Positions 1-64,000 of a DNA stretch of 64,000 nt are shown in pieces. A program made the position numbers and the translations under genes. This DNA is from Bathymodiolus japonicus methanotrophic gill symbiont (lineage in GTDB: Bacteria > Pseudomonadota > Gammaproteobacteria > Methylococcales > Methylomonadaceae), in the NCBI RefSeq assembly GCF_019721995.1, contig NZ_BLYC01000003.1, positions 62,001 through 126,000 of the forward strand. Direction: 5' to 3'. The notes beneath the pieces are model-generated. The model was not told where the DNA came from, did not search any database, and saw only the letters and a list, made by a program, of their open reading frames with translations. Within the stretch, counting starts at the first letter, position 1. Each line of letters opens with the position of its first letter.

Positions 1-1309
1 ATTTAATGAAACTGGCCCTGTAGCATCCCAGTTTCTGGTTGAGCCAGACCATCTGGAAGGTTTTTCTTTTTTCTTCTGGAGATATAATTTATCTCGCATT
101 TCAAGAATATTTTTGTCTTTTCCTTCGCTGAAAATCAGGGAAACGGAGCCTAAGCGAAGTGATGATTTTTAGTCCGCGATAGCCGTAGGGCCGTTGTTTT
201 GTCGGAGTCTGAGCGTTAGCGAAGGTGGAGACAAAATAAAAGGCCATCCGACACGGCGTCAAGTCATTTGGAGCCTATGTTCCGACCCCTTGTTGGGTCG
301 GGACGAGGTGACGAGGACGAATCGGGGCCGCCGGAGGCATAAGTGGTCGCGTTAAGTTTTTGCTGCTTGCTTGGGCTGGGATGCCCAAAACAAGCTTTCG
401 CAAAAATAGCGACTCCCCGACATGTCGTTCCGCAGGTGTGACGAATTCTATTTTGCTGTGCCGGTGCTCGTTGTTATACCATTCGACAAAGTTACCTACC
501 CATTCCCGGGCTTCATCAAGACTATCAAAGCCACTGCCAGGCCAGTCAGGACAATACTTTACCGTTCTAAAAAAAGCTTCAGAATAAGGGTTGTCATTAC
601 TCACTCGTGGGCGGCTGTATGAGCTGGTTAAGTTTAAATCATACATTTTGCTGCGCAAGGTGAGTGATTTCATTGGTGCGCCATTATCAGAATGGAGCAC
701 CAATGGGTTATACATCATTTTTTCCTTTAATAGGCTACGCTCAAGTAGTGTAGCGGCATCTTCGCCACTTTCTTGTTCATACACTTCAGCCCCGACTATT
801 TTTCGGCTATAAATGTCCTCTATCATATATAAATAGTAGAACTGACCCACGAATGGGTGTTGGCATGTAGCTGATATCCCACGTCCATACCTGGTTCGCT
901 TTTTCTGCGATATAACTCGTTGGCTTGGAGGTGTTTTTGCGCTCTTTAGCCCGCCCTCTATGTGTGACTTGTTCTGCTTTATGCAACACTCGATAAAATG
1001 ATGATTCGGAGGCAATGTAGATGCCTTTGTCTGCCAGGATAGGGACGATTTGACTCGGTGGTAAATTGGCATACTCGTCCTCATTACAGGTCATTAAAAT
1101 AGCAAGTTGCTCATATTCGCTTAATTTATTATTAGGAGATGGGCGTATGGCATCCGACCTTCTATCGGCCTCTACTCCTCCGTTAACTTGCCAGTTTTGT
1201 AAGGTACGAATGCTGATACCAACAATATCACAGGCTTTTCCCTTTCTGGCACCTTGTCCAATGGCCTCATTGATCCATGTGACATAATTTACGCGCTCTG
1301 AGTGAGGAA
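1..1309 (-). pseudogene. IS3-family OrfB integrase (frameshifted, interrupted)
   Basis: Retroviral-type integrase/transposase. In order from the 5' end: a helix-turn-helix region (KACDIVGISIRTLQNW, about 1200-1250), the first catalytic Asp in WTWDISYM, then LHSDNGAP with the second Asp and SEAFFRTVKY with the catalytic Glu; the usual C-terminal WSGSTRNW motif is at about 20-60. The frame breaks near 851, where an extra G separates PTPIRG from the following FYYLYMIEDIYSRK block. A second break is SE-B, inserted between codons for ERH and EGKDKNIL. Removing 126-420 rejoins a normal C-terminal end. Not expected to make active enzyme. Confidence 0.8.
126..420 (-). mobile_element. SE-B element, copy 1 (295 bp)
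   Basis: Non-coding element reading on the minus strand from TCGGGGAGTCGC (420) to TTTTCAGCG (126). It is nearly identical to the copies at 28327, 35034, 41334 and 52045. It sits in sense orientation in the orfB above. No target duplication: the flanks CGACATG and AAGGAAAAG join to a sensible reading frame. Right flank is AAGG, obeying the NNNG rule. The 5' part folds into a long hairpin (GTCGC/GCGAC, TTTTTGC/GCAAAAA, TTGGGC/GCCCAA). Confidence 0.9.
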
Positions 1310-1813
1310 TTAAGCGTCCTCGTTTTCCTCCCAGAGCGCATCCAGCTTTTTTCTAAGCACCAATAAGGCCGCTGTTTCTGCAAGTGCTTTCTCTTTGCGA
1401 TTAAGCTCTTTCTTTAATTTTTTGTTTTCACTACGTAATTGTTTTAATACGTTTCTATCTGTTTTTTCTTGCGTCACGTTTTGCTCTGATCCTTTAATAA
1501 AATGGGTCTTCCAGGACTCAAGCTCAGCTTTATAAAGCCCATGTGTACGACAATATTCATTACACTCTTGCTCGCTCAGGGTACTTGTTTCTATAATGGC
1601 TGATAATTTTCTCTCGGCTGTCCACTGTATAGGAGAATGGCTTGTGTTTTTAGTGTTTTTGCACTTCTTATCAACATAAGTTTGCTTCCACGTATACAGC
1701 GTTCCGTAAGGAATATTTTCGGCCTTAGCTAATTCAGGTACGCTCATATTTAAGAGGTGAAGCATTTTGTTAATGATGGCATCTTTTCTTTCTTTTGGGT
1801 ATTGAGTTGTCAT
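1310..1813 (-). CDS. IS3-family OrfA (transposase DNA-binding protein)
   Basis: DNA-binding subunit of the IS3 transposase. The start is placed at the ATG opening MTTQYPKERK (1813) rather than the upstream ATG at 1855, because OrfA proteins of this type begin close to the first helix. Residues about 10-45 form a helix-turn-helix (VPELAKAENIPYGTLYTWKQ); a second one lies near the middle (LSEQECNEYCRTHGLYKAELESWK). The C-terminal third is a charged coiled coil (LRSENKKLKKELNRKEKALAE), as expected for a multimerising OrfA. Frame is intact, but its partner OrfB is broken, so the element is probably immobile on its own. Confidence 0.75.
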   Translation of the reverse strand: MTTQYPKERKDAIINKMLHLLNMSVPELAKAENIPYGTLYTWKQTYVDKKCKNTKNTSHSPIQWTAERKLSAIIETSTLSEQECNEYCRTHGLYKAELESWKTHFIKGSEQNVTQEKTDRNVLKQLRSENKKLKKELNRKEKALAETAALLVLRKKLDALWEENEDA

Positions 1814-2597
1814 GGTTTTATTTTTCCGCCCCTTGTTTGAGTTATTATTTTTCAAATAAGGCGAAAACTATCCTGACACGGGGGGGATGAGGTGATTAAA
1901 AGAATGGATCGTTTTATGTTTTGGTCTTTAGGCTTGACGGTATCTGCAGCTTTATTTGTGGTTTATTTTTTGAAATAACCTTCCTCCTGCTTTACAATTG
2001 CTTTCTTATCGCGTGGACAATAGCGTTATTTTTTTCATTATATTCATTTAATGCATCGATAGCTGATTCGTTAATGCGCTCAATAATTTGTCGGGCATTT
2101 TTAATGGCATGTCTTTTAGCAAACAACTCCAGCAAAGCCCGTGTTGGAAATCGCTTTTTATCCATAAATTTTAAGACGGGTGTATCGGCTAAGTTATAGC
2201 TTCGAGTATGAACTATATCGTATACAGGGGACCATTTTAGTGTTTTATATGCTCCTGGGTCACTGTAGATGATAGAGAAAATTTTTAGGTGTGTGTCATC
2301 ACCATCGCCTAGAATTAAACTTAGAGCAATGCGTTCAAAGAGCTGTTGCTTATCCAATTTGATAAAGGTCTGCAACTTTCATCAGGTTCTCATAACTTCC
2401 CCGATATTTTTGATCACTGGTTTTGCCCATTAATACAGTCATATCTTCGACAAATAAAGAGCCATTTTCTGTTCTATCAAAACGGCGTAGTGCGAGTAGC
2501 TCCTTATTATCTGAAAGCCAAAAATCTGCTGTCGCTATGCCTGCATTTTTAGCGATGCTTAAACTTAAATATTCATTGAGGACGATGTCTTTAAAGT

Positions 2598-2802
2598 CTG
2601 AAGTTTCCCAATAATTATTTATGGTAAAATTGAAAATATGCTACAACTATATGAAAAAAAATAGTCTTTTCATTCGTTTCAAATGCTATTGCCTAAGGGG
2701 AATTAAGTAGGGGTTTGCTATAAACATGGCAAAACCACCTAAAATAAACCTCGATACACCAGCATTGTGTATTTCAGCTACTCAATAATTGGGAAACTTC
2801 AG
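2598..2802. mobile_element. M1 MITE (205 bp) in hipA-like gene
   Basis: Terminal inverted repeats CTGAAGTTTCCCAATAATT and its complement. The target TTTAAAGT (8 bp) is duplicated on both sides. No coding capacity. Other M1 copies or remnants lie at 13926, 18738, 23481, 45976, 53048 and 54922. Confidence 0.9.
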
Positions 2803-2927
2803 TTTAAAGTCACTACTGCCTTTTTTGATAATCAGCTCAGAGCCTTTAAAAATACTTTTTTCCGGGGTTAGTATTTTTGGCTGTATGCCTGAGATCCCGC
2901 AACTTTATAGTAAATAGGTGTCTATCA

Positions 2928-3079
2928 CTCGATGTTCAAGTTTTCAGCTATAACTGGGCTAAGAAAAGTAAATTTTTCCGGCTTTGTTTTATAAGTGATT
3001 GATTTACAATGATGTTGATGCTTTCTTTGTCAGTAAAATTATCAATAAAATCAATCAGTTAAAAAACTTGAACATCGAG
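2928..3079. mobile_element. M2 MITE (152 bp) with IS-B ends
   Basis: Begins CTCGATGTTCAAG and ends with the complement, the same termini as IS-B, and is flanked by the 5 bp duplication TATCA. It has no open frame and is probably moved by the IS-B transposase. A second copy in the other orientation is at 52876-53027. Confidence 0.9.
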
Positions 3080-3153
3080 TATCAGTGATGCGAAATAGTC
3101 TTTGCTTTTATTGCTAATTATTTCTTCAAGAGTAAGGCTAGGGCAATTGTCTG

Positions 3154-3456
3154 GTGACCATTCAAGGCTGGGTCATCTACTTTGGGTTAAGCGAATACTA
3201 CCGACCAATTCCGCTACTGGATCAATGGATACGACGACACATCAGAATGTGCTATTTAAAACAATGGCGCAGGATCCGTATTCGTAATCCGATGCGATTA
3301 GGTGTCTCTAAATCAGTGGCAATCAGTTTAGGTATGAGTTCAAAGGGATATTACCGCCTAGCGAAAACCAAGGCGGTACAACTTGCTTTAAATAACAACT
3401 GGCTAAAATCGCAAGGGTTGGTCTCGGCTAAAGGGCAATGGGTGAAGTTCCATTAA
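3154..3456 (+). pseudogene. Group II intron maturase, C-terminal fragment
   Basis: The reading frame carries the end of a group II intron reverse transcriptase/maturase: GWVIYFGLSEYYRP, then LDQWIRRHIRMCYLKQWRR and LGVSKSVAISLGMSSKGYYRLAK, which are the thumb/maturase X region motifs of LtrA-type proteins. The reverse transcriptase palm (with YADD) is absent, so only about 95 of the usual 400-plus residues remain. No convincing intron domain V hairpin was found after the stop. It is a remnant of a retroelement, with no function expected. The internal ATG at 3154 is not a real start. Confidence 0.8.
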
Positions 3457-3513
3457 TCATAATGGCGATGAGTGTTGTGGAGAGGGCTAGAGAGAAACTA
3501 GCCCTTACCCCGT

Positions 3514-3660
3514 TTAGAGTTTGTATTGCTCAATTCCATTTTTAATTTTTTTAGTAATTGCTTTAATTCCACGTTCAGTTACCTTTCTATGGCTACCTTT
3601 TAATTCTATTTCATAACGAGCGAGAAGGCTTTTTGTTTTGACATTAACCAAATTAACCAT
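3514..3660 (-). CDS. Small basic protein of unknown function (48 aa)
   Basis: Not recognised. Starts MVNLVNVKTK and ends GIEQYKL; 48 residues, rich in Lys and Arg, no membrane segment, predicted mostly helical. It might be a real small gene or the C-terminal scrap of something larger, because SE-A1 begins 20 bp upstream of its start and may have cut off the original 5' part. A GGGCTAG/CTAGCCC hairpin (3484-3504) lies just downstream but lacks a T run. Confidence 0.35.
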   Translation of the reverse strand: MVNLVNVKTKSLLARYEIELKGSHRKVTERGIKAITKKIKNGIEQYKL

Positions 3661-3680
3661 GATGTATGAAAATAGAAAAC

Positions 3681-3940
3681 CAGGCGCGCCATGCTACCTC
3701 ACGAAATTCCGGGACTCCTGTCGCCGTAATTCGTTCACCTACGCAGCGAATAGGAGATGCTCCAGCCGCCCTGCGTCCGCCACAGACTGAGCACAAAGCA
3801 GCTCAGTCATGGCTACCACAAATGGCTCTACGGCTATTCGGGATAAAATTTTAGCCTCCCTCGCGCGCTATCGCGCACTTCGGATTGGCAAATTTCCCTG
3901 CGCCTTCTGGAGACTATCAGCCCGTCCGGGGCTGACAGCG
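3681..3940 (+). mobile_element. SE-A1 element, copy 1 (260 bp)
   Basis: Starts CAGGCGCGCCATGC and ends GGGGCTGACAGCG, the same length as the copies at 29901, 49445 and 49862. Left flank GAAAAC; right flank ATGG (G at +4). The empty site is not available for comparison. The region on either side has no clear gene; 3941-4058 shows nothing recognisable. Confidence 0.9.
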
Positions 3941-4058
3941 ATGGTGTGTGTTTCCATCTCCCTAAGTTGATATTAGCCTGAAATTCAAGCAAACTTGTCT
4001 GCTAGTTTACTCCGGTTGTAACTATTCAACTTTCTGTTACTTGCATGTATATTCTCTT

Positions 4059-4490
4059 CTAACGCCTATTAAACACCTGCGGTGACTTAGGCTGCGACTT
4101 ATCCTGCAGACAATGATATGCTGCACTTTCAAAGCGGATTCTTAGTGATTGCGTACTCTTGTTTTCTTTAAGGAATTTTTCAGCTTCTACTGCCGTTAAG
4201 TCTTGCATCATAAATTTTGCAATACACATACACGGCTTTTTAAAGCGCTTTCTGTCATTGTCTTTATTAATTGAATTTTTGACTTCTCTTTCCACACACT
4301 CCTCTGCGAAATCATGTTCAAATACATGTTTTTGTATATCTGTTACCACCGCTTCATGACTATGGTCCCATGGGTTATGTGCTTTTTTTGCCTGTTGTTT
4401 AGGTTTATCATCAGAGCAGCCTGTCAATATAGATGCGAGACAGATGCTGAACAGAAGAGTTGCGAGGCGAAGTTTATTTTTATTATTCAT
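4059..4490 (-). CDS. Putative lipoprotein, unknown family
   Basis: Starts MNNKNKLRLATLL (4490; an in-frame ATG 9 bp upstream is less likely because it delays the signal). A hydrophobic stretch ends in the lipobox LTGC, so the protein should be lipidated and anchored to a membrane. The mature part is hydrophilic, with four further cysteines (EECVER, KPCMCIAK, YHCLQD) that could form disulfides or bind metal. The family is not recognised. It lies 27 bp after the YceI gene on the same strand and could be cotranscribed with it. Confidence 0.7.
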   Translation of the reverse strand: MNNKNKLRLATLLFSICLASILTGCSDDKPKQQAKKAHNPWDHSHEAVVTDIQKHVFEHDFAEECVEREVKNSINKDNDRKRFKKPCMCIAKFMMQDLTAVEAEKFLKENKSTQSLRIRFESAAYHCLQDKSQPKSPQVFNRR

Positions 4491-4517
4491 TTGAATCAAA
4501 AAGTCCAGTGTAGATAA

Positions 4518-5132
4518 TTATTGTTTAGTAAATAATAGGCTAAATATAACGGGTACTGAGGCATTAATGCTTTTTAATTTAGCTATTTCACGTAAGGCAT
4601 TGACACCTTTTAGTAGGTTAAAATCTTTTAAATTTACAATAACCGGTTGGCTGGAAAAAACCAGGCGCTGATTTTTGTCCAGTTCAACAACTTGCACTTG
4701 CACCGGTATAGTCTGGGTAATGCCTTGTAGGTTTATTTCTGCTTTAAGGTTCAAGGTTTTTATTTGCCCGGGCTTCATAGGGTATATATCAGAGGTTTTT
4801 ATATCCAGGCTGACTGTTGCTGTCGGGAATTTTGCGATGTTAAAAAACATTTCGCGCAAACGCTCATCTCTTATGTTGATGCCTGTATCAACGCTGCTTA
4901 GATCTACCGTCATAGTCACTTTTGTGCCAGCTATTTTGCCTTTTAACCTGGTAAATGTCTGTACTTCTGTCTTACTGGCATTTTTAGTGGTGATAAAATT
5001 CAGTGTGGATGCCTTATTATTTAATACCCACTGCCCTGTATGGGTGGTGGTTACAAAGTTTAGCTTGGCAATAGCTACATTTGATAAAAGTAACAAGCTA
5101 AGTAATAGTATTTTTTTCATCTGATTGCTCAC
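4518..5132 (-). CDS. YceI-family periplasmic protein
   Basis: YceI proteins are secreted lipocalin-like barrels that bind isoprenoid or other lipid molecules. A signal peptide is visible (KKILLLSLLLLSNVAIA). The mature part shows family features: WVLNNKASTLNFITTKNAS near the start, then MTVDLSSVDTGINIRDERLREMFFNIAKFP, the most diagnostic block, and a closing region with beta strands. Length (204 aa) is normal. Starts 17 bp after the methyltransferase gene, so the two are likely cotranscribed. The lipid ligand and the exact role cannot be read from the sequence. Confidence 0.85.
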   Translation of the reverse strand: MSNQMKKILLLSLLLLSNVAIAKLNFVTTTHTGQWVLNNKASTLNFITTKNASKTEVQTFTRLKGKIAGTKVTMTVDLSSVDTGINIRDERLREMFFNIAKFPTATVSLDIKTSDIYPMKPGQIKTLNLKAEINLQGITQTIPVQVQVVELDKNQRLVFSSQPVIVNLKDFNLLKGVNALREIAKLKSINASVPVIFSLLFTKQ

Positions 5133-5148
5133 ATTTTTTAGTTAAGAT

Positions 5149-6054
5149 TTACATTTTTTTGGCTGTAAAAATGCCATATTCCACCAATTTATTCTGAAAT
5201 AAGTGCTGCTGCGCCAGCCCCACTTTAAAATTAGCCGTCTGTGTTTCACTACGCAATCCCAACCACTGACTGATTTTTTGCACTGGTTCCAGGCGTTTTG
5301 CGACTTTATACATATAGCCTGCCGATGGTTCTGTTTGTTTAGTAATATCATCATATTTAATATCGGCAAAACCCTGCTCACTAAGTAGCTGTGCAAATTC
5401 TTTACGTAAACACAAATTCGGTACTGCCCAACCATCCAGACAATCCAGCATGGCGGGCCAGTCAGCATCCGCAATTTCACGTTGCATTAAAAAGCCATCA
5501 CAGACCACCAGACGCCCGCCTTTTTTTAATACCCGAAAGGCCTCGCGTAAAAAGTCTGCTTTTTTCAATGCATGACAAACACTTTCCAGCCCCCAGACGA
5601 TATCAAAGGTTTCATCGGCATAAGGGGTGGCACAAAAATCTGCTACTTCAAAATCTATGTTATCCGCTACGCCGTGTCTCTTGGCATGTTGAGCTGCATA
5701 ATAGGCCTGCTTTACACTAATGGTGATGGCTTTTAAATGGTTCGCATGATTTTTGGCCATCCAGATGGAGCTACCCCCGATACCACAGCCCGCATCCAGC
5801 ACGTAATCGCTAGACTTTATACTTGCTACCTCATATAGCTTCTGATTTTTATTTAATAATGACTCACTGTGTGAGTGTGTATTTTCATCCCAGTAACCAT
5901 AGTGTAATGCTAGATCATTGCGGCTACTCCAGGCAAACAGGTAATCCCAATAGCAGGCATCATAATGCTTAATTGCGGCTGCTTGTATTGCTTCTGCTGA
6001 AACATCTTCGCTACTTTGTGAACGGTAATCCTGGTTAGGCTCTATAGTGTGCAT
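5149..6054 (-). CDS. SAM-dependent class I methyltransferase
   Basis: The start is placed at the ATG of MHTIEPNQ (6054); the frame is open to 6126, but the extra residues look like leader. A Rossmann SAM-binding core follows: VLDAGCGIGGSSIW (motif I) at about residues 95-110, an acidic residue after DFEVADF, and FREAFRVLKKGGRLVVCDGF as post-motif region. The N-terminal YDACYWDYLFAW and HYGYWDE text is typical of small-molecule O-, N- or C-methyltransferases of the UbiE/tocopherol type. The substrate is unknown. Neighbours (YceI protein, polytopic membrane protein) hint at a lipid or isoprenoid substrate, which is inference only. Confidence 0.8.
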   Translation of the reverse strand: MHTIEPNQDYRSQSSEDVSAEAIQAAAIKHYDACYWDYLFAWSSRNDLALHYGYWDENTHSHSESLLNKNQKLYEVASIKSSDYVLDAGCGIGGSSIWMAKNHANHLKAITISVKQAYYAAQHAKRHGVADNIDFEVADFCATPYADETFDIVWGLESVCHALKKADFLREAFRVLKKGGRLVVCDGFLMQREIADADWPAMLDCLDGWAVPNLCLRKEFAQLLSEQGFADIKYDDITKQTEPSAGYMYKVAKRLEPVQKISQWLGLRSETQTANFKVGLAQQHLFQNKLVEYGIFTAKKM

Positions 6055-6152
6055 TTTTTCTTTTTTCTCATTGAAAGGTTGATATCCAATTAGTTTATAG
6101 CGCTGAGAAAAGCGGGCTAAAGCCACGCCCTACTTTTGACAACTAGGTATTA

Positions 6153-6926
6153 TTACTTTTCTGTTCTTACTCTCGCTAACTGCTTAAACTGGATCATACT
6201 GTTATTTATTCGGGAAAATAATTTTAGTGCGGGAGCAGCACCCGCCATGGCGACTGCATCAACCAGACAATACCAGGCCGCAACGCCGCTAGGAGGATTT
6301 CCCTGAGTAAGTCCGGATGCAGGATCAACAACTGCCCAAGCCCAGGTTCCTGCAGTTGTGCCGACGAGTTCTAGCCAGGTGGTGATAAAAAAAGCGCCCA
6401 GATAAACCATCGGAGATTTGCCTTTGAATAGGTAGATCAGATATACACAGAACAGCACTGCGCCAATTTGATCACTGCGCTCTGCAAAAGTAAGTCCCCA
6501 GACTGTCCATAGCCCGCAACTAATAACAGTAAATAGTGCAATTGCACGCGCATGCCGCATAAAGAACCCTGATCGCCCTAACACTACAGCAGTCAAATAC
6601 ACCATGCCATGCCCCGCAGGTACATATGGCGGCACACTACCAAAGCGATAGATATAGCCTTCCATATAAGGTGAAGCGAAAAGCTCGCCTGCAGTGGCAA
6701 ATAACAGCGCAACCACGACTTGCATACGCAGTAGTTTTGACTCACCAGACAACAGAACAATTAAGAACAGGTAGCCAAAAAAAGCCAGCGCCCATTGCAT
6801 TTCACGACTGCCACTGCCATCAATAGTTAAGCAAATGCCGGTTACCACAAAGGTAAACGCCGCTATAGCATAATCGCGCTTATGGTCTGCGTAGGCCCCA
6901 CCGGCTTCGGGAAAATATCGCAACAT
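6153..6926 (-). CDS. Polytopic membrane protein, unknown
   Basis: 257 residues with about eight hydrophobic segments (for example YAIAAFTFVVTGICLTI, ALAFFGYLFLIVLLSG, VVVALLFATAGELFAS, AIALFTVISCGLWTVWGLTF). Conserved-looking polar spots inside membrane text (GELFASPYMEGYIYR, HGMVYL, WLELVGTTAGTWAW) suggest a functional site and not just an anchor. I do not recognise the family. It is encoded 99 bp upstream of the methyltransferase on the same strand, so a shared transcript is possible. Confidence 0.7.
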   Translation of the reverse strand: MLRYFPEAGGAYADHKRDYAIAAFTFVVTGICLTIDGSGSREMQWALAFFGYLFLIVLLSGESKLLRMQVVVALLFATAGELFASPYMEGYIYRFGSVPPYVPAGHGMVYLTAVVLGRSGFFMRHARAIALFTVISCGLWTVWGLTFAERSDQIGAVLFCVYLIYLFKGKSPMVYLGAFFITTWLELVGTTAGTWAWAVVDPASGLTQGNPPSGVAAWYCLVDAVAMAGAAPALKLFSRINNSMIQFKQLARVRTEK

Positions 6927-7084
6927 CTTATACTAACTCCTGATCAAAGTAATCAATCTGCTTCTCTCTTTCCTGGTAAATAAGACATATCGCTAGGGCG
7001 TGGCTTTAGCCCGCAATATAGTGTTATTTAAGAAAACTGAATGACGAATTTTTAGTATTTTATCACAGCAAGCAGTGCTGTACT

Positions 7085-7498
7085 TTATACAAACCAATAT
7101 GCAACAAATAGATAGCGGAATAGTTTACCGATGCAAATTAAAACAGTGGATACAACTAAGGGGAGTTTTAGCCATCCACCTGCAAAGCATAAGGCATCCC
7201 CCACGATAGGTAGCCATGAAAACAGTAAGCTCCAATATCCCCAATGCTGCACCCAGCGCAGAGCTTTTTGCTTTTTCTGATCTGAAAGATGCTCGGCCGG
7301 GAATTTCTTCGCCGCTAAACTGCCTAGCCACCATGTCGTTAACGCCCCTAATGTATTACCCAGCGTAGCAACCAATACCAACATCAGCACCGGTTGTATT
7401 TGTTCAGCAACCATATAAGCTAAAACAGCCTCAGAGCCACCGGGGGCTATCGTTGATGATATAAACGCACTGACAAAAAGTCCCCAAAGCTCTAGCAC
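7085..7498 (-). CDS. yqaA: YqaA/DedA-like membrane protein
   Basis: 137 residues, small SNARE-associated/DedA-related family. Features: SAFISSTIAPGGSEAVLAYMV (the family's loop before the first full helix), GNTLGALTTWWLG, then WLPIVGDALCFAGGWLKLPL, which contains the typical GD and G-W turn. Three to four membrane segments. YqaA-type proteins are inner-membrane proteins; relatives are implicated in lipid flipping, but the role of this branch is not settled. The first codons and length match the family. It begins 29 bp after the terminator hairpin of the copper cluster and so has separate transcription or relies on readthrough. Confidence 0.8.
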   Translation of the reverse strand: MLELWGLFVSAFISSTIAPGGSEAVLAYMVAEQIQPVLMLVLVATLGNTLGALTTWWLGSLAAKKFPAEHLSDQKKQKALRWVQHWGYWSLLFSWLPIVGDALCFAGGWLKLPLVVSTVLICIGKLFRYLFVAYWFV

Positions 7499-7526
7499 AT
7501 CCTGACCCTATTTATCGTTGTCATAA

Positions 7527-7562
7527 AAAAGCCCCGGATGACGAATCATCAGGGGCTTTTAA
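7527..7562 (-). terminator. Rho-independent terminator of copper cluster
   Basis: Perfect stem AAAAGCCCC ... GGGGCTTTT around a second small stem GATGA/TCATC, directly after the stop of the cupredoxin gene on the minus strand. The trailing T run on the minus strand is short. Confidence 0.7.
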
Positions 7563-7579
7563 TAGTTAATTAAGTTCCT

Positions 7580-8428
7580 TTACTTTTTTTTCACTAAACC
7601 AACTAACCAGTTAATCACCTTAAGAACAATATCCACTGCATCTTTGACCAGCTCTATAATATAAGTAACTATCTCACCAGCACTCATATCCTTGAACTTA
7701 CGTGCCAGCAATGGAGCGAGAATCAAACCTATGGCCAAACCAATCACGGTCAACCCAGAAAAGAAAGAGTCATTGCCGGTGACTTTCTTTTTCATTTCGG
7801 TAATTTCCGCAACAACCGTTTCAGTGATTGATTCGGGCTGACTGTCAGAATAGTCATCCTGAATAACGTACGCTGTTACTCCCGGAATACTAGGTAGGTC
7901 GCCATCACCTTTACCAATTTTCAGTTGGCCTTTCATGCCTTTTTCCATGTGCTGTGCGATATCACAATGCACCAGATAAGTCTTATCACCCGGTGGGAAA
8001 ATCAAAGTTCCTGATATTTTTCCAGGACCTGTGACTTCCAGGTGAAACATGCCTTTGGGATAAAGGTATCTAGGCAAACCATGCATCATCCACTGGTGCC
8101 GCACATCGTCATCATTTACAAAATTAACGGTAAGTTTAGTACAAGGCTCGAATTGATATTCCTGCACGTCAAAGGCAAGCATCCGCCCAGGAAATTTCTT
8201 GGCATATTTATGCCCGGCATGGACTGTGATTTCCTTAGTTGCCGCAATACGACTACAACCACCAGGCAAAATATCTTTATTTTGCCCCATGACCATTCCA
8301 CCCGTCATGTCCATTAAATGGCCATCACCGTGATCCATCATTTTGTTGTGGTTTTCAAACTCTTTTTTAGCAAAAACAGGAACGGATACTGCTAACGCTA
8401 ATGCTATGATTGATAATTGCTTAATCAT
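7580..8428 (-). CDS. Secreted cupredoxin with C-terminal membrane anchor
   Basis: Blue-copper-type periplasmic protein. Signal peptide MIKQLSIIALALAVSVPVFA; a His/Met-rich segment follows (HNKMMDHGDGHLMDMTGG), which could bind copper. The cupredoxin fold ends in VHCDIAQHMEKGMKG, which supplies the Cys, His and Met copper ligands, with the other His in RHQWMMHG. Residues about 225-245 form a membrane helix (SGLTVIGLAIGLILAPLLA) and the C-terminus is a long amphipathic helix. The stop of the upstream oxidase is 2 bp away, so the two genes are translated from one message; it probably serves as electron partner or copper donor of the oxidase. Confidence 0.85.
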   Translation of the reverse strand: MIKQLSIIALALAVSVPVFAKKEFENHNKMMDHGDGHLMDMTGGMVMGQNKDILPGGCSRIAATKEITVHAGHKYAKKFPGRMLAFDVQEYQFEPCTKLTVNFVNDDDVRHQWMMHGLPRYLYPKGMFHLEVTGPGKISGTLIFPPGDKTYLVHCDIAQHMEKGMKGQLKIGKGDGDLPSIPGVTAYVIQDDYSDSQPESITETVVAEITEMKKKVTGNDSFFSGLTVIGLAIGLILAPLLARKFKDMSAGEIVTYIIELVKDAVDIVLKVINWLVGLVKKK

Positions 8429-8430
8429 TA

Positions 8431-10158
8431 TTAGCTACCTCCTTTGTTTGCAGGAATCATGGCCATTATCTTGGCTCTATTGATAATCAGTAGATAAGCC
8501 AGAAGACCTAAAAGCAGACCAAACATAAGGTTTCTAAATGAATTATCTGCCGCCACATCTATATCTGCAGACCCGGGAGTCACATCTGGCGCAGCAGGGA
8601 CACTGGCTGGAGGTGCGGTATATCCAGAAGCATCTACTTCGCCCAGACTATTCCAGCCATCAATATTTTGCCAGACAGGCAGTTTTCTATCCTGAAATTT
8701 CTTAGTAAACAGAGGAACAATACTCTCACCAATAGTTTTTGGTAAGCCGACTTCATTCAAATATTTTTTATAAACCAGTGCACTAACATTACCGCCCGGG
8801 TTCATACCATTAGTGGTAATACCTTTTTCCCGGTGATCATGAAAAATCCACGCCCCTTGCCCATAACTGTGCAAACCATCATCAGTGGTATTAATTTTTA
8901 AATCATTTCGCTGTGCAGGCGCTATATCATAAACATCACGCATAATCTGGGCAATTGGATTATGCTCTATACCATCATAATGAGTGATCGTCGCTTTGTG
9001 TCCATGCGTATGCAGTGCTAATAGCTCACCAGCACTATTAAATACTCTTAATTTAATATTTTGATCTGGCTCTGCAACAATAATCGACTCCCTTAATGTA
9101 TAAGGAAATGAACGTCCATTCAGTGTAAAGTAATCTTCCGTCGAATTATTCATCTCATATTCACGATTCATTTTCCTGGCGATCAATCGTGGGTCGTTAT
9201 AGTCCTGAATAATACTATGTAATTCCTTATCTATCGCATGATAATGTAAATCATATTCACTATCGTAATCTTCCAGAATCGCTTTTGATGGGTGTCTGAC
9301 CTGACCACCACCTACATTGAAGGTTTGCACCCAGTTATTAGGCCGATTCTCTTCAACAACAAACATACCGACTAAACCCATCGCCAAATGCACATGCGTC
9401 TGTACGTGACAATGGTAAACAAATGTACCCGGAGTACGCGGACGAATTTCATAGGTTTTGCTTTGCCCTGGCAAAACAAACTTATCACTCGTCTGTGGTA
9501 CGCCATCATTACCTTCGCCCGAACTATCTACCCACGGATGATCTACACCATGTAAATGAATAGTGTGCGGAAAATAATGGGTATTTTCTAACTGTATCCA
9601 GATGATGTCACCTTGCTCCACACGTATGACCGGAGAAGGCGCTCTTAATAATGGATTAGCATCGGTACCGACAAAACTACTGGTTGCCATGCCGCGCGAC
9701 TTAGGTGCGAATACCCACATTCCAGGCTGTATACCCGGAGCAATATCAAAAGTTGGTACAACACCTGCAAAGTCAGGCGAATGTCCGTTTAATTCTGCAA
9801 CTTCAAGCTTAATGATGATTAAATCCGGATCACCATCGCCATCCATATCGTTCTTTTTAATTATGCCGTCCATTGCATAATGGGTATTCATCAATGTTTC
9901 CATAGAAACATTATTCGTGCCTTTTACTTCTACTGCAATATTGTACGGATTATCAGGGCTACATCGCAGTGACTCCTGCATTTTGACGCCTTCAATCGTT
10001 TGTGCCTTGCGCCATTCCGGGTTATTTTGATTACAAACCGTTTCTACCTCGCCACGATCCACTTCAATTGTTTTAGGCAAGCCCACTACAGCTGATGCCA
10101 CAAACGGCATCAGCATGAGAGCAGCACCCAATAGTATTCCTAAAGGATTTTTCTGCAT
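8431..10158 (-). CDS. Membrane-anchored multicopper oxidase
   Basis: Start placed at ATG 10158 (MQKNPLGILLG), giving a clean signal peptide; a GTG 9 bp upstream is possible. Copper motifs are HTIHLHGVDHPW, YHCHVQTHVHLAMGLVG, LHTHGHKATITH and GAWIFHDHREKG, matching the four histidine-rich sites of multicopper oxidases. The C-terminus (FRNLMFGLLLGLLAYLLII) is a single membrane helix with a short basic tail, so the catalytic part faces the periplasm. The acidic DMDGDGDPDLIIIK segment near residue 100 resembles a calcium-binding loop. The likely job is oxidation of Cu(I) or an organic substrate; the substrate is not known. It forms a cluster with the cupredoxin downstream. Confidence 0.88.
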   Translation of the reverse strand: MQKNPLGILLGAALMLMPFVASAVVGLPKTIEVDRGEVETVCNQNNPEWRKAQTIEGVKMQESLRCSPDNPYNIAVEVKGTNNVSMETLMNTHYAMDGIIKKNDMDGDGDPDLIIIKLEVAELNGHSPDFAGVVPTFDIAPGIQPGMWVFAPKSRGMATSSFVGTDANPLLRAPSPVIRVEQGDIIWIQLENTHYFPHTIHLHGVDHPWVDSSGEGNDGVPQTSDKFVLPGQSKTYEIRPRTPGTFVYHCHVQTHVHLAMGLVGMFVVEENRPNNWVQTFNVGGGQVRHPSKAILEDYDSEYDLHYHAIDKELHSIIQDYNDPRLIARKMNREYEMNNSTEDYFTLNGRSFPYTLRESIIVAEPDQNIKLRVFNSAGELLALHTHGHKATITHYDGIEHNPIAQIMRDVYDIAPAQRNDLKINTTDDGLHSYGQGAWIFHDHREKGITTNGMNPGGNVSALVYKKYLNEVGLPKTIGESIVPLFTKKFQDRKLPVWQNIDGWNSLGEVDASGYTAPPASVPAAPDVTPGSADIDVAADNSFRNLMFGLLLGLLAYLLIINRAKIMAMIPANKGGS

Positions 10159-10183
10159 TATTAACACTCTTAAATTGAATTTA

Positions 10184-10341
10184 GGGCACCTCTATCAATT
10201 CTGTCTGTGCAGGTATACGTTTAAAATATTTGAGAACAAGGCGAAGTTCGTAGTTAATAGCAAGCTATTAACTAGATTTTCAACGCTTTATCGAATATTT
10301 TAAATGGTTAGATGCCAGTCATGAATTAATAAGAGATGCCC
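10184..10341. repeat. M4 palindromic MITE-like repeat (158 bp)
   Basis: Ends GGGCACCTCTATCAATTC and the near complement of it, with internal arms AAAATATTTGAGAACAAGGCG / CGCTTTATCGAATATTTT and a central AGTTAATAGC/GCTATTAACT hairpin. Fills the spacer between the oxidase gene and the gene upstream, so it lies inside the putative transcript and could form a long RNA hairpin there. Confidence 0.65.
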
Positions 10342-10347
10342 TTTAAT

Positions 10348-10941
10348 TTATACGTCTTTATCTTTACTTAGAATTTCATCTACTTTCGCTTTAAAACCAG
10401 CGTGAGATAAGTAAAGAACATATAGACCCGCTAACGCAAACAAGAAATACATAAACAGACTAGCGTTACTAGTCGCCATTCCTTTACCTGCAACAAAACT
10501 CATATGCGCATCTAGATTATCTGCGTCAGTCGCACCTTTTAGAGTGATATGAATTAAATATTTACCCGGCTCAGGCACACCGTTAGCTAGCTTCAACACA
10601 ACAGTTCCTGATTTATGTTTTTTTGCTGCCTGAAAAAATACGCGCTTACCTTCTGGCTCTTTTGTAACTTCAAATTCTACCGCTCTATTGCGGTATCTAA
10701 CATCTTGATAATCAAAAACTAACTGGGTTAAGGTGTCTGTATTAGGAAGATTCCCACAAAATTCTTCAGCAGGAAATGCAACAGGTTGATACGCCGTGTA
10801 GTGGATCCAATGCTCCGGCTCTAACTCAAATTTACACTGATCAGTGTCAGTACCTGCCGCCCCACCATGTGCCCATAGTGTTGCAGAAAATAACATGCCT
10901 AACAGAGCTATAAAACTTTTTCTCATCATACTGTTTGTCAT
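10348..10941 (-). CDS. Secreted protein of copper cluster, C-terminal membrane helix
   Basis: Not assigned to a named family. Signal peptide MRKSFIALLGMLFSATLWA (an alternative start at the second or third Met is possible), mature start HGGAAGTDTDQC. The mature domain reads as a beta-sandwich, with two cysteines (DQCKFELEPEHW, EEFCGNL) and ends in GKYLIHITLKG, a pattern like copper-resistance or cupredoxin-like modules. Near the C-terminus is a membrane helix (LFMYFLFALAGLYVLYLSHAG). Same strand as the oxidase and cupredoxin and separated from them only by repeat M4, so it likely belongs to the same pathway. Confidence 0.7.
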   Translation of the reverse strand: MTNSMMRKSFIALLGMLFSATLWAHGGAAGTDTDQCKFELEPEHWIHYTAYQPVAFPAEEFCGNLPNTDTLTQLVFDYQDVRYRNRAVEFEVTKEPEGKRVFFQAAKKHKSGTVVLKLANGVPEPGKYLIHITLKGATDADNLDAHMSFVAGKGMATSNASLFMYFLFALAGLYVLYLSHAGFKAKVDEILSKDKDV

Positions 10942-11200
10942 AATTGCTTCCCCTATAAATTATTTTATTATAATTCTAAAATGTTTTTCACGTCACTGAC
11001 TCAACGATGCTACAAAAACAACCACAAACTTTATCATATTGAATTCGACAAAGAAAGAACATCTCCAGATTTAAGTCAATAACGAAATGTTATTATATCA
11101 TAATATTCTAATACTGCTATTGCTATCGTGCTCCTATTTCCGTAGAATTTTCGTGTTTTCCTTATTTCCCCAATAATTTACGCACATCAAGGCTTTAAAT
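10942..11200. promoter_or_regulatory. Divergent intergenic region, copper cluster / pgi
   Basis: 259 bp AT-rich spacer between two divergent genes; it must hold promoters for both. No operator could be named. TATAAATTATTTTATTATAA near 10955-10980 could serve as -10 region for the minus-strand cluster, which is a guess. Confidence 0.4.
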
Positions 11201-12826
11201 ATGTCTAACCTCACCAACTCTCCTGAATGGCTAACTTTAAAAAAACATCAGAAGCGAATTGACCAGCTTGATATAAGAGATTTATTTGATGCTAACCCTA
11301 ACCGGTTCACTAACTATAGTATTAAATTTGAGGACTTGTTATTTGATTATTCAAAAAACAGAATCACAGATGAAACCATCGTATTACTGCTAAACCTGGC
11401 AAAATCACGCGACTTAAAAGATCATATTGAAGATATGTTTACCGGTAAACGTATTAACAAGACAGAAAACCGGGCAGTCTTACATACCGCTCTACGCAAC
11501 CGTAGCAACAGCCCCGTTTATGTTGACGGTATCGATGTTATGCCAGAGGTAAACCAAGCCTTAGAAAAAATGCGCAACTTTTGTGATCGCGTGCATTCTG
11601 GCGAACTTAAAGGCTACACTGGCAAAGCAATCACAGATATTGTTAATATCGGTATCGGCGGCTCTGACTTAGGCCCAAAAATGGTTACCAGGGCACTCAC
11701 CCCATACGCAATCAAAGGCATTGGGGTTCATTACGTATCTAATATTGACCGTACTGATTTAAATGAAACACTGGCGCAATTATCAGCCGAAACCACTTTG
11801 TTTTTAGTCGCATCGAAAACCTTTAGCACCCAGGAGACTATGGTTAACGCTAAAGCCGCCCGCTCATGGTTACTAGAGCATGCGCATGATAACTCAGCAG
11901 TAGCAAAGCACTTTGTCGCACTGTCTACGCACAAAAAAAATGTCACTGAATTCGGTATAGACCCTGATAATATGTTTAAGTTTTGGGACTGGGTCGGTGG
12001 TCGCTACTCGCTCTGGTCTTCTATTGGACTGTCTATCGCCCTATATCTAGGCATGGATAATTTCGAGCAGTTACTCGAAGGCGCGCACGAAGCCGATAAG
12101 CATTTTCGTAACGAACATTTTGCCACCAATATTCCGGTAATTATGGGATTGTTAGGCATCTGGTATAACAATTTCTATCATTCTGATTCGCATGCCTTAT
12201 TACCTTATGACCACCATCTGGAGTTCTTTTCCGCCTATTTCCAGCAAGGCGATATGGAGAGTAATGGTAAGAGTGTTGATATGAACGGCAACCGTGCGGA
12301 CTATAGCACTGGGCCTATTATCTGGGGACAACCTGGCACTAATGGACAACATGCGTTCTACCAGCTTATTCATCAAGGCACCAAGGTTATTCCATGTGAC
12401 TTTATCGCACCAGCAAAAAGCCATCATAATGACACCGATTGCCACGATATTTTGATTTCTAATTTCCTTGCACAGACCGAAGCACTGATGAAAGGTAAAA
12501 CTGAAGAAGAGGTCAAGGCAGACCTGGGCGATCATGCAAGCAAGCTGCTCGTGGCGGCTAAAGTATTTTCTGGAAATAGACCCACAAATTCATTCCTGTT
12601 TGAACAGCTAGACCCTTATTCTCTTGGACGCTTACTTGCCTTTTATGAACACAAGATTTTTGTGCAGGGGAAAATATGGAATATTAATAGCTACGACCAA
12701 ATGGGCGTGGAATTAGGTAAAGTATTAGCTCAGGCTATCACACCTGAGCTTAAAGGTGATCAGCCGGTAACAAACCATGACAGCTCAACTAATGGACTGA
12801 TCAATTATTACAAGAAAATACGTTAG
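11201..12826 (+). CDS. pgi: Glucose-6-phosphate isomerase
   Basis: Interconverts glucose 6-phosphate and fructose 6-phosphate in glycolysis and gluconeogenesis, in the cytoplasm. Family signatures are present: [16 protein letters not shown] (first SIS domain), [13 protein letters not shown], the signature [20 protein letters not shown] (with the catalytic Arg), [32 protein letters not shown], and the C-terminal [12 protein letters not shown] with catalytic Lys region downstream. Length 541 aa is near the family's usual 545-550. Start follows the ATG of [11 protein letters not shown] broken mltF starts 2 bp after the stop, so the two were probably cotranscribed. Confidence 0.95.
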
Positions 12827-12903
12827 CCTTGCATTTTTATCTGCGTCTCGGACTCGGGCTTGCGTTTGCCTGCCTGAGTGCCTGTGATCAAAAAACACAG
12901 CAG

Positions 12904-12913
12904 CCCCCCCCCC
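12904..12913 (+). repeat. Poly-C tract (10 C) in mltF leader
   Basis: A homopolymer of ten C directly after the lipoprotein signal. With 8 or 11 C the signal peptide would be in frame with the rest of mltF; with 10 it reads into TAA at 12928. It could be a phase-variable tract or a sequencing error. Confidence 0.7.
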
Positions 12914-13925
12914 TCTTTCCGAAAAATTAACACCCTCGCTGAATCAGCTTGAGCAGGTTAAAGAATCGGGAGTACTTACCGTATTAACCCGTTACGACCC
13001 AACCACCTACTACGAAAGTGCCAATGGCTTTTCCGGCCTGGAATATGATTTAGTACAACTATTTGCCGAACACTTACAGGTTAAAACAGCTTATATTCTT
13101 CCAGATACTTTCGCCGCTATTTTACAAAAAACTCGTAGTGGCGAGGCGGACTTTTCTGCAGCCGGTATTAGCATTACCGAAGAGCGCAAACAGCATTTCT
13201 TATTCCCTCCCGCTTATCAGCAAATTTCCGAACAACTGATTTGCCGCTCTGGCACCCACCGCCCTAAAGATGCCAAAGATCTGGTGAATGGTATCCTCGA
13301 AGCTGTTAAAGGCACTAGCCATATGCAAACACTAGAGAAACTCAAGCAAAGCATCCCGGAATTACAATGGCAGTCTAATGCTACTCTGGATACCGATGGT
13401 CTGCTCTACCTGCTAAATGAACGATTAATCGACTACACCATTGCCGATTCCAATCAAATGACTTTAATCCGCCGCTTTTACCCCAAGCTAAATGTCGCTT
13501 TTTACATCAGTCCCATCCGCTATCTTGCCTGGGCATTTAAAAAATCTGATGATTTAAGCCTGTATAATGAAGCAGTCATCTTTTTTAATAAAATTAAAAA
13601 AAACCATCGCCTAGAGCAATTAATTGAGCGGCACTACGGACATACCCGCAATATTAAATATGTAGGCAACTGTACTTTTCGCCTACATTTTCAAAGTCAC
13701 CTGCCGCAATATCAGGCATTATTTCAAAGCGCTGCCGACCAACACGAATTTGACTGGCGCTTATTGGCAGCGATCGGCTACCAGGAATCACACTGGAATA
13801 AACATGCCGTTTCACCAACGGGTGTAAAAGGCTCAATGATGCTCACCCAGGCAACTGCCAGCCAGGTCGGTGTTGCTGACCGTACCGACCCCAGGGAAAG
13901 TATTTTTGGCGGAGCACTCTACTTA

Positions 13926-14128
13926 CTGAAGTTTCCCAATAATTATTTATGGTAAAATTGAAACTATGCTACAACTATATGAAAAAATAGTCTTTTCATT
14001 CGTTTCAAATGCTATTGCCTAAGGGGAATTAAGTAGGGGTTTGCTATAAACATTGCAAAACCACCTAAAATAAACCTCGATACACCAGCATTGTGTATTT
14101 CAGCTACTCAATAATTGGAAAACTTCAG
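13926..14128. mobile_element. M1 MITE (203 bp) in mltF
   Basis: Ends CTGAAGTTTCCCAATAATT and its complement; target duplication TCTACTTA on both sides (8 bp). The mltF reading frame is whole again when element and one duplicate are removed, showing the insertion is precise. Confidence 0.92.
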
Positions 14129-14569
14129 TCTACTTAAAGCAACGTCTGAAGAAAATTCCAGTTCGTATTCCAGAACCAGACCGCACCTGGTTTGCGCTGG
14201 CTTCATACAATATCGGCTTTGGGCATTTAGAAGATGCACGAATTATTACCCAGAAGCTCGGCAAAAAACCGGACAAATGGATTGACGTTAAACAATCCCT
14301 GCCTCTATTAAGTAAACAGGAGTGGTTTTCCAAAACTAAACATGGCTATGCCCGAGGAAAAGAACCAGTAATCTATGTTGATAATATCCGCAGTTATCTG
14401 GATCTGTTAATTTGGTATACCCTCCATAAAGAAGTGAAAGAGGGCCTGGCTATGCCCACTATTTTATCACCGGATAATTGATTTAAGTTTTTGCCGGACA
14501 AGCGCTTTTTGGTCTTAGGAATTCATGCTATTCTCTAGCACTCTTTGACTAAAACTGGACTTATTCACA

Positions 14570-14889
14570 TGCTACGTAAAATCTTAACCCTTCTTGCACT
14601 TAGTACTACTTTAATCGGCTGTGCACATACGTCTGGTGGGATTCCTGCATCAAATATCCCTTTATAACTAGGTAGTTACCGTATCTGAGGTAAAGCTGTA
14701 GGCGGTGATTGTCAATACAGAATACTAGGTATTATTCCAGTAACAGGCGGCAACCAAACGAATTCAGCGCTAGAAGATGCACTTACCGATGTTTCCGCCA
14801 CCACGGCTCTAATTCAAATAACCTCAGACACATATTTATGGAGCAATACCTGCACACAGGCTCATGCCACGGCAGTTGCAGCAAATTAA
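14570..14889 (+). pseudogene. TRL-like lipoprotein with two internal stops
   Basis: Reads MLRKILTLLALSTTLIGC, a lipoprotein signal with lipobox LIGC, followed in the same frame by TAA (14666) and TGA (14690) and then a continuous stretch GKAVGGDCQYRILGIIPVTGG...NSALEDALTDVSATTALIQ...SNTCTQAHATAVA to a final TAA. The pattern (small lipoprotein, Gly-rich core, ALEDAL, closing Cys with TA.A) resembles TRL-like family proteins. No frameshift is needed, only two substitutions to repair it. The gene is probably a recent pseudogene. Confidence 0.6.
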
Positions 14890-15031
14890 ACAGTATAGAT
14901 AGCATCCTGCGCTAAATAGCGGTAGAATGCGATTTATCAGAAAACAGTGCTTGAACTCGCGCCAAATCTCTTTGTTATCAGCTGTTATTCTGTTATCGCC
15001 ATATATTTATTATTTATTAAGGAGTTTCAAA

Positions 15032-15235
15032 ATGGCAACGGGTAAAGTAAAGTGGTTTAACAACACCAAAGGCTTTGGTTTTATAGAACAGTCTGACGGT
15101 GGCGATGATGTTTTTGTACATCACTCAGTAATCCAGGGTGACGGATTTAAAACTCTAGAGCCTAATCAAACAGTTACATATGATGTAGAGTCTGGGGAAA
15201 AAGGTTTATCTGCGGTTAATGTCAGTGCGCAGTAA
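15032..15235 (+). CDS. cspA: Cold-shock protein, CspA family
   Basis: 67 residue single cold-shock domain that binds single-stranded RNA/DNA and acts as RNA chaperone. RNP1 is KGFGFI and RNP2 is [24 protein letters not shown] and [10 protein letters not shown] are standard. An AAGGAG ribosome-binding site lies 7 bp upstream of the ATG. Csp genes often have long regulatory leaders; about 130 bp upstream (14900-15031) has no other gene. It ends at a bidirectional terminator shared with cobQ. Confidence 0.93.
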
Positions 15236-15252
15236 TAAATCAGCAATTAAGA

Positions 15253-15281
15253 AAAAGGCTCCATTACGGAGCCTTTTTTTT
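15253..15281. terminator. Bidirectional terminator between cspA and cobQ
   Basis: Stem AAGGCTCC / GGAGCCTT with loop ATTAC, A run on the left and T run on the right, so it can end transcripts from both convergent genes. The last codons of cobQ (GKKKAP) lie inside this hairpin. Confidence 0.9.
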
Positions 15282-16748
15282 GCCTGCCATATAAGTCTGA
15301 CATTTTTCCTCCAGCATGGGCATATTCATAAACTCACTAACCGTTGCTGCCATAAGCTCGATACCCTGTTCACTTAAAGCATCAAAATCAACAGGTTGAA
15401 TATCTCGTGCACCTGCCCACTTAAATAATGCAGTGCAGGCATCAGGACTATCAAACAAACCATGTAAATAGCTACCTAAAATTTGCTGATCTGCTGACAT
15501 ACAGCCTTCCATCCCACCCTTATCCAGCTTAATCAATGGGTTTAACAATGCCAGCCCTGTCGAAATTCCGGCATGTATTTCATAGCCCTTAACGGGCACA
15601 TCTGACATTAACAGCGTGCCAGTAACATTGCTTAACTGCTTGTCATTGGTCAAGGTTGTTTGCATCTCCAGTAGATCTAGCCCTGGGCTGGAGCCGGGCT
15701 GCCCCTCAATGCCATACGGGTCATGAATCATAGTACCCAGCATTTGATAACCACCACAGATCCCCATAAGCTTCCCTGCATAGCGCAGATGGCGAAAGAT
15801 AGTTGCCTCCCAACCTGTTTCTTTGAGCCATGCGAGGTCATCGCGTACTGATTTACTACCTGGTAGAATAATCAAATCTGCATTGCCCGCTAAATCAGGA
15901 CTACTGCAAAATTGAATATTCACTGCCTCATTCAAGCGTAACACATCAAAATCAGTATGATTACTCATACGCGGCAATCGTGGCACAACGATATTAAATG
16001 CTCGCTTCTGAGTTGTCGCTTGCCCGACTACCACGCTATCTTCAGACTGCAAATACAAATTATGCAAATAAGGTAACACGCCAAATACTGGCTTGCCAGT
16101 GCGTTGCTCCAGCCAGTCTATGCCAGGTTGTAAAATATCGATATCACCACGAAAACGATTGATAACAAAACCAAGGATACGCGGCTGTTCGGATAAACTT
16201 AATAATTCCAAAGTGCCGACTAAATGCGCAAATACTCCACCTCTATCAATATCTGCCACTAAAATAACCGGACAATCTACCGCTTCAGCAAAGCCCATAT
16301 TGGCCACGTCACCCTGTCTTAAATTGATTTCAGCCGGGCTTCCTGACCCTTCTACAATAATGCGCTGATACTTGCCTTGTAAACGCTGGAATGAATCCAG
16401 CACTATAGGCATCGCCTGTGTCTTGTAAGCATGATAAGCTTTAGCGCCGAGATTCTTATACACTTTCCCCTGCATAATGACCTGCGCGGTTTTATCCGAA
16501 TTAGGCTTGAGCAAAACCGGGTTCATATCAGTATGCGGGGCGAGACCACATGCCCGCGCCTGTACCGCCTGGGCCCTGCCTATTTCTCCACCATCAGCTG
16601 TGACCGCACTATTGAGCGCCATATTCTGGGGCTTAAAAGGTGCAACGCGGGCCCCCTGTTGTAGATAATAACGACACAGTCCTGTTACCAATGCGCTTTT
16701 TCCGGCATCAGACGTAGTCCCCTGTACCATTAATGTTATTGCTTGCAT
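15264..16748 (-). CDS. cobQ: Cobyric acid synthase
   Basis: Amidates adenosylcobyrinic a,c-diamide at positions b, d, e and g, using glutamine and ATP, in cobalamin synthesis. N-terminal P-loop of the DTBS-like type ([20 protein letters not shown]), [23 protein letters not shown] and [14 protein letters not shown] follow; the C-terminal glutamine amidotransferase domain has the nucleophile in [12 protein letters not shown] and the His in GSYLHGLFD. Length 494 is usual. The start ATG opens [13 protein letters not shown]. The divergent cbiB starts 56 bp away, so the two share a promoter region at 16749-16804. Confidence 0.95.
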
Positions 16749-16804
16749 TTATTGTCCTTTAATGGCATTGTTGCAGCCCTTTTATTGATTAAGACTTGTG
16801 GCTA

Positions 16805-17722
16805 ATGACTGTTGCACTTGCCCTGTTAATTGCTTTAATACTCGATGCGATTTTTGGCGAACCCAAAAAAGTCCATCCTCTGGTGTTATTTGGTGCATGG
16901 GCTAGCAGGATTGAAGAGTGGCTTATTTTACCTAGAGATAGGGTGAGTATAAATCAAAAGTTCCATGGACTACTCGCATTAATGCTTAGCGTGCTACCGA
17001 TTTTCGGAGTAATATTGATCCTCGTGCAATGGCCGTTATTCAATGAACTGTTAAGCTCGGTGCTGCTTTACTTATGCATTGCCCCAAACAGTTTAAGACA
17101 GCATACCTTAGATATTTATCAACCCTTGCAAAAAGGCAATCTACCCCAGGCTCGACAGGCCATTGCCATGATCGTGAGCCGTGAAACGCAACAAATGGAT
17201 GCTCAGGCAATCCGTAAAGCAACCATTGAAAGCACGCTGGAAAATGGTGTCGATGCGATTTTTGCGCCTATATTCTGGTTTGTTATCGCAGGCCCAGCAG
17301 GGGCTATATTTTATCGCTTAAGTAACACCTTAGATGCCATGTGGGGGTATAAAAATACGCGTTACTATCACTTTGGTTACGCTCCTGCCCGCCTAGATGA
17401 TATTCTAAACTGGATACCCGCGCGCTTAACTGCCCTAAGCTATCTATTACTCGGCGATAGCCAAAAAGCCTGGTTCTGTTATCGACAGCAAAGTCCGCTT
17501 TGTGAAAGCCCTAATGCCGGTGTTGTCATGAGTGCCGGTGCGGGGTGCTTAAATGTAAAACTCGGAGGCTCCGCGATTTACCATGGTCAGCTAAAAAACA
17601 AGCCATTATTGGGAACTGGGCGCTCAGCTACAAATCAGGATATCCTGCGTGCCAATCACTTAATTCTATTGACCACTCTGCTCTGGCTGGCACTTATTAG
17701 CCTGGGAGAGTTTCTTGCTTAA
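16805..17722 (+). CDS. cbiB: Adenosylcobinamide-phosphate synthase
   Basis: Membrane enzyme (CbiB/CobD) that attaches aminopropanol phosphate to cobyric acid. Several hydrophobic helices; family blocks ALILDAIFGEPKKVHPLVLFGAWA at the start, MIVSRETQQMDAQAIRKATIESTLENGVDAIFAPIFWF in the middle, RLSNTLDAMWGYKN, ARLDDILNWIPARLTAL and NAGVVMSAGAGCLNVKLGG later. The start may be ATG 16805 or TTG 16796. The stop overlaps the start of the aminotransferase-like gene by 8 bp, indicating translational coupling. Confidence 0.93.
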   Translation: MTVALALLIALILDAIFGEPKKVHPLVLFGAWASRIEEWLILPRDRVSINQKFHGLLALMLSVLPIFGVILILVQWPLFNELLSSVLLYLCIAPNSLRQHTLDIYQPLQKGNLPQARQAIAMIVSRETQQMDAQAIRKATIESTLENGVDAIFAPIFWFVIAGPAGAIFYRLSNTLDAMWGYKNTRYYHFGYAPARLDDILNWIPARLTALSYLLLGDSQKAWFCYRQQSPLCESPNAGVVMSAGAGCLNVKLGGSAIYHGQLKNKPLLGTGRSATNQDILRANHLILLTTLLWLALISLGEFLA

Positions 17723-18716
17723 ACATGGCGGGCGCTTATTGGAAGCAGCACAACAATACCAAATCCCCTTAAGCAAATGGTTAGACCTTTCCACAGGGAT
17801 CAACCCCAACGGCTACCTTGTTCCGGTTATTCCAGATTCCATCTGGCAACGCCTACCAGAAGAGCAAGACGGTCTGATTGCTGCGGCTCAGGAATACTAC
17901 CAATGCCAGTCACTACTAGCAGTCGCAGGTTCACAGGCAGCCATTCAAAGCTTGCCGTTATTGCGCCCCACCTGCACAACCGGCATCGTTACACCCACGT
18001 ATGCTGAACACGCTTATGCCTGGGAAAAAGCAGGGCATAACATATTAACACTGGCTGCTAATGAAATTGATCAGCAGATTAATCAATTAGATACCTTGAT
18101 TCTAGTGAACCCAAACAACCCCACTGCCGACACATATACATATAGGCAATGCCTGACATGGCTAGAGGTTTTACAACAAAGACAGGGCTGGCTGATTATT
18201 GATGAGGCATTTATCGATTGCACTCCCGAATTAAGCCTCTGCAAGCTAGCGCCTTTAAAAGGCTTGATTATCTTGCGCTCTTTAGGGAAATTTTTCGGTT
18301 TAGCCGGACTAAGAGCCGGCTTTGTTTTAGCCGAACCGGACATATTAAATAAGCTACAAGAATTACTCGGTCCCTGGACACTGAGTAACCCAGGCCGCTT
18401 TGTATGTACTTATGCCTTGCATGATACCGCATGGCAAGAACAGTCCCGCCGGCTATTACAACAACAAGGCCTACGCTTAAGCGCGCTACTAACTAAGTAT
18501 CAATTAAAGCCCACTGGCTCCACTCAGCTATTCCAGTGGGTACGCACTGATCATGCCGCACTTATACACCAGCAACTGGCTAAACAAGCGGTCTTTACCC
18601 GGCTTTTTAATCAGCCACCCAGCCTGCGCTTTGGTTTACCTACCGATGAAGCGGATTGGCAGCAATTAGCATCGGCTTTACAAATTCTTGCCAACCTAGA
18701 TATTCACAACCATTAA
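17715..18716 (+). CDS. cobC: Threonine-phosphate decarboxylase (cobalamin)
   Basis: PLP-dependent enzyme of fold type I (CobC in Pseudomonas naming, CobD in Salmonella) making (R)-1-amino-2-propanol phosphate, the substrate of CbiB just upstream. TTG start giving LKHGGRLLEAAQQYQIPLSKWLDLSTGINPNG, the typical N-terminus. PLP features: NPNNPTAD, IIDEAFIDCTPE and the lysine in LRSLGKFFGLAGLRAGF. Length 333 is normal. The 8 bp overlap with cbiB fits their consecutive steps. The downstream side is cut by M1 21 bp after the stop, so any further operon gene has been displaced. Confidence 0.93.
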   Translation: MLKHGGRLLEAAQQYQIPLSKWLDLSTGINPNGYLVPVIPDSIWQRLPEEQDGLIAAAQEYYQCQSLLAVAGSQAAIQSLPLLRPTCTTGIVTPTYAEHAYAWEKAGHNILTLAANEIDQQINQLDTLILVNPNNPTADTYTYRQCLTWLEVLQQRQGWLIIDEAFIDCTPELSLCKLAPLKGLIILRSLGKFFGLAGLRAGFVLAEPDILNKLQELLGPWTLSNPGRFVCTYALHDTAWQEQSRRLLQQQGLRLSALLTKYQLKPTGSTQLFQWVRTDHAALIHQQLAKQAVFTRLFNQPPSLRFGLPTDEADWQQLASALQILANLDIHNH

Positions 18717-18820
18717 ACTAAGGAATTATTAATTTAACTGAAGTTTCCCAATTATTGAGTAGCTGAAATACACAATGCTGGTGTATCGAGGTTTATTTTA
18801 GGTGGTTTTGCCATGTTTAT

Positions 18821-20353
18821 CATCAGTGTTCCCATTGAAAGAAGAAGTACCTAAACAAAGCAGCCTATAACCTACCTGAAGGTAGCACCACTCGAATATT
18901 TCCATCTTTTTGATTTTAATCACTTATAACAGCAAATAGACACTCTGTAGGCACCGTAAAGAAACAACAAATAATTTCAAATAAAGCTTGCAATTGCCGA
19001 AGAATTTTTCTAAAAATTTCCGTTTTAATCACCTCATAAACGGATATCACCCATGCTTAAAGACCTACCACTCTCTGAACATATTCACCAACACTGCAAT
19101 GAAAGTATGGAACGTGCCCTGTTAGCAGAGCGTCATCCTTTGTGGGCTCGTTCATGCCCAGAGTTGAAGGATATCGACTTTATTCGCCTTGGGTTATTAC
19201 GCTGTATCAGTGTAGTCGATAGTGGTCGCCATTTCCTCCAAACCAATGAACAGATTTATGGCCAGCTGCTTCCCCACTCAACGTATTTTAAATCACTGAA
19301 GTCGCATAGACGAACAAGTATGCTTGAGGCATTTGAACAGCAGAGCTATCATCTTCACGCTGAAACACTGCTATCGCAAGGCATTGATTATCTTAAAGCA
19401 TTCCCGGAACTTGACGAATACACCATAGAAGCAGCGGATGGACATTTTATTGATCATGCCTGCCATACTGAAAAAAACAGCAAGGGGAAAGTTTATGCGG
19501 CCGGGGGGATTTACGCGTTGAATCTCAGAAGTGGGTTGCTCAGATTTCTTTGTCTGGTGACAAACGGAACTCAGAGGCATCAAGAAATACCTGTGTTACG
19601 AGATCATATTGAAAAGCAAAACAAGGGAAATAACAGCTCTCAGAAACATCTCTATGTCTACGATAAAGCCGTCACCGACTTTGTCTGGTGGGATCGGCAG
19701 AAACGACATGCTAATTACATGATTTCAATGCTAAAAGAAAATTCAATTGCGACTCTGGTTGAGTCTATCCCTTTTGACTCCCGCCATGAGATCAATACAG
19801 GGGTTGAAGCATACAGTGTGTACGAAAACAAGGGCATCAAATTTAACGTGGTGGATTACCGTGATCCAGAAACCGGAAAACTTCACCGGTTTGTGACAAC
19901 CTTGCCAATGACTATTAACCCTGGAACCATTGCCATGCTGTATTTCAAGCGATGGACGATTGAAAAGACATTCAATAACACTAAAAGTAATTTCAAGGAA
20001 ACTAAAGCTTGGTCTTCCAATACCCGCTCACTTGAAAATCAAATGCGCCTGACTGCAATGAGCTATAATTTAATGCGCGTGTTTGAAGAGATTTCAAAAA
20101 CACAACAGCCAGAATTGATTCATCCATCGGATAAAAAATATAGCGAGGCTCTGGAGATTAGGCAGCAACAGGCTCAAAAACGAGATCGTTTTGTGAATCC
20201 ATTATTTTTCCAGGCAAGAATATCTCGTATCAGCTCGTATACCATTCGGGCAGTTCAAAACGCAATAATAACAGGAATGTCTTTACAGTGCTTTATGAGC
20301 TCTCTTGTGGCGAGGTTAGTTTCACGGCCTCAATTGATAGGGGAACACTGATG
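18821..20353 (+). mobile_element. IS-A copy 1, complete (1533 bp)
   Basis: Inverted repeats CATCAGTGTTCCC / GGGAACACTGATG, 8 bp duplication ATGTTTAT of the host M1 element. Transposase 19053-20351; about 230 bp non-coding leader before it. Confidence 0.95.
19053..20351 (+). CDS. IS-A transposase (IS4-type DDE, 432 aa)
   Basis: DDE transposase of the IS4 superfamily. Catalytic residues: Asp in EAADGHFIDHA (about residue 125), Asp in LYVYDKAVTD (about 205), and the YREK signature in YFKRWTIEKTFNNTKSNF (about 310). Start ATG opens MLKDLPLSEHIHQ; the stop TGA is part of the right inverted repeat. Almost identical proteins are at 32764-34062 and 58451-59749, so the element moved recently. Complete and probably active, a possible driver of the rearrangements of this window. 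Confidence 0.93.
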   Translation: MLKDLPLSEHIHQHCNESMERALLAERHPLWARSCPELKDIDFIRLGLLRCISVVDSGRHFLQTNEQIYGQLLPHSTYFKSLKSHRRTSMLEAFEQQSYHLHAETLLSQGIDYLKAFPELDEYTIEAADGHFIDHACHTEKNSKGKVYAAGGIYALNLRSGLLRFLCLVTNGTQRHQEIPVLRDHIEKQNKGNNSSQKHLYVYDKAVTDFVWWDRQKRHANYMISMLKENSIATLVESIPFDSRHEINTGVEAYSVYENKGIKFNVVDYRDPETGKLHRFVTTLPMTINPGTIAMLYFKRWTIEKTFNNTKSNFKETKAWSSNTRSLENQMRLTAMSYNLMRVFEEISKTQQPELIHPSDKKYSEALEIRQQQAQKRDRFVNPLFFQARISRISSYTIRAVQNAIITGMSLQCFMSSLVARLVSRPQLIGEH

Positions 20354-20482
20354 ATGTTTATAGCAAACCCCTACTTAATTCCCCTTAGGCAATAGCATTT
20401 GAAACGAATGAAAAGACTGTTTTTTTCATATAGTTGTAGCATAGTTTCAATTTTACCATAAATAATTATTGGGAAACTTCAG

Positions 20483-20707
20483 TTTAGTGGGTGCATTTGA
20501 TTTTCATATGGCTGAACGCAAGGATGCCAAGAAAAAACCCTGGTTTTGCCTTCCTAAACCAGAGCCATCACGTAATGAAATTACGTTACACAGTTTGTCA
20601 AATGGACTACTGCTCACCCCGAATATATACAGGAATTACCTGTGGAAACGCAATTCCGTTTTTTTATTACAAACTACCCCTGTAAAAAATAGGCTATGGA
20701 ATTCAAT
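20483..20707. other. Spacer without recognisable gene
   Basis: 225 bp between the M1/IS-A nest and the glycine-zipper gene. A frame on the plus strand is open (AERKDAKKKPWFCLPKPEPSRNE...) but starts inside the MITE and matches no family I know. Confidence 0.4.
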
Positions 20708-20992
20708 ATGAACAAAAAAATAGCAGTACTGATCATGATTATCTGCATTAGCAGCCTTAGCGGCTGCGGTTCAAGAGCGACGGGCGGTGCATTGCTGGGA
20801 GCCGCTGGTGGAACGATAGTTGGTGCAATTGCGGGTGATGCAGGTATGGGCGCAGCGATAGGTGCAGGTGTAGGCGCTGGTACCGGCTATATCTCAGAGC
20901 AACAGGAAAGATCAGAGGCAGCTGCCTACCAACAAGGTTATAATCGGGGACTACAGCAACTGCCTCCACCGCGTTATTATCCCGTTAGGTGA
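20708..20992 (+). CDS. Glycine-zipper lipoprotein
   Basis: 94 residues. Start chosen at the second ATG (MNKKIAVLIMIICISSLSGC), which gives a standard lipoprotein signal with lipobox LSGC. A Gly-zipper follows (GGALLGAAGGTIVGAIAGDAG and GAAIGAGVGAGTG), a motif that packs helices in membranes, as in SlyB/17 kDa antigen-like outer membrane lipoproteins. The C-terminal tail is Gln/Pro rich (YNRGLQQLPPPRYYP). Precise role unknown; likely envelope. Confidence 0.75.
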   Translation: MNKKIAVLIMIICISSLSGCGSRATGGALLGAAGGTIVGAIAGDAGMGAAIGAGVGAGTGYISEQQERSEAAAYQQGYNRGLQQLPPPRYYPVR

Positions 20993-21048
20993 AAATTAAA
21001 TAGTAACCTGAGGTTAGGAAAGAGAGTTTAATAATATACAAAATTTGT

Positions 21049-21114
21049 AGGGTATGTTGAGGCGTGCAGTATCACACGAAAAGATGCGCTTCGTACCTCA
21101 GCGCATCCTATACA
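21049..21114. repeat. Imperfect palindromic intergenic repeat
   Basis: GTAGGGTATGTTGAGG ... GATGCGCTTCGTACCTCAGC is a degenerate copy of the palindrome at 60030-60105 (GCTGAGGTACGAAGCGCA core). The rest of 20993-21254 has no gene I recognise. Confidence 0.6.
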
Positions 21115-21254
21115 TGTCAATATTGGCTTAATGGTAGTGGCGAGGTCCGTGAGAACTTGCGTAACAAGGTGTCTCACCTTACGTTTGTAGCCTAATTAAG
21201 TACTATGGAACCAATCACCGAGGATAATTAAATTCATAGAATAACTAGTTTAAT

Positions 21255-21625
21255 CATCAGTGCTCCCCTATCAATTGAGGCCGTGAAACTAACCTCGCCA
21301 CAAGAGAGCTCATAAAGCACTGTAAAGACATTCCTGTTATTATTGCGTTTTGAACTGCCCGAATGGTATACGAGCTGATACGAGATATTCTTGCCTAGAA
21401 AAATAATGGATTCACAAAACGATCTCGTTTTTGAGCCTGTTGCTGCCTTATCTCCAGAGCCTCGCTATATTTTTTATCCGATGGATGAATCAATTCTGGC
21501 TGTTGTGTTTTTGAAATCTCTTCAAACACGCGCATTAAATTATAGCTCATTGCAGTCAGGCGCATTTGATTTTCAAGTGAGCGGGTATTGGAAGACCAAG
21601 CTTTAGTTTCCTTGAAATTACTTTT
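21255..21625 (-). mobile_element. IS-A 3' fragment (copy 2)
   Basis: Only the last third of IS-A, from the end repeat CATCAGTGCTCCCC to the exact point (CTTTTA) where IS-B is inserted in the copy at 37701-41333. The rest of IS-A is missing on the other side of IS-B, showing recombination at IS-B. Confidence 0.9.
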
Positions 21626-21714
21626 ACTCGATGTTCAAGTTTTTCCATCCCATTGCCATCAAACTCTTACCTTCACCCAGCAGAACAATACTTTAATGAT
21701 GCTGTTGGCCCTAA

Positions 21715-22033
21715 CCCATCTTCGTCACTATTGATGATGTAGTTGTTATAAATCAATTGGTTGAAATTTTAAAAAGTAGCCAGTTGGCACTACAGATTTT
21801 GTGTTTTTGTATAAAACGTTGGATTTTTTAGAGTATTTTTGTCGCATGTAAATTACACTCAAATAATGATGATTTTTTTGACAAAAGTCAATGAATTTAT
21901 CGACAAAAATAATATAAATGGCACTACAAAACTTTCAAAAAAAACACCATTGATTTTAAAGAGAATTTTTCGACAAAAAATCGCTTAAACCGATGAATCA
22001 ATGGCTTAGAAAGATGAAAGTGACGAAGATGGG
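21715..22033. mobile_element. M3 MITE (319 bp)
   Basis: Inverted repeats CCCATCTTCGTCAC/GTGACGAAGATGGG and 4 bp duplication CTAA. Very AT-rich inside, no gene. Inserted in the 3' end of the IS-B transposase gene; a copy at the same site in opposite relative orientation is at 63671-63989. Confidence 0.88.
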
Positions 22034-23402
22034 CTAAGCGCCCTAAATATCTGCCAATCATATGTTTTCCTGATGGCATCAGTTGAAACACATCCTTTAT
22101 TAATTCACCTAACTCTTTCAGCTTATCACCAGGATCTGGAAACTCTAGCAATGACGTGATGAACTCAAGCAGTACATCCATTTGAGACTTGCGCTGTAAG
22201 CTTCCTACGGTATACGCAGGTAGTTTGCTTTCAATGCGGGCTATTTGCTCTGGGTGAAGGAGAAGGCAATGGTCAAACAAAAGACTCAGAATCAGGCCAC
22301 GGCTTGATCCCTCTTCATCTAATTGTTTGGCCTCACGCCCCCATCCTTCATAAAGCTTCCAGTCCTCAAAGAAAACCTCAATCAGCCATCTCAACGTATA
22401 GGCTTGAATAATATCTTGTGTGCGCCAAGTCAGGTCTGTCGCCACTAAATAGCGATAGTCGTTTTCACCGTCATATTTTAAGGCAATGACAAAGCGTTTT
22501 TTACTGTGTGAACTCACCTTTAATCGTGCACTGCTGACAGTCACTTTAATCTCTTTGCCGCCACGTACACGTATTATCTGATCAATGCCTTTGTTAATCG
22601 AATTAAAGTAGCTCTCGACTGACCTTATTCTACCTCTATATTCAATATTTTGGTTTTTACTTAATTGGCTAATCACCTGCGAGCCTCCAGATTCTTTAGC
22701 GGCTTCGTCCATAAAGGCTTTTTCACCATAAAGCGCATCAGCCAGTACGCCTTTAATTTTAATCAGGCTATGCGCAACTTTAAACTCTTTTAATAAGCCT
22801 AATGCAATCTCTGTTTTGGTCGGGTAGGCACTGTCACGTTCAGGCTTAATAGGCCGATCTTTTTTTGCTATACCGCTCTTTTTCAACCGTTTATCTTCTT
22901 TATCCCACTGCTTTAAGGCTGGATCCGGCATATAAAAGAAAAAACCGACAGGCACTGTAATGGATGAGGTAACTAGCAGCAATAATACTATCGTTTGTCC
23001 ATTAACATACCCGCCGGAGCCTTTGTGTTTCTGCTTGTAAACCTTATAAATACGTTTTGTAGACTTAGATCGTGCTCGGTCTGATTCATCAAAGGCCAAC
23101 ACACCTTCAGTAATGCCATAACGTTTTAAAATTAAGACCACACTCACCCGTAGCAACCAGTCCCAGGGTATACTTGCTTTACGAAACAACCAGGATAATG
23201 CGGCTACTTTGCAATCTCCAAGGCTTGCTCGCTCAAACTTAGCCCAGCAAACAGAGTTCATTAGCAGTATGCACGTTAAACAAGTGCCCAACCAAGCGGC
23301 TTGAATCCGTGTCAAAGCGGCTCCGGGTTTTAGCTGATTGAGCGCATCATTTAAATCGTCAATATAGCTTTGGATAAAGGTGGCTGGGGCATTCATTAGC
23401 AT
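21924..23402 (-). CDS. IS-B transposase with altered C-terminus (492 aa)
   Basis: IS4-type DDE transposase. Features: Asp in LAFDESDRARSK, Asp in GVLADALYGEKAF, and the Y-R-E-K motif in AYTLRWLIEVFFEDWKLYEGW. The standard IS-B protein ends GRDLGRLGPTASLKYCSAG (468 aa); here M3 replaces the last 13 residues by 37 unrelated ones (LAHLRHFHLSKPLIHRFKRF...). All catalytic residues remain, so activity is possible. Start ATG opens MLMNAPATFIQSYIDD. Confidence 0.88.
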   Translation of the reverse strand: MLMNAPATFIQSYIDDLNDALNQLKPGAALTRIQAAWLGTCLTCILLMNSVCWAKFERASLGDCKVAALSWLFRKASIPWDWLLRVSVVLILKRYGITEGVLAFDESDRARSKSTKRIYKVYKQKHKGSGGYVNGQTIVLLLLVTSSITVPVGFFFYMPDPALKQWDKEDKRLKKSGIAKKDRPIKPERDSAYPTKTEIALGLLKEFKVAHSLIKIKGVLADALYGEKAFMDEAAKESGGSQVISQLSKNQNIEYRGRIRSVESYFNSINKGIDQIIRVRGGKEIKVTVSSARLKVSSHSKKRFVIALKYDGENDYRYLVATDLTWRTQDIIQAYTLRWLIEVFFEDWKLYEGWGREAKQLDEEGSSRGLILSLLFDHCLLLHPEQIARIESKLPAYTVGSLQRKSQMDVLLEFITSLLEFPDPGDKLKELGELIKDVFQLMPSGKHMIGRYLGRLAHLRHFHLSKPLIHRFKRFFVEKFSLKSMVFFLKVL

Positions 23403-23480
23403 GGGCTTACACCGATAAAATTACAACAACCTCAGAATACCTGATTTTACCTTCTCAATATCAAAAACTTGAACATCGAG

Positions 23481-23565
23481 TATAAACATGGCAAAACCAC
23501 CTAAAATAAACCTCGATACACCAGCATTGTGTATTTCAGCTACTCAATAATTGGGAAACTTCAGT
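23481..23565. mobile_element. M1 remnant
   Basis: Right part of M1, from ATAAACATGGC to AATAATTGGGAAACTTCAG; the left part is missing because of recombination at the adjacent IS-B. Confidence 0.88.
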
Positions 23566-24107
23566 TCACTCAGCTGGGGGGGAGAATATGAAGACTCCTT
23601 TGAGGCACAGGATGCTCTGTTTTCTGCTATTCCGGTAGGTTTTCTAATGATGATACTGGTGAGTATCTTCTTATTTGGAAAATTGAAGCAACCGCTAATT
23701 ATCTGGTTGACCGTGCCTTTGGCGATTATTGGGATTACCGCCGGATTACTGGGGTTTAATGGCTCATTTGATTTTATGTGCCTGCTCGGAGCCTTGAGTC
23801 TGATTGGCTTGTTAATTAAAAATGCGATTGTATTGATTGAAGAGATTGATCAGCAAATTGCCTCAGGTAAAGCGCCATTGACGGGTATTCTTGATTCCGC
23901 AACCAGTCGATTGCGACCGGTCGCGATGGCTGCAGCAACAACGATTCTGGGCTTGATTCCTTTGTTGCAGGATGTGTTTTTTGTCAATATGTCAATATGT
24001 CAATTACCATTATGTCTGGATTAGCCTTCGCAACAGTATTAACCTTAATCTTTGTGCCTGTGCTGTATTCGATTTTATTTAACATTCCTTATTCTGAAGA
24101 AGCTTAA
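23566..24107 (+). pseudogene. RND efflux transporter, C-terminal fragment
   Basis: The end of an inner-membrane RND pump (AcrB/MexB/heavy-metal type): AIPVGFLMMILVSIFLF, QPLIIWLTVPLAIIGITAGLL, LCLLGALSLIGLLIKNAIVLIEEID and ATSRLRPVAMAAATTILGLIPL, which are transmembrane helices 8-11 of the family. The 5' part was removed by M1/IS-B. Near 23985 the 8-mer GTCAATAT is present in tandem, which shifts the frame; after it the other frame gives SGLAFATVLTLIFVPVLYSILF to the natural stop. Non-functional scrap of a pump of about 1000 residues. Confidence 0.88.
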
Positions 24108-24443
24108 AAGCATCGTAGGCTGATGATATGGACTCCTCTCCCTCCTATGGTGTTATCACATATTGTTTACAATAGCTTTAACTCTTAACATAATGCCAGT
24201 GACCATAGACCCTGGTTAATAAGTGTATCTGTACCTCGCAACACTCACCCACCTTGCTGGTCTTTTTGTCGTCTTCTGCGCTGTAGAAGTTTCGTAGCTA
24301 GCTATGCGCCACGCCTACGCCTTGAGGACGAACAAAAATCCTGCGCAATATGGGTAGCTTACTTATTGCGCGTTACCTTACATATTTCTTCTACAGAACT
24401 CATCCAATGCAAGGTATACTTAGTGCCATTGTAAGTTGACACT
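24108..24443. other. Intergenic region, no gene seen
   Basis: 336 bp. A loose inverted repeat CTGTAGAAG ... CTTCTACAG (about 24280-24394) is the only structure noticed; could be a degenerate MITE. Confidence 0.4.
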
Positions 24444-25181
24444 GTGATATTTATGCCTGTTGATATTTTAGCTGTCCTAATCCTCACGACTGTTATTCAG
24501 TCATTATTTGGTGTGGGCATCCTGCTGTTTGGCACGCCCTTGCTGCTTTTACTGGGCTATGATTTTAGCTATACGCTGTCGGTGTTATTGCCTATTTCCA
24601 TTGCGATTAACATGTTGCAGGTAGTGAAGCATTACCACTATATCAATTTAGGTCTGTACAAAAATATCCTGATATACAGCATCCCGTTTATCGTTTTCTT
24701 TCTGTTTATTATTACCAATATCAAGGTCAATATTGGCCTGTTAATCGGGCTATTTTTACTCTTTGTCGCGCTGAAAAATTTCTTTCCGCGTATTGAGCAA
24801 TCATTACGTGCCATAATCCAGTATGAAAAATACTATTTGATGATTATGGGTATTGTTCACGGCATTACCAATTTAGGCGGATCGCTGCTGACCGCCCTGG
24901 TACATGAGCAAGGCCATTCTAAAAATGTCACGCGTGTGACCATTGCCATATGCTATGCGACTTTTGCTGTATTTCAATTACTTACGCTGACTGTTATCGG
25001 CTATGACAGCGGTATGGCTTATACTGATAATATGCTATTGTTGCAAATTTCGGTGGTTGTGTTTTTGTTTACTGAAGAGTTTCTCTACACGCAAATCGAT
25101 AATCAAAAATATGTACAATTATTTGCATTTTTCCTGGCTATTTCAGGCGTCTTATTAATATTTAAGTCATTGAATTATTAA
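24444..25181 (+). CDS. TauE/SafE-family anion permease
   Basis: About 245 residues with seven to eight membrane segments; TauE/SafE proteins export or import sulfonates, sulfite or related anions. Family features: TVIQSLFGVGILLFGTPLLLLLGY near the N-terminus and the repeated half GIVHGITNLGGSLLTALVHEQG in the second half. The start is GTG 24444 or ATG 24453. First of a run of four plus-strand genes; the DUF502 gene begins 33 bp later. Substrate unknown. Confidence 0.8.
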   Translation: MIFMPVDILAVLILTTVIQSLFGVGILLFGTPLLLLLGYDFSYTLSVLLPISIAINMLQVVKHYHYINLGLYKNILIYSIPFIVFFLFIITNIKVNIGLLIGLFLLFVALKNFFPRIEQSLRAIIQYEKYYLMIMGIVHGITNLGGSLLTALVHEQGHSKNVTRVTIAICYATFAVFQLLTLTVIGYDSGMAYTDNMLLLQISVVVFLFTEEFLYTQIDNQKYVQLFAFFLAISGVLLIFKSLNY

Positions 25182-25214
25182 TCTAAATAACAATAAACCA
25201 ATAAAGGAATAACC

Positions 25215-25811
25215 ATGAATATCTATTTAAAACGCATTGCCAATTACTTCCTGATTGGTGTTCTTGCGTTTATCCCGATTGTCGTCGTCCTGCAAATTGT
25301 CTTATTTATGAAAGACTTTATCTCTGGCGCTTTTCAGTTTGTTTATGGCTACTGGGATAACTATTTTATTACGCTCATTATTTTTGCAATTAGCTTTTAC
25401 TTCTTTGTTTATATCGGCTACCGCTTAAGCATGGTTGGCCGCTCGTGGATTATTGGTTCAATTGAAGAGGTTGTTAGCCGCATTCCGTTATTAAATTCAA
25501 TTTATCGGGTCATTAAAAAAGTTGTCAATTTATTTTCTGGGCATGCGCAAAAAGAGTCGCGTGAAGTTGTCTTTACCGAATATCCAAAAGATGATGTATG
25601 GGTGCCGGCTTATGTCACTAATAAAGTCGATGATATGTATATTTTGTTTATTCCGACTTCGCCTAATCCAACTTCGGGGTTCACTGTTATTGTGCATGAA
25701 TCCAAAATCATTAAATCAAAAATGAATATTGAAGAAGCGACCAGCTTTATCATTAGTGTTGGTGTTGACTTCAGCCAGATTGATGACCTACAGGTCTTTA
25801 AGCCTAAATAG
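25215..25811 (+). CDS. DUF502 membrane protein
   Basis: 198 residues. Two N-terminal membrane helices (YFLIGVLAFIPIVVVLQIVLF and FITLIIFAISFYFFVYIGY) are followed by a soluble domain with family blocks IPLLNSIYRVIKKVVNLFSG, REVVFTEYPKDDVWVPAYVT, ILFIPTSPNPTSGFTVIVHE and a final region ISVGV. DUF502 proteins are widespread and uncharacterised; the domain probably faces the cytoplasm. A GGAATAAC stretch lies upstream of the ATG. Located between the permease and the FetB-like gene. Confidence 0.85.
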   Translation: MNIYLKRIANYFLIGVLAFIPIVVVLQIVLFMKDFISGAFQFVYGYWDNYFITLIIFAISFYFFVYIGYRLSMVGRSWIIGSIEEVVSRIPLLNSIYRVIKKVVNLFSGHAQKESREVVFTEYPKDDVWVPAYVTNKVDDMYILFIPTSPNPTSGFTVIVHESKIIKSKMNIEEATSFIISVGVDFSQIDDLQVFKPK

Positions 25812-25828
25812 AGGTTTTTTACATAGTT

Positions 25829-26545
25829 GTGAGCAGCATCGAAACAATTGACTTTAGCAATCTGGCCTTATCTTTAGTACCCGCATTACTGGTGCTGTTG
25901 ATTTTTGCATACTGGTCATTAAATGTCTGGCACTCGGTTTATGCACTAACCCGTATGCTTGCTCAGCTAGCCTTAGTAGGTTATGCCTTGGCTTTTATCT
26001 TTGCCTCACAGGATAGTGGCATCATTCTGCTGATTTTGTCCATTATGTGTACGGCTTCAAGCTGGATTGCGTTAAGCACAGTCACCGAGCAGCGCTTAAG
26101 CCTGTATAAATACGCCTTGCTGGCGATTACTTTAGGAGGAGGGCTAACGCTAGCGTTAATTACCCAGGGTACGCTACATTTAACCCCCTGGTATGCGCCG
26201 CACTATATGGTGCCTATTGCCGGAATGGTGTTCGCTAATAGCATGAACAGTGTGAGTCTTGCAGCCGAGCGATTACATGCCGAGTTACTGAATAAGCATA
26301 ATTATACTGAGGCGCGTAATACTGCATTTCAGGCTGCGATGATTCCGGTTATTAACTCTTTATTCGCCGTGGGTTTAGTGTCCTTACCGGGGATGATGAC
26401 CGGGCAGATACTCTCGGGCATCTCGCCGTTTATTGCTGCCCGATATCAAATTATGGTAATGGCAATGATTTTTGGATCGTCTGGCTTGTCATCTGCACTG
26501 TACCTAATTCTTGTTAAACCCTCTTATGCCAGACTGAAGCTATGA
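25829..26545 (+). CDS. fetB: FetB-like ABC transporter permease (UPF0014)
   Basis: Membrane subunit of the FetAB type exporter linked to iron homeostasis in E. coli. Seven helices; family blocks ALTRMLAQLALVGYALAFIF, PWYAPHYMVPIAGMVFANSMNSVSLAAERL and VSLPGMMTGQILSGISPFIAARYQIMVM, which is the coupling-helix region. The GTG start at 25829 matches the family N-terminus. The partner ATPase (FetA) is not next to it, unusual for this system. The stop overlaps the next start by 4 bp (ATGA). Confidence 0.85.
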   Translation: MSSIETIDFSNLALSLVPALLVLLIFAYWSLNVWHSVYALTRMLAQLALVGYALAFIFASQDSGIILLILSIMCTASSWIALSTVTEQRLSLYKYALLAITLGGGLTLALITQGTLHLTPWYAPHYMVPIAGMVFANSMNSVSLAAERLHAELLNKHNYTEARNTAFQAAMIPVINSLFAVGLVSLPGMMTGQILSGISPFIAARYQIMVMAMIFGSSGLSSALYLILVKPSYARLKL

Positions 26546-26973
26546 GCTTTAAACCTGCCGCTACTTTTTCCCATAGCTCAACCATTCAGTTACAACTAAT
26601 AAAGCATCAGCGCATGCTACGCATTATCCTGGCTGCAAGCCCTAAACAACTACGGGCGCATATTAAGGATTGCGTGATTAATAATAATAGTTTAATGATT
26701 TATGTCAGCTCTCCCGCCTGGGCATCTCAGCTGCGTTTTTGTACCACAAAAATTCAGCAGGCAGTTACCGCGCAGAGTAATGAAAGGATTAACAAGATTC
26801 GCATCAGAGCACTAAGGCCTGAGCCTTTTAAGATGCAGAAAGAAGTACAAAAAACAATCCCGTCAACTGAAAATATAGAGCTGCTTCGAGATAATGCCAA
26901 CCATCTGGCAGAGGGTAAATTAAAAGAGGCTTTATTAGGATTAAGTAAAGCGTTAAAAAAACAGCGTCGCTAA
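26542..26973 (+). CDS. DUF721 / DciA-like protein
   Basis: 143 residues. The N-terminal half matches the DUF721 domain (SPKQLRAHIKDCVINNNSLMIYVSSPAWASQLRF), which in DciA loads the replicative helicase in bacteria lacking DnaC. The C-terminal half is helical and charged. The start ATG overlaps the stop of fetB, so it is translated by coupling. Assignment to DciA itself, as against a shorter DUF721 paralogue, is plausible but not certain. Confidence 0.75.
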   Translation: MSFKPAATFSHSSTIQLQLIKHQRMLRIILAASPKQLRAHIKDCVINNNSLMIYVSSPAWASQLRFCTTKIQQAVTAQSNERINKIRIRALRPEPFKMQKEVQKTIPSTENIELLRDNANHLAEGKLKEALLGLSKALKKQRR

Positions 26974-27317
26974 GATATACAATATAATAAAGGCCGTGCC
27001 TGCTATACGTTTTTTGTCTGATATTTTTTCGGAATTAAGAACATGGGGGATGAGTCTATTTTAAAATATGGAGTAGCTTGTTTGTGGTCAGCTATATCCT
27101 TTCTCAATAATTAATTTGGCTGCATCTTGTTTAAATTCAAGACTATATACAGGTCTTTTTGGTTTAGTTTGCTTACCCATATTCACTGCTAATGATATTA
27201 TAAATCTGTCTTTAGAAGTGCCCTGTTTTATTCAACCATTTCAATCACAAAGTGTCAGCTAAGCTAATCAGTACATGTAAGCACTAGCAGCAGCTGTTAT
27301 GAGCGCGTACGCTATAA
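26974..27317. other. Spacer holding an IS-C scrap
   Basis: Between the DUF721 gene and IS-B copy 2. Apart from the IS-C remnant at 27094-27238 nothing is recognised. Confidence 0.5.
27094..27238 (-). mobile_element. IS-C left-end remnant
   Basis: Minus strand gives the IS-C end (TGGTTGAATAAAACAGGGCAC) and the first 28 codons of orfA (MGKQTKPKRPVYSLEFKQDA), then breaks off. Close to the fuller copy at 49120-53280. Confidence 0.85.
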
Positions 27318-27363
27318 CTCGATGTTCAAGTTTTTCCATCCCATTGCCATCAAACTCTTACCT

Positions 27364-29065
27364 TCACCCAGCAGAACAATACTTTAATGATGCTGTTGGC
27401 CCTAAGCGCCCTAAATCTCTGCCAATCATATGTTTTCCTGATGGCATCAGTTGAAACACATCCTTTATTAATTCACCTAACTCTTTCAGCTTATCACCAG
27501 GATCTGGAAACTCTAGCAATGACGTGATGAACTTAAGCAGTACATCCATTTGAGACTTGCGCTGTAAGCTTCCTACGGTATACGCAGGTAGTTTGCTTTC
27601 AATGCGGGCTATTTGCTCTGGGTGAAGGAGAAGGCAATGGTCAAACAAAAGACTCAGAATCAGGCCACGGCTTGATCCCTCTTCATCTAATTGTTTGGCC
27701 TCACGCCCCCATCCTTCATAAAGCTTCCAGTCCTCAAAGAAAACCTCAATCAGCCATCTCAACGTATAGGCTTGAATAATATCTTGTGTGCGCCAAGTCA
27801 GGTCTGTCGCCACTAAATAGCGATAGTCGTTTTCACCGTCATATTTTAAGGCAATGACAAAGCGTTTTTTACTGTGAGAACTCACCTTCAATCGTGCACT
27901 GCTGACAGTCACTTTAATCTCTTTGCCGCCACGTACACGTATTATCTGATCAATGCCTTTGTTAATCGAATTAAAGTAGCTCTCGACTGACCTTATTCTA
28001 CCTCTATATTCAATATTTTGGTTTTTACGTAATTGGCTAATCACCTACGAGCCTCCAGATTCTTTAACGGCTTCGTCCATAAAGGCTTTTTCACCATACA
28101 GCGCATCAGCCAGTACGCCTTTAATTTTAATCAGGCTATGCGCAACTTTAAACTCTTTTAATAAGCCTAATGCAATCTCTGTTTTGGTCGGGTAGGCACT
28201 GTCACGTTCAGGCTTAATAGGCCGATCTTTTTTTGCTATACCGCTCTTTTTCAACCCTTTATCTTCTTTATCCCACTGCTTTAAGGCTGGATCCGGCATA
28301 TAAAAGAAAAAACCGACAGGCACTGTTTGGGGAGTCGCTATTTTTGCGAAAGCTTGTTTTGGGCATCCCAGCCCAAGCAAGCAGCAAAAACTTAACGCGA
28401 CCACTTATGCCTCCGGCGGCCCCGATTCGTCCTCGTCACCTCGTCCCGACCCAACAAGGGGTCGGAACATAGGCTCCAAATGACTTGACGCCGTGTCGGA
28501 TGGCCTTTTATTTTGTCTCCACCTTCGCTAACGCTCAGACTCCGACAAAATAACGGCCCTACGGCTATCGCGGACTAAAAATCATCACTTCGCTTAGGCT
28601 CCGTTTCCCTGATTTTCAGCGAATGGATGAGGTAACTAGCAGCAATAATACTATCGTTTGTCCATTAACATACCCGCCGGAGCCTTTGTGTTTCTGCTTG
28701 TAAACCTTATAAATACGTTTTGTAGACTTAGATCGTGCTCGGTCTGATTCATCAAAGGCCAACACACCTTCAGTAATGCCATAACGTTTTAAAATTAAGA
28801 CCACACTCACCCGTAGCAACCAGTCCCAGGGTATACTTGCTTTACGAAACACCCAGGATAATGCGGCTACTTTGCAATCTCCAAGGCTTGCTCGCTCAAA
28901 CTTAGCCCAGCAAACAGAGTTCATTAGCAGTATGCCCGTTAAACAAGTGCCCAACCAAGCGGCTTGAATCCGTGTCAAAGCGGCTCCGGGTTTTAGCTGA
29001 TTGAGCGCATCATTTAAATCGTCAATATAGCTTTGGATAAAGGTGGCTGGGGCATTCATTAACAT
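27364..29065 (-). pseudogene. IS-B transposase interrupted by SE-B
   Basis: Same protein family as 21924-23402 with the normal C-terminus (LGRLGPTASLKYCSAG). Length without the 295 bp element is 1407 bp, exactly 469 codons. SE-B is in antisense orientation here, between codons for VTSSI and TVPVGFFFY (flanks ACTGT and AATGG in plus-strand reading). A separate nonsense change (CAG to TAG in GGSQVISQL, about 28045) would keep it inactive even without the element. Start ATG at 29065. Confidence 0.92.
28327..28621 (+). mobile_element. SE-B element, copy 2 (295 bp)
   Basis: TTGGGGAGTCGC to TTTTCAGCG. The empty site GGCACTGTAATGGATG occurs intact in IS-B copy 1 (about 22945-22965); here it is split as GGCACTGT / AATGGATG with nothing added or lost. 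NNNG = AATG. It lies antisense to the gene, which excludes an intron-type spread. Confidence 0.95.
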
Positions 29066-29213
29066 GGGCTTACACCGATAAAATTACAACAACCTCAGAA
29101 TACCTGATTTTACCTTCTCAATATCAAAAACTTGAACATCGAGTATAAGCAATAACGACAAGTAGCGGACTAAATTCCGCCATGCCATTTATTCCACAAT
29201 TCGAGGTAAGAAT

Positions 29214-30883
29214 ATGACGACCGATAATTTACAGCCTATGGCAACATCAGAACAAGAAATTATTGACATTGTAGCCAGGCAACATGAGTATTTTAAAACA
29301 GGAGCAACTAAGAGTTATCAGAGTCGTTTAGATAATCTGCATAAACTTAAATCCGCGCTGATCAAGTATGAAGCTGAAATGCATGCGGCCTTAAAGCAGG
29401 ATCTGGGTAAGCCAGAATTTGAATCCTATCTTTCTGAAACAGGTTTCTGTCTGCACGATTTATCGACTACAATCAGTCAATTAAAAAGCTGGATGAAACC
29501 TAAGTGGCGAATGACTTCACTATTGACTCAGCCGGGTTCAAGTCGAATTTATTATTCACCTCTAGGTGTTAATCTCATTATTGCTCCGTATAACTACCCG
29601 GTCATGCTGACCTTTGCCCCCCTGATTGCTGCAATAGCAGCAGGCAATACGGCAGTTATCAAAACATCAGAAATAACACCTGCCTGTAGTGCGGTGATCT
29701 GCAAAATCATCAGCGAAATTTTTGCGTCAGACTATATTGCCTATATCGAAGGTGAAGTAACTGAGACCACGATTTTACTTCAGCAGAAATTTGAACATAT
29801 TTTCTTTACCGGCAGCCCTCGCGTAGGGTCTATTGTAATGAGTGCTGCGGCTAAAAATTTAACGCCGGTGACTCTGGAATTAGGCGGTAAAAGCCCCTGT
29901 CAGGCGCGCCATGCTACCTCACGAAATTCCGGGACTCCTGTCGCCGTAATTCGTTCACCTACGCAGCGAATAGGAGATGCTCCAGCCGCCCTGCGTCCGC
30001 CACAGACTGAGCACAAAGCAGCTCAGTCATGGCTACCACAAATGGCTCTACGGCTATTCGGGATAAAATTTTAGCCTCCCTCGCGCGCTATCGCGCACTT
30101 CGGATTGGCAAATTTCCCTGCGCCTTCTGGAGACTATCAGCCCGTCCGGGGCTGACAGCGATTGTGCATGAAGATGCCAAGCTGGATATAGCGGTTAACC
30201 GTATAGTCAGCAGTAAATTTCTAAATGCAGCCCAAACCTGTGTTGCGCCCGATTATGTTTTAGTGCACAAATCAGTAAAAGAAGAATTCCTAAGCAAGCT
30301 TAAAGATCGCATAATCAGCGTGTATGGTGAAGATGCAAGTACTAGCCCCGATTTTGCACGGATAGTCAGCGACAATCATTTCCAGCGTATTTGCGGCTTG
30401 ATTGATCAGCAAAAAGTACTTGTGGGTGGACAAAGCGATGCGGAGTCAAGATTCATTGCTCCTACTGTGATGCGCGATGTGACTCTAGCAGATAAAGTGA
30501 TGTCTGATGAAATTTTTGGCCCGGTATTGCCAGTCCTGGATTATGTAACATTGGATGAAGTCTATACCATTGTCGATCAATTACCGCATCACCCACTGGC
30601 CTGCTATTTGTTTAGTGAAAGTACTGCTCTTCAGCAAGAAATTATCAATAATATCCAATCCGGTGGGGCCTGTATCAATAATTGTATTTTTCATGCAGCT
30701 AACCACCACCTTCCCTTTGGTGGTGTTGGTGAAAGTGGTATCGGTGCATACCATGGCTTTGATGGGTTTGAGTGCTCTTCACATAAAAAAGGCGTACTTA
30801 AAACCGCTAGCTGGATGGATAATCCTCTCACCTATGCCCCTTATGGAAACAAAATCAATTTACTGCGCAAATTTTTAAAGTAG
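29214..30883 (+). pseudogene. Aldehyde dehydrogenase interrupted by SE-A1
   Basis: NAD(P)-dependent aldehyde dehydrogenase, class 3/coniferyl-aldehyde type, oxidising aldehydes to acids. Without the 260 bp element the frame is 1410 bp, a complete 469 residue enzyme with no other lesion. Motifs: PLGVNLIIAPYNYPVMLTFAPLIAAIAAGN, FFTGSPRVGSIVM, the catalytic Glu in VTLELGGKSPC, the catalytic Cys in NAAQTCVAPDYVL, EIFGPVLPV, and HHLPFGGVGESGIGAYHG. A C-terminal basic tail as in membrane-associated fatty aldehyde dehydrogenases is weak. SE-A1 sits right after GGKSPC and before IVHEDAK. As DNA stands, translation stops in the element (30072-30074). Confidence 0.93.
29901..30160 (+). mobile_element. 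SE-A1 element, copy 2 (260 bp) in aldehyde dehydrogenase
   Basis: CAGGCGCGCC to CTGACAGCG. Flanks AGCCCCTGT and ATTGTGCAT join to the expected GGKSPCIVHEDAK reading, so no bases were duplicated or lost. NNNG = ATTG. Nearly identical to 3681-3940. Confidence 0.95.
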
Positions 30884-31004
30884 TTTTTAATTCCCAGGCT
30901 TTGCGTTATTTTCATTAAATGACGATATTATTGTTGATCATCCAATAACCGCCAGGAAGCAAATGTAGCTAATTATTCACACCATAATAGAGAGTATATT
31001 AACC

Positions 31005-31372
31005 ATGCTGATTAAAAAATATTTCCTGACTTTTTCCTTTAGTTTCATAGCGATAATTGCGCTGCTTTATGGGATTTCACCGCAATGGTTCGCACAGACA
31101 TTTCTGGATGTAGCCTGGATATTGCACATATTCTTCGAGCGGTAATGGGACTATATCTTGCCCTGGGGGCGTTCTGGTTATTTGCCGCTTTTAGTGATAA
31201 GTATAGAAATTTTGCCGTGCTGTCTGTTCTACTTTTTGCAGGCGGGCTTGTATAGGGACGAATTATTAGCCTCTTTTTCGACGGGCAACCTTCGGGCCTT
31301 TTATCGCTTTATGTGCTGATGGAATTTGCCTTTGTTCCTATTGCCTATTGGGTTTTCAGGATTCCGGAATAA
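31005..31372 (+). pseudogene. DUF4345-like membrane protein (decayed)
   Basis: First frame: MLIKKYFLTFSFSFIAIIALLYGISPQWF..., then a shift near 31110 to a frame with IAHILRAVMGLYLALGAFWLFAAFSDKYRNFAVL, an amber TAG after AGGLV, and GRIISLFFDGQPS...LYVLMEFAFVPIAYWVFRIPE to the stop. Four helices and the RAVMGLYLALG...GRIISLFFDG pattern match small DUF4345 proteins. Two lesions; non-functional. Confidence 0.75.
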
Positions 31373-31385
31373 TCATAGTTCTACC

Positions 31386-32761
31386 TTAAGTATCATCAAT
31401 TACAATCCGGGCTAATGCATCTCCAATATTACTTACTTCACCAATGGTATAAAACTGCTGGTGAAAACCAGCGTCCAGACTTGCATAGTGTTCAGCGGGG
31501 ATTCCAGCCAGTAAACCACCTGATGTCTGGGGATCAAACAGTAAATAAAACCGCGCTTGCTCAGTGATTGAATCCGGCCATTGCTGCAATCCAAGTGCCT
31601 GATAGTTTTGCGAATAAAGACTACTTTTGATATTTAACTGAGCCAGCGCTTCAGAACCGGGCAGGACTGGAATAGTATTTAAATTTAAACTAGCAGCGCA
31701 GTCCGATGCCAGACACAGTTCATGCAAATGCCCTAACAGACCAAAGCCCGTAACATCGGTACACGCTTTAACGCCAACATTACTCAGGACTTTTGCAGCC
31801 TGCTCATTAGTTTGTAACATCGTGCTAATCGCCTGATTAAAGATGCGTCCAGCACATTTATCCTGCATTGCAGCAGCCAGTATAACCCCTGTTCCCAATG
31901 GTTTGGATAGCACCAGCTTATCACCCGGAGCCAGACCTTGTTTATGAAATATCGGCTGGTCTGGCGCTACCCCGTTAACGACTAGCCCTACTGAAAGCTC
32001 AGCTGCCTCTGAGGTGTGGCCACCTAGAAAACGGCATTGTAAAGTTTCAAGTTGCAGCGTAATACCCTGCATCAGTGCTTTTAATTGTCTTGTTTGTACT
32101 CGCTGGCTAGCATAGGGCAAGGTGATAAGCACTTGTGCTGAATCTGGTTTAAGATTCATTGCATACAGGTCACTTAAGGCATGATTCACTGCAATTTGAC
32201 CAAATAACCAGACATCCTCAATCGGTGTTTTTAGTGCATCCACACTCTGGTAAATAAGCCCTGCATCAGAGCTGATTTTTACTGCATCTTCCGGTTGGTA
32301 ATACTTTTCGCCCAGTACCTCATTCAGCACTTGCTTTAATATATTAGCGCCCACTTTAGCCCCACAGCCCGTGCAGCGCTTTAACGGTTCATGCTGTTCA
32401 GCTTTCTCTACATCTGCTATTAATGCTGGATTGACCGCAGTTGTTGCTGTCATCGACAACTCAGACAATTGATGGAACTGCTGCATAAACTTCCGATCTA
32501 TCGAATCTTTCCAGCGCCACACCCAGTCACCCGCAAAACTGATAAAAGACTTCGAGCCCGTTGCTTTATTTTCGCCCAGAGCCAATAAGCTTAAAAAACC
32601 ATCCTGAGGCTTATACTCGAGCAGTGCCTGATTAAGCAGAACCGCGCGCAGATTATGCAATAAAATATCCGCCTGTCTAACCGCATATACACCTGCTTTA
32701 GGTCGGTGGGTTAGCAAGCATATTAGCAATATCACCTGCAGCAAAAACATGCTCGTATTGT
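31386..32761 (-). pseudogene. selD: Selenophosphate synthase fusion, 5' truncated
   Basis: SelD makes selenophosphate from selenide and ATP. The SelD part starts about 32400 with the catalytic loop CTGCGAKVGANIL (Cys form, no selenocysteine), then QPEDAVKI, ALSDLYAM, FLGGHTSEAAELSVGLVVNG, SKPLGTGVILAA, CTDVTGFGLLGHLHE and FDPQTSGGLLAGIP. Before it stands the tail of an FAD/NAD-dependent oxidoreductase domain (RPKAGVYAVRQADILLHNLRA), so the gene was the known oxidoreductase-SelD fusion. IS-A removed the 5' half; near 32705 the frame also shifts away from FAAGDIANMLA. SelD itself is complete, but no start signal is left. Confidence 0.88.
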
Positions 32762-34103
32762 CATCAGTGTTCCCCTATCAATTGAGGCCGTGAAACTAAC
32801 CTCGCCACAAGAGAGCTCATAAAGCACTGTAAAGACACTCCTGTTATTATTGCGTTTTGAACTGCTCGAATGGTATACGAGCTGATACGAGATATTCTTG
32901 CCTGGAAAAATAATGGATTCACAAAACGATCTCGTTTTTGGGCCTGTTGCTGCCTTATCTCCAGAGCCTCGCTATATTTTTTATCCGATGGATGAATCAA
33001 TTCTGGCTGTTGTGTTTTTGAAATCTCTTCAAACACGCGCATTAAATTATAGCTCATTGCAGTCAGGCGCATTTGATTTTCAAGTGAGCGGGTATTGGAA
33101 GACCAAGCTTTAGTTTCCTTGAAATTACTTTTAGTGATATTGAATGTCTTTTCAATCGTCCATCGTTTGAAATATAGCATGGCACTGGCTCCAGGGTTAA
33201 TAGTCATTGGCAAGGTTGTCACAAACCGGTGAAGTTTTCCGGTTTCTGGATCACGGTAATCCACCACGTTAAATTTGATGCCCTTGTTTTCGTACACACT
33301 GTATGCTCCAACTCCTGTATTGATCTCATGCTGGGAGTCAAAAGGGATAGACTCAACCAGAGTCGCAATTGAATTTTCTTTTAGCATTGAAATCATGTAA
33401 TTAGCATGTCGTTTCTGCCGATCCCACCAGACAAAGTCGGTGACGGCTTTATCGTAGACATAGAGATGTTTCTGAGAGCTGTTATTTCCCTTGTTTTGCT
33501 TTTCAATATGATCTCGTAACACAGGTATTTCTTGATGTCTCTGAGTTCCGTTTGTCACCAGACAAAGAAATCTGAGCAACCCACTTCTGAGATTCAACGC
33601 GTAAATCCCCCCAGCCGCATAAACTTTCCCCTTGCTGTTTTTTTCAGTATGGCAGGCATGATCAATAAAATGTCCATCCGCTGCTTCTATGGTGTATTCG
33701 TCAAGTTCCGGGAATGCTTTAAGATAATCAATGCCTTGCGATAGCAGTGTTTCAGCGTGAAGATGATAGCTCTGCTGTTCAAATGCCTCAAGCATACTTG
33801 TTCGTCTATGCGACTTCAGTGATTTAAAATACGTTGAGTGGGGAAGCCGCTGGCCATAAATCTGTTCATTGGTTTGGAGGAAATGGCGACCACTATCGAC
33901 TACACTGATACAGCGTAATAACCCAAGGCGAATAAAGTCGATATCCTTCAACTCTGGGCATGAACGAGACCACAAAGGATGACGCTCTGCTAACAGGGCA
34001 CGTTCCATACTTTCATTGCAGTGTTGGTGAATATGTTCAGAGAGTGGTAGGTCTTTAAGCATGGGTGATATCCGTTTATGAGGTGATTAAAACGGAAATT
34101 TTC
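32762..34103 (-). mobile_element. IS-A copy 3, lacking its leader end
   Basis: Right repeat CATCAGTGTTCCCC at 32762. The 5' leader stops after GGAAATTTT (34103), where it is fused to a second IS-A end in the opposite orientation (34104-34153). Confidence 0.9.
32764..34062 (-). CDS. IS-A transposase, 432 aa
   Basis: Full-length protein, differing by single residues from 19053-20351 (for example GQRLPHS for GQLLPHS, and GASAMLYFKRW for GTIAMLYFKRW). Catalytic Asp, Asp and YREK motif intact. Because one terminal repeat of this copy is displaced, the protein might be made but the copy itself could move only with the neighbouring IS-A end. Confidence 0.92.
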   Translation of the reverse strand: MLKDLPLSEHIHQHCNESMERALLAERHPLWSRSCPELKDIDFIRLGLLRCISVVDSGRHFLQTNEQIYGQRLPHSTYFKSLKSHRRTSMLEAFEQQSYHLHAETLLSQGIDYLKAFPELDEYTIEAADGHFIDHACHTEKNSKGKVYAAGGIYALNLRSGLLRFLCLVTNGTQRHQEIPVLRDHIEKQNKGNNSSQKHLYVYDKAVTDFVWWDRQKRHANYMISMLKENSIATLVESIPFDSQHEINTGVGAYSVYENKGIKFNVVDYRDPETGKLHRFVTTLPMTINPGASAMLYFKRWTIEKTFNITKSNFKETKAWSSNTRSLENQMRLTAMSYNLMRVFEEISKTQQPELIHPSDKKYSEALEIRQQQAQKRDRFVNPLFFQARISRISSYTIRAVQNAIITGVSLQCFMSSLVARLVSRPQLIGEH

Positions 34104-34153
34104 CATCAGTGTTCCCATTGAAAGAAGAAGTACCTAAACAAAGCAGCCTATAA
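34104..34153 (+). mobile_element. IS-A left-end fragment
   Basis: CATCAGTGTTCCCATTGAAAG... running to TATAA, where IS-B is inserted. Head-to-head with the preceding IS-A copy. Confidence 0.85.
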
Positions 34154-34199
34154 CTCGATGTTCAAGTTTTTCCATCCCATTGCCATCAAACTCTTACCT

Positions 34200-35901
34200 T
34201 CACCCAGCAGAACAATACTTTAATGATGCTGTTGGCCCTAAGCGCCCTAAATCTCTGCCAATCATATGTTTTCCTGATGGCATCAGTTGAAACACATCCT
34301 TTATTAATTCACCTAACTCTTTCAGCTTATCACCAGGATCTGGAAACTCTAGCAATGACGTGATGAACTCAAGCAGTACATCCATTTGAGACTTGCGCTG
34401 TAAGCTTCCTACGGTATACGCAGGTAGTTTGCTTTCAATGCGGGCTATTTGCTCTGGGTGAAGGAGAAGGCAATGGTCAAACAAAAGACTCAGAATCAGG
34501 CCACGGCTTGATCCCTCTTCATCTAATTGTTTGACCTCACGCCCCCATCCTTCATAAAGCTTCAAGTCCTCAAAGAAAACCTCAATCAGCCATCTCAACG
34601 TATAGGCTTGAATAATATCTTGTGTGCGCCAAGTCAGGTCTGTCGCCACTAAATAGCGATAGTCGTTTTCACCGTCATATTTTAAGGCAATGACAAAGCC
34701 TTTTTTACTGTGAGAGCTCACCTTCAATCGTGCACTGCTGACAGTCACTTTAATCTCTTTGCCGCCACGTACACGTATTATCTGATCAATGCCTTTGTTA
34801 ATCGAATTAAAGTAGCTCTCGACTGACCTTATTCTACCTCTATATTCAATATTTTGGTTTTTACGTAATTGGCTAATCACCTGCGAGCCTCCAGATTCTT
34901 TAGCGGCTTCGTCCATAAAGGCTTTTTCACCATACAGCGCATCAGCCAGTACGCCTTTAATTTTAATCAGGCTATGCGCAACTTTAAACTCTTTTAATAA
35001 GCCTAATGCAATCTCTTTTTTGGTCGGGTAGGCTCGGGGAGTCGCTATTTTTGCGAAAGCTTGTTTTGGGCATCCCAGCCCAAGCAAGCAGCAAAAACTT
35101 AACGCGACCACTTATGCCTCCGGCGGCCCCGATTCGTCCTCGTCACCTCGTCCCGACCCAACAAGGGGTCGGAACATAGGCTCCAAATGACTTGACGCCG
35201 TGTCGAATGGCCTTTTATTTTGTCTCCACCTTCGCTAACGCTCAGACTCCGACAAAACAACGGCCCTACGGCTATCGCGGACTAAAAATCATCACTTCGC
35301 TTAGGCTACGTTTCCCTGATTTTCAGCGACTGTCACGTTCAGGCTTAATAGGCCGATCTTTTTTTGCTATACCGCTCTTTTTCAACCGTTTATCTTCTTT
35401 ATCCCACTGCTTTAAGGCTGGATCCGGCATATAAAAGAAAAAACCGACAGGCACTGTAATGGATGAGGTAACTAGCAGCAATAATACTATCGTTTGTCCA
35501 TTAACATACCCGCCGGAGCCTTTGTGTTTCTGCTTGTAAACCTTATAAATACGTTTTGTAGACTTAGATCGTGCTCGGTCTGATTCATCAAAGGCCAACA
35601 CACCTTCAGTAATGCCATAACGTTTTAAAATTAAGACCACACTCACCCGTAGCAACCAGTCCCAGGGTATACTTGCTTTACGAAACACCCAGGATAATGC
35701 GGCTACTTTGCAATCTCCAAGGCTTGCTCGCTCAAACTTAGCCCAGCAAACAGAGTTCATTAGCAGTATGCACGTTAAACAAGCGCCCAACCAAGCGGCT
35801 TGAATACGTGTCAAAGCCGCTCCGGGTTTTAGCTGATTGAGCGCATCATTTAAATCGTCAATATAGCTTTGGATAAAGGTGGCTGGGGCATTCATTAACA
35901 T
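34200..35901 (-). pseudogene. IS-B transposase interrupted by SE-B
   Basis: Identical family to the other IS-B proteins. SE-B (antisense) splits the codons for RDS and AYPTK; removing 295 bp restores 1407 bp with no other stop, thus a full 468 residue transposase. The position differs from that in copy 2 by about 120 bp of IS-B sequence, so the two SE-B insertions are independent events. Confidence 0.92.
35034..35328 (+). mobile_element. SE-B element, copy 3 (295 bp)
   Basis: TCGGGGAGTCGC to TTTTCAGCG. Empty site GGGTAGGCACTGTCACG exists in IS-B copies 1, 2 and 4; here it is GGGTAGGC / ACTGTCACG, with no duplication. NNNG = ACTG. Confidence 0.95.
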
Positions 35902-36019
35902 GGGATTACACCGATAAAATTACAACAACCTCAGAATACCTGATTTTACCTTCTCAATATCAAAAACTTGAACATCGAGTTATAGTTATTCATAGACCTA
36001 TCGGAATATGCCCCCAGAA

Positions 36020-36302
36020 CAGGCGCGCCATGCTACCTCACGAAATTCTGGGACTCCTGTCACCAACATTCATTCGCCTACGCAGCGAACGGGAGATGCC
36101 CTGGTCGCCCTGCGTCCGTCTCAACTACGCACAAAACCCTGCTCCGTTAAGACTACCTCAAATGGCTGGACGGCTATTCGGAATGCAATTCTTGCCTCCC
36201 TCGCGCGCTACTAGCGCACTTCGGATCAGCGAATTGCCCTGTCGCCTACCAGGGACTAAAAATCATCACTCCGCTTAGGCTCCGTTTCCCTGATTTTAAG
36301 CG
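36020..36302 (+). mobile_element. SE-A3 element, copy 1 (283 bp)
   Basis: CAGGCGCGCC to TTTTAAGCG, 5' half like SE-A2, 3' half with the shared module (GGACTAAAAATCA ... TGATTTT). Intergenic, 24 bp from the stop of the acyltransferase gene. Right flank AACG obeys the rule. It ends in a hairpin close to that stop and might act as terminator for the minus-strand gene. Confidence 0.88.
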
Positions 36303-36326
36303 AACGCTTAACAAGCGTAAGGATAA

Positions 36327-37412
36327 CTACCTCCGATTCAAACTTGAAGAATATCTTAGAAAAGGTGCCTCAATTAAATAGTACGATAAAGCTGCGATAA
36401 AAATAGAACTGAACAAAAACACAGGTAAATAGATATACCACACTAGACTATAAGCCTTAAAAAAGCCCAGTATAGGAAGGTGGTATAAATATAAACTATA
36501 ACTAACCAGCGAAATAAATGAAATGACTTGATAAGGTACTCTACTTATTTCAACATGCAAACAAGCAAATACAATAAAGGCCAGAATAAGGATAGCAACA
36601 TAACCTAATAATATCCTATATTGGCTAGTCTGCTCATTATAATTATTAATACCCGAAATCAGATCACTCTCAACATAGCCAATAAGAAAAAGCACTGCCA
36701 TTAAAAAAAGCAACAGAGATAGATGTATTTTTATTGTTATGTTTCTGAACTGATACAAAACCACACCGATCAGAAAATTGTATAGGTGTATATATAACTG
36801 GTCATTACCAACCCAAACCAGGCTACTTAGGCTATATTTATTATCCAGATACTCATTAAAAAAATAAAGGCGCAAGACTATGCTTAATAATATAAATACC
36901 ATTAATAAAGCAACCTGCACCTGTATAGTGTTTTTTATAAACAACATGATTAATAAAGGCGCAAATAGATACCACTGGAATTCTACCGCCAGGGTCCAGT
37001 ATACAACATTAATACTTCTGTTATAGCCATCAAATAAATTATGCACATTAAAAAAATGCACTAAAAAATAAAATGCGGAAGAATCCAGATATATAGCTGA
37101 AATAATCAAAGAAACCAGATAAGCGGGATAAATTCTTAAGAAGCGCTTTTCCAGAAAAACACCGCAAACCTTTGTAAAGCTGCAATGCTTATTTTTTAAA
37201 ATTGATACCAGTGAGGCTGTTAGTAAAAAACCACTGATAATAAAGAACAGAGGTATGCCATAGTAACCAAAAGCAAAGCCTATTTTCTTAGCCAATAACG
37301 GAATATCTTGCGCAGCATCCGTGAAATGCCCGACTAGCACCATACTCACAGCCAGTGCGCGAAATATTTCAAATGCCGTCTGTTTGTTTTTTGGTTTAGC
37401 GATCATGCTCAT
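36327..37412 (-). CDS. Acyltransferase family 3 (OafA/YrhL-like)
   Basis: Integral membrane O-acyltransferase that modifies cell-surface polysaccharide. Start placed at MSMIAKPKNKQTAFE (37412), skipping 13 codons that come from a CA-repeat. About ten membrane helices; N-terminal family block FEIFRALAVSMVLVGHF with the catalytic His, then IPLFFIISGFLLTASL and EKRFLRIYPAYLVSL (RxxR-type motif) and YWTLAVEFQWYLFAPLL. Length about 360 is usual. With glf and the NeuD-like gene in the wider region it suggests a broken-up polysaccharide locus; the acyl acceptor is unknown. Confidence 0.88.
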   Translation of the reverse strand: MSMIAKPKNKQTAFEIFRALAVSMVLVGHFTDAAQDIPLLAKKIGFAFGYYGIPLFFIISGFLLTASLVSILKNKHCSFTKVCGVFLEKRFLRIYPAYLVSLIISAIYLDSSAFYFLVHFFNVHNLFDGYNRSINVVYWTLAVEFQWYLFAPLLIMLFIKNTIQVQVALLMVFILLSIVLRLYFFNEYLDNKYSLSSLVWVGNDQLYIHLYNFLIGVVLYQFRNITIKIHLSLLLFLMAVLFLIGYVESDLISGINNYNEQTSQYRILLGYVAILILAFIVFACLHVEISRVPYQVISFISLVSYSLYLYHLPILGFFKAYSLVWYIYLPVFLFSSIFIAALSYYLIEAPFLRYSSSLNRR

Positions 37413-37497
37413 TCTTATCCAATCTGTGTGTGTGTGTGGAGCTGTAGCCAAGAAGTAAGCGCCCCTTCGTCAAAGCTTTTATGTAGCTGGATTAATA

Positions 37498-37662
37498 TTA
37501 AACCACGAATGACACGAAAGACACGAAAGGTAAAGCTTTTGATTTCTCTTCTTCATCTATCGTTCCCATGCTCCAGCATGGGCATGCAGCCTGTGACGCT
37601 CCGAGTCACGGAACGCAGAGCGTTCCTGTATGAATTCCCACGGAGACCGTGGGAACTATAAG
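37498..37662. repeat. Intergenic repeat cluster
   Basis: Contains the direct repeat ACACGAAAGACACGAAAG, then a set of small palindromes: CCCATGCTCCAGCATGGG, GTGACGCTCCGAGTCAC, GAACGCAGAGCGTTC and CCCACGGAGACCGTGGG. Such stem arrays are common dispersed repeats in gammaproteobacteria. No gene in 37452-37700. Confidence 0.75.
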
Positions 37663-38150
37663 AAATTAATCATACAAACTATAAGAATCAAGAAAATTAT
37701 CATCAGTGTTCCCCTATCAATTGAGGCCGTGAAACTAACCTCGCCACAAGAAAGCTCATAAAGCACTGTAAAGACATTCCTGTTATTATTGTGTTTTGAA
37801 CTGCCCGAATGGTATACGAGCTGATACGAGATATTCTTGCCTGGAAAAATAATGGATTCACAAAACGATCTCGTTTTTGAGCCTGTTGCTGCCTAATCTC
37901 CAGAGCCTCGCTATATTTTTTATCCGATGAATGAATCAATTCTGGCTGTTGTGTTTTTGAAATCTCTTCAAACACGCGCATTAAATTATAGCTCATTGCA
38001 GTCAGGCGCATTTGATTTTCAAGTGAGCGGGTATTGGAAGACCAAGCTTTAGTTTCCTTGAAATTACTTTTACTCGATGTTCAAGTTTTTGATATTGAGA
38101 AGGTAAAATCAGGTATTCTGAGGTTGTTGTAATTTTATCGGTGTAAGCCC

Positions 38151-39837
38151 ATGTTAATGAATGCCCCAGCCACCTTTATCCAAAGCTATATTGACGATTT
38201 AAATGATGCGCTCAATCAGCTAAAACCCGGAGCCGCTTTGACACGGATTCAAGCCGCTTGGTTGGGCACTTGTTTAACGGGCATACTGCTAATGAACTCT
38301 GTTTGCTGGGCTAAGTTTGAGCGAGCAAGCCTTGGAGATTGCAAAGTAGCCGCATTATCCTGGGTGTTTCGTAAAGCAAGTATACCCTGGGACTGGTTGC
38401 TACGGGTGAGTGTGGTCTTAATTTTAAAACGTTATGGCATTACTGAAGGTGTGTTGGCCTTTGATGAATCAGACCGAGCACGATCTAAGTCTACAAAACG
38501 TATTTATAAGGTTTACAAGCAGAAACACAAAGGCTCCGGCGGGTATGTTAATGGACAAACGATAGTATTATTGCTGCTAGTTACCTCATCCATTACAGTG
38601 CCTGTCGGTTTTTTCTTTTATATGCCGGATCCAGCCTTAAAGCAGTGGGATAAAGAAGATAAACGGTTGAAAAAGAGCGGTATAGCAAAAAAAGACCGGC
38701 CTATTAAGCCTGAACGTGACAGTGCCTACCCGACCAAAACAGAGATTGCATTAGGCTTATTAAAAGAGTTTAAAGTTGCGCATGGCCTGATTAAAATTAA
38801 AGGCGTACTGGCTGATGCGCTGTATGGTGAAAAAGCCTTTATGGACGAAGCCGCTAAAGAATCTGGAGGCTCGCAGGTGATTAGCCAATTACGTAAAAAC
38901 CAAAATATTGAATATAGAGGTAGAATAAGGTCAGTCGAGAGCTACTTTAATTCGATTAACAAAGGCATTGATCAGATAATACAGGCGCGCCATGCTACCT
39001 CACGAAATTCCGGGACTCCTGTCGCCATAATTCGCTCACCTACGCAGCGGATGGGAGATGCCCTGAACGCCCTGCGTCCGCAACGACTACGCACAAAAGC
39101 CGCTTCGTCATTACTACCTCACTGGCTGGACGGCTATTCGGAATGCAATTCTTGCTCCTCTCGCGTGCTGCTAGCACACGTCGAATCAGCGAATTGCCCT
39201 GTCGCCTATCAGGGACTAAAAATCACCACTTCGCTAAGCTACGTTTCCATGATTTTCAGCGCGTGTACGTGGCGGCAAAGAGATTAAAGTGACTGTCAGC
39301 AGTGCACGATTGAAGGTGAGTTCTCACAGTAAAAAACGCTTTGTCATTGCCTTAAAATATGACGGTGAAAACTACTATCGCTATTTAGTGGCGACAGACC
39401 TGACTTGGCGCACACAAGATATTATTCAAGCCTATACGTTGAGATGGCTGATTGAGGTTTTCTTTGAGGACTGGAAGCTTTATGAAGGATGGGGGCGTGA
39501 GGCCAAACAATTAGATGAAGAGGGATCAAGCCGTGGCCTGATTTTGAGTCTTTTGTTTGACCATTGCCTTCTCCTTCACCCAGAGCAAATAGCCCGCATT
39601 GAAAGCAAACTACCTGCGTATACCCTAGGAAGCTTACAGCGCAAGTCTCAAATGGATGTACTGCTTGAGTTCATCACGTCATTGCTAGAGTTTCCAGATC
39701 CTGGTGATAAGCTGAAAGAGTTAGGTGAATTAATAAAGGATGTGTTTCAACTGATGCCATCAGGAAAACATATGATTGGCAGAGATTTAGGGCGCTTAGG
39801 GCCAACAGCATCATTAAAGTATTGTTCTGCTGGGTGA
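38151..39837 (+). pseudogene. IS-B transposase interrupted by SE-A2
   Basis: Without the 280 bp element the gene is 1407 bp (468 residues) with no stop and all catalytic residues. SE-A2 lies between codons for DQII and RVRGGKEI, in sense orientation. Translation as DNA stands would run through most of SE-A2 in a frame without stop and end at 39285-39287. Confidence 0.92.
38982..39261 (+). mobile_element. SE-A2 element, copy 1 (280 bp)
   Basis: CAGGCGCGCC to TTTTCAGCG. Empty site GATCAGATAATACGTGTACG exists in several IS-B copies; here it is split exactly as GATCAGATAATA / CGTGTACG. NNNG = CGTG. Confidence 0.95.
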
Positions 39838-40365
39838 AGGTAAGAGTTTGATGGCAATGGGATGGAAAAACTTGAACATCGAGTTTTAGTGTTATTGAAT
39901 GTCTTTTCAATCGTCCATCGCTTGAAATACAGCATGGCAATGGTTCCAGGGTTAATAGTCATTGGCAAGGTTGTCACAAACCGGTGAAGTTTTCCGGTTT
40001 CTGGATCACGGTAATCCACCACGTTAAATTTGATGCCCTTGTTTTCGTACACACTGTATGCTTCAACCCCTGTATTGATCTCATGGCGGGAGTCAAAAGG
40101 GATAGACTCAACCAGAGTCGCAATTGAATTTTCTTTTAGCATTGAAATCATGTAATTAGCATGTCGTTTCTGCCGATCCCACCAGACAAAGTCGGTGACG
40201 GCTTTATCGTAGACATAGAGATGTTTCTGAGAGCTGTTATTTCCCTTGTTTTGCTTTTCAATATGATCTCGTAACACAGGTATTTCTTGATGTCTCTGAG
40301 TTCCGTTTGTCACCAGACAAAGAAATCTGAGCAACCCACCTCTGAGATTCAACGCGTAAATCCCC

Positions 40366-40645
40366 CGCTGAAAATCATGGAAACGGAGCTTGGCGAAGTG
40401 GTGATTTTTAGTCCCTGATAGGCGACAGGGCAATTCGCTGATTCGACGTGTGCTAGCAGCACGCGAGAGGAGCAAGAATTGCATTCCGAATAGCCGTCCA
40501 GCCAGTGAGGTAGTAATGACGAAGCGGCTTTTGTGCGTAGTCGTTGCGGACGCAGGGCGTTCAGGGCATCTCCCATCCGCTGCGTAGGTGAACGAATTAT
40601 GGCGACAGGAGTCCCTGAATTTCGTGAGGTAGCATGGCGCGCCTG
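40366..40645 (-). mobile_element. SE-A2 element, copy 2 (280 bp)
   Basis: Same length and sequence class as 38982-39261, sense to the IS-A transposase. Right flank GGGG. Inserted in a G run (five G left, four right; six in empty copies), so a small duplication or slippage cannot be excluded. Confidence 0.92.
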
Positions 40646-41333
40646 CCCCCGGCCGCATAAACTTTCCCCTTGCTGTTTTTTTCAGTATGGCAGGCATGAT
40701 CAATAAAATGTCCATCCGCTGCTTCTATGGTGTATTCGTCAAGTTCCGGGAATGCTTTAAGATAATCAATGCCTTGCGACAGCAGTGTTTCAGCGTGAAG
40801 ATGATAGCTCTGCTGTTCAAATGCCTCAAGCATACTTGTTCGTCTATGCGACTTCAGTGATTTAAAATACGTTGAGTGGGGAAGCAGCTGGCCATAAATC
40901 TGTTCATTGGTTTGGAGGAAATGGCGACCACTATCGACTACACTGATACAGCGTAATAACCCAAGGCGAATAAAGTCGATATCCTTCAACTCTGGGCATG
41001 AACGAGCCCACAAAGGATGACGCTCTGCTAACAGGGCACGTTCCATACTTTCATTGCAGTGTTGGTGAATATGTTCAGAGAGTGGTAGGTCTTTAAGCAT
41101 GGGTGATATCCGTTTATGAGGTGATTAAAACGGAAATTTTTAGAAAATTTTTTTCGGCAATTGCAAGCTTTATTTGAAATTATTTGTTGTTTCTTTACGG
41201 TGCCTACAGAGTGTCTATTTGCTGTTATAAGTGATTAAAATCAAAAAGATGGAAATATTCGAGTGGTGCTACCTTCAGGTAGGTTATAGGCTGCTTTGTT
41301 TAGGTACTTCTTCTTTCAATGGGAACACTGATG

Positions 41334-41628
41334 TCGGGGAGTCGCTATTTTTGCGAAAGCTTGTTTTGGGCATCCCAGCCCAAGCAAGCAGCAAAAACTT
41401 AACGCGACCACTTATGCCTCCGGCGGCCCCGATTCGTCCTCGTCACCTCGTCCCGACCCAACAAGGGGTCGGAACATAGGCTCCAAATGACTTGACGCCG
41501 TGTCGGATGGCCTTTCATTTTGTCTCCACCTTCGCTAACGCTCAGACTCCGACAAAATAACGGCCCTACGGCTATCGCGGACTAAAAATCATCACTTCGC
41601 TTAGGCTCCGTTTCCCTGATTTTCAGCG
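41334..41628 (+). mobile_element. SE-B element, copy 4 (295 bp)
   Basis: TCGGGGAGTCGC to TTTTCAGCG, abutting the end of IS-A. Right flank ACTG. One stem arm differs from the other copies (TTTCATTTTGTC for TTTTATTTTGTC). Confidence 0.93.
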
Positions 41629-41717
41629 ACTGTGGTAGCTCTGCTGTGAGTGCGATGGTAAGCAGGGCTTACAAAACATGCATTCCCAAACAGAGTTTAG
41701 GAACGAGGTTGGCGAAG

Positions 41718-42872
41718 TTAATGCATATCATTAAACACCTGCAAAGCCCGGGCAACAATATCATCCATATCATAATAGCGATTTTCAGCTAAACGCCCGA
41801 CTAAAGTAATATTTTCAAATTGCTCGGCAAAGGCTAGATAGCGATCCAGTTTCAGCTTGTTTTCATCGGTAAAAATAGGGTAATAAGGGATATTCTTTTT
41901 CGGGTTATCGCGCTCAAAGGCCTGAGGAAACTCTTTAACAATGGTCGTGCCAGGTACAATCTGCTGATTAATATGCTTAAACTCGGTGATGCGGGTAAAA
42001 TCATAATCATTAGGATAATTAATCGTAGTTTTATCCTGAAACTGATCTACGGGCAGATGTTCAAACTTAAACGCCAGCGAGCGATAAGGAAGCTCACCAA
42101 AATGACTGTTAAATAACTCATCAATAAGCCCGGTGTAAATCAACTGACCAGTAAATTCGCTCTGCATAAACTGCATCTTGGTGGTATCAAAGTCAAGCTT
42201 GAACACATCCTTAAAATCAGTATTTAACATGACGCTGATATTCGGATGGTTGAGCATATTTTGAAACACCCGGGCATAGCCTTGCGCAGGAATCGCCTGA
42301 TACTTATCCTGAAAATAGCGGTTATCACGGGAAATATGCACCGGCACGCGTCCAGTGACTTCGGGCGAAATATCCTCGGGATTTTTGCCCCATTGCTTCG
42401 CCGTGTAATTGACGAAGATCTTTTCATAAATAAAATCAGCAAGAAACTTTAATTCTTTATCATCAACATTACGCAGCTCCAGAATAGGCACTTTTACCCC
42501 ATAGCCAAAGTGGTCTATCAGCTTTAGCTCCAGGGAATCGGCAAGTGAGGCAGGTAATAAGCTGTGCAGGCTATTCAGGTTAAACGGCACAGGCACCTTC
42601 TGTCCATCGATAAAGGCTAAAACTTCATGCTGATAAGGTTGCCATTGAGTAAACTGGCTAAGATAATCAAACACGTCTTTATTGTCGGTATGAAATAAAT
42701 GCGGGCCGTATTGATGGATTAAAACCCCGTGATCGTCAAAGCGATCATAACAGTTGCCGCCGATATGCTGACGCTTGTCAATAACTAGAATACGTTGCTG
42801 CCGCTGAGTAGCCAGGCGTTCCGCAAGAACAGCGCCAGCAAAGCCAGCGCCAATAATAATGGTGTCGAACAT
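41718..42872 (-). CDS. glf: UDP-galactopyranose mutase
   Basis: Flavoenzyme that converts UDP-galactopyranose to UDP-galactofuranose for surface polysaccharide. FAD-binding dinucleotide motif IIIGAGFAGAVLAERLA at the N-terminus, KRQHIGGNCYDRFD, YGPHLFHTDNKDVFDYL, FNLNSLHSLLP, VNYTAKQWGKNPEDISPEVTGRVPV, then LIYTGLIDELFN, RSLAFKFE and VGRLAENRYYDMDDIVARAL, all diagnostic. Length 384 is typical for bacterial UGM. No strong ribosome-binding site is seen before ATG 42872. Glycosyltransferases expected beside it are missing, probably lost in the IS-driven breakup. Confidence 0.95.
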   Translation of the reverse strand: MFDTIIIGAGFAGAVLAERLATQRQQRILVIDKRQHIGGNCYDRFDDHGVLIHQYGPHLFHTDNKDVFDYLSQFTQWQPYQHEVLAFIDGQKVPVPFNLNSLHSLLPASLADSLELKLIDHFGYGVKVPILELRNVDDKELKFLADFIYEKIFVNYTAKQWGKNPEDISPEVTGRVPVHISRDNRYFQDKYQAIPAQGYARVFQNMLNHPNISVMLNTDFKDVFKLDFDTTKMQFMQSEFTGQLIYTGLIDELFNSHFGELPYRSLAFKFEHLPVDQFQDKTTINYPNDYDFTRITEFKHINQQIVPGTTIVKEFPQAFERDNPKKNIPYYPIFTDENKLKLDRYLAFAEQFENITLVGRLAENRYYDMDDIVARALQVFNDMH

Positions 42873-42947
42873 AGACAGGAAGGCGTAAGTAAAAAAACAG
42901 ATATTATATATCTAAGTATAGATATTATCCGATAAAAAGTTACAAGC

Positions 42948-43110
42948 CGTAGGCTGGGATGAAGCTTGCGCAACACCTATTCTAGTTTATTGGTTATGAT
43001 GTTTCATAAGAAACTGATTTGAAAAATTATAGTTCTCTATCCACAATAGGTGCTGCGCTTGCGTAATCCCAGCTTTACTTTGCTGGGTTTCGTACCTCAA
43101 CCCAGCCTAC
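42948..43110. repeat. Dispersed intergenic repeat
   Basis: Starts CGTAGGCTGGGATGAAGC and ends GGTTTCGTACCTCAACCCAGCCTACG, with internal partner segments ACACCTATTCTAG and AATAGGTGCTGCGC. Inverted ends suggest a hairpin-forming, MITE-like repeat. Nothing else in 42873-43139. Confidence 0.7.
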
Positions 43111-43189
43111 GCAAAAATTTCACCAGCCAACATTATATGTCACCACGGTGATCTTATTTGCGCCATGATTGCATTTTTTGTACTTTTGA

Positions 43190-45653
43190 CATCAGTGTTC
43201 CCATTGAAAGAAGAAGTACCTAAACAAAGCAGCCTATAACCTACCTGAAGGTAGCACCACTCGAATATTTCCATCTTTTTGATTTTAATCACTTATAACA
43301 GCAAAAGACACTCTGTAGGCACCGTAAAACACAAATATTTCAATAAAGCTTGCAATTGCCGAAAAAATTCTGCTAAAATTTCCGTTTTAATCAGCTCATA
43401 ACGGATATCACCATGCTTAAAGAACCTACCACTCCTGAACTATTCACCAACACTGGGCACTAAAAGGTATGGAACGTGCCCTGGTTACTCGTGTTCAAGT
43501 TTTTCCGTCCCCATTTGCCATCAAACTCTTACCTTCACCCAGAACAATACGTTAATGATGCTGTTGGAGCCTAAGCGCCCTAACATTCTGCCAGTCATAT
43601 TCTTTCCTGATGATCAGTTGAAACCACACGTCCTTTATTAATTCACCTAACTCTTTTTCGCTTATCACCAGGATTCTGGAAACTCCTAGCAATGACGTGG
43701 ATGAACCTCAAAGCAGTAATCATTTGAGACTTGCGCTGTAAAGCTTCCTACACGGATACTCAGGTAGTTTGCTTTCAATGCGGGCTATTTTGGGGCCCAT
43801 CGGGTGAAGGAGAAGGCAATGATCAAACAAAGACTCAGAACCCAGGCCACGGCTTTGATCCCTCTCATCTAATTGTTTTGGCCTCAACGCCGCCCATCCT
43901 TCATAAAGCTTCCAGTCCTCAAAGAAAACCTCAATCAAGGCCATCTCAACGTATAGGCTTGCATCATTATCTTGTGTGCGCCAAGTCAGGTCCTGTCCCC
44001 ACTAAATCGCGTAGTCGTTTTCACGTCATACATTTTAAGGCAATGACAAAGGCGTTTTTTACTGTGATAACTCCCTTCAATCGTCACTGCTGACAGTCAC
44101 TTTAGTCTCTTTGCCGCCACGGTCCACGTCATTATCTGATGCAATGCCTTTTGTTAATCGCATTAATGTAAGCTCTCGACTGACCTTCATTTCTACCTCT
44201 ATATTCAATATTTGGTTTTTACGTAATTGCTAATACACCTGCGAGCTCCAATTCTTTAGGCGGCTCGTCCATAAAGGATTTTTCACCATAAGCGCATCAC
44301 CAGTACGCCTTTAATTTAATCAGGCTATGCGCAACTTTTAAACTCTTTTAATAAGCCTAATCAATCTCTGTTTTGGTCGGTAGGCACTGTCACGTCAGGC
44401 TTACTATCCGACTTTTTTTGCTATACCGCTATTTCAACCGTTATCTTCTTTATCCCCTGCTTAAGGCTGGACTCCGCATATAACGAAAAACCGACAGGCC
44501 ACTGTAATGGATGAGGTACTAGCAGTAATAATACGATCGTTGTACATTAACATACCCCCGGAGCCTTTTGTGTTATCTGCTTGTAAACCTTATACATACG
44601 TTTGTCACTTAGGATCGTGCCTCGGTCTGATTCATCAAAGCCACACACACCATTCAGTAATGCCATACGTTTTAAAAATTAAGACCACACTCCCCGTAGC
44701 AACCAGTCACAGGTTATACTTTTGCTTTACGAGAACCCCCAGGATACTGCGGCTATTTGCAATCTCCAAGGCTTGCTCGCTCAAACTTAGCCCAGCAACA
44801 GAGTTCATTAGCAGTATGCCCGTTAAACAAGTGCCCAACCAAGCGGCTTTTAAATCCGTGTCAAAGCGGCTCCGGGTTTTAGCTGATTGAGCGCTCATTT
44901 AAATCGTCAATATAGCTTTGGGATAAAGGTGGCTGTGGCATTCATTAACACATGGGCTTAACCCACCGATAAAAATTACAACAACCTCAGAATGACCTTG
45001 ATTGTTACCTTCTCATATCAAAAACTTGACATCGAGTAAAGAAAATTCATTGCGCTCTGTTGAGTCCTATCCCTTTTGACTCCCCAGCAGAATCAATACA
45101 GGAGTTGAATCATACAGTGTGTACGAAACAGGGCATCAAATTTAACGTGGTGGGTTACCGGTGTCAAAACCAGGAAAACTGCACGGTTTGTGACCACCTT
45201 GCCATGACTATTAGCCCTGGAACCCATTGCCATGGCTGTCTTTCCAGCGATGGACGATTGAAAAGACTTCAATAACATAAAAGTAATTTCAAGGAAACTA
45301 AATGCTTGGTCTTCCGATACCGCCTCACTTGAAAATCAATGCGCCTGACTGCAATGAGCTATAATTTAATGGCGCGTGTTTTGAAATAGATTTCAAAAAA
45401 CACAACAGCCAGAATTGATTCTCCATCGGATAAAAATATATAGCGAGGCTCTGGAGATAGGCAGCAACAGGTCTCAAAAACGAGATCGTTTTGTGAACCC
45501 ATTATTTTTCCAGGCAAGAATATCTCGTATCAGCTCGTATACCATTCGGGCAGTTCAAAACGCAATAATAACAGGAATGTCTTTACAGTGCTTTATGAGC
45601 TCTCTTGTGGCGAGGTTAGTTTCACGGCCTCAATTGATAGGGGAACACTGATG
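43190..45653 (+). mobile_element. IS-A copy 5, with IS-B inside, heavily corrupted
   Basis: Outer ends are clean and flanked by ACTTTTGA (8 bp). Between about 43310 and 45480 the sequence follows IS-A, then IS-B (minus strand), then IS-A, but with a scattered indel or substitution every 10-20 bases. The pattern ignores codons and genes and looks like uncorrected long-read sequence. No usable reading frame. See findings. Confidence 0.85.
43487..45038 (-). mobile_element. IS-B copy inside IS-A copy 5 (corrupted)
   Basis: From CTCGTGTTCAAGTTTTTCC to AAAACTTGACATCGAG; both end repeats have lost a base each compared with clean copies. Transposase text recognisable in fragments only (for example LIEVFFEDWKLYEGW near 43930). 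Confidence 0.8.
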
Positions 45654-45975
45654 ACTTTTGAACTGTTTTTTAAACAGGACTAACAAGCGGTTCTGGTTTT
45701 CTTTACTTATTAATTGTACAAGCAGCCCGAGAAATAATAGGAAAATAAGCTCTTGATAGCCTATGACACTGGTATTGCCATTACTGCCTAGGTAGTCCTG
45801 AAAGAATTTAATGTGTAAGCCGTCACCTGACGCTAAAAGATAAAGCGTTCCGGCGATACTATACAGTGCATACATTAAATTCCAGTGCATGGATATTGCG
45901 ACGATACAGATTGCCAGGTATTGGTTGGCTACAGCCGATGAGAAAATGACTAATACAATGGTATATAAATATAAA

Positions 45976-46059
45976 CTGAAGCTTCCCAATTATTGAGTAG
46001 CTGAAATACACAATGCTGGTGTATCGAGGTTTATTTTAGGTGGTTTTGCCATGTTTATA
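45976..46059. mobile_element. M1 remnant
   Basis: CTGAAGCTTCCCAATTATTG to CCATGTTTATA, cut by IS-B at exactly the M1 position seen at 23480/23481. The two junctions are copies of the same IS-B-in-M1 insertion. Confidence 0.88.
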
Positions 46060-46492
46060 CTCGATGTTCAAGTTTTTGATATTGAGAAGGTAAAATCAGG
46101 TATTCTGAGGTTGTTGTAATTTTATCGGTGTAAGCCCATGTTAATGAATGCCCCAGCCACCTTTATCCAAAGCTATATTGACGATTTAAATGATGCGCTC
46201 AATCAGCTAAAACCCGGAGCCGCTTTGACACGGATTCAAGCCGCTTGGTTGGGCACTTGTTTAACGGGCATACTGCTAATGAACTCTGTTTGCTGGGCTA
46301 AGTTTGAGCGAGCATGCCTTGGAGATTGCAAAGTAGCCGCATTATCCTAGGTGTTTCGTAAAGCAAGTATACCCTGGGACTGGTTGCTACGGGTGAGTGT
46401 GGTCTTAATTTTAAAACGTTATGGCATTACTGAAGGTGTGTTGGCCTTTGATGAATCAGACCGAGCACGATCTAAGTCTACAAAACGTATTT
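46060..46492 (+). mobile_element. IS-B copy 5, 5' fragment
   Basis: Intact left end and the first 115 or so codons of the transposase (MLMNAPATF...ESDRARSKSTKR), with a nonsense TAG in place of TGG after KVAALS. Ends at IS66 copy 1. Confidence 0.9.
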
Positions 46493-46508
46493 GTAACTAC
46501 TCAGCGTA

Positions 46509-46799
46509 CGCTTAAAATCAGGGAAACGGAGCCTAAGCGGAGTGATGATTTTTAGTCTCTGGTAGGCGACAGGGCAATTCGCTGATCCGAAGTGCGCTAG
46601 TAGCGCACGAGGGAGGCAAGAATTGCATTCCGAATAGCCGTCCAGCCATTTGAGGTAGACTTAACTGAGCAGGGTTTTGTGCGTAGTTGAGTAGTTGAGA
46701 CGGACGCAGGGCGACCAGGGCATCTCCCATTCGCTGCGTAGGCGAATGAATGTTGGTGACAGGAGTCCCAGAATGTTGTGAGGTAGCATGGAGCGCCTG
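46509..46799 (-). mobile_element. SE-A3 element in IS66 leader, copy 1 (291 bp)
   Basis: Reads on the minus strand from CAGGCGCTCCATGC (one substitution destroys the GGCGCGCC palindrome) to TTTTAAGCG, right flank TACG. The same insertion is in IS66 copy 2, so SE-A3 entered the IS before it duplicated and now travels with it. Confidence 0.92.
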
Positions 46800-47044
46800 A
46801 ATAATTAAAAAAGTTCTTGACAGGGTTTTAGTCTGGTTTTTGTGATTTTTAGTAAACTGCCCAACAGTCGATTAATCCACGCTTTATTGCTTCTATCGCT
46901 ATAGTCATCACAAAATGTCCCCTTAAACATCTACGACCTCGAAGAACTTTTTTACTCGCCTTACAATCGCTTAAAACAAGGAAAATTCGGGATTTAAAAC
47001 CCATGAGATAATAAGCCTGTCCTTAAAGCAATACAGGTTACCCT

Positions 47045-48534
47045 TTGAAAATAGACTTCATCGATGTTGATTCCGCAATCAGTCATGCCAAACAGTTACT
47101 TGAAACTGAGCGTGATATATCGCCTGCGCTAAAATCAGCACTGGAAGTGATTCTATTATTAGTCACGGTATTACTCAATCGAGTGACACTGAACAGCAAA
47201 AATAGCAGTAAACCACCTGCAAGTGATCCCAACCGTAAAAAAGGGAATCGAAAAAAATCAGATAAGCCTTCTGGCGGACAAAAATCGCATGTCGGCACGA
47301 CACTTCAAAAAATAGATGACCCGGATGAAATCGAGATCATTACCATTGATCGCCGTACCTTGCCAAAAGGGCGATACACGGCAGATGGCTTTGAAACACG
47401 CCAGGTATTCGATATTGATATCTCAAGGGTAGTGACAGAATACCAGGCGCAACGGTTGATAAATGAAAAAGGGCAGTGTTTTATCGCTCCTTTTCCAGAT
47501 GAGGTTACTAAGGCTGCGCAATATGGTAATGGGATAAAAGCCCATGTGGTTTATCTTTCGCAATATCAGTTATTGCCCTACAACCGAATACAGGAGTATT
47601 TCGCTGATCAATTAGGTATGCCGATTAGTGAAGGCTCTATCTATAATTTCAATGAACTGGCCTATGAGAAGTTGGCTGGGTTTGAAACTATCAGTAAAGA
47701 ACACTTAGTCGAATCAGCGTGCATTCATGCGGATGAAACAGGCATTAATATTAATGGTAAGCGCCATTGGCTACATGGGGCCTCCAATGTTCAGTGGACA
47801 CACTTCTTTCCCCATGCCAAACGTGGCACAGAGGCAATGAATGACATTGGTATTTTACCCCATTTTCATGGGATTTTATGTCATGATCATTGGAAGCCCT
47901 ACTATAAATATGATTGTACTCATTCGCTTTGTAATGCACATCCGCTGAAAATCAGGGAAACGGAGCCTAAGCGAAGTGATGATTTTTAGTCCGCGATAGC
48001 CGTAGGGCCGTTATTTTGTCGGAGTCTGAGCGTTAGCGAAGGTGGAGACAAAATAAAAGGCCCTACGGCTATCGCGGACTAAAAATCTTCACTTCGCTAA
48101 AGCTCCGTTTCCAGGATTTTCAGCGATGGAAGGTACAATACAGAGAATTACTTGGCAAAGCGGAGATCGAATGCCCACCACCCGATAAGCCTAAAGAAGT
48201 AAAACGGGAGCGAATAAAACGCAGTAAAGCTAGAAACTTACTGGAAAGGCTGATTAATTATGAAGAGGATGTCTTGCGCTTCATGACAAATACCTGGGTG
48301 CCATTTACCAATAATGCCGCAGAAAATTCGATTCGGATGACCAAGGTTCAACAGAAAATATCCGGCTGCTTTCGTAGCACCAAGGGTGCAGAGATATTTT
48401 GTCGTGTCAGAGGGTATTTATCAACGTGCCGTAAACAAGGTCTAAGTGCAACTCAGGCAATGACTTGGTCTTTGAGGGAAAGTTACCTGAATTTGCTTTA
48501 TAATTTCATTGAACTACTCAGCTTCGCTGAGTAG
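47045..48534 (+). pseudogene. IS66 transposase (TnpC type), foldback insert and frameshift
   Basis: N-terminal coiled/zinc region (LNSKNSSKPPASDPNRKKG, the IS66 signature SSKPPS-like), then DDE domain: SACIHADETGININGKRHW with catalytic Asp, CHDHWKPYYKYDCTHSLCNAH with the second Asp, and after the insert PFTNNAAENSIRMTKVQQKISGCFRS with the catalytic Glu. A 183 bp foldback element (47943-48125) replaces 133 bp of the gene. A one-base deletion near 48467 changes the C-terminus (TWSLRESYLN for TLVFEGKLPE). Inactive. Confidence 0.88.
47943..48125. mobile_element. Foldback SE element (183 bp, two 3' ends)
   Basis: CGCTGAAAATC ... TTTTCAGCG: two SE-B 3' modules head to head, joined in the TTTTGTC-rich stem, forming one long hairpin. 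It replaces 133 bp that are present in IS66 copy 2 (62396-62528). Both outer junctions obey NNNG: ATGG on the right, GATG on the left read outward. Confidence 0.9.
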
Positions 48535-48542
48535 TTACGAAT

Positions 48543-49101
48543 TAATATCCAGGGTTATTTAGCGGATTACCCTGAAACGTATGACCGATATCAATTTAGT
48601 TCACCTTTATTAGGGGTGATTAAGGATCATAAAATTGACCCTGCATGTCAATACATTATTGCAATAGCGACGGTTAAACATAGACGCACTATCATCGAGT
48701 CTTTCTTAATGCAAGGTGCTGAATTTTACACATTTATCCGTCCGACTACTTTTATTTCCAGGACAGCAAATATAGGGAAGGGCTCGGTTATTGCGCCAAA
48801 TGTAAATATTGGACCTAATGTCAAACTCGGTGAGTTTAATCTTATAAATTCCCGCGCAAGTATTGCGCACGATACTACAATCGGTGCTTATAATGTTATC
48901 GCACCTAATGTATGTTTTTCGGGTTTTAGCAAAGTGGGTAATGAAAATATGTTTGGAATTAATAGCGTCACAATTCCGCATATCAGTATAGGCTCAAATA
49001 ATGAAATCGCTGCAGGAATGGTAATAGACAAAAACGTTAGTGATAAAACGACTGTTTTTTACAGGTTTAAAGAAAAGCTACTTGTTGTTAAAAATCAATA
49101 G
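48543..49101 (+). pseudogene. NeuD-like sugar O-acetyltransferase, 5' truncated
   Basis: Left-handed beta-helix acetyltransferase of the NeuD/PglD type, acetylating sugars for surface glycans. The frame enters from IS66 with IQGYLADYPETYDRY, then VIKDHKIDPACQYIIAIATVKHRRTI (end of the N-terminal Rossmann-like part) and hexapeptide repeats (ANIGKGSVIAPNVNIGPNVKLGEFNLIN, AHDTTIGAYNVIAPNV, GINSVTIPHISIGSNNEIAAGMVI). About 35-40 N-terminal residues are missing. GTG 48616 could act as internal start. Likely inactive because the acetyl-acceptor site is partly in the lost region. Confidence 0.78.
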
Positions 49102-49177
49102 GACTATAGCTAGTTGAAATGGTTTAATAAAACAGGACACTTCTAAAGACAGATTTATAATATCATTAGAGGTGAAT

Positions 49178-49740
49178 ATGAGTAAGCAAACTAAACCAAA
49201 AAGACCTGTATATAGTCTTGAATTCAAACAAGATGCAGCCAAATTAGTTATTAAGAAAGGATATACCCAGCAACAAGCCGCAGACAGCTTGGGCGTCTCC
49301 TTAAGTACGATTAGGCGCTGGGTTAGAGCAGAACGAGGCCCAGCAGTTGAAGCAAAATCAACGCCTAACTTATATGGTCAAACCGAATTAGTCAGGTTAC
49401 GTAAGGAAGTTGAGCAATTGCGTTTGGAGCGCGAAATATTAAAACAGGCGCGCCATGCTACCTCACGAAATTCCGGGACTCCTGTCGCCGTAATTCGTTC
49501 ACCTACGCAGCGAATAGGAGATGCTCCAGCCGCCCTGCGTCCGCCACAGACTGAGCACAAAGCAGCTCAGTCATGGCTACCTCAAATGGCTCTACGGCTA
49601 TTCGGGATAAAATTTTAGCCTCCCTCGCGCGCTATCGCGCACTTCGGATTGGCAAATTTCCCTGCGCCTTCTGGAGACTATCAGCCCGTCCGGGGCTGAC
49701 AGCGAAGGCAGCGGTCTTCTTTGCGAAAGAAGTCGAATAA
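49178..49740 (+). pseudogene. IS-C OrfA interrupted by SE-A1
   Basis: IS3 OrfA DNA-binding protein: helix-turn-helix TQQQAADSLGVSLSTIRRWVR and leucine zipper LVRLRKEVEQLRLEREIL, then after the element KKAAVFFAKEVE and stop. ATG 49178 chosen (MSKQTKPKRP; a GTG 6 bp upstream is possible). SE-A1 is inserted precisely after the codons EREIL plus K; without it the gene is 303 bp, a standard OrfA of 100 residues. Confidence 0.88.
49445..49704 (+). mobile_element. SE-A1 element, copy 3 (260 bp)
   Basis: CAGGCGCGCC to CTGACAGCG, sense orientation in orfA. Flanks ATATTAAAA and AAGGCAGCG join to the expected ILKKAAVFFAKE. NNNG = AAGG. Confidence 0.95.
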
Positions 49741-49861
49741 AGTATGTTTTTATTCGAGAGCAACAGAAGACCTACCCTGTTACGGCGTTATGTCGCGTTA
49801 TGAGAGTGAGTACCAGTGCTTTTTATGCGTGGAATCGACAACCTGAAATGACAGATAAAGC

Positions 49862-50121
49862 CAGGCGCGCCATGCTACCTCACGAAATTACGGGACTCCT
49901 GTCGCCGTAATTCGTTCACCTACGCAGCGAATAGGAGATGCTCCAGCCGCCCTGCGTCCGCCACAGACTGAGCACAAAGCAGCTCAGTCATGGCTACCAC
50001 AAATGGCTCTACGGCTATTCGGGATAAAATTTCAGCCTACCTCGCGCGCTATCGCGCACTTCGGATTGGCAAATTTCCCTGCGCCTTCTGGAGACTATCA
50101 GCCCGTCCGGGGCTGACAGCG
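49862..50121 (+). mobile_element. SE-A1 element, copy 4 (260 bp)
   Basis: CAGGCGCGCC to CTGACAGCG, sense in orfB. Flanks GATAAAGC / CAGGAAAAG join to DKARKREAFD. NNNG = CAGG. It lies only 157 bp from copy 3 in the same orientation. Confidence 0.95.
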
Positions 50122-50298
50122 CAGGAAAAGAGAGGCATTTGATATTAAAGTACGCGATATTTTTGAAGGAAACAGAAAAATCTATGGGTCACGTCGTATC
50201 TCTAAAGAATTGAAAAAATCAGGTATTAATATAATGATCCCCAAAAACTAGACCAGCATTTAAGATAGAATCTTGCCCTCAAAACTGAGGATTAAGAA

Positions 50299-50703
50299 AT
50301 GACCATAAATCGGAAGAAGCATAGTACGCAAACCAAAGTAAAAGTGGTATTAGACGTACTAAAAGGGGAAAAGACAAGAGCTGAAATTACCGCGAAATAT
50401 GGTATTCATGCAACACAAATCAACAATTGGAAAAAAGCTGTATTAGAGGTTATTCCTGAAGCATTCTCGACTAAAAGGAAACAACAGGATAATGACCAGC
50501 AGGCTTTAGTTGACGATCTGTACAAGCAGATAGGGCAACTGGAAGTAGAGAATGATTTTCTAAAAAAAATCTATGACTCTTCCACTTGCGACTCGAAAAA
50601 TGTGGATAGAGCCAGGTCATTCAGAGTTAAGTATCAGAAAGCAGTGTTGCTTGTTGAGCATCAACAGGTCAAGTTTATATTACCGACCCGTTGGCATAGA
50701 TGA
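50299..50703 (+). CDS. IS-D OrfA
   Basis: IS3-family DNA-binding protein: VKVVLDVLKGEKTRAEITAKYGIHATQINNWKKAVLE is the helix-turn-helix; ALVDDLYKQIGQLEVENDFLKK the zipper. The frame continues about 40 residues past the zipper, since the A8 run at 50563-50570 (TTCTAAAAAAAATC) is the likely ribosomal slippage site that makes the OrfAB fusion. Intact. Confidence 0.85.
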   Translation: MTINRKKHSTQTKVKVVLDVLKGEKTRAEITAKYGIHATQINNWKKAVLEVIPEAFSTKRKQQDNDQQALVDDLYKQIGQLEVENDFLKKIYDSSTCDSKNVDRARSFRVKYQKAVLLVEHQQVKFILPTRWHR

Positions 50704-51740
50704 CTATACCCTGATGCTGATGCATGAATTGGATAAACAATATACCGAAACACCCTTTTACGGTGTCTTGAAAATGACGGAGCATTTGAGATCTCAAGGG
50801 CACCAGGTCAATCCGAAGCGAGTGAGACGGTTACTAAGGCAGATGGGGCTGGAAGCGGTATATCCAAAGCCAAGACTAAGTCATGGCAACTCAGAGCATA
50901 AGATCTATCCTTATTTACTGAGGAACCTGCAGATCGAGCGATGCAATCAGGTCTGGAGTACGGATATTACCTACATCCGCATGAAGCATGGTTTTGTCTA
51001 TCTGATGGCCATTATTGACTGGCATAGCCGATATGTACTTAATTGGGCGTTAAGTACGACAATGGACGCAGACTTTTGCATAGCAGCCCTTAATGAAACA
51101 CTAAGTTCATCACAGTGTGAAATCTTTAATACGGGCCAGGGAAGTCAATTCACAACGAATCGATTTACAGGGCCCTTATTGGAGAAAGGAATCCGTGTTA
51201 GCATGGATGGCAGAGGCCGCGCATTGGATAATATTTTTGTTGAACGATTGTGGCGATCAGTCAAGTATGAAAAGGTCTATCTGAATGACTTTCAGACCAG
51301 GCGCGCCATGCTACCTCACGAAATTCCGGGACTCCTGTCGCCATAATTCGTTCACCTACGCAGCGGATAGGAGATGCCCTGAACGCCCTGCGTCCGCAAC
51401 GACTACGCACAAAAGCCGCTTCGTCATTACTACCTCACTGGCTGGACGGCTATTCGGAATGCAATTCTTGCTCCTCTCGCGTGCTGCTAGCACACGTCGA
51501 ATCAGCGAATTGCCCTGTCGCCTATCAGGGACTAAAAATCACCACTTCGCTAAGCTCCGTTTCCATGATTTTCAGCGAGTGAATGAAGCATATTTAGGGC
51601 TGAAAGACTATTTTGAATTTTACAATCACAGGCGAATTCATCAGTCCTTGGACTATCGAACGCCAGCGGAGGTTTATTATAAAAAAAACGGTCTATACGT
51701 GAGAGTCCCTGCAGGCGGACTCCATGTGGACAAAGCGTGA
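50573..51740 (+). pseudogene. IS-D OrfB integrase, SE-A2 insert and lost catalytic Asp
   Basis: IS3 integrase: HTH_21 part FYGVLKMTEHLRSQGHQVNPKRVRRLLRQMGL, catalytic core with Asp in WSTDITYIR, and LWRSVKYEKVYL with the Glu in FVERLW. The second Asp, expected in NTDQGSQFT, is Gly (FNTGQGSQFT), so the active site is broken independent of the insertion. SE-A2 (51298-51577) lies between NDFQT and VNEAYLGLKDYFEFYN. Removing it yields 888 bp, a normal 295 residue protein. Confidence 0.88.
51298..51577 (+). mobile_element. SE-A2 element, copy 3 (280 bp)
   Basis: CAGGCGCGCC to TTTTCAGCG, sense. Flanks CTTTCAGAC / AGTGAATGAAG join to FQTVNEAY. NNNG = AGTG. Confidence 0.95.
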
Positions 51741-52044
51741 ATTTCCTACGGAACGTGTGGATAAGCTGATGGAAAACGATAAAGCCGTTTCCCACGAACT
51801 TACCCACACTAATTCACCCTTTGACCACATTTCACCGCAGTCGGCAAAGAGTAGTATCAAAACGCCTGCGGCGCAATAATAACAAATTATTAATATAAAA
51901 AGGGAAGGGCTATCTTAACTATTTAATAAATTGGTCTGGACAATGGGGAGTATTATATAATGCGGGACGCTATAAAGTCAGACAAGCAATGGCACTGCTA
52001 GGCCTGGAAGTACGCTACCCTAAGTAGTTAAAGTGATAACTGAC

Positions 52045-52339
52045 TCGGGGAGTCGCTATTTTTGCGAAAGCTTGTTTTGGGCATCCCAGCCCAAGCAAGC
52101 AGCAAAAACTTAACGCGACCACTTATGCCTCCGGCGGCCCCGATTCGTCCTCGTCACCTCGTCCCGACCCAACAAGGGGTCGGAACATAGGCTCCAAATG
52201 ACTTGACGCCGTGTCGGATGGCCTTTTATTTTGTCTCCACCTTCGCTAACGCTCAGACTCCGACAAAACAACGGCCCTACGGCTATCGCGGACTAAAAAT
52301 CTTCACTTCGCTAAAGCTCCGTTTCCCTGATTTTCAGCG
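52045..52339 (+). mobile_element. SE-B element, copy 5 (295 bp)
   Basis: TCGGGGAGTCGC to TTTTCAGCG, sense in IS-C orfB. Flanks ATAACTGAC / AGTGACCATAAT join to TDSDHNHS. NNNG = AGTG. Confidence 0.94.
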
Positions 52340-52875
52340 AGTGACCATAATCATTCCATTTCACCGAATACGCTGAATCGTGAGTTTGAGGTGGCAGAGC
52401 CCAATAAGGTCTGGGCAACCGATATAACGTATGTGTGGACACTTGAAGGCTGGCTCTATGTAGCTGTTGTTATTGATTTATTTTCTCGACAGGTTGTGGG
52501 CTGGGCAGTTGGTGATCATATGCGAACATCATTATGTGTCAGAGCACTGCAAATGGCTTTTTGGGGAAGAAAACCCGCGCCCGGTGTATTGCACCACTCG
52601 GATAGAGGGAGCCAATATGCAAGCTATGAGTATCGTCAACACCTGAATATCATGCAAATGCAGCAGAGTATGAGTCGAAAAGGTAACTGTTGGGACAATG
52701 CACCAACAGAACGCTTTTCCGCAGCCTTAAGCATGAGGAGTTAAATGACCAAAACTTTAGAACCAAAGAAGCAGCAATCAATAGCATTATTGATGTGTAG
52801 CTTTTTATAACGGTAAACGTGCTCACTCAAAATTAGGTTATCAATCACCATTACAATTTGAGAGTGAGTTTTATA

Positions 52876-53027
52876 CTCGATGTTCAAGTTTTTTAACTGA
52901 TTGATTTTATTGATAATTTTACTGACAAAGAAAGCATCAACATCATTGTAAATCAATCACCTATAAAACAAAGCCGGAAAAATTTACTTTTCTTAGCCCA
53001 GTTATAGCTGAAAACTTGAACATCGAG
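52876..53027. mobile_element. M2 MITE (152 bp), copy 2
   Basis: IS-B-type ends, duplication TTATA on both sides, inverted relative to the copy at 2928-3079. Both copies have the same length. Confidence 0.92.
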
Positions 53028-53047
53028 TTATAGGAAAGTATCTTAAA

Positions 53048-53250
53048 CTGAAGTTTCCCAATAATTATTTATGGTAAAATTGAAACTATGCTACAACTAT
53101 ATGAAAAAATAGTCTTTTCATTCGTTTCAAATGCTATTGCCTAAGGGGAATTAAGTAGGGGTTTGCTATAAACATTGCAAAACCACCTAAAATAAACCTC
53201 GATACACCAGCATTGTGTATTTCAGCTACTCAATAATTGGGAAACTTCAG
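53048..53250. mobile_element. M1 MITE (203 bp), complete copy
   Basis: Ends CTGAAGTTTCCCAATAATT and complement; flanked by TCTTAAA on both sides. Inserted near the right end of IS-C. Confidence 0.9.
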
Positions 53251-53282
53251 TCTTAAATAGTGTCCGGTTTTTGTTGACCATT

Positions 53283-53613
53283 ACACTTCAACCTGGCGAC
53301 AGAGTTTGGGTGAAAGTACCTAGATCAGGTTTTGTGGGTGTAGGCAATGTCGTTAGCGAGGTAAAGCCGGCAAAGGAATTTTTTATAACAACCGATAAAG
53401 GTGATTCTCCCGCGTTGGGTGTCCTTAGCGAAGGAACGTATCACTGAGAGTTCGCTGATGATGAAGAAAAATGCGAGTATTTTGTATCGATAGATTGGCT
53501 TGATACGAAAGATTTGGACGGCGCGGTTCAAGAGTTTGGTATGTTTGGTAACCAAAATATTGTTTGCAAGCCAACCGCTTCAAAATGGCGGTCAACTGTT
53601 GAGCTTGGCGATA
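53283..53613 (+). pseudogene. C-terminal scrap of a conserved hypothetical protein
   Basis: Text LQPGDRVWVKVPRSGFVGVGNVVSEVKPAKEFF...GVLSEGTYH, a TGA (53444), then EFADDEEKCEYFVSIDWLDTKDLDGAVQEFGMFGNQNIVCKPTASKWRSTVE. The GDRVWVKVPGxGFVGVG and GMFGNQNxVCxPTxxKWRxTVE blocks recall the C-terminal end of large nuclease-like conserved proteins with a PUA/EVE-like fold, but I cannot name the family. The 5' part is lost to IS-C. CGA to TGA is the likely nonsense change. Confidence 0.5.
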
Positions 53614-53676
53614 TTCTCTGCAAATGTTGCCCGCAACTGAGGGGAAAGGTGGGTAGCAGAGTCCTATGGCACTTCA

Positions 53677-53855
53677 TTAAAACGAAACCTCCACACCCAT
53701 CACCACCCGGCTATTATTATCAAATTGCCCAAACACACCCTGTTGGTTACCATAAAAAATATCAGCTCCGATCCAGGTTTTAAGATTGTCTTGCCATTCA
53801 TAACTGATTTTAGGGCGGATAATGCCATCGCCATTATGGATATTGCCAATCACTA
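53677..53855 (-). pseudogene. Outer-membrane beta-barrel protein, C-terminal end
   Basis: Minus strand gives RPKISYEWQDNLKTWIGADIFYGNQQGVFGQFDNNSRVVMGVEVSF and a stop. Alternating polar/hydrophobic strands and the terminal Phe are hallmarks of an outer-membrane barrel recognised by BamA. The rest is lost at SE-A2 (53856). 59 residues remain. Confidence 0.65.
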
Positions 53856-54135
53856 CAGGCGCGCCATGCTACCTCACGAAATCCCGGGACTCCTGTCGCC
53901 ATAATTCGTTCACCTACGCAGCGGATGGGAGATGCCCTGAACGCCCTGCGTCCGCAACGACTACGCACAAAAGCCGCTTCGTCATTACTACCTCACTGGC
54001 TGGACGGCTATTCGGAATGCAATTCTTGCTCCTCTCGCGTGCTGCTAGCACACGTCGAATCAGCGAATTGCCCTGTCGCCTATCAGGGACTAAAAATCAC
54101 CACTTCGCTAAGCTCCGTTTCCATGATTTTCAGCG
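53856..54135 (+). mobile_element. SE-A2 element, copy 4 (280 bp) at a chimeric junction
   Basis: CAGGCGCGCC to TTTTCAGCG. Left flank is the barrel gene, right flank (GTAG) is the middle of an IS630 transposase. The left sequence was therefore joined after, or together with, loss of the IS630 5' part. Confidence 0.93.
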
Positions 54136-54882
54136 GTAGAAGAAAAGAGTGTCGTTTTATTCGGTGATGAGGTGTCATTTGCTATGTGGGGTTCATTGGC
54201 ACGAACCTGGGCTCCAATAGGAGAGCAACCCACAGTGAAAACATCAGGGATTCGAAAAGGGTTGAAAATGTTTGGTACGATCGAACTCGAAGGAGGGAGT
54301 TTTCAATACCGAGAATCATTGGCTTATGAGATAAAACCAAAGTCACTTAGACTTTTAAAAGAGGCTGGGCTGCCTCAAGAATTTTTAGCTATTCTTAAAA
54401 GCTTAAAAAATGAGAAATATCCAACACAGAAGCTTTTTATGGAAGCGATATATTCTATTGCCGACAACGTCTTAATCGAGAGTTATAAGCCAATGATATT
54501 ACAACACGCTGAAACATCTGGGCGTTTTAATGGTGAAAGCTATGTTGAGTTTTTAACACAATTGCTGGCTTATTATAAAGGCAAGATTATTCTAATTGAA
54601 GATGGTGCCCCGTATCATGGAAGCGGTGTTATTAAGGAATTTAAGTTAGCTAATGTAGATCGTTTGACAGTAGAACGTCTCCCTGCGTTCTCGCCGGATT
54701 TTAATCCGATTGAGAAATTATGGAAAAATACGAAACGCGATTCGACTCATATGAAGTATTTTAAAACTTTTGAAGATCTTCATGATTCAGTTGTGCAAAC
54801 TTTTAACACTTATATGCATGATGCCAGTAAAGTGATTTGTGTTATGCAAAAATTGCGGGAAGATTTCGTTGTTACCGCCTAA
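54136..54882 (+). pseudogene. IS630-family transposase, N-terminally truncated
   Basis: DDE transposase of the Tc1/mariner-IS630 type. Catalytic Asp in LFGDEVSFAMWG, Asp in LIEDGAPYHGS, Glu in FSPDFNPIEKLWKNTK. The N-terminal helix-turn-helix domains (about 130 residues) are missing upstream because the frame begins at the SE-A2 end. Inverted repeats and the TA duplication of IS630 are not found on the left. Inactive. Confidence 0.88.
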
Positions 54883-54921
54883 GTTTAAGCGCTCCAAATT
54901 TGGAAATTATTTATCTGAGAA

Positions 54922-54977
54922 ACTATAGTTGTAGCATAGTTTCAATTTTACCATAAATAATTATTGGGAAACTTCAG
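54922..54977. mobile_element. M1 remnant
   Basis: Last 56 bp of M1 ending AATAATTATTGGGAAACTTCAG, 38 bp before the cbiG start; it may contribute to the promoter region of the cobalamin operon. Confidence 0.85.
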
Positions 54978-55015
54978 CTAGGTTATAATATTCATTTTTA
55001 TAATCGCGTAAAATC

Positions 55016-55744
55016 ATGTCTTCTCCTAAAATTGCTCTAGTCGCCATTACCAAGCATGGCGCAAATCAAGTTGCACAACTTGCTGCAAAACTTCCCGATG
55101 CAGATATTCTAGTCGCCGATAAATTCCGTGAATTATTGCAGAATATTGATAATTCCAGTCACTTCTATAATGGACCTTTTCGCGAGCAAATTTCCGGCCT
55201 GTTTAGCAAATATGATCAAATTGTTTTTTTTGTGTCTCTGGGAGCAGTGGTACGCTTGGTCGCACCGTTTTTAAAATCAAAAGATGAAGACCCGGGCATT
55301 ATTGTTGTTGATGATGCAGCTCAGTTTGTCATTCCGGTGTTATCGGGCCATGTTGGCGGCGCCAATGCCTGCGCTGAAATGCTGGCTGATTTACTGGCAG
55401 CCACTCCGGTATTAACCACCGCTTCAGATGTAGGCAAGACTATCCCTGTGGATATTTTAGGTCGTGAACTGGGCTGGCAAGTTGAAGCGCCAAAAATCAA
55501 TATCACCCGTGTTTCTGCTCATGTTGTGAATGAAGAGCCGGTTGCATTTGTACAGGATGCTGGCAGCAAAAACTGGTGGACGCGTAGCAGCCCCTTACCG
55601 AAAAATATTCATTTATTCGACAGCTTTAATGATGTCGATTTAAATCAATTCAAAGCAGTATTATGGGTTACTAATCAGGAAATTACTGATGGCCTGTTGC
55701 AACAACTCAATGAAAGCCTTGTGGTCTACAGGGTTCCTGAATGA
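55016..55744 (+). CDS. cbiG: Cobalamin biosynthesis CbiG, N-terminal and core
   Basis: CbiG opens the delta-lactone ring of cobalt-precorrin-5A in the anaerobic pathway. This gene covers the N-terminal and central domains: IALVAITKHGANQVAQLAAKLPDADILV, VFFVSLGAVVRLVAPFL, DPGIIVVDDAAQFVIPVLSGHVGGANACAEMLADLL and TTASDVGKTIPVDILGRELGW, which are family signatures. The C-terminal CobE/CbiG_C domain is a separate gene 28 bp downstream. First gene of a plus-strand operon. Start ATG opens MSSPKIALV; M1 debris precedes it. Confidence 0.92.
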   Translation: MSSPKIALVAITKHGANQVAQLAAKLPDADILVADKFRELLQNIDNSSHFYNGPFREQISGLFSKYDQIVFFVSLGAVVRLVAPFLKSKDEDPGIIVVDDAAQFVIPVLSGHVGGANACAEMLADLLAATPVLTTASDVGKTIPVDILGRELGWQVEAPKINITRVSAHVVNEEPVAFVQDAGSKNWWTRSSPLPKNIHLFDSFNDVDLNQFKAVLWVTNQEITDGLLQQLNESLVVYRVPE

Positions 55745-55772
55745 AGCTAATACAGCAGTCGTTTGATAGATA

Positions 55773-56225
55773 ATGGTAAATCCAAAACATGACTCCAGCT
55801 CTACCCGTCAAATGCAATACAGTACTGTACTAGCTTTAGGTTTAGGCTGTGATAGGGGTACGTCATTAACTACCGTGGAAACAGCCATAACTAAAGCCCT
55901 GGATTCTGCCAATTTAAGACTTGAGAAAGTGGTGCAACTGGCCAGCATTGATAAAAAACAGGATGAAGTAGCGCTGTTAGATTTAGCTAAGAAACTTGTA
56001 TTACCACTGCATTTTTACACAGCGGAACAGTTAGCAGCCGTCCCTGTTCCTAGCCCATCCGCAGTGGTAATGAAATATGTAGGCACGCCGTCGGTATCTG
56101 AAGCAGCAGCCATTTTAGCCGCAGATACCGACATGAGCGATTTACTAGTCGAAAAATACAAATACCGTGGCGCAGATGGAAAAAATGCCACAGTATCCAT
56201 CGTAAGAATGAGAACAATGGCATGA
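55773..56225 (+). CDS. cobE: CobE/CbiG C-terminal domain protein
   Basis: Stand-alone version of the CbiG C-terminal domain, which resembles CobE. Blocks: STVLALGLGCDRGTSLTTVETAITKAL (the LGIGCRRGT motif), VVQLASIDKKQDEVALLDLAKKL, PLHFYTAEQLAAVPVPSPSAVVMKYVGTPSVSEAAAIL and ending KYKYRGADGKNATVSIVRM. Probably works with the preceding CbiG half. The start could also be a later Met; the first 15 residues are not conserved in type. Confidence 0.9.
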   Translation: MVNPKHDSSSTRQMQYSTVLALGLGCDRGTSLTTVETAITKALDSANLRLEKVVQLASIDKKQDEVALLDLAKKLVLPLHFYTAEQLAAVPVPSPSAVVMKYVGTPSVSEAAAILAADTDMSDLLVEKYKYRGADGKNATVSIVRMRTMA

Positions 56226-56361
56226 TCCTGTCAACCGCAGTTGATCGCTATAAATCACTGATTAGAATATAAAATGATTATTAATGCTTATCACCTATCA
56301 GGTGAAGATACCCCACTTCACAGTTTTGTGAATATATCAGCGCTCAACTGGAATTTCTAAG

Positions 56362-57693
56362 ATGAACGGAAAAATTTATTTAGTCGGATTTGGCCCAGGC
56401 GCTGAAGAGCATATGTCATTCAAGGCCAAATCTGCCATCGCAGAATCCGATGTAGTCATTGGTTACACCACCTATATCAAGTTAGTCAAAGACTTGCTCG
56501 ATGGCAAAGAGGTCATCAGAAAAGGCATGACCGAAGAAATCGACCGCTGTATCGAAGCCTATGAACAGGCAAAACTGGGTAAAACGATTGCCCTGATTTC
56601 TTCGGGAGACATCGGCGTATATGGCATGGCCGGGCCTACCTACGAAGTATTATTACAAGCCGGCTGGACACCCACTGATGATATTCAGGTAGAAATAGTC
56701 CCGGGAAGTACCGCACTTTCCGCCTGTGCATCGTTAGTGGGAGCACCATTAACGCATGACTTCTGCTCGATTTCCCTATCTGATCTATTAACGCCATGGC
56801 CAGTGATCGCCAGACGAATAGAAGCCGCAGGACACGCTGACTTCGTTATTGCTTTATATAATCCAAAAAGTGGCCGACGTACGCAGCAGATCGTTGAAGC
56901 GCAGAAAATATTATTACGTTATCGTCGCCCTGACACTCCGGTTGCCATTGTTAAATCTGCCTATCGACGTCGACAGGATATACAGCTGGTACGCCTGGAT
57001 GAAATGTCTGATTGTGAAATAGGCATGCTAACCACCGTACTGATTGGTAACTCATCGACCTTTATCAAGCACGGCTTGATGATTACCCCGCGCGGATATG
57101 CCAATAAATACAGTAGTTTGACTGGCGCCGCAAAAGAAGGAGAAAAAGCAGGGATTTCCCTGACTATGGGGCTAGAAGGTTGGTATGCCTGTTTACGTCA
57201 GTATGTAGCAGATAATCCTGGGTTAACGCTGGAGAAAATAGCTGATTATTTTGGCGTAGTCGTAGGTGAAGTACTAAGTGCCATCGCCGCAGGTGAAAGC
57301 GCAGGTGAACATAAAGCCGCACGCATTCAAGCTGGCAAATTAAATGAAGTGGTTAGCGCCTGTGAAAGCTGGGGGCATTTACGTGGTATAGTGCGCGCAG
57401 AAGCGGGTGCAGTAACTGAGTTATTTCTCCGGGCAAAGGATTTTCAATTACGCGGTGACTGGTTAAATATTGAAACCGATGCATTCCATTGCCATATCAA
57501 CTGGAGCAAAGTCAATGCTGCCTATCTGGCATGTCGTACAGATAAGTCCTATGGGGTGAACTTTATTGATAATAAAGGCCATCTAGTTTTCAGATTGTTA
57601 CTAATGAAAGAGAATGGCGAATTTAGTGCCACAAAAATTAATGCCTATATGCAGACCTGGCAAGCGCTAATAGAGGAGCCAAACAATGACTGA
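56362..57693 (+). CDS. cobJ: Precorrin-3B C17-methyltransferase fused to HutX-like domain
   Basis: CobJ/CbiH methylates C17 with ring contraction. Residues 1-245: KIYLVGFGPGAEEHMSFKAKSAI, VVIGYTTYIKLV, LISSGDIGVYGMAGPTYEVL, VEIVPGSTALSACASLVGAPLTHDFCSISLSDLLTPW and ADFVIALYNPKSGRR, all canonical. Residues about 255-443 form a second domain: ADNPGLTLEKIADYFGVVVGEVLSAI (N-terminal helical part) and a core with GHLRGIVRAEAGAVTELFLRAKDF, FHCHINWSKVNAAYLACR, FIDNKGHLVFRLLL, matching the ChuX/HutX heme-utilisation fold. The fusion suggests tetrapyrrole binding or transfer (inference). The stop overlaps the ferredoxin start by 8 bp. Confidence 0.88.
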   Translation: MNGKIYLVGFGPGAEEHMSFKAKSAIAESDVVIGYTTYIKLVKDLLDGKEVIRKGMTEEIDRCIEAYEQAKLGKTIALISSGDIGVYGMAGPTYEVLLQAGWTPTDDIQVEIVPGSTALSACASLVGAPLTHDFCSISLSDLLTPWPVIARRIEAAGHADFVIALYNPKSGRRTQQIVEAQKILLRYRRPDTPVAIVKSAYRRRQDIQLVRLDEMSDCEIGMLTTVLIGNSSTFIKHGLMITPRGYANKYSSLTGAAKEGEKAGISLTMGLEGWYACLRQYVADNPGLTLEKIADYFGVVVGEVLSAIAAGESAGEHKAARIQAGKLNEVVSACESWGHLRGIVRAEAGAVTELFLRAKDFQLRGDWLNIETDAFHCHINWSKVNAAYLACRTDKSYGVNFIDNKGHLVFRLLLMKENGEFSATKINAYMQTWQALIEEPNND

Positions 57694-58030
57694 TAAAATT
57701 AAACCTAAAATGATGAATTATACTCGCCACCTGCTGGTCTGTGTAGGCGAGCGCTGCTCTGAAAACAGTGCAGGGCAAGCGCTGTACGATCAATTAAAAG
57801 ATAAATTCAAGCAATCCGGTTTGAATGAAGGTGCATTGCGAGTCAAACGTAGCCGAGCCACCTGTTTTGGAACCTGCAAATCTGGGCCTCTTATTTGCGT
57901 ACAACCGGATGGAGTCTGGTATTATGATGTTACCAGCGAAAAATTAGATCGCATTATCAAAGAACATCTGCTGGGTGGTGCGCCTGTTACCGACTACATT
58001 TATCACCAAGGGCCAGGCGCGACGATATAA
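57686..58030 (+). CDS. Thioredoxin-like 2Fe-2S ferredoxin
   Basis: 114 residues. RHLLVCVGERCSENSAGQALYD and RSRATCFGTCKSGPLICVQPDGVWYYDVT give the four cysteines of the (2Fe-2S) thioredoxin-like ferredoxin family, with the pattern CxxxxC and CxxxC. Such ferredoxins are common in cobalamin operons and may supply electrons for ring contraction or cobalt reduction. Translationally coupled to cobJ by overlap. Last gene of the operon before the cold-shock gene. Confidence 0.88.
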   Translation: MTDKIKPKMMNYTRHLLVCVGERCSENSAGQALYDQLKDKFKQSGLNEGALRVKRSRATCFGTCKSGPLICVQPDGVWYYDVTSEKLDRIIKEHLLGGAPVTDYIYHQGPGATI

Positions 58031-58052
58031 AGCAACGAAGAACGAGGTTTAT

Positions 58053-58430
58053 ATGGCTAAACAAGAATATACCGGGGCTATCGCAGCCTGGAAAGATGAT
58101 AGAGGCTTCGGTTTTATCCGTACCGAAAGTGACAATAAAGAAGACGATGTATTTATTCATATTTCATCACTCAATAATATGAGCCGACGTCCACGAGTCG
58201 GTGATATTATTCATTACGACTTAATCGAAGAAAACGGCAAAACCAAAGCCAGCAATGCAATTATCGAAGGTGTAGAGCCATTCCGCGATGCATCCGGTGG
58301 TTGCAATACCTTTTTAACAGTGCTGATTACGGCAATTATTGCCAGTGCCATTACCTACGGGGTGCTAACCAAAGTATTACAACCAGAAAATGACTGTAGC
58401 AATGGTTTAAGCATAGAACTTACGCAATGA
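58053..58430 (+). CDS. Cold-shock domain protein with membrane helix
   Basis: 125 residues; ATG 58053 chosen because GAGG lies 7 bp upstream and the protein then opens MAKQEYTGAIAAWKDDRGFGFI (an in-frame GTG at 57975 would lie inside the ferredoxin gene). Residues 5-70 are a cold-shock domain with RNP motifs GFGFIRT and DVFIHISSL. Residues about 88-108 (TFLTVLITAIIASAITYGVLT) form one membrane helix, so this is a membrane-tethered RNA-binding protein related to CSD-DUF1294 proteins but lacking the full DUF1294. 22 bp after the ferredoxin; probably cotranscribed. Confidence 0.85.
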   Translation: MAKQEYTGAIAAWKDDRGFGFIRTESDNKEDDVFIHISSLNNMSRRPRVGDIIHYDLIEENGKTKASNAIIEGVEPFRDASGGCNTFLTVLITAIIASAITYGVLTKVLQPENDCSNGLSIELTQ

Positions 58431-58448
58431 ACTACCTACAGGTTTTAT

Positions 58449-59981
58449 CATCAGTGTTCCCCTATCAATTGAGGTCGTGAAACTAACCTCGCCACAAGAG
58501 AGCTCATAAAGCACTGTAAAGACATTCCTGTTATTATTGCGTTTTGAACTGCCCGAATGGTATACGAGCTGATACGAGATATTCTTGCCTGGAAAAATAA
58601 TGGATTCACAAAACGATCTCGTTTTTGAGCCTGTTGCTTCCTTATCTCCAGAGCCTCGCTATATTTTTTATCCGATGGATGAATCAATTCTGGCAGTTGT
58701 GTTTTTGAAATCTCTTCAAACACGTGCATTAAATTATAGCTCATTGCAGTCAGGCGCATTTGATTTTCAAGTGAGCGGGTATTGGAAGACCAAGCTTTAG
58801 TTTCCTTGAAATTACTTTTAGTGTTATTGAATGTCTTTTCAATCGTCCATCGCTTGAAATACAGCATGGCAATGGTTCCAGGGTTAATAGTCATTGGCAA
58901 GGTTGTCACAAACCGGTGAAGTTTTCCGGTTTCTGGATCACGGTAATCCACCACGTTAAATTTGATGCCCTTGTTTTCGTACACACTGTATGCTTCAACC
59001 CCTGTATTGATCTCATGGCGGGAGTCAAAAGGGATAGACTCAACCAGAGTCGCAATTGAATTTTCTTTTAGCATTGAAATCATGTAATTAGCATGTCGTT
59101 TCTGCCGATCCCACCAGACAAAGTCGGTGACGGCTTTATCGTAGACATAGAGATGTTTCTGAGAGCTGTTATTTCCCTTGTTTTGCTTTTCAATATGATC
59201 TCGTAACACAGGTATTTCTTGATGCCTCTGAGTTCCGTTTGTCACCAGACAAAGAAATCTGAGCAACCCACTTCTGAGATTCAACGCGTAAATCCCCCCG
59301 GCCGCATAAACTTTCCCCTTGCTGTTTTTTTCAGTATGGCAGGCATGATCAATAAAATGTCCATCCGCTGCTTCTATGGTGTATTCGTCAAGTTCTGGGA
59401 ATGCTTTAAGATAATCAATGCCTTGCGATAGCAGTGTTTCAGCGTGAAGATGATAGCTCTGCTGTTCAAATGCCTCAAGCATACTTGTTCGTCTATGCGA
59501 CTTCAGTGATTTAAAATACGTTGAGTGGGGAAGCAGCTGGCCATAAATCTGTTCATTGGTTTGGAAGAAATGGCGACCACTATCGACTACACTGATACAG
59601 CGTAATAACCCAAGGCGAATAAAGTCGATATCCTTCAACTCTGGGCATGAACGAGACCACAAAGGATGACGCTCTGCTAACAGGGCACGTTCCATACTTT
59701 CATTGCAGTGTTGGTGAATATGTTCAGAGAGTGGTAGGTCTTTAAGCATGGGTGATATCCGTTTATGAGGTGATTAAAACGGAAATTTTTAGAAAATTTC
59801 TTCGGCAATTGCAAGCTTTATTTGAAATTATTTGTTGTTTTTTTACGGTGCCTACAGAGTGTCTATTTGCTGTTATAAGTGATTAAAATCAAAAAGATGG
59901 AAATATTCGAGTGGTGCTACATTCAGGTAGGTTATAGGCTGCTTTGTTTAGGTACTTCTTCTTTCAATGGGAACACTGATG
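58449..59981 (-). mobile_element. IS-A copy 6, complete (1533 bp)
   Basis: Both repeats intact and 8 bp duplication GGTTTTAT on either side; same length as copy 1. Recent insertion. Confidence 0.95.
58451..59749 (-). CDS. IS-A transposase, 432 aa
   Basis: Identical in layout to 19053-20351, with single residue changes (RHFFQTNEQ for RHFLQTNEQ, TQLPELIHP for TQQPELIHP, EIRKQQ for EIRQQQ). Asp, Asp and YREK residues intact. With complete ends and a clear target duplication this copy looks competent to move. Confidence 0.93.
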   Translation of the reverse strand: MLKDLPLSEHIHQHCNESMERALLAERHPLWSRSCPELKDIDFIRLGLLRCISVVDSGRHFFQTNEQIYGQLLPHSTYFKSLKSHRRTSMLEAFEQQSYHLHAETLLSQGIDYLKAFPELDEYTIEAADGHFIDHACHTEKNSKGKVYAAGGIYALNLRSGLLRFLCLVTNGTQRHQEIPVLRDHIEKQNKGNNSSQKHLYVYDKAVTDFVWWDRQKRHANYMISMLKENSIATLVESIPFDSRHEINTGVEAYSVYENKGIKFNVVDYRDPETGKLHRFVTTLPMTINPGTIAMLYFKRWTIEKTFNNTKSNFKETKAWSSNTRSLENQMRLTAMSYNLMHVFEEISKTQLPELIHPSDKKYSEALEIRKQQAQKRDRFVNPLFFQARISRISSYTIRAVQNAIITGMSLQCFMSSLVARLVSRPQLIGEH

Positions 59982-60029
59982 GGTTTTATAGCAAAATCAA
60001 TTAGGATTGAGGATTAAATAAAACCCGAA

Positions 60030-60105
60030 TCCTGTAGGATGAGCTGAGGTACGAAGCGCATCACACAATGGTGCGCTTCGTACCTCAGCACACCCTACAT
60101 AATAT
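60030..60105. repeat. Palindromic intergenic repeat
   Basis: TGTAGGATGAGCTGAGGTACG ... CGTACCTCAGCACACCCTACA: a near-perfect hairpin with GCTGAGGTACGAAGCGCA arms and loop TCACACAATGG. Related to 21049-21114. Remaining parts of 59990-60219 have no gene. Confidence 0.85.
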
Positions 60106-60961
60106 AGTTTCGGATATTAATAAATCCTGGTTCCTTAACAAGGGTGGGCATGGCTCACCCTTTCCCCTCACCTCGATACAACATGAATCTCTACTTTTCC
60201 CACGTTATTATTCCTATCACTCGATGTTCAAGTTTTTGATATTGAGAAGGTAAAATCAGGTATTCTGAGGTTGTTGTAATTTTATCGGTGTAATCCCATG
60301 TTAATGAATGCCCCAGCCACCTTTATCCAAAGCTATATTGACGATTTAAATGATGCGCTCAATCAGCTAAAACCCGGAGCCGCTTTGACACGGATTCAAG
60401 CCGCTTGGTTGGGCACTTGTTTAACGGGCATACTGCTAATGAACTCTGTTTGCTGGGCTAAGTTTGAGCGAGCAAGCCTTGGAGATTGCAAAGTAGCCGC
60501 ATTATCCTGGGTGTTTCGTAAAGCAAGTATACCCTGGGACTGGTTGCTACGGGTGAGTGTGGTCTTAATTTTAAAACGTTATGGCATTACTGAAGGTGTG
60601 TTGGCCTTTGATGAATCAGACCGAGCACGATCTAAGTCTACAAAACGTATTTATAAGGTTCACAAGCAGAAACACAAAGGCTCCGGCGGGTATGTTAATG
60701 GACAAACGATAGTATTATTGCTGCTAGTTACCTCATCCATTACAGTGCCTGTCGGTTTTTTCTTTTATATGCCGGATCCAGCCTTAAAGCAGTGGGATAA
60801 AGAAGATAAACGGTTGAAAAAGAGCGGTATAGCAAAAAAAGATCGGCCTATTAAGCCTGAACGTGACAGTGCCTACCCGACCAAAACAGAGATTGCATTA
60901 GGCTTATTAAAAGAGTTTAAAGTTGCGCATAGCCTGATTAAAATTGTAACTACTCAGCGTA

Positions 60962-61252
60962 CGCTTAAAATCAGGGAAACGGAGCCTAAGCGGAGTGATG
61001 ATTTTTAGTCTCTGGTAGGCGACAGGGCAATTCGCTGATCCGAAGTGCGCTAGTAGCGCGCGAGGGAGGCAAGAATTGCATTCCGAATAGCCGTCCAGCC
61101 ATTTGAGGTAGACTTAACTGAGCAGGGTTTTGTGCGTAGTTGAGTAGTTGAGACGGACGCAGGGCGACCAGGGCATCTCCCATTCGCTGCGTAGGCGAAT
61201 GAATGTTGGTGACAGGAGTCCCAGAATGTTGTGAGGTAGCATGGCGCGCCTG
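60962..61252 (-). mobile_element. SE-A3 element in IS66 leader, copy 2 (291 bp)
   Basis: Minus strand from CAGGCGCGCC (61252) to TTTTAAGCG (60962), right flank TACG. Same position as in IS66 copy 1; carried by the IS. Confidence 0.93.
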
Positions 61253-61497
61253 AATAATTAAAAAAGTTCTTGACAGGGTTTTAGTCTGGTTTTTGTGATT
61301 TTTAGTAAACTGCCCAACAGTCGATTAATCCACGCTTTATTGCTTCTATCGCTATAGTCATCACAAAATGTCCCCTTAAACATCTACGACCTCGAAGAAC
61401 TTTTTTATTCGCCTTACAATCGCTTAAAACAAGGAAAATTCGGGATTTAAAACCCATGAGATAATAAGCCTGTCCTTAAAGCAATACAGGTTACCCT

Positions 61498-62907
61498 TTG
61501 AAAATAGACTTCATCGATGTTGATTCCGCAATCAGTCATGCCAAACAGTTACTTGAAACTGAGCGTGATATATCGCCTGCGCTAAAATCAGCACTGGAAG
61601 TGATTCTATTATTAGTCACGGTATTACTCAATCGAGTGACACTGAACAGCAAAAATAGCAGTAAACCACCTGCAAGTGATCCCAAACGTAAAAAAGGGAA
61701 TCGAAAAAAATCAGATAAGCCTTCTGGCGGACAAAAATCGCATGTCGGCACGACACTTCAAAAAATAGATGACCCGGATGAAATCGAGATCATTACCATT
61801 GATCGCCGTACCTTGCCAAAAGGGCGATACACGGCAGATGGCTTTGAAACACGCCAGGTATTCGATATTGATATCTCAAGGGTAGTGACAGAATACCAGG
61901 CGCAACGGTTGATAAATGGAAAAGGTCAGTGTTTTATCGCTCCTTTTCCAGATGAGGTTACTAAGGCTGCGCAATATGGTAATGGGATAAAAGCCCATGT
62001 GGTTTATCTTTCGCAATATCAGTTATTGCCCTACAACCGAATACAGGAGTATTTCGCTGATCAATTAGGTATGCCGATTAGTGAAGGTTCTATCTATAAT
62101 TTCAATGAACTGGCCTATGAGAAGTTGGCTGGGTTTGAAACTATCAGTAAAGAACACTTAGTCGAATCAGCGTGCATTCATGCGGATGAAACAGGCATTA
62201 ATATTAATGGTAAGCGCCATTGGCTACATGGGGCCTCCAATGTTCAGTGGACACACTTCTTTCCCCATGCCAAACGTGGCACAGAGGCAATGAATGACAT
62301 TGGTATTTTACCCCATTTTCATGGGATTTTATGTCATGATCATTGGAAGCCCTACTATAAATATGATTGTACTCATTCGCTTTGTAATGCACATCATTTG
62401 AGGGAATTAACGCGCGCCTAGGAGCAGGATAAACAGGAGTGGGCGCTTGAAATGAAACGACTACTTGAAAAAATGAATGATGCCGTCAATGAAGCAGGTG
62501 GCATGCTACTACATAAAGAAGCAGAAAAATGGAAGGTACAATACAGAGAATTACTTGGCAAAGCGGAGATCGAATGCCCACCACCCGATAAGCCTAAAGA
62601 AGTAAAACGGGAGCGAATAAAACGCAGTAAAGCTAGAAACTTACTGGAAAGGCTGATTAATTATGAAGAGGATGTCTTGCGCTTCATGACAAATACCTGG
62701 GTGCCATTTACCAATAATGCCGCAGAAAATTCGATTCGGATGACCAAGGTTCAACAGAAAATATCCGGCTGCTTTCGTAGTACCAAGGGTGCAGAGATAT
62801 TTTGTCGTGTCAGAGGGTATTTATCAACGTGCCGTAAACAAGGTCTAAGTGCAACTCAGGCAATGACCTTGGTCTTTGAGGGAAAGTTACCTGAATTTGC
62901 TTTATAA
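61498..62907 (+). pseudogene. IS66 transposase with amber stop
   Basis: 469 codons in one frame broken only by TAG at 62419-62421 (after HHLRELTRA, before EQDKQEWALEMKRLLEKMND). Features as in copy 1: SSKPPASDP, HADETGININGKRHWLHG, HDHWKPYYKYD and AAENSIRMTKVQQKISGCFRS. The C-terminus is normal (LVFEGKLPEFAL). A TTG or TTT-proximal start is assumed at 61498 (TTGAAAATAGAC). Low-level amber suppression would give full protein, otherwise dead. Confidence 0.88.
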
Positions 62908-63670
62908 TTTCATTGAACTACTCAGCTTCGCTGAGTAGTTACTTAAAATTAAAGGCGTACTGGCTGATGCGCTGTATGGTGAAAAGCCTTTATGGACGAA
63001 GCCGCTAAAGAATCTGGAGGCTCGCAGGTGATTAGCCAATTAAGTAAAAACCAAAATATTGAATATAGAGGTAGAATAAGGTCAGTCGAGAGCTACTTTA
63101 ATTCGATTAACAAAGGCATTGATCAGATAATACGTGTACGTGGCGGAAAAGAGATTAAAGTGACTGTCAGCAGTGCACGATTAAAGGTGAGTTCTCACAG
63201 TAAAAAACGCTTTGTCATTGCCTTAAAATATGACGGTGAAAACGACTATCGCTATTTAGTGGCGACAGACCTGACTTGGCGCACACAAGATATTATTCAA
63301 GCCTATACGTTGAGATGGCTGATTGAGGTTTTCTTTGAGGACTGGAAGCTTTATGAAGGATGGGGGCGTGAGGCCAAACAATTAGATGAAGAGGGATCAA
63401 GCCGTGGCCTGATTCTGAGTCTTTTGTTTGACCATTGCCTTCTCCTTCACCCAGAGCAAATAGCCCGCATTGAAAGCAAACTACCTGCGTATACCGTAGG
63501 AAGCTTACAGCGCAAGTCTCAAATGGATGTACTGCTTGAGTTCATCACGTCATTGCTAGAGTTTCCAGATCCTGGTGATAAGCTGAAAGAGTTAGGTGAA
63601 TTAATAAAGGATGTGTTTCAACTGATGCCATCAGGAAAACATATGATTGGCAGAGATTTAGGGCGCTTAG

Positions 63671-63989
63671 CCCATCTTCGTCACTATTGATGATGTAGTT
63701 GTTATAAATCAATTGGTTGAAATTTTAAAAAGTAGCCAGTTGGCACTACAGATTTTGTGTTTTTGTATAAAACGTTGGATTTTTTAGAGTATTTTTGTCG
63801 CATGTAAATTACACTCAAATAATGATGATTTTTTTGACAAAAGTCAATGAATTTATCGACAAAAATAATATAAATGGCACTACAAAACTTTCAAAAAAAA
63901 CACCATTGATTTTAAAGAGAATTTTTCGACAAAAAATCGCTTAAACCGATGAATCAATGGCTTAGAAAGATGAAAGTGACGAAGATGGG
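63671..63989. mobile_element. M3 MITE (319 bp), copy 2
   Basis: CCCATCTTCGTCAC to GTGACGAAGATGGG, duplication TTAG. At the identical IS-B position as 21715-22033, but inverted relative to the IS-B gene. Confidence 0.9.
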
Positions 63990-64000
63990 TTAGGGCCAAC

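Follow-up and report, generated by a model that had tools for sequence, protein, structure and literature searches.

Raw long sequencing reads have an error rate of about 13%, with insertions and deletions frequent among the errors (PMC7671305). According to the same paper, near-balanced insertions and deletions have been reported for Nanopore, and A<->C or G<->T substitutions have been tied to PacBio. When gaps are filled by PBJelly with uncorrected reads of low coverage, a low-quality consensus is expected in the former gaps, as stated in a published comparison (PMC5518131). No gap-filling step was found in the passages searched of a paper on a related symbiont (PMC10652631), which is not known to deal with this genome. 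The locus described here is a stretch of dense errors at 43306–45473 that lies inside two nested insertion sequences. It is almost certainly an artefact of the assembly rather than biology, probably raw or low-depth long-read sequence that was left unpolished.

The window, the whole stretch of 64,000 bases that was analysed, corresponds to bases 62001–126000 of contig C3 in the draft genome of a deep-sea methanotroph, of 4.97 Mb and 109 contigs. Its relatives are Methyloprofundus-like methanotrophs, Bathymodiolus gill symbionts among them, and the UDP-galactopyranose mutase gene (glf) near the patch has a best match of 87%. Throughout positions 1–64000, IS copies and small repeats are very abundant, often nested and mutually interrupting.

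Results

Two IS families, IS-A and IS-B, prevail in the region of the patch. IS-A is about 1.53 kb long and its transposase is of the DDE_Tnp_1 type. The IS-B consensus measures 1533 bp end to end and its transposase matches DDE_5 and DDE_Tnp_1, the family being read from another copy in the window. Positions 43190–45654 are an IS-A copy on the plus strand with an IS-B nested inside. The 8 bp target duplication of IS-A, ACTTTTGA, stands on the plus strand at 43182–43189 on the left and 45655–45662 on the right, and is perfect, as the original prediction had it. The left end of IS-A (43190–43305) opens with the terminal repeat CATCAGTGTTCCC... and is clean. It is followed by the error-dense left arm (43306–43486), which reaches consensus position ~321. 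The nested IS-B occupies 43487–45037 on the minus strand and is error-dense as well. Damage inside both of its end repeats had been predicted and is present in the mosaic alignment described below. The right arm of IS-A, again error-dense, resumes at consensus ~931 and covers 45038–45473, and the right end (45474–45654) is clean except for a single T-to-C substitution at 45498. Consensus positions ~321 to ~931, about 0.6 kb, are absent from this copy. Being nested and having lost 0.6 kb of IS-A, it is therefore a dead element.

The error pattern was measured against the genome's own copies. For each family a majority consensus was built from alignments with an identity of 95% or more (54 for IS-A, 68 for IS-B), and the region was aligned to the mosaic of the two. 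Alignments below 95% were excluded, and damaged copies were thereby removed. The other IS-A and IS-B alignments mostly show 95–100% identity with few gaps. In 43306–45473 there are 204 events over 2168 bases (0.094 per base). Events begin at 43306, and no indel lies beyond the one at 45472; the bounds first proposed, 43310–45480, lie within 10 bases of the measured ones. The dense errors likewise agree with the expectation of one every 10–20 bases, the actual spacing being slightly tighter (mean 10.7, median 9). With the substitution at 45498 included, the events are 79 deletions, 76 insertions and 50 substitutions. The stretch is thus rich in indels (155 against 50 substitutions), and 139 of the 155 are of 1 bp (75 of the deletions and 64 of the insertions), as in an uncorrected long-read patch. 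A different aligner shifts these numbers: over the same stretch, BLAST best hits give 90 substitutions and 125 indels. Among the 50 substitutions, 27 are A<->C or G<->T and 16 are transitions. As to the sequencing platform, the spectrum is contradictory: the balanced insertions and deletions are Nanopore-like, but the A<->C and G<->T substitutions are PacBio-like.

Event density is 0.112 per base in the left arm of IS-A (43306–43483), 0.095, 0.100 and 0.078 in successive thirds of IS-B, and 0.099 in the right arm (45039–45473). The damage is therefore about equal in the host element and in its insert. At the edges it stops sharply, with clean sequence on both sides. There are no events in 43190–43305 (116 bp) and one substitution in 45474–45648 (175 bp), in line with the clean flanks first noticed. 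Under the patch's own rate, such clean ends have probabilities of 1.8e-5 on the left and 7e-7 on the right. The base at 45498 is present in 1 of 134 sites sharing the same anchor, so it could be either the last of the errors or a private variant.

These results bear on whether an old nested IS pair, no longer active, has simply decayed by natural mutation. The copy is indeed nested and lacks 0.6 kb of IS-A, as a dead element would. However, decay would have to end within a few bases at both sides, inside the same element, and would have to damage the host element and the insert about alike. Moreover, indels outnumber substitutions about threefold in the consensus alignment. Repeats that really have decayed in this genome behave otherwise, as the following scan indicated.

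The scan covered 2.33 Mb in 11 contigs, 47% of the genome, in tiles of 200 bp, each compared with its best other copy, and it reveals patches inside repeats only. In the sequence used, C8:37501–42500 and C9:145001–147500 read as runs of N (5000 and 2500 bases). A near-full-length match was present for 7679 tiles, and 6708 of these showed no gap opening against the best copy. Gap openings per mismatch were tabulated for tiles of at least 80% identity, with 89 of the 7679 left out as falling under 80%. Outside the indel-dense blocks described below, the ratio was 0.16 at 85–90% identity (138 tiles) and 0.12 at 90–95% (300 tiles). Inside the blocks it was 0.86 (30 tiles) and 1.56 (26 tiles), respectively. 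Since 0.12–0.16 gap openings per mismatch stand against 0.86–1.56, decay in this genome is dominated by substitutions and the blocks are unlike it. The original prediction that decay would favour substitutions is thus borne out at 85–95% identity. No substitution-dominated divergence like that of the other repeats was found in the four blocks, taken together, when they were compared with the 438 outside tiles. Natural decay as the cause was rejected on the measured decay of this genome's other repeats, and we consider it scarcely credible.

A tile was taken to bear the indel-dense signature if it had 5 or more gap openings, no fewer than one gap opening for every two mismatches, and an identity of at least 84%. 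The signature was found in 66 of 7679 tiles, 58 of which fall within four blocks. The first is the window patch (21 tiles), with the BLAST tally given above. The second lies at C3:261400–264230 (19 tiles; 133 substitutions and 115 indels), the third at C6:74950–76440 (13 tiles; 81 and 79) and the fourth at C6:165060–165820 (5 tiles; 50 and 25). By BLAST best hits, substitutions are commoner relative to indels in the three other blocks than in the window patch. With 50 substitutions against 25 indels, the fourth block (C6:165.0–165.8 kb) is the weakest and least convincing case. In a 40 bp profile, the blocks show several events per 40 bp, dropping to 0–1 across most of the flanking repeat sequence. 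The patch lies wholly within IS-A and IS-B, and 2.33 Mb holds three more blocks like it, one of them weak. The tile scan also flagged C3:179901, C6:141501 and C7:130301. Three further places, C34:25.6 kb, C6:0.9–1.2 kb and C6:6.8–7.0 kb, were dismissed as patches, the finer profile showing one or a few disturbed spots in each. The ratio of 0.86–1.56 and the further blocks support the original reading of an uncorrected long-read patch.

Two readings would take the sequence itself as correct. In one, the stretch is a correct copy of the diverged IS elements of another strain. The draft may come from a mixed symbiont population, and at the right edge of the stretch there is a segment of 331 bp that is present twice at 99% identity. 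Against this, other repeats here diverge mainly by substitution, and clean IS-A ends flank the stretch on both sides, so that we hold such an origin to be very improbable. In the other, very low-fidelity copying in the living cell would write dense one-base indels into single nested IS copies, which we regard as extremely unlikely.

The join itself looks right, as far as it could be tested, and the reported structure is probably real: an IS-A at this place, an IS-B nested in it, and 0.6 kb of IS-A gone between two IS-B target sites. In a genome of the same genus (G009), the right flank of the patch is matched at 76% identity. Directly before that match, the sequence matches the left flank in the window with a local score of 21, which none of 2000 shuffles equalled. 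Neither IS-A nor IS-B was found between or around the flanks in the 18 kb of G009 examined. The left flank of a related site on contig C2 scored 7 against the same G009 sequence, and 1839 of 2000 shuffles were as good. A misjoin is therefore unsupported, as the target duplication is intact and both flanks adjoin in G009.

The junctions of IS-B in IS-A lie at consensus ~318–321 on the left and 930–933 on the right. Judged from exact 14-mers beside IS-B ends, IS-B has also targeted both positions at other places in the genome. Two IS-B insertions in one IS-A with subsequent recombination between them would yield this structure. The left junction was seen only at this locus in 2.33 Mb and the right one is an IS-B hot spot at several loci, so nothing indicates that the fill borrowed its structure from another locus, and that explanation was set aside.

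Two side observations concern the same elements. IS-B reinserts at a few IS-A sites, consensus ~318–321, 591–594, 930–933, 1111–1114 and 1180–1183, and positions 1180/1183 alone hold 30 of the exact IS-B ends, of which the scan recorded 268. To the right of the patch, 45655–45977 recurs at C2:28808–29130 with 99% identity, IS-A adjoining both. On C2 this segment belongs to an ORF of 394 aa and makes up its 3' part. The IS-A at the C2 site is without a matching duplication on its other side; therefore IS-A copies probably recombined there.

Discussion

The error pattern, its sharp limits, the further blocks and the contrast with natural decay were all observed directly. Long reads as the source, and gap filling as the step, are what we infer from them. 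The accurate sequence stops about 116 bp (left) and 156–181 bp (right) inside the IS-A copy. Short accurate reads cannot resolve this copy, because the genome contains numerous nearly identical copies of IS-A and IS-B. On the simplest account, one or very few raw long reads then probably bridged the gap that separated two accurate contigs, and the fill was left unpolished. The patch's indels, and the majority of its substitutions, are then sequencing errors. Gap filling seems the likeliest step. Among the contig ends examined, 13 of 17 are in repeats, and contig C9 ends, and contig C10 begins, on a whole IS-A. Therefore, IS copies limited the assembly.

The same errors could come from an assembly made from long reads, or a hybrid one, if a single long read supported the stretch and polishing with short reads extended no further than roughly one read length in from each unique flank. 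The clean margins of 116 and 156–181 bp inside the repeat are indeed about one short read, and contigs can end on whole IS copies. However, other repeat copies are no easier for short reads to map and are nearly all clean; outside the blocks, 6558 of 7526 tiles of at least 80% identity match another copy at 98% or better. This route is therefore rather unlikely.

Taken as unpolished long-read sequence, the patch is no biological feature and nothing new, and several patches of this kind are present in the assembly. What cannot be trusted is only its sequence at the level of single bases. Frameshifts and stops in such patches should therefore not be mistaken for pseudogenes or for erosion of the genome in this methanotroph with its many IS elements, nor should patch copies be used to type IS families. 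Furthermore, the ratio of gap openings to mismatches against sister copies is a simple detector of such patches from the assembly alone.

Compared with raw long-read error as described in PMC7671305, the patch is similar in that indels and substitutions are fairly evenly spread. It differs in its rate, 9.4% against about 13%, and its mix of error types suits neither platform cleanly. As the rate is below that of raw reads, a consensus of few reads is possible. The patch also resembles the product of PBJelly when gaps are filled with uncorrected reads and without polishing, since there too, according to PMC5518131, error-rich former gaps lie between accurate contigs.

Follow-up and report, generated by a model that had tools for sequence, protein, structure and literature searches.

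Single-end activity in single-strand transposition systems has usually been inferred from rare laboratory events. In IS91, ISCR and Helitron elements, a 3′ hairpin end lies beside the target, and one-ended products with a variable other end are known. In LINE-1 twin priming, inverted structures and target loss arise from two initiations at one locus. Elements of the IS200/IS605 group and their miniature derivatives, which move by peel-and-paste, insert precisely and without duplication next to a short, one-sided target, carry terminal hairpins and are biased in orientation with respect to the lagging-strand template (PMC6006769). REP sequences and REPINs, which depend on TnpA-REP (RAYT) proteins, are present in very high copy number, contain hairpins, form short palindromic units with two inverted ends and are presumed to move as single strands (PMC8266576, PMC6006769, PMC3116915). 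The features listed for these last two groups are shared by the elements considered here, a family that we call SE and of which we found no description in the literature searched.

The window is a stretch of 64,000 nucleotides from the genome of the Bathymodiolus japonicus methanotrophic gill symbiont. Comparison of SE copies with empty sites distinguished three related forms. SE-A measures 280 bp and SE-B about 293 bp; SE-C, of 260 bp, combines the 5′ part of SE-A with a different 3′ hairpin and leaves the CAGCG|NNNG end unchanged. All three terminate in a hairpin and CAGCG, followed by NNNG in the target. In 1.02 Mb of this genome NNNG follows 227 of 232 SE 3′ tips (p ~1e-145); read on the complementary strand it is CNNN to the left of CGCTG, with just one base fixed. 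Nearly every copy has a fixed, complete 5′ end, and the 5′ flanks are little constrained. The full elements have two unlike ends and lack a target duplication, which separates them from classical MITEs derived from DDE elements. Around 959 SE 3′ tips are present in the 4.97 Mb of the genome, and the tip occurs in 34 of 150 relatives, with NNNG next to it in nearly all the loci read. SE is a very abundant element, with hundreds of copies and a distribution across several methanotroph genera. Complete copies in the window include the following:

28329 to 28621, plus strand: complete SE-B, precisely inserted into an IS4-like element, 3′ flank AATG
35034 to 35328, plus strand: complete SE-B, precise insertion, 3′ flank ACTG
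38982 to 39261, plus strand: complete SE-A, precise insertion, 3′ flank CGTG
49445 to 49704, plus strand: complete SE-C, 3′ flank AAGG

Among 334 distinct SE insertions in 1.35 Mb, 146 had an empty copy for comparison. Exactly zero duplication or loss was seen in 125 of the 146, and 129 were within 3 bp. The 17 with a larger difference include clean losses of, for example, 20, 29, 43, 155 and 182 bp; ordinary SEs, then, delete target at times too. In some of these full-length elements 20–182 bp of target have gone on the 5′ side and NNNG is retained on the 3′ side. Complete SEs with a 3′ NNNG and 29–182 bp of target lost 5′ lie at L145:3825-4117, L150:9454-9746, L189:7245-7504 and L196:2850-3109. 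A 5′ loss of this kind in a minority of insertions, together with a target-linked 3′ end, is what one might expect from target-primed reverse transcription of an SE RNA, in which two priming events followed by joining of the cDNAs could yield a two-ended product. We regard this origin as very improbable, given that retroelements of that type are truncated at the 5′ end whereas SE 5′ ends are nearly always complete, that the reverse transcriptase genes of this genome have no link to SEs, and that no ORF read in it resembled an intact group II intron protein. Looking for a derivative of a group II intron or another structured RNA, we obtained no Rfam match above the gathering threshold in the window and a chance-level hit only with a lax threshold. 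A remnant of the C-terminus of a group II intron protein lies at window 3154-3456 and resembles an intact 430-aa protein of a relative (G015, L235).

How does the locus under study compare with such ordinary insertions? A preliminary description, made from the sequence of the window, had recognised at 47943-48125 a 183-bp unit made of two SE-B 3′ modules placed head to head, with G at position +4 of both junctions and 133 bp of an IS66 element missing. Its coordinates proved exact, and the composition is borne out by the inverted arms and by identity to SE-B. The features of the locus are as follows:

47045 to 47942, plus strand: 5′ part of an IS66-family transposase gene in the ORF list, broken by the foldback, 99.5% identical to 61396-62395
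47943 to 48125, no strand assigned: dual-3′-end foldback SE of 183 bp with inverted arms, of which six more full copies exist in the genome
47943 to 48062, minus strand: left SE-B 3′ portion of 120 bp, haplotype b1 with GTTA in the haplotype table, 100% identical to 28502-28621, 3′ end CAGCG pointing left, outward flank GATG
47943 to 47991, minus strand: predicted left terminal hairpin (DNA fold), CTGAAAATCA..TGATTTTTAG, which recurs alone as 48–51-bp foldbacks
48006 to 48062, no strand assigned: SE-B internal hairpin (DNA fold), GGCCgTTATTTTGTC..GACAAAATAAaaGGCC, at the centre of the foldback, with the join AAAAGGCC|CTACGG at its edge
48063 to 48125, plus strand: right SE-B 3′ module of 63 bp, haplotype b3, 3′ end CAGCG pointing right, outward flank ATGG
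48077 to 48125, plus strand: predicted right terminal hairpin (DNA fold), which recurs alone as 48–51-bp foldbacks
48126 to 48525, plus strand: 3′ part of IS66 beyond the lost segment, 99.5% identical to 62529-62929
62396 to 62528, plus strand: the 133 bp of IS66 copy 2 absent from the foldback copy and kept in 9 other examined IS66 copies

The arms, 47943-48017 and 48051-48125, measure 75 nt each, are 89% complementary and enclose a 33-nt spacer. Against the SE-B 3′ module at 28502-28621, positions 1–120 of the foldback show 100% identity; positions 105–183 repeat that module in inverted orientation. The central hairpin has a predicted DNA fold of -10.7 kcal/mol (z -4.3), and the join at its edge is common to all seven 183-bp copies. 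Read outward, the flanks are ATGG on the right and GATG on the left, so that G stands at +4 on both sides as proposed. The flanking bases 47942 and 48126 map to 62395 and 62529 of IS66 copy 2; the intervening segment measures exactly 133 bp in 9 other examined copies and 133 bp plus an SE-C in one. Two old SE-A copies (window 46509-46799 and 60962-61252) share the same 5′ flanking sequence and each lie upstream of an IS66 copy, which suggests duplication of a composite block.

The unit in the window is not a lone oddity. We found 26 dual-3′-end foldbacks in this genome: 7 of 183 bp, 16 of 48–51 bp built from the terminal hairpin of SE-A or SE-B, and 3 of 29 bp built from the SE-C tip. In all 26 both outer ends are 3′ ends, and G occupies +4 in 49 of the 50 outward junctions read. 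Each of these three sizes falls at an SE hairpin. Some 49-bp units end in GATTTTTAGCG and others in GATTTTCAGCG, the hairpin mismatch being retained or corrected, as would be expected if two strands had paired at a palindrome. At six other Methylococcales loci, mini-foldbacks show NNNG at 11 of 12 junctions; the named records with a mini-foldback are Methylococcaceae, Methylococcales, Methyloglobulus and a Bathymodiolus methanotrophic symbiont. In genome G031, of another genus (L076/L298), the tip pattern matched just one SE-like sequence, an isolated 49-bp foldback flanked on either side by NNNG.

Several related structures were set apart from this class. L138:1242-1698, at first a candidate hybrid SE-C/SE-A foldback, was rejected and is an SE-C nested in an SE-A. 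The most fitting interpretation of the chimera L008 is a 183-bp foldback that received an SE-B insertion and whose right arm was lost by homology. A dispersed 50-bp palindromic repeat in the Bacteroidales MAG CSSed10_331 (L253-L303) has the same outer 11 bp as the SE foldbacks (CGCTGAAAATC..GATTTTCAGCG) and a different loop, with flanks GATG on one side and mostly GCTT on the other; it was left out of the count on account of the loop and of GCTT replacing NNNG on one side, and may be either convergent or distantly related. In one GGGG/CCCC site of an IS4-like transposase gene (window 40366-40645; L168; L171) we observed an SE-A and two different 48–49-bp foldbacks; some target sites are therefore reused.

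Target loss distinguishes the foldbacks from ordinary SEs. It can be measured only where both flanks sit in a multicopy IS, and in all seven such foldbacks target DNA was gone: 133 bp (9 intact copies with that gap), 180 bp (25), 578/579 bp (28), 129 bp (1), 91 bp (54), 43 bp (34) and 120 bp (28). This compares with about 17 of 146 ordinary SEs, 129 of which were precise (Fisher p = 1e-6). At L003, L006, L007, L166, L172, L175, L181 and L185 the flanks never meet within 8 kb in the intact copies fetched, which suggests, short of proof, that target was lost there as well. Deletions are common near mobile elements in general, and the locus might in principle record a simple SE insertion followed by an unrelated deletion and inversion. 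That history is strongly disfavoured: the edges of the deletion coincide exactly with the two borders of the element, NNNG is found at 49 of 50 junctions, and foldbacks of this build occur 26 times in this genome and also in other genera. Nor did an intermediate of such a sequence of events appear, because no loss-free foldback insertion was present among the seven with measurable empty copies.

The arms of the long foldbacks are informative about how many SE ends took part. SE-B copies sort into haplotypes, and the arm pairs are b1/b3 in the window, b3/b3 in two copies, b2/b2 in one and mixed in three more. Throughout its left 120 bp, the copy in the window has a single SE-B haplotype, the linked GTTA included. 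Because the arms differ in haplotype in four of the seven (L001, L005, L006 and L007), two separate SE 3′ ends must have contributed, and we discarded snap-back of a single SE as the only origin; judged from the haplotypes, one strand copied onto itself could not yield four mixed units unless conversion followed. A variant would have one SE strand snap back on its own hairpin and be copied to the end, the resulting two-ended unit then moving with each end choosing an NNNG. Joins placed exactly at hairpins, an internal join identical in all seven and identical arms in three of the seven would all suit such a preformed foldback. We nevertheless hold it to be improbable, as the observed mixture is that of two random SE-B copies, for which about 34% of pairs should be identical, and as the normal precise route should give insertions free of loss, of which none was seen.

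A more serious contender begins with two complete head-to-head SEs at two NNNG sites, which later collapse between their hairpins by replication slippage or end-joining, deleting both 5′ parts and the target between. This two-step origin accounts for arms of differing haplotype, for an NNNG at either flank, for the lost target and for the joins at hairpins, the hairpins providing direct repeats between inverted SEs so that the same joins are predicted. Intact head-to-head pairs are known at comparable spacing, with gaps of 60–321 bp. A mirror product also exists: a 77-bp unit with SE-B 5′ ends outward, GGGGAGTCGC..GCGACTCCCC, at L145:2774-2850 and L249:1846-1922 (G000:C6 and C17), which resembles what collapse of the opposite arrangement would leave and whose flanks do not follow the NNNG rule. 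Its two copies have identical flanks in opposite orientation, being repeated or duplicated contig ends. However, such products are rare, at 1 locus in 1.5 Mb against 26 3′-3′ foldbacks in the whole genome. Pairs within 600 bp in 1.35 Mb comprise 6 intact head-to-head and 7 tail-to-tail, although on the two-step account about half of the head-to-head pairs would have had to collapse, and the strong strand bias of SEs makes close opposite insertions uncommon. The undepleted head-to-head pairs and the single mirror product modestly favour direct joining over pair collapse, the counts being small and not decisive, and we consider the two-step origin possible but rather unlikely.

The model that we prefer, with moderate confidence, is capture of two NNNG sites by 3′ ends, joining through hairpins and loss of the intervening target. 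SEs would be short mobile elements of a non-autonomous kind, in which recognition of NNNG in the target falls to the 3′ hairpin end (..CAGCG). In the case of the window, two separate SE-B 3′ ends would each have engaged an NNNG site of its own in a single IS66 copy, the two sites being on opposite strands. Having the same sequence, the strands of the two elements could pair only at palindromes; an SE hairpin would have linked them, with loss of the intervening 133 bp of IS66. Joining through hairpins would also be why foldback sizes are limited to 29, 48–51 and 183 bp. The intermediates would be single strands attached by one end to the target at a replication fork, joining and loss would fall within one episode, and an enzyme of the HUH/single-strand kind would be at work. 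Among the observations that count against this model, all seven 183-bp copies keep the same side (TAAAA) of the central hairpin, a hint that they have a common origin or that the join is directional. As to the preliminary proposal that each 3′ end acts on its own, that two sites are captured and that the DNA between them is deleted, independent ends and two NNNG sites are largely supported (49/50 junctions, mixed arms, loss in 7/7), whereas deletion and capture as a single concerted event is plausible but unproven, a two-step origin giving the same product.

The orientation of SEs is in keeping with an involvement of replication. Full-length elements lie against the leading strand, as judged by GC skew per contig, in 233 of 299 cases (233:66; p = 5e-23), and their orientation switches at dnaA in contig C6; the strand CNNN|CGCTG.. 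is therefore in the lagging-strand template. Among relatives, orientation was consistent with skew in G076 and not in G070, and the bias is solid for the symbiont genome only.

A search for the responsible enzyme covered Y1 and reverse transcriptase genes and the families PF04986 and PF14319, and found neither an autonomous copy nor a transposase gene with SE ends. The symbiont genome has 22 Y1 matches, mostly fragments, and the loci scanned in it (L039-L043, L046, L052, L055 and L057) show no SE ends except those of ordinary SE copies; in relatives, 27 of 28 loci lack the tip motif. The only intact RAYT among the Y1 loci scanned in this genome, a 222-aa RAYT-like Y1 transposase at L046:1201-1869 (G000:C5), is without an SE end and has inverted repeats of its own, AAAGGGTAGCGTCCCCTTT, unrelated to SE ends. 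PF04986 (Y2 HUH transposase) and PF14319 (its zinc domain) gave no match in the genome, with the positive controls also silent, and the gene could lie in an unsequenced gap. We assign HUH-type transposition from behaviour and not from membership. A wider reading, which we put forward tentatively, is that a single SE end is the unit of insertion in an undescribed replication-coupled system of Methylococcales, which turns into a deletion device when two ends, captured at nearby NNNG sites on opposite strands, are joined via palindromes, and whose enzyme has not yet been recognised. One genome holds hundreds of ordinary SE insertions alongside 26 two-ended products, and the empty sites of several of these products can be read; this natural data set bears on the target-choosing end, the making of the second junction and the origin of adjacent deletions.

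Comparison with the known systems places SE near several of them. The likeness to LINE-1 twin priming is an analogy of mechanism only; in the foldbacks both outer ends are 3′ ends, and no linked reverse transcriptase accompanies the SEs. With IS91, ISCR and Helitron rolling-circle elements SE shares the 3′ hairpin end next to the target; to our knowledge, that family has not been described as showing an orientation bias or hairpin foldbacks. Compared with REP and REPIN sequences, SE ends are CGCTG/CAGCG with no fixed GTAG/GTGG foot, the element is asymmetric, 260–295 bp long, with one target-linked end and an explicit NNNG rule, target loss occurs mainly in the two-ended form, and no RAYT gene examined carries SE ends. 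Compared with IS200/IS605 elements, one target base is fixed instead of the usual 4–5, only 2 nt separate the SE hairpin from the end, too few to fit a guide between cut and hairpin, and a cognate Y1 TnpA in an autonomous relative with the same ends is missing from the loci searched. SE otherwise has the behaviour of the IS200/IS605 type: insertion without duplication or loss (125/146 exact), a one-sided target (227/232) and a replication-linked orientation (233:66).
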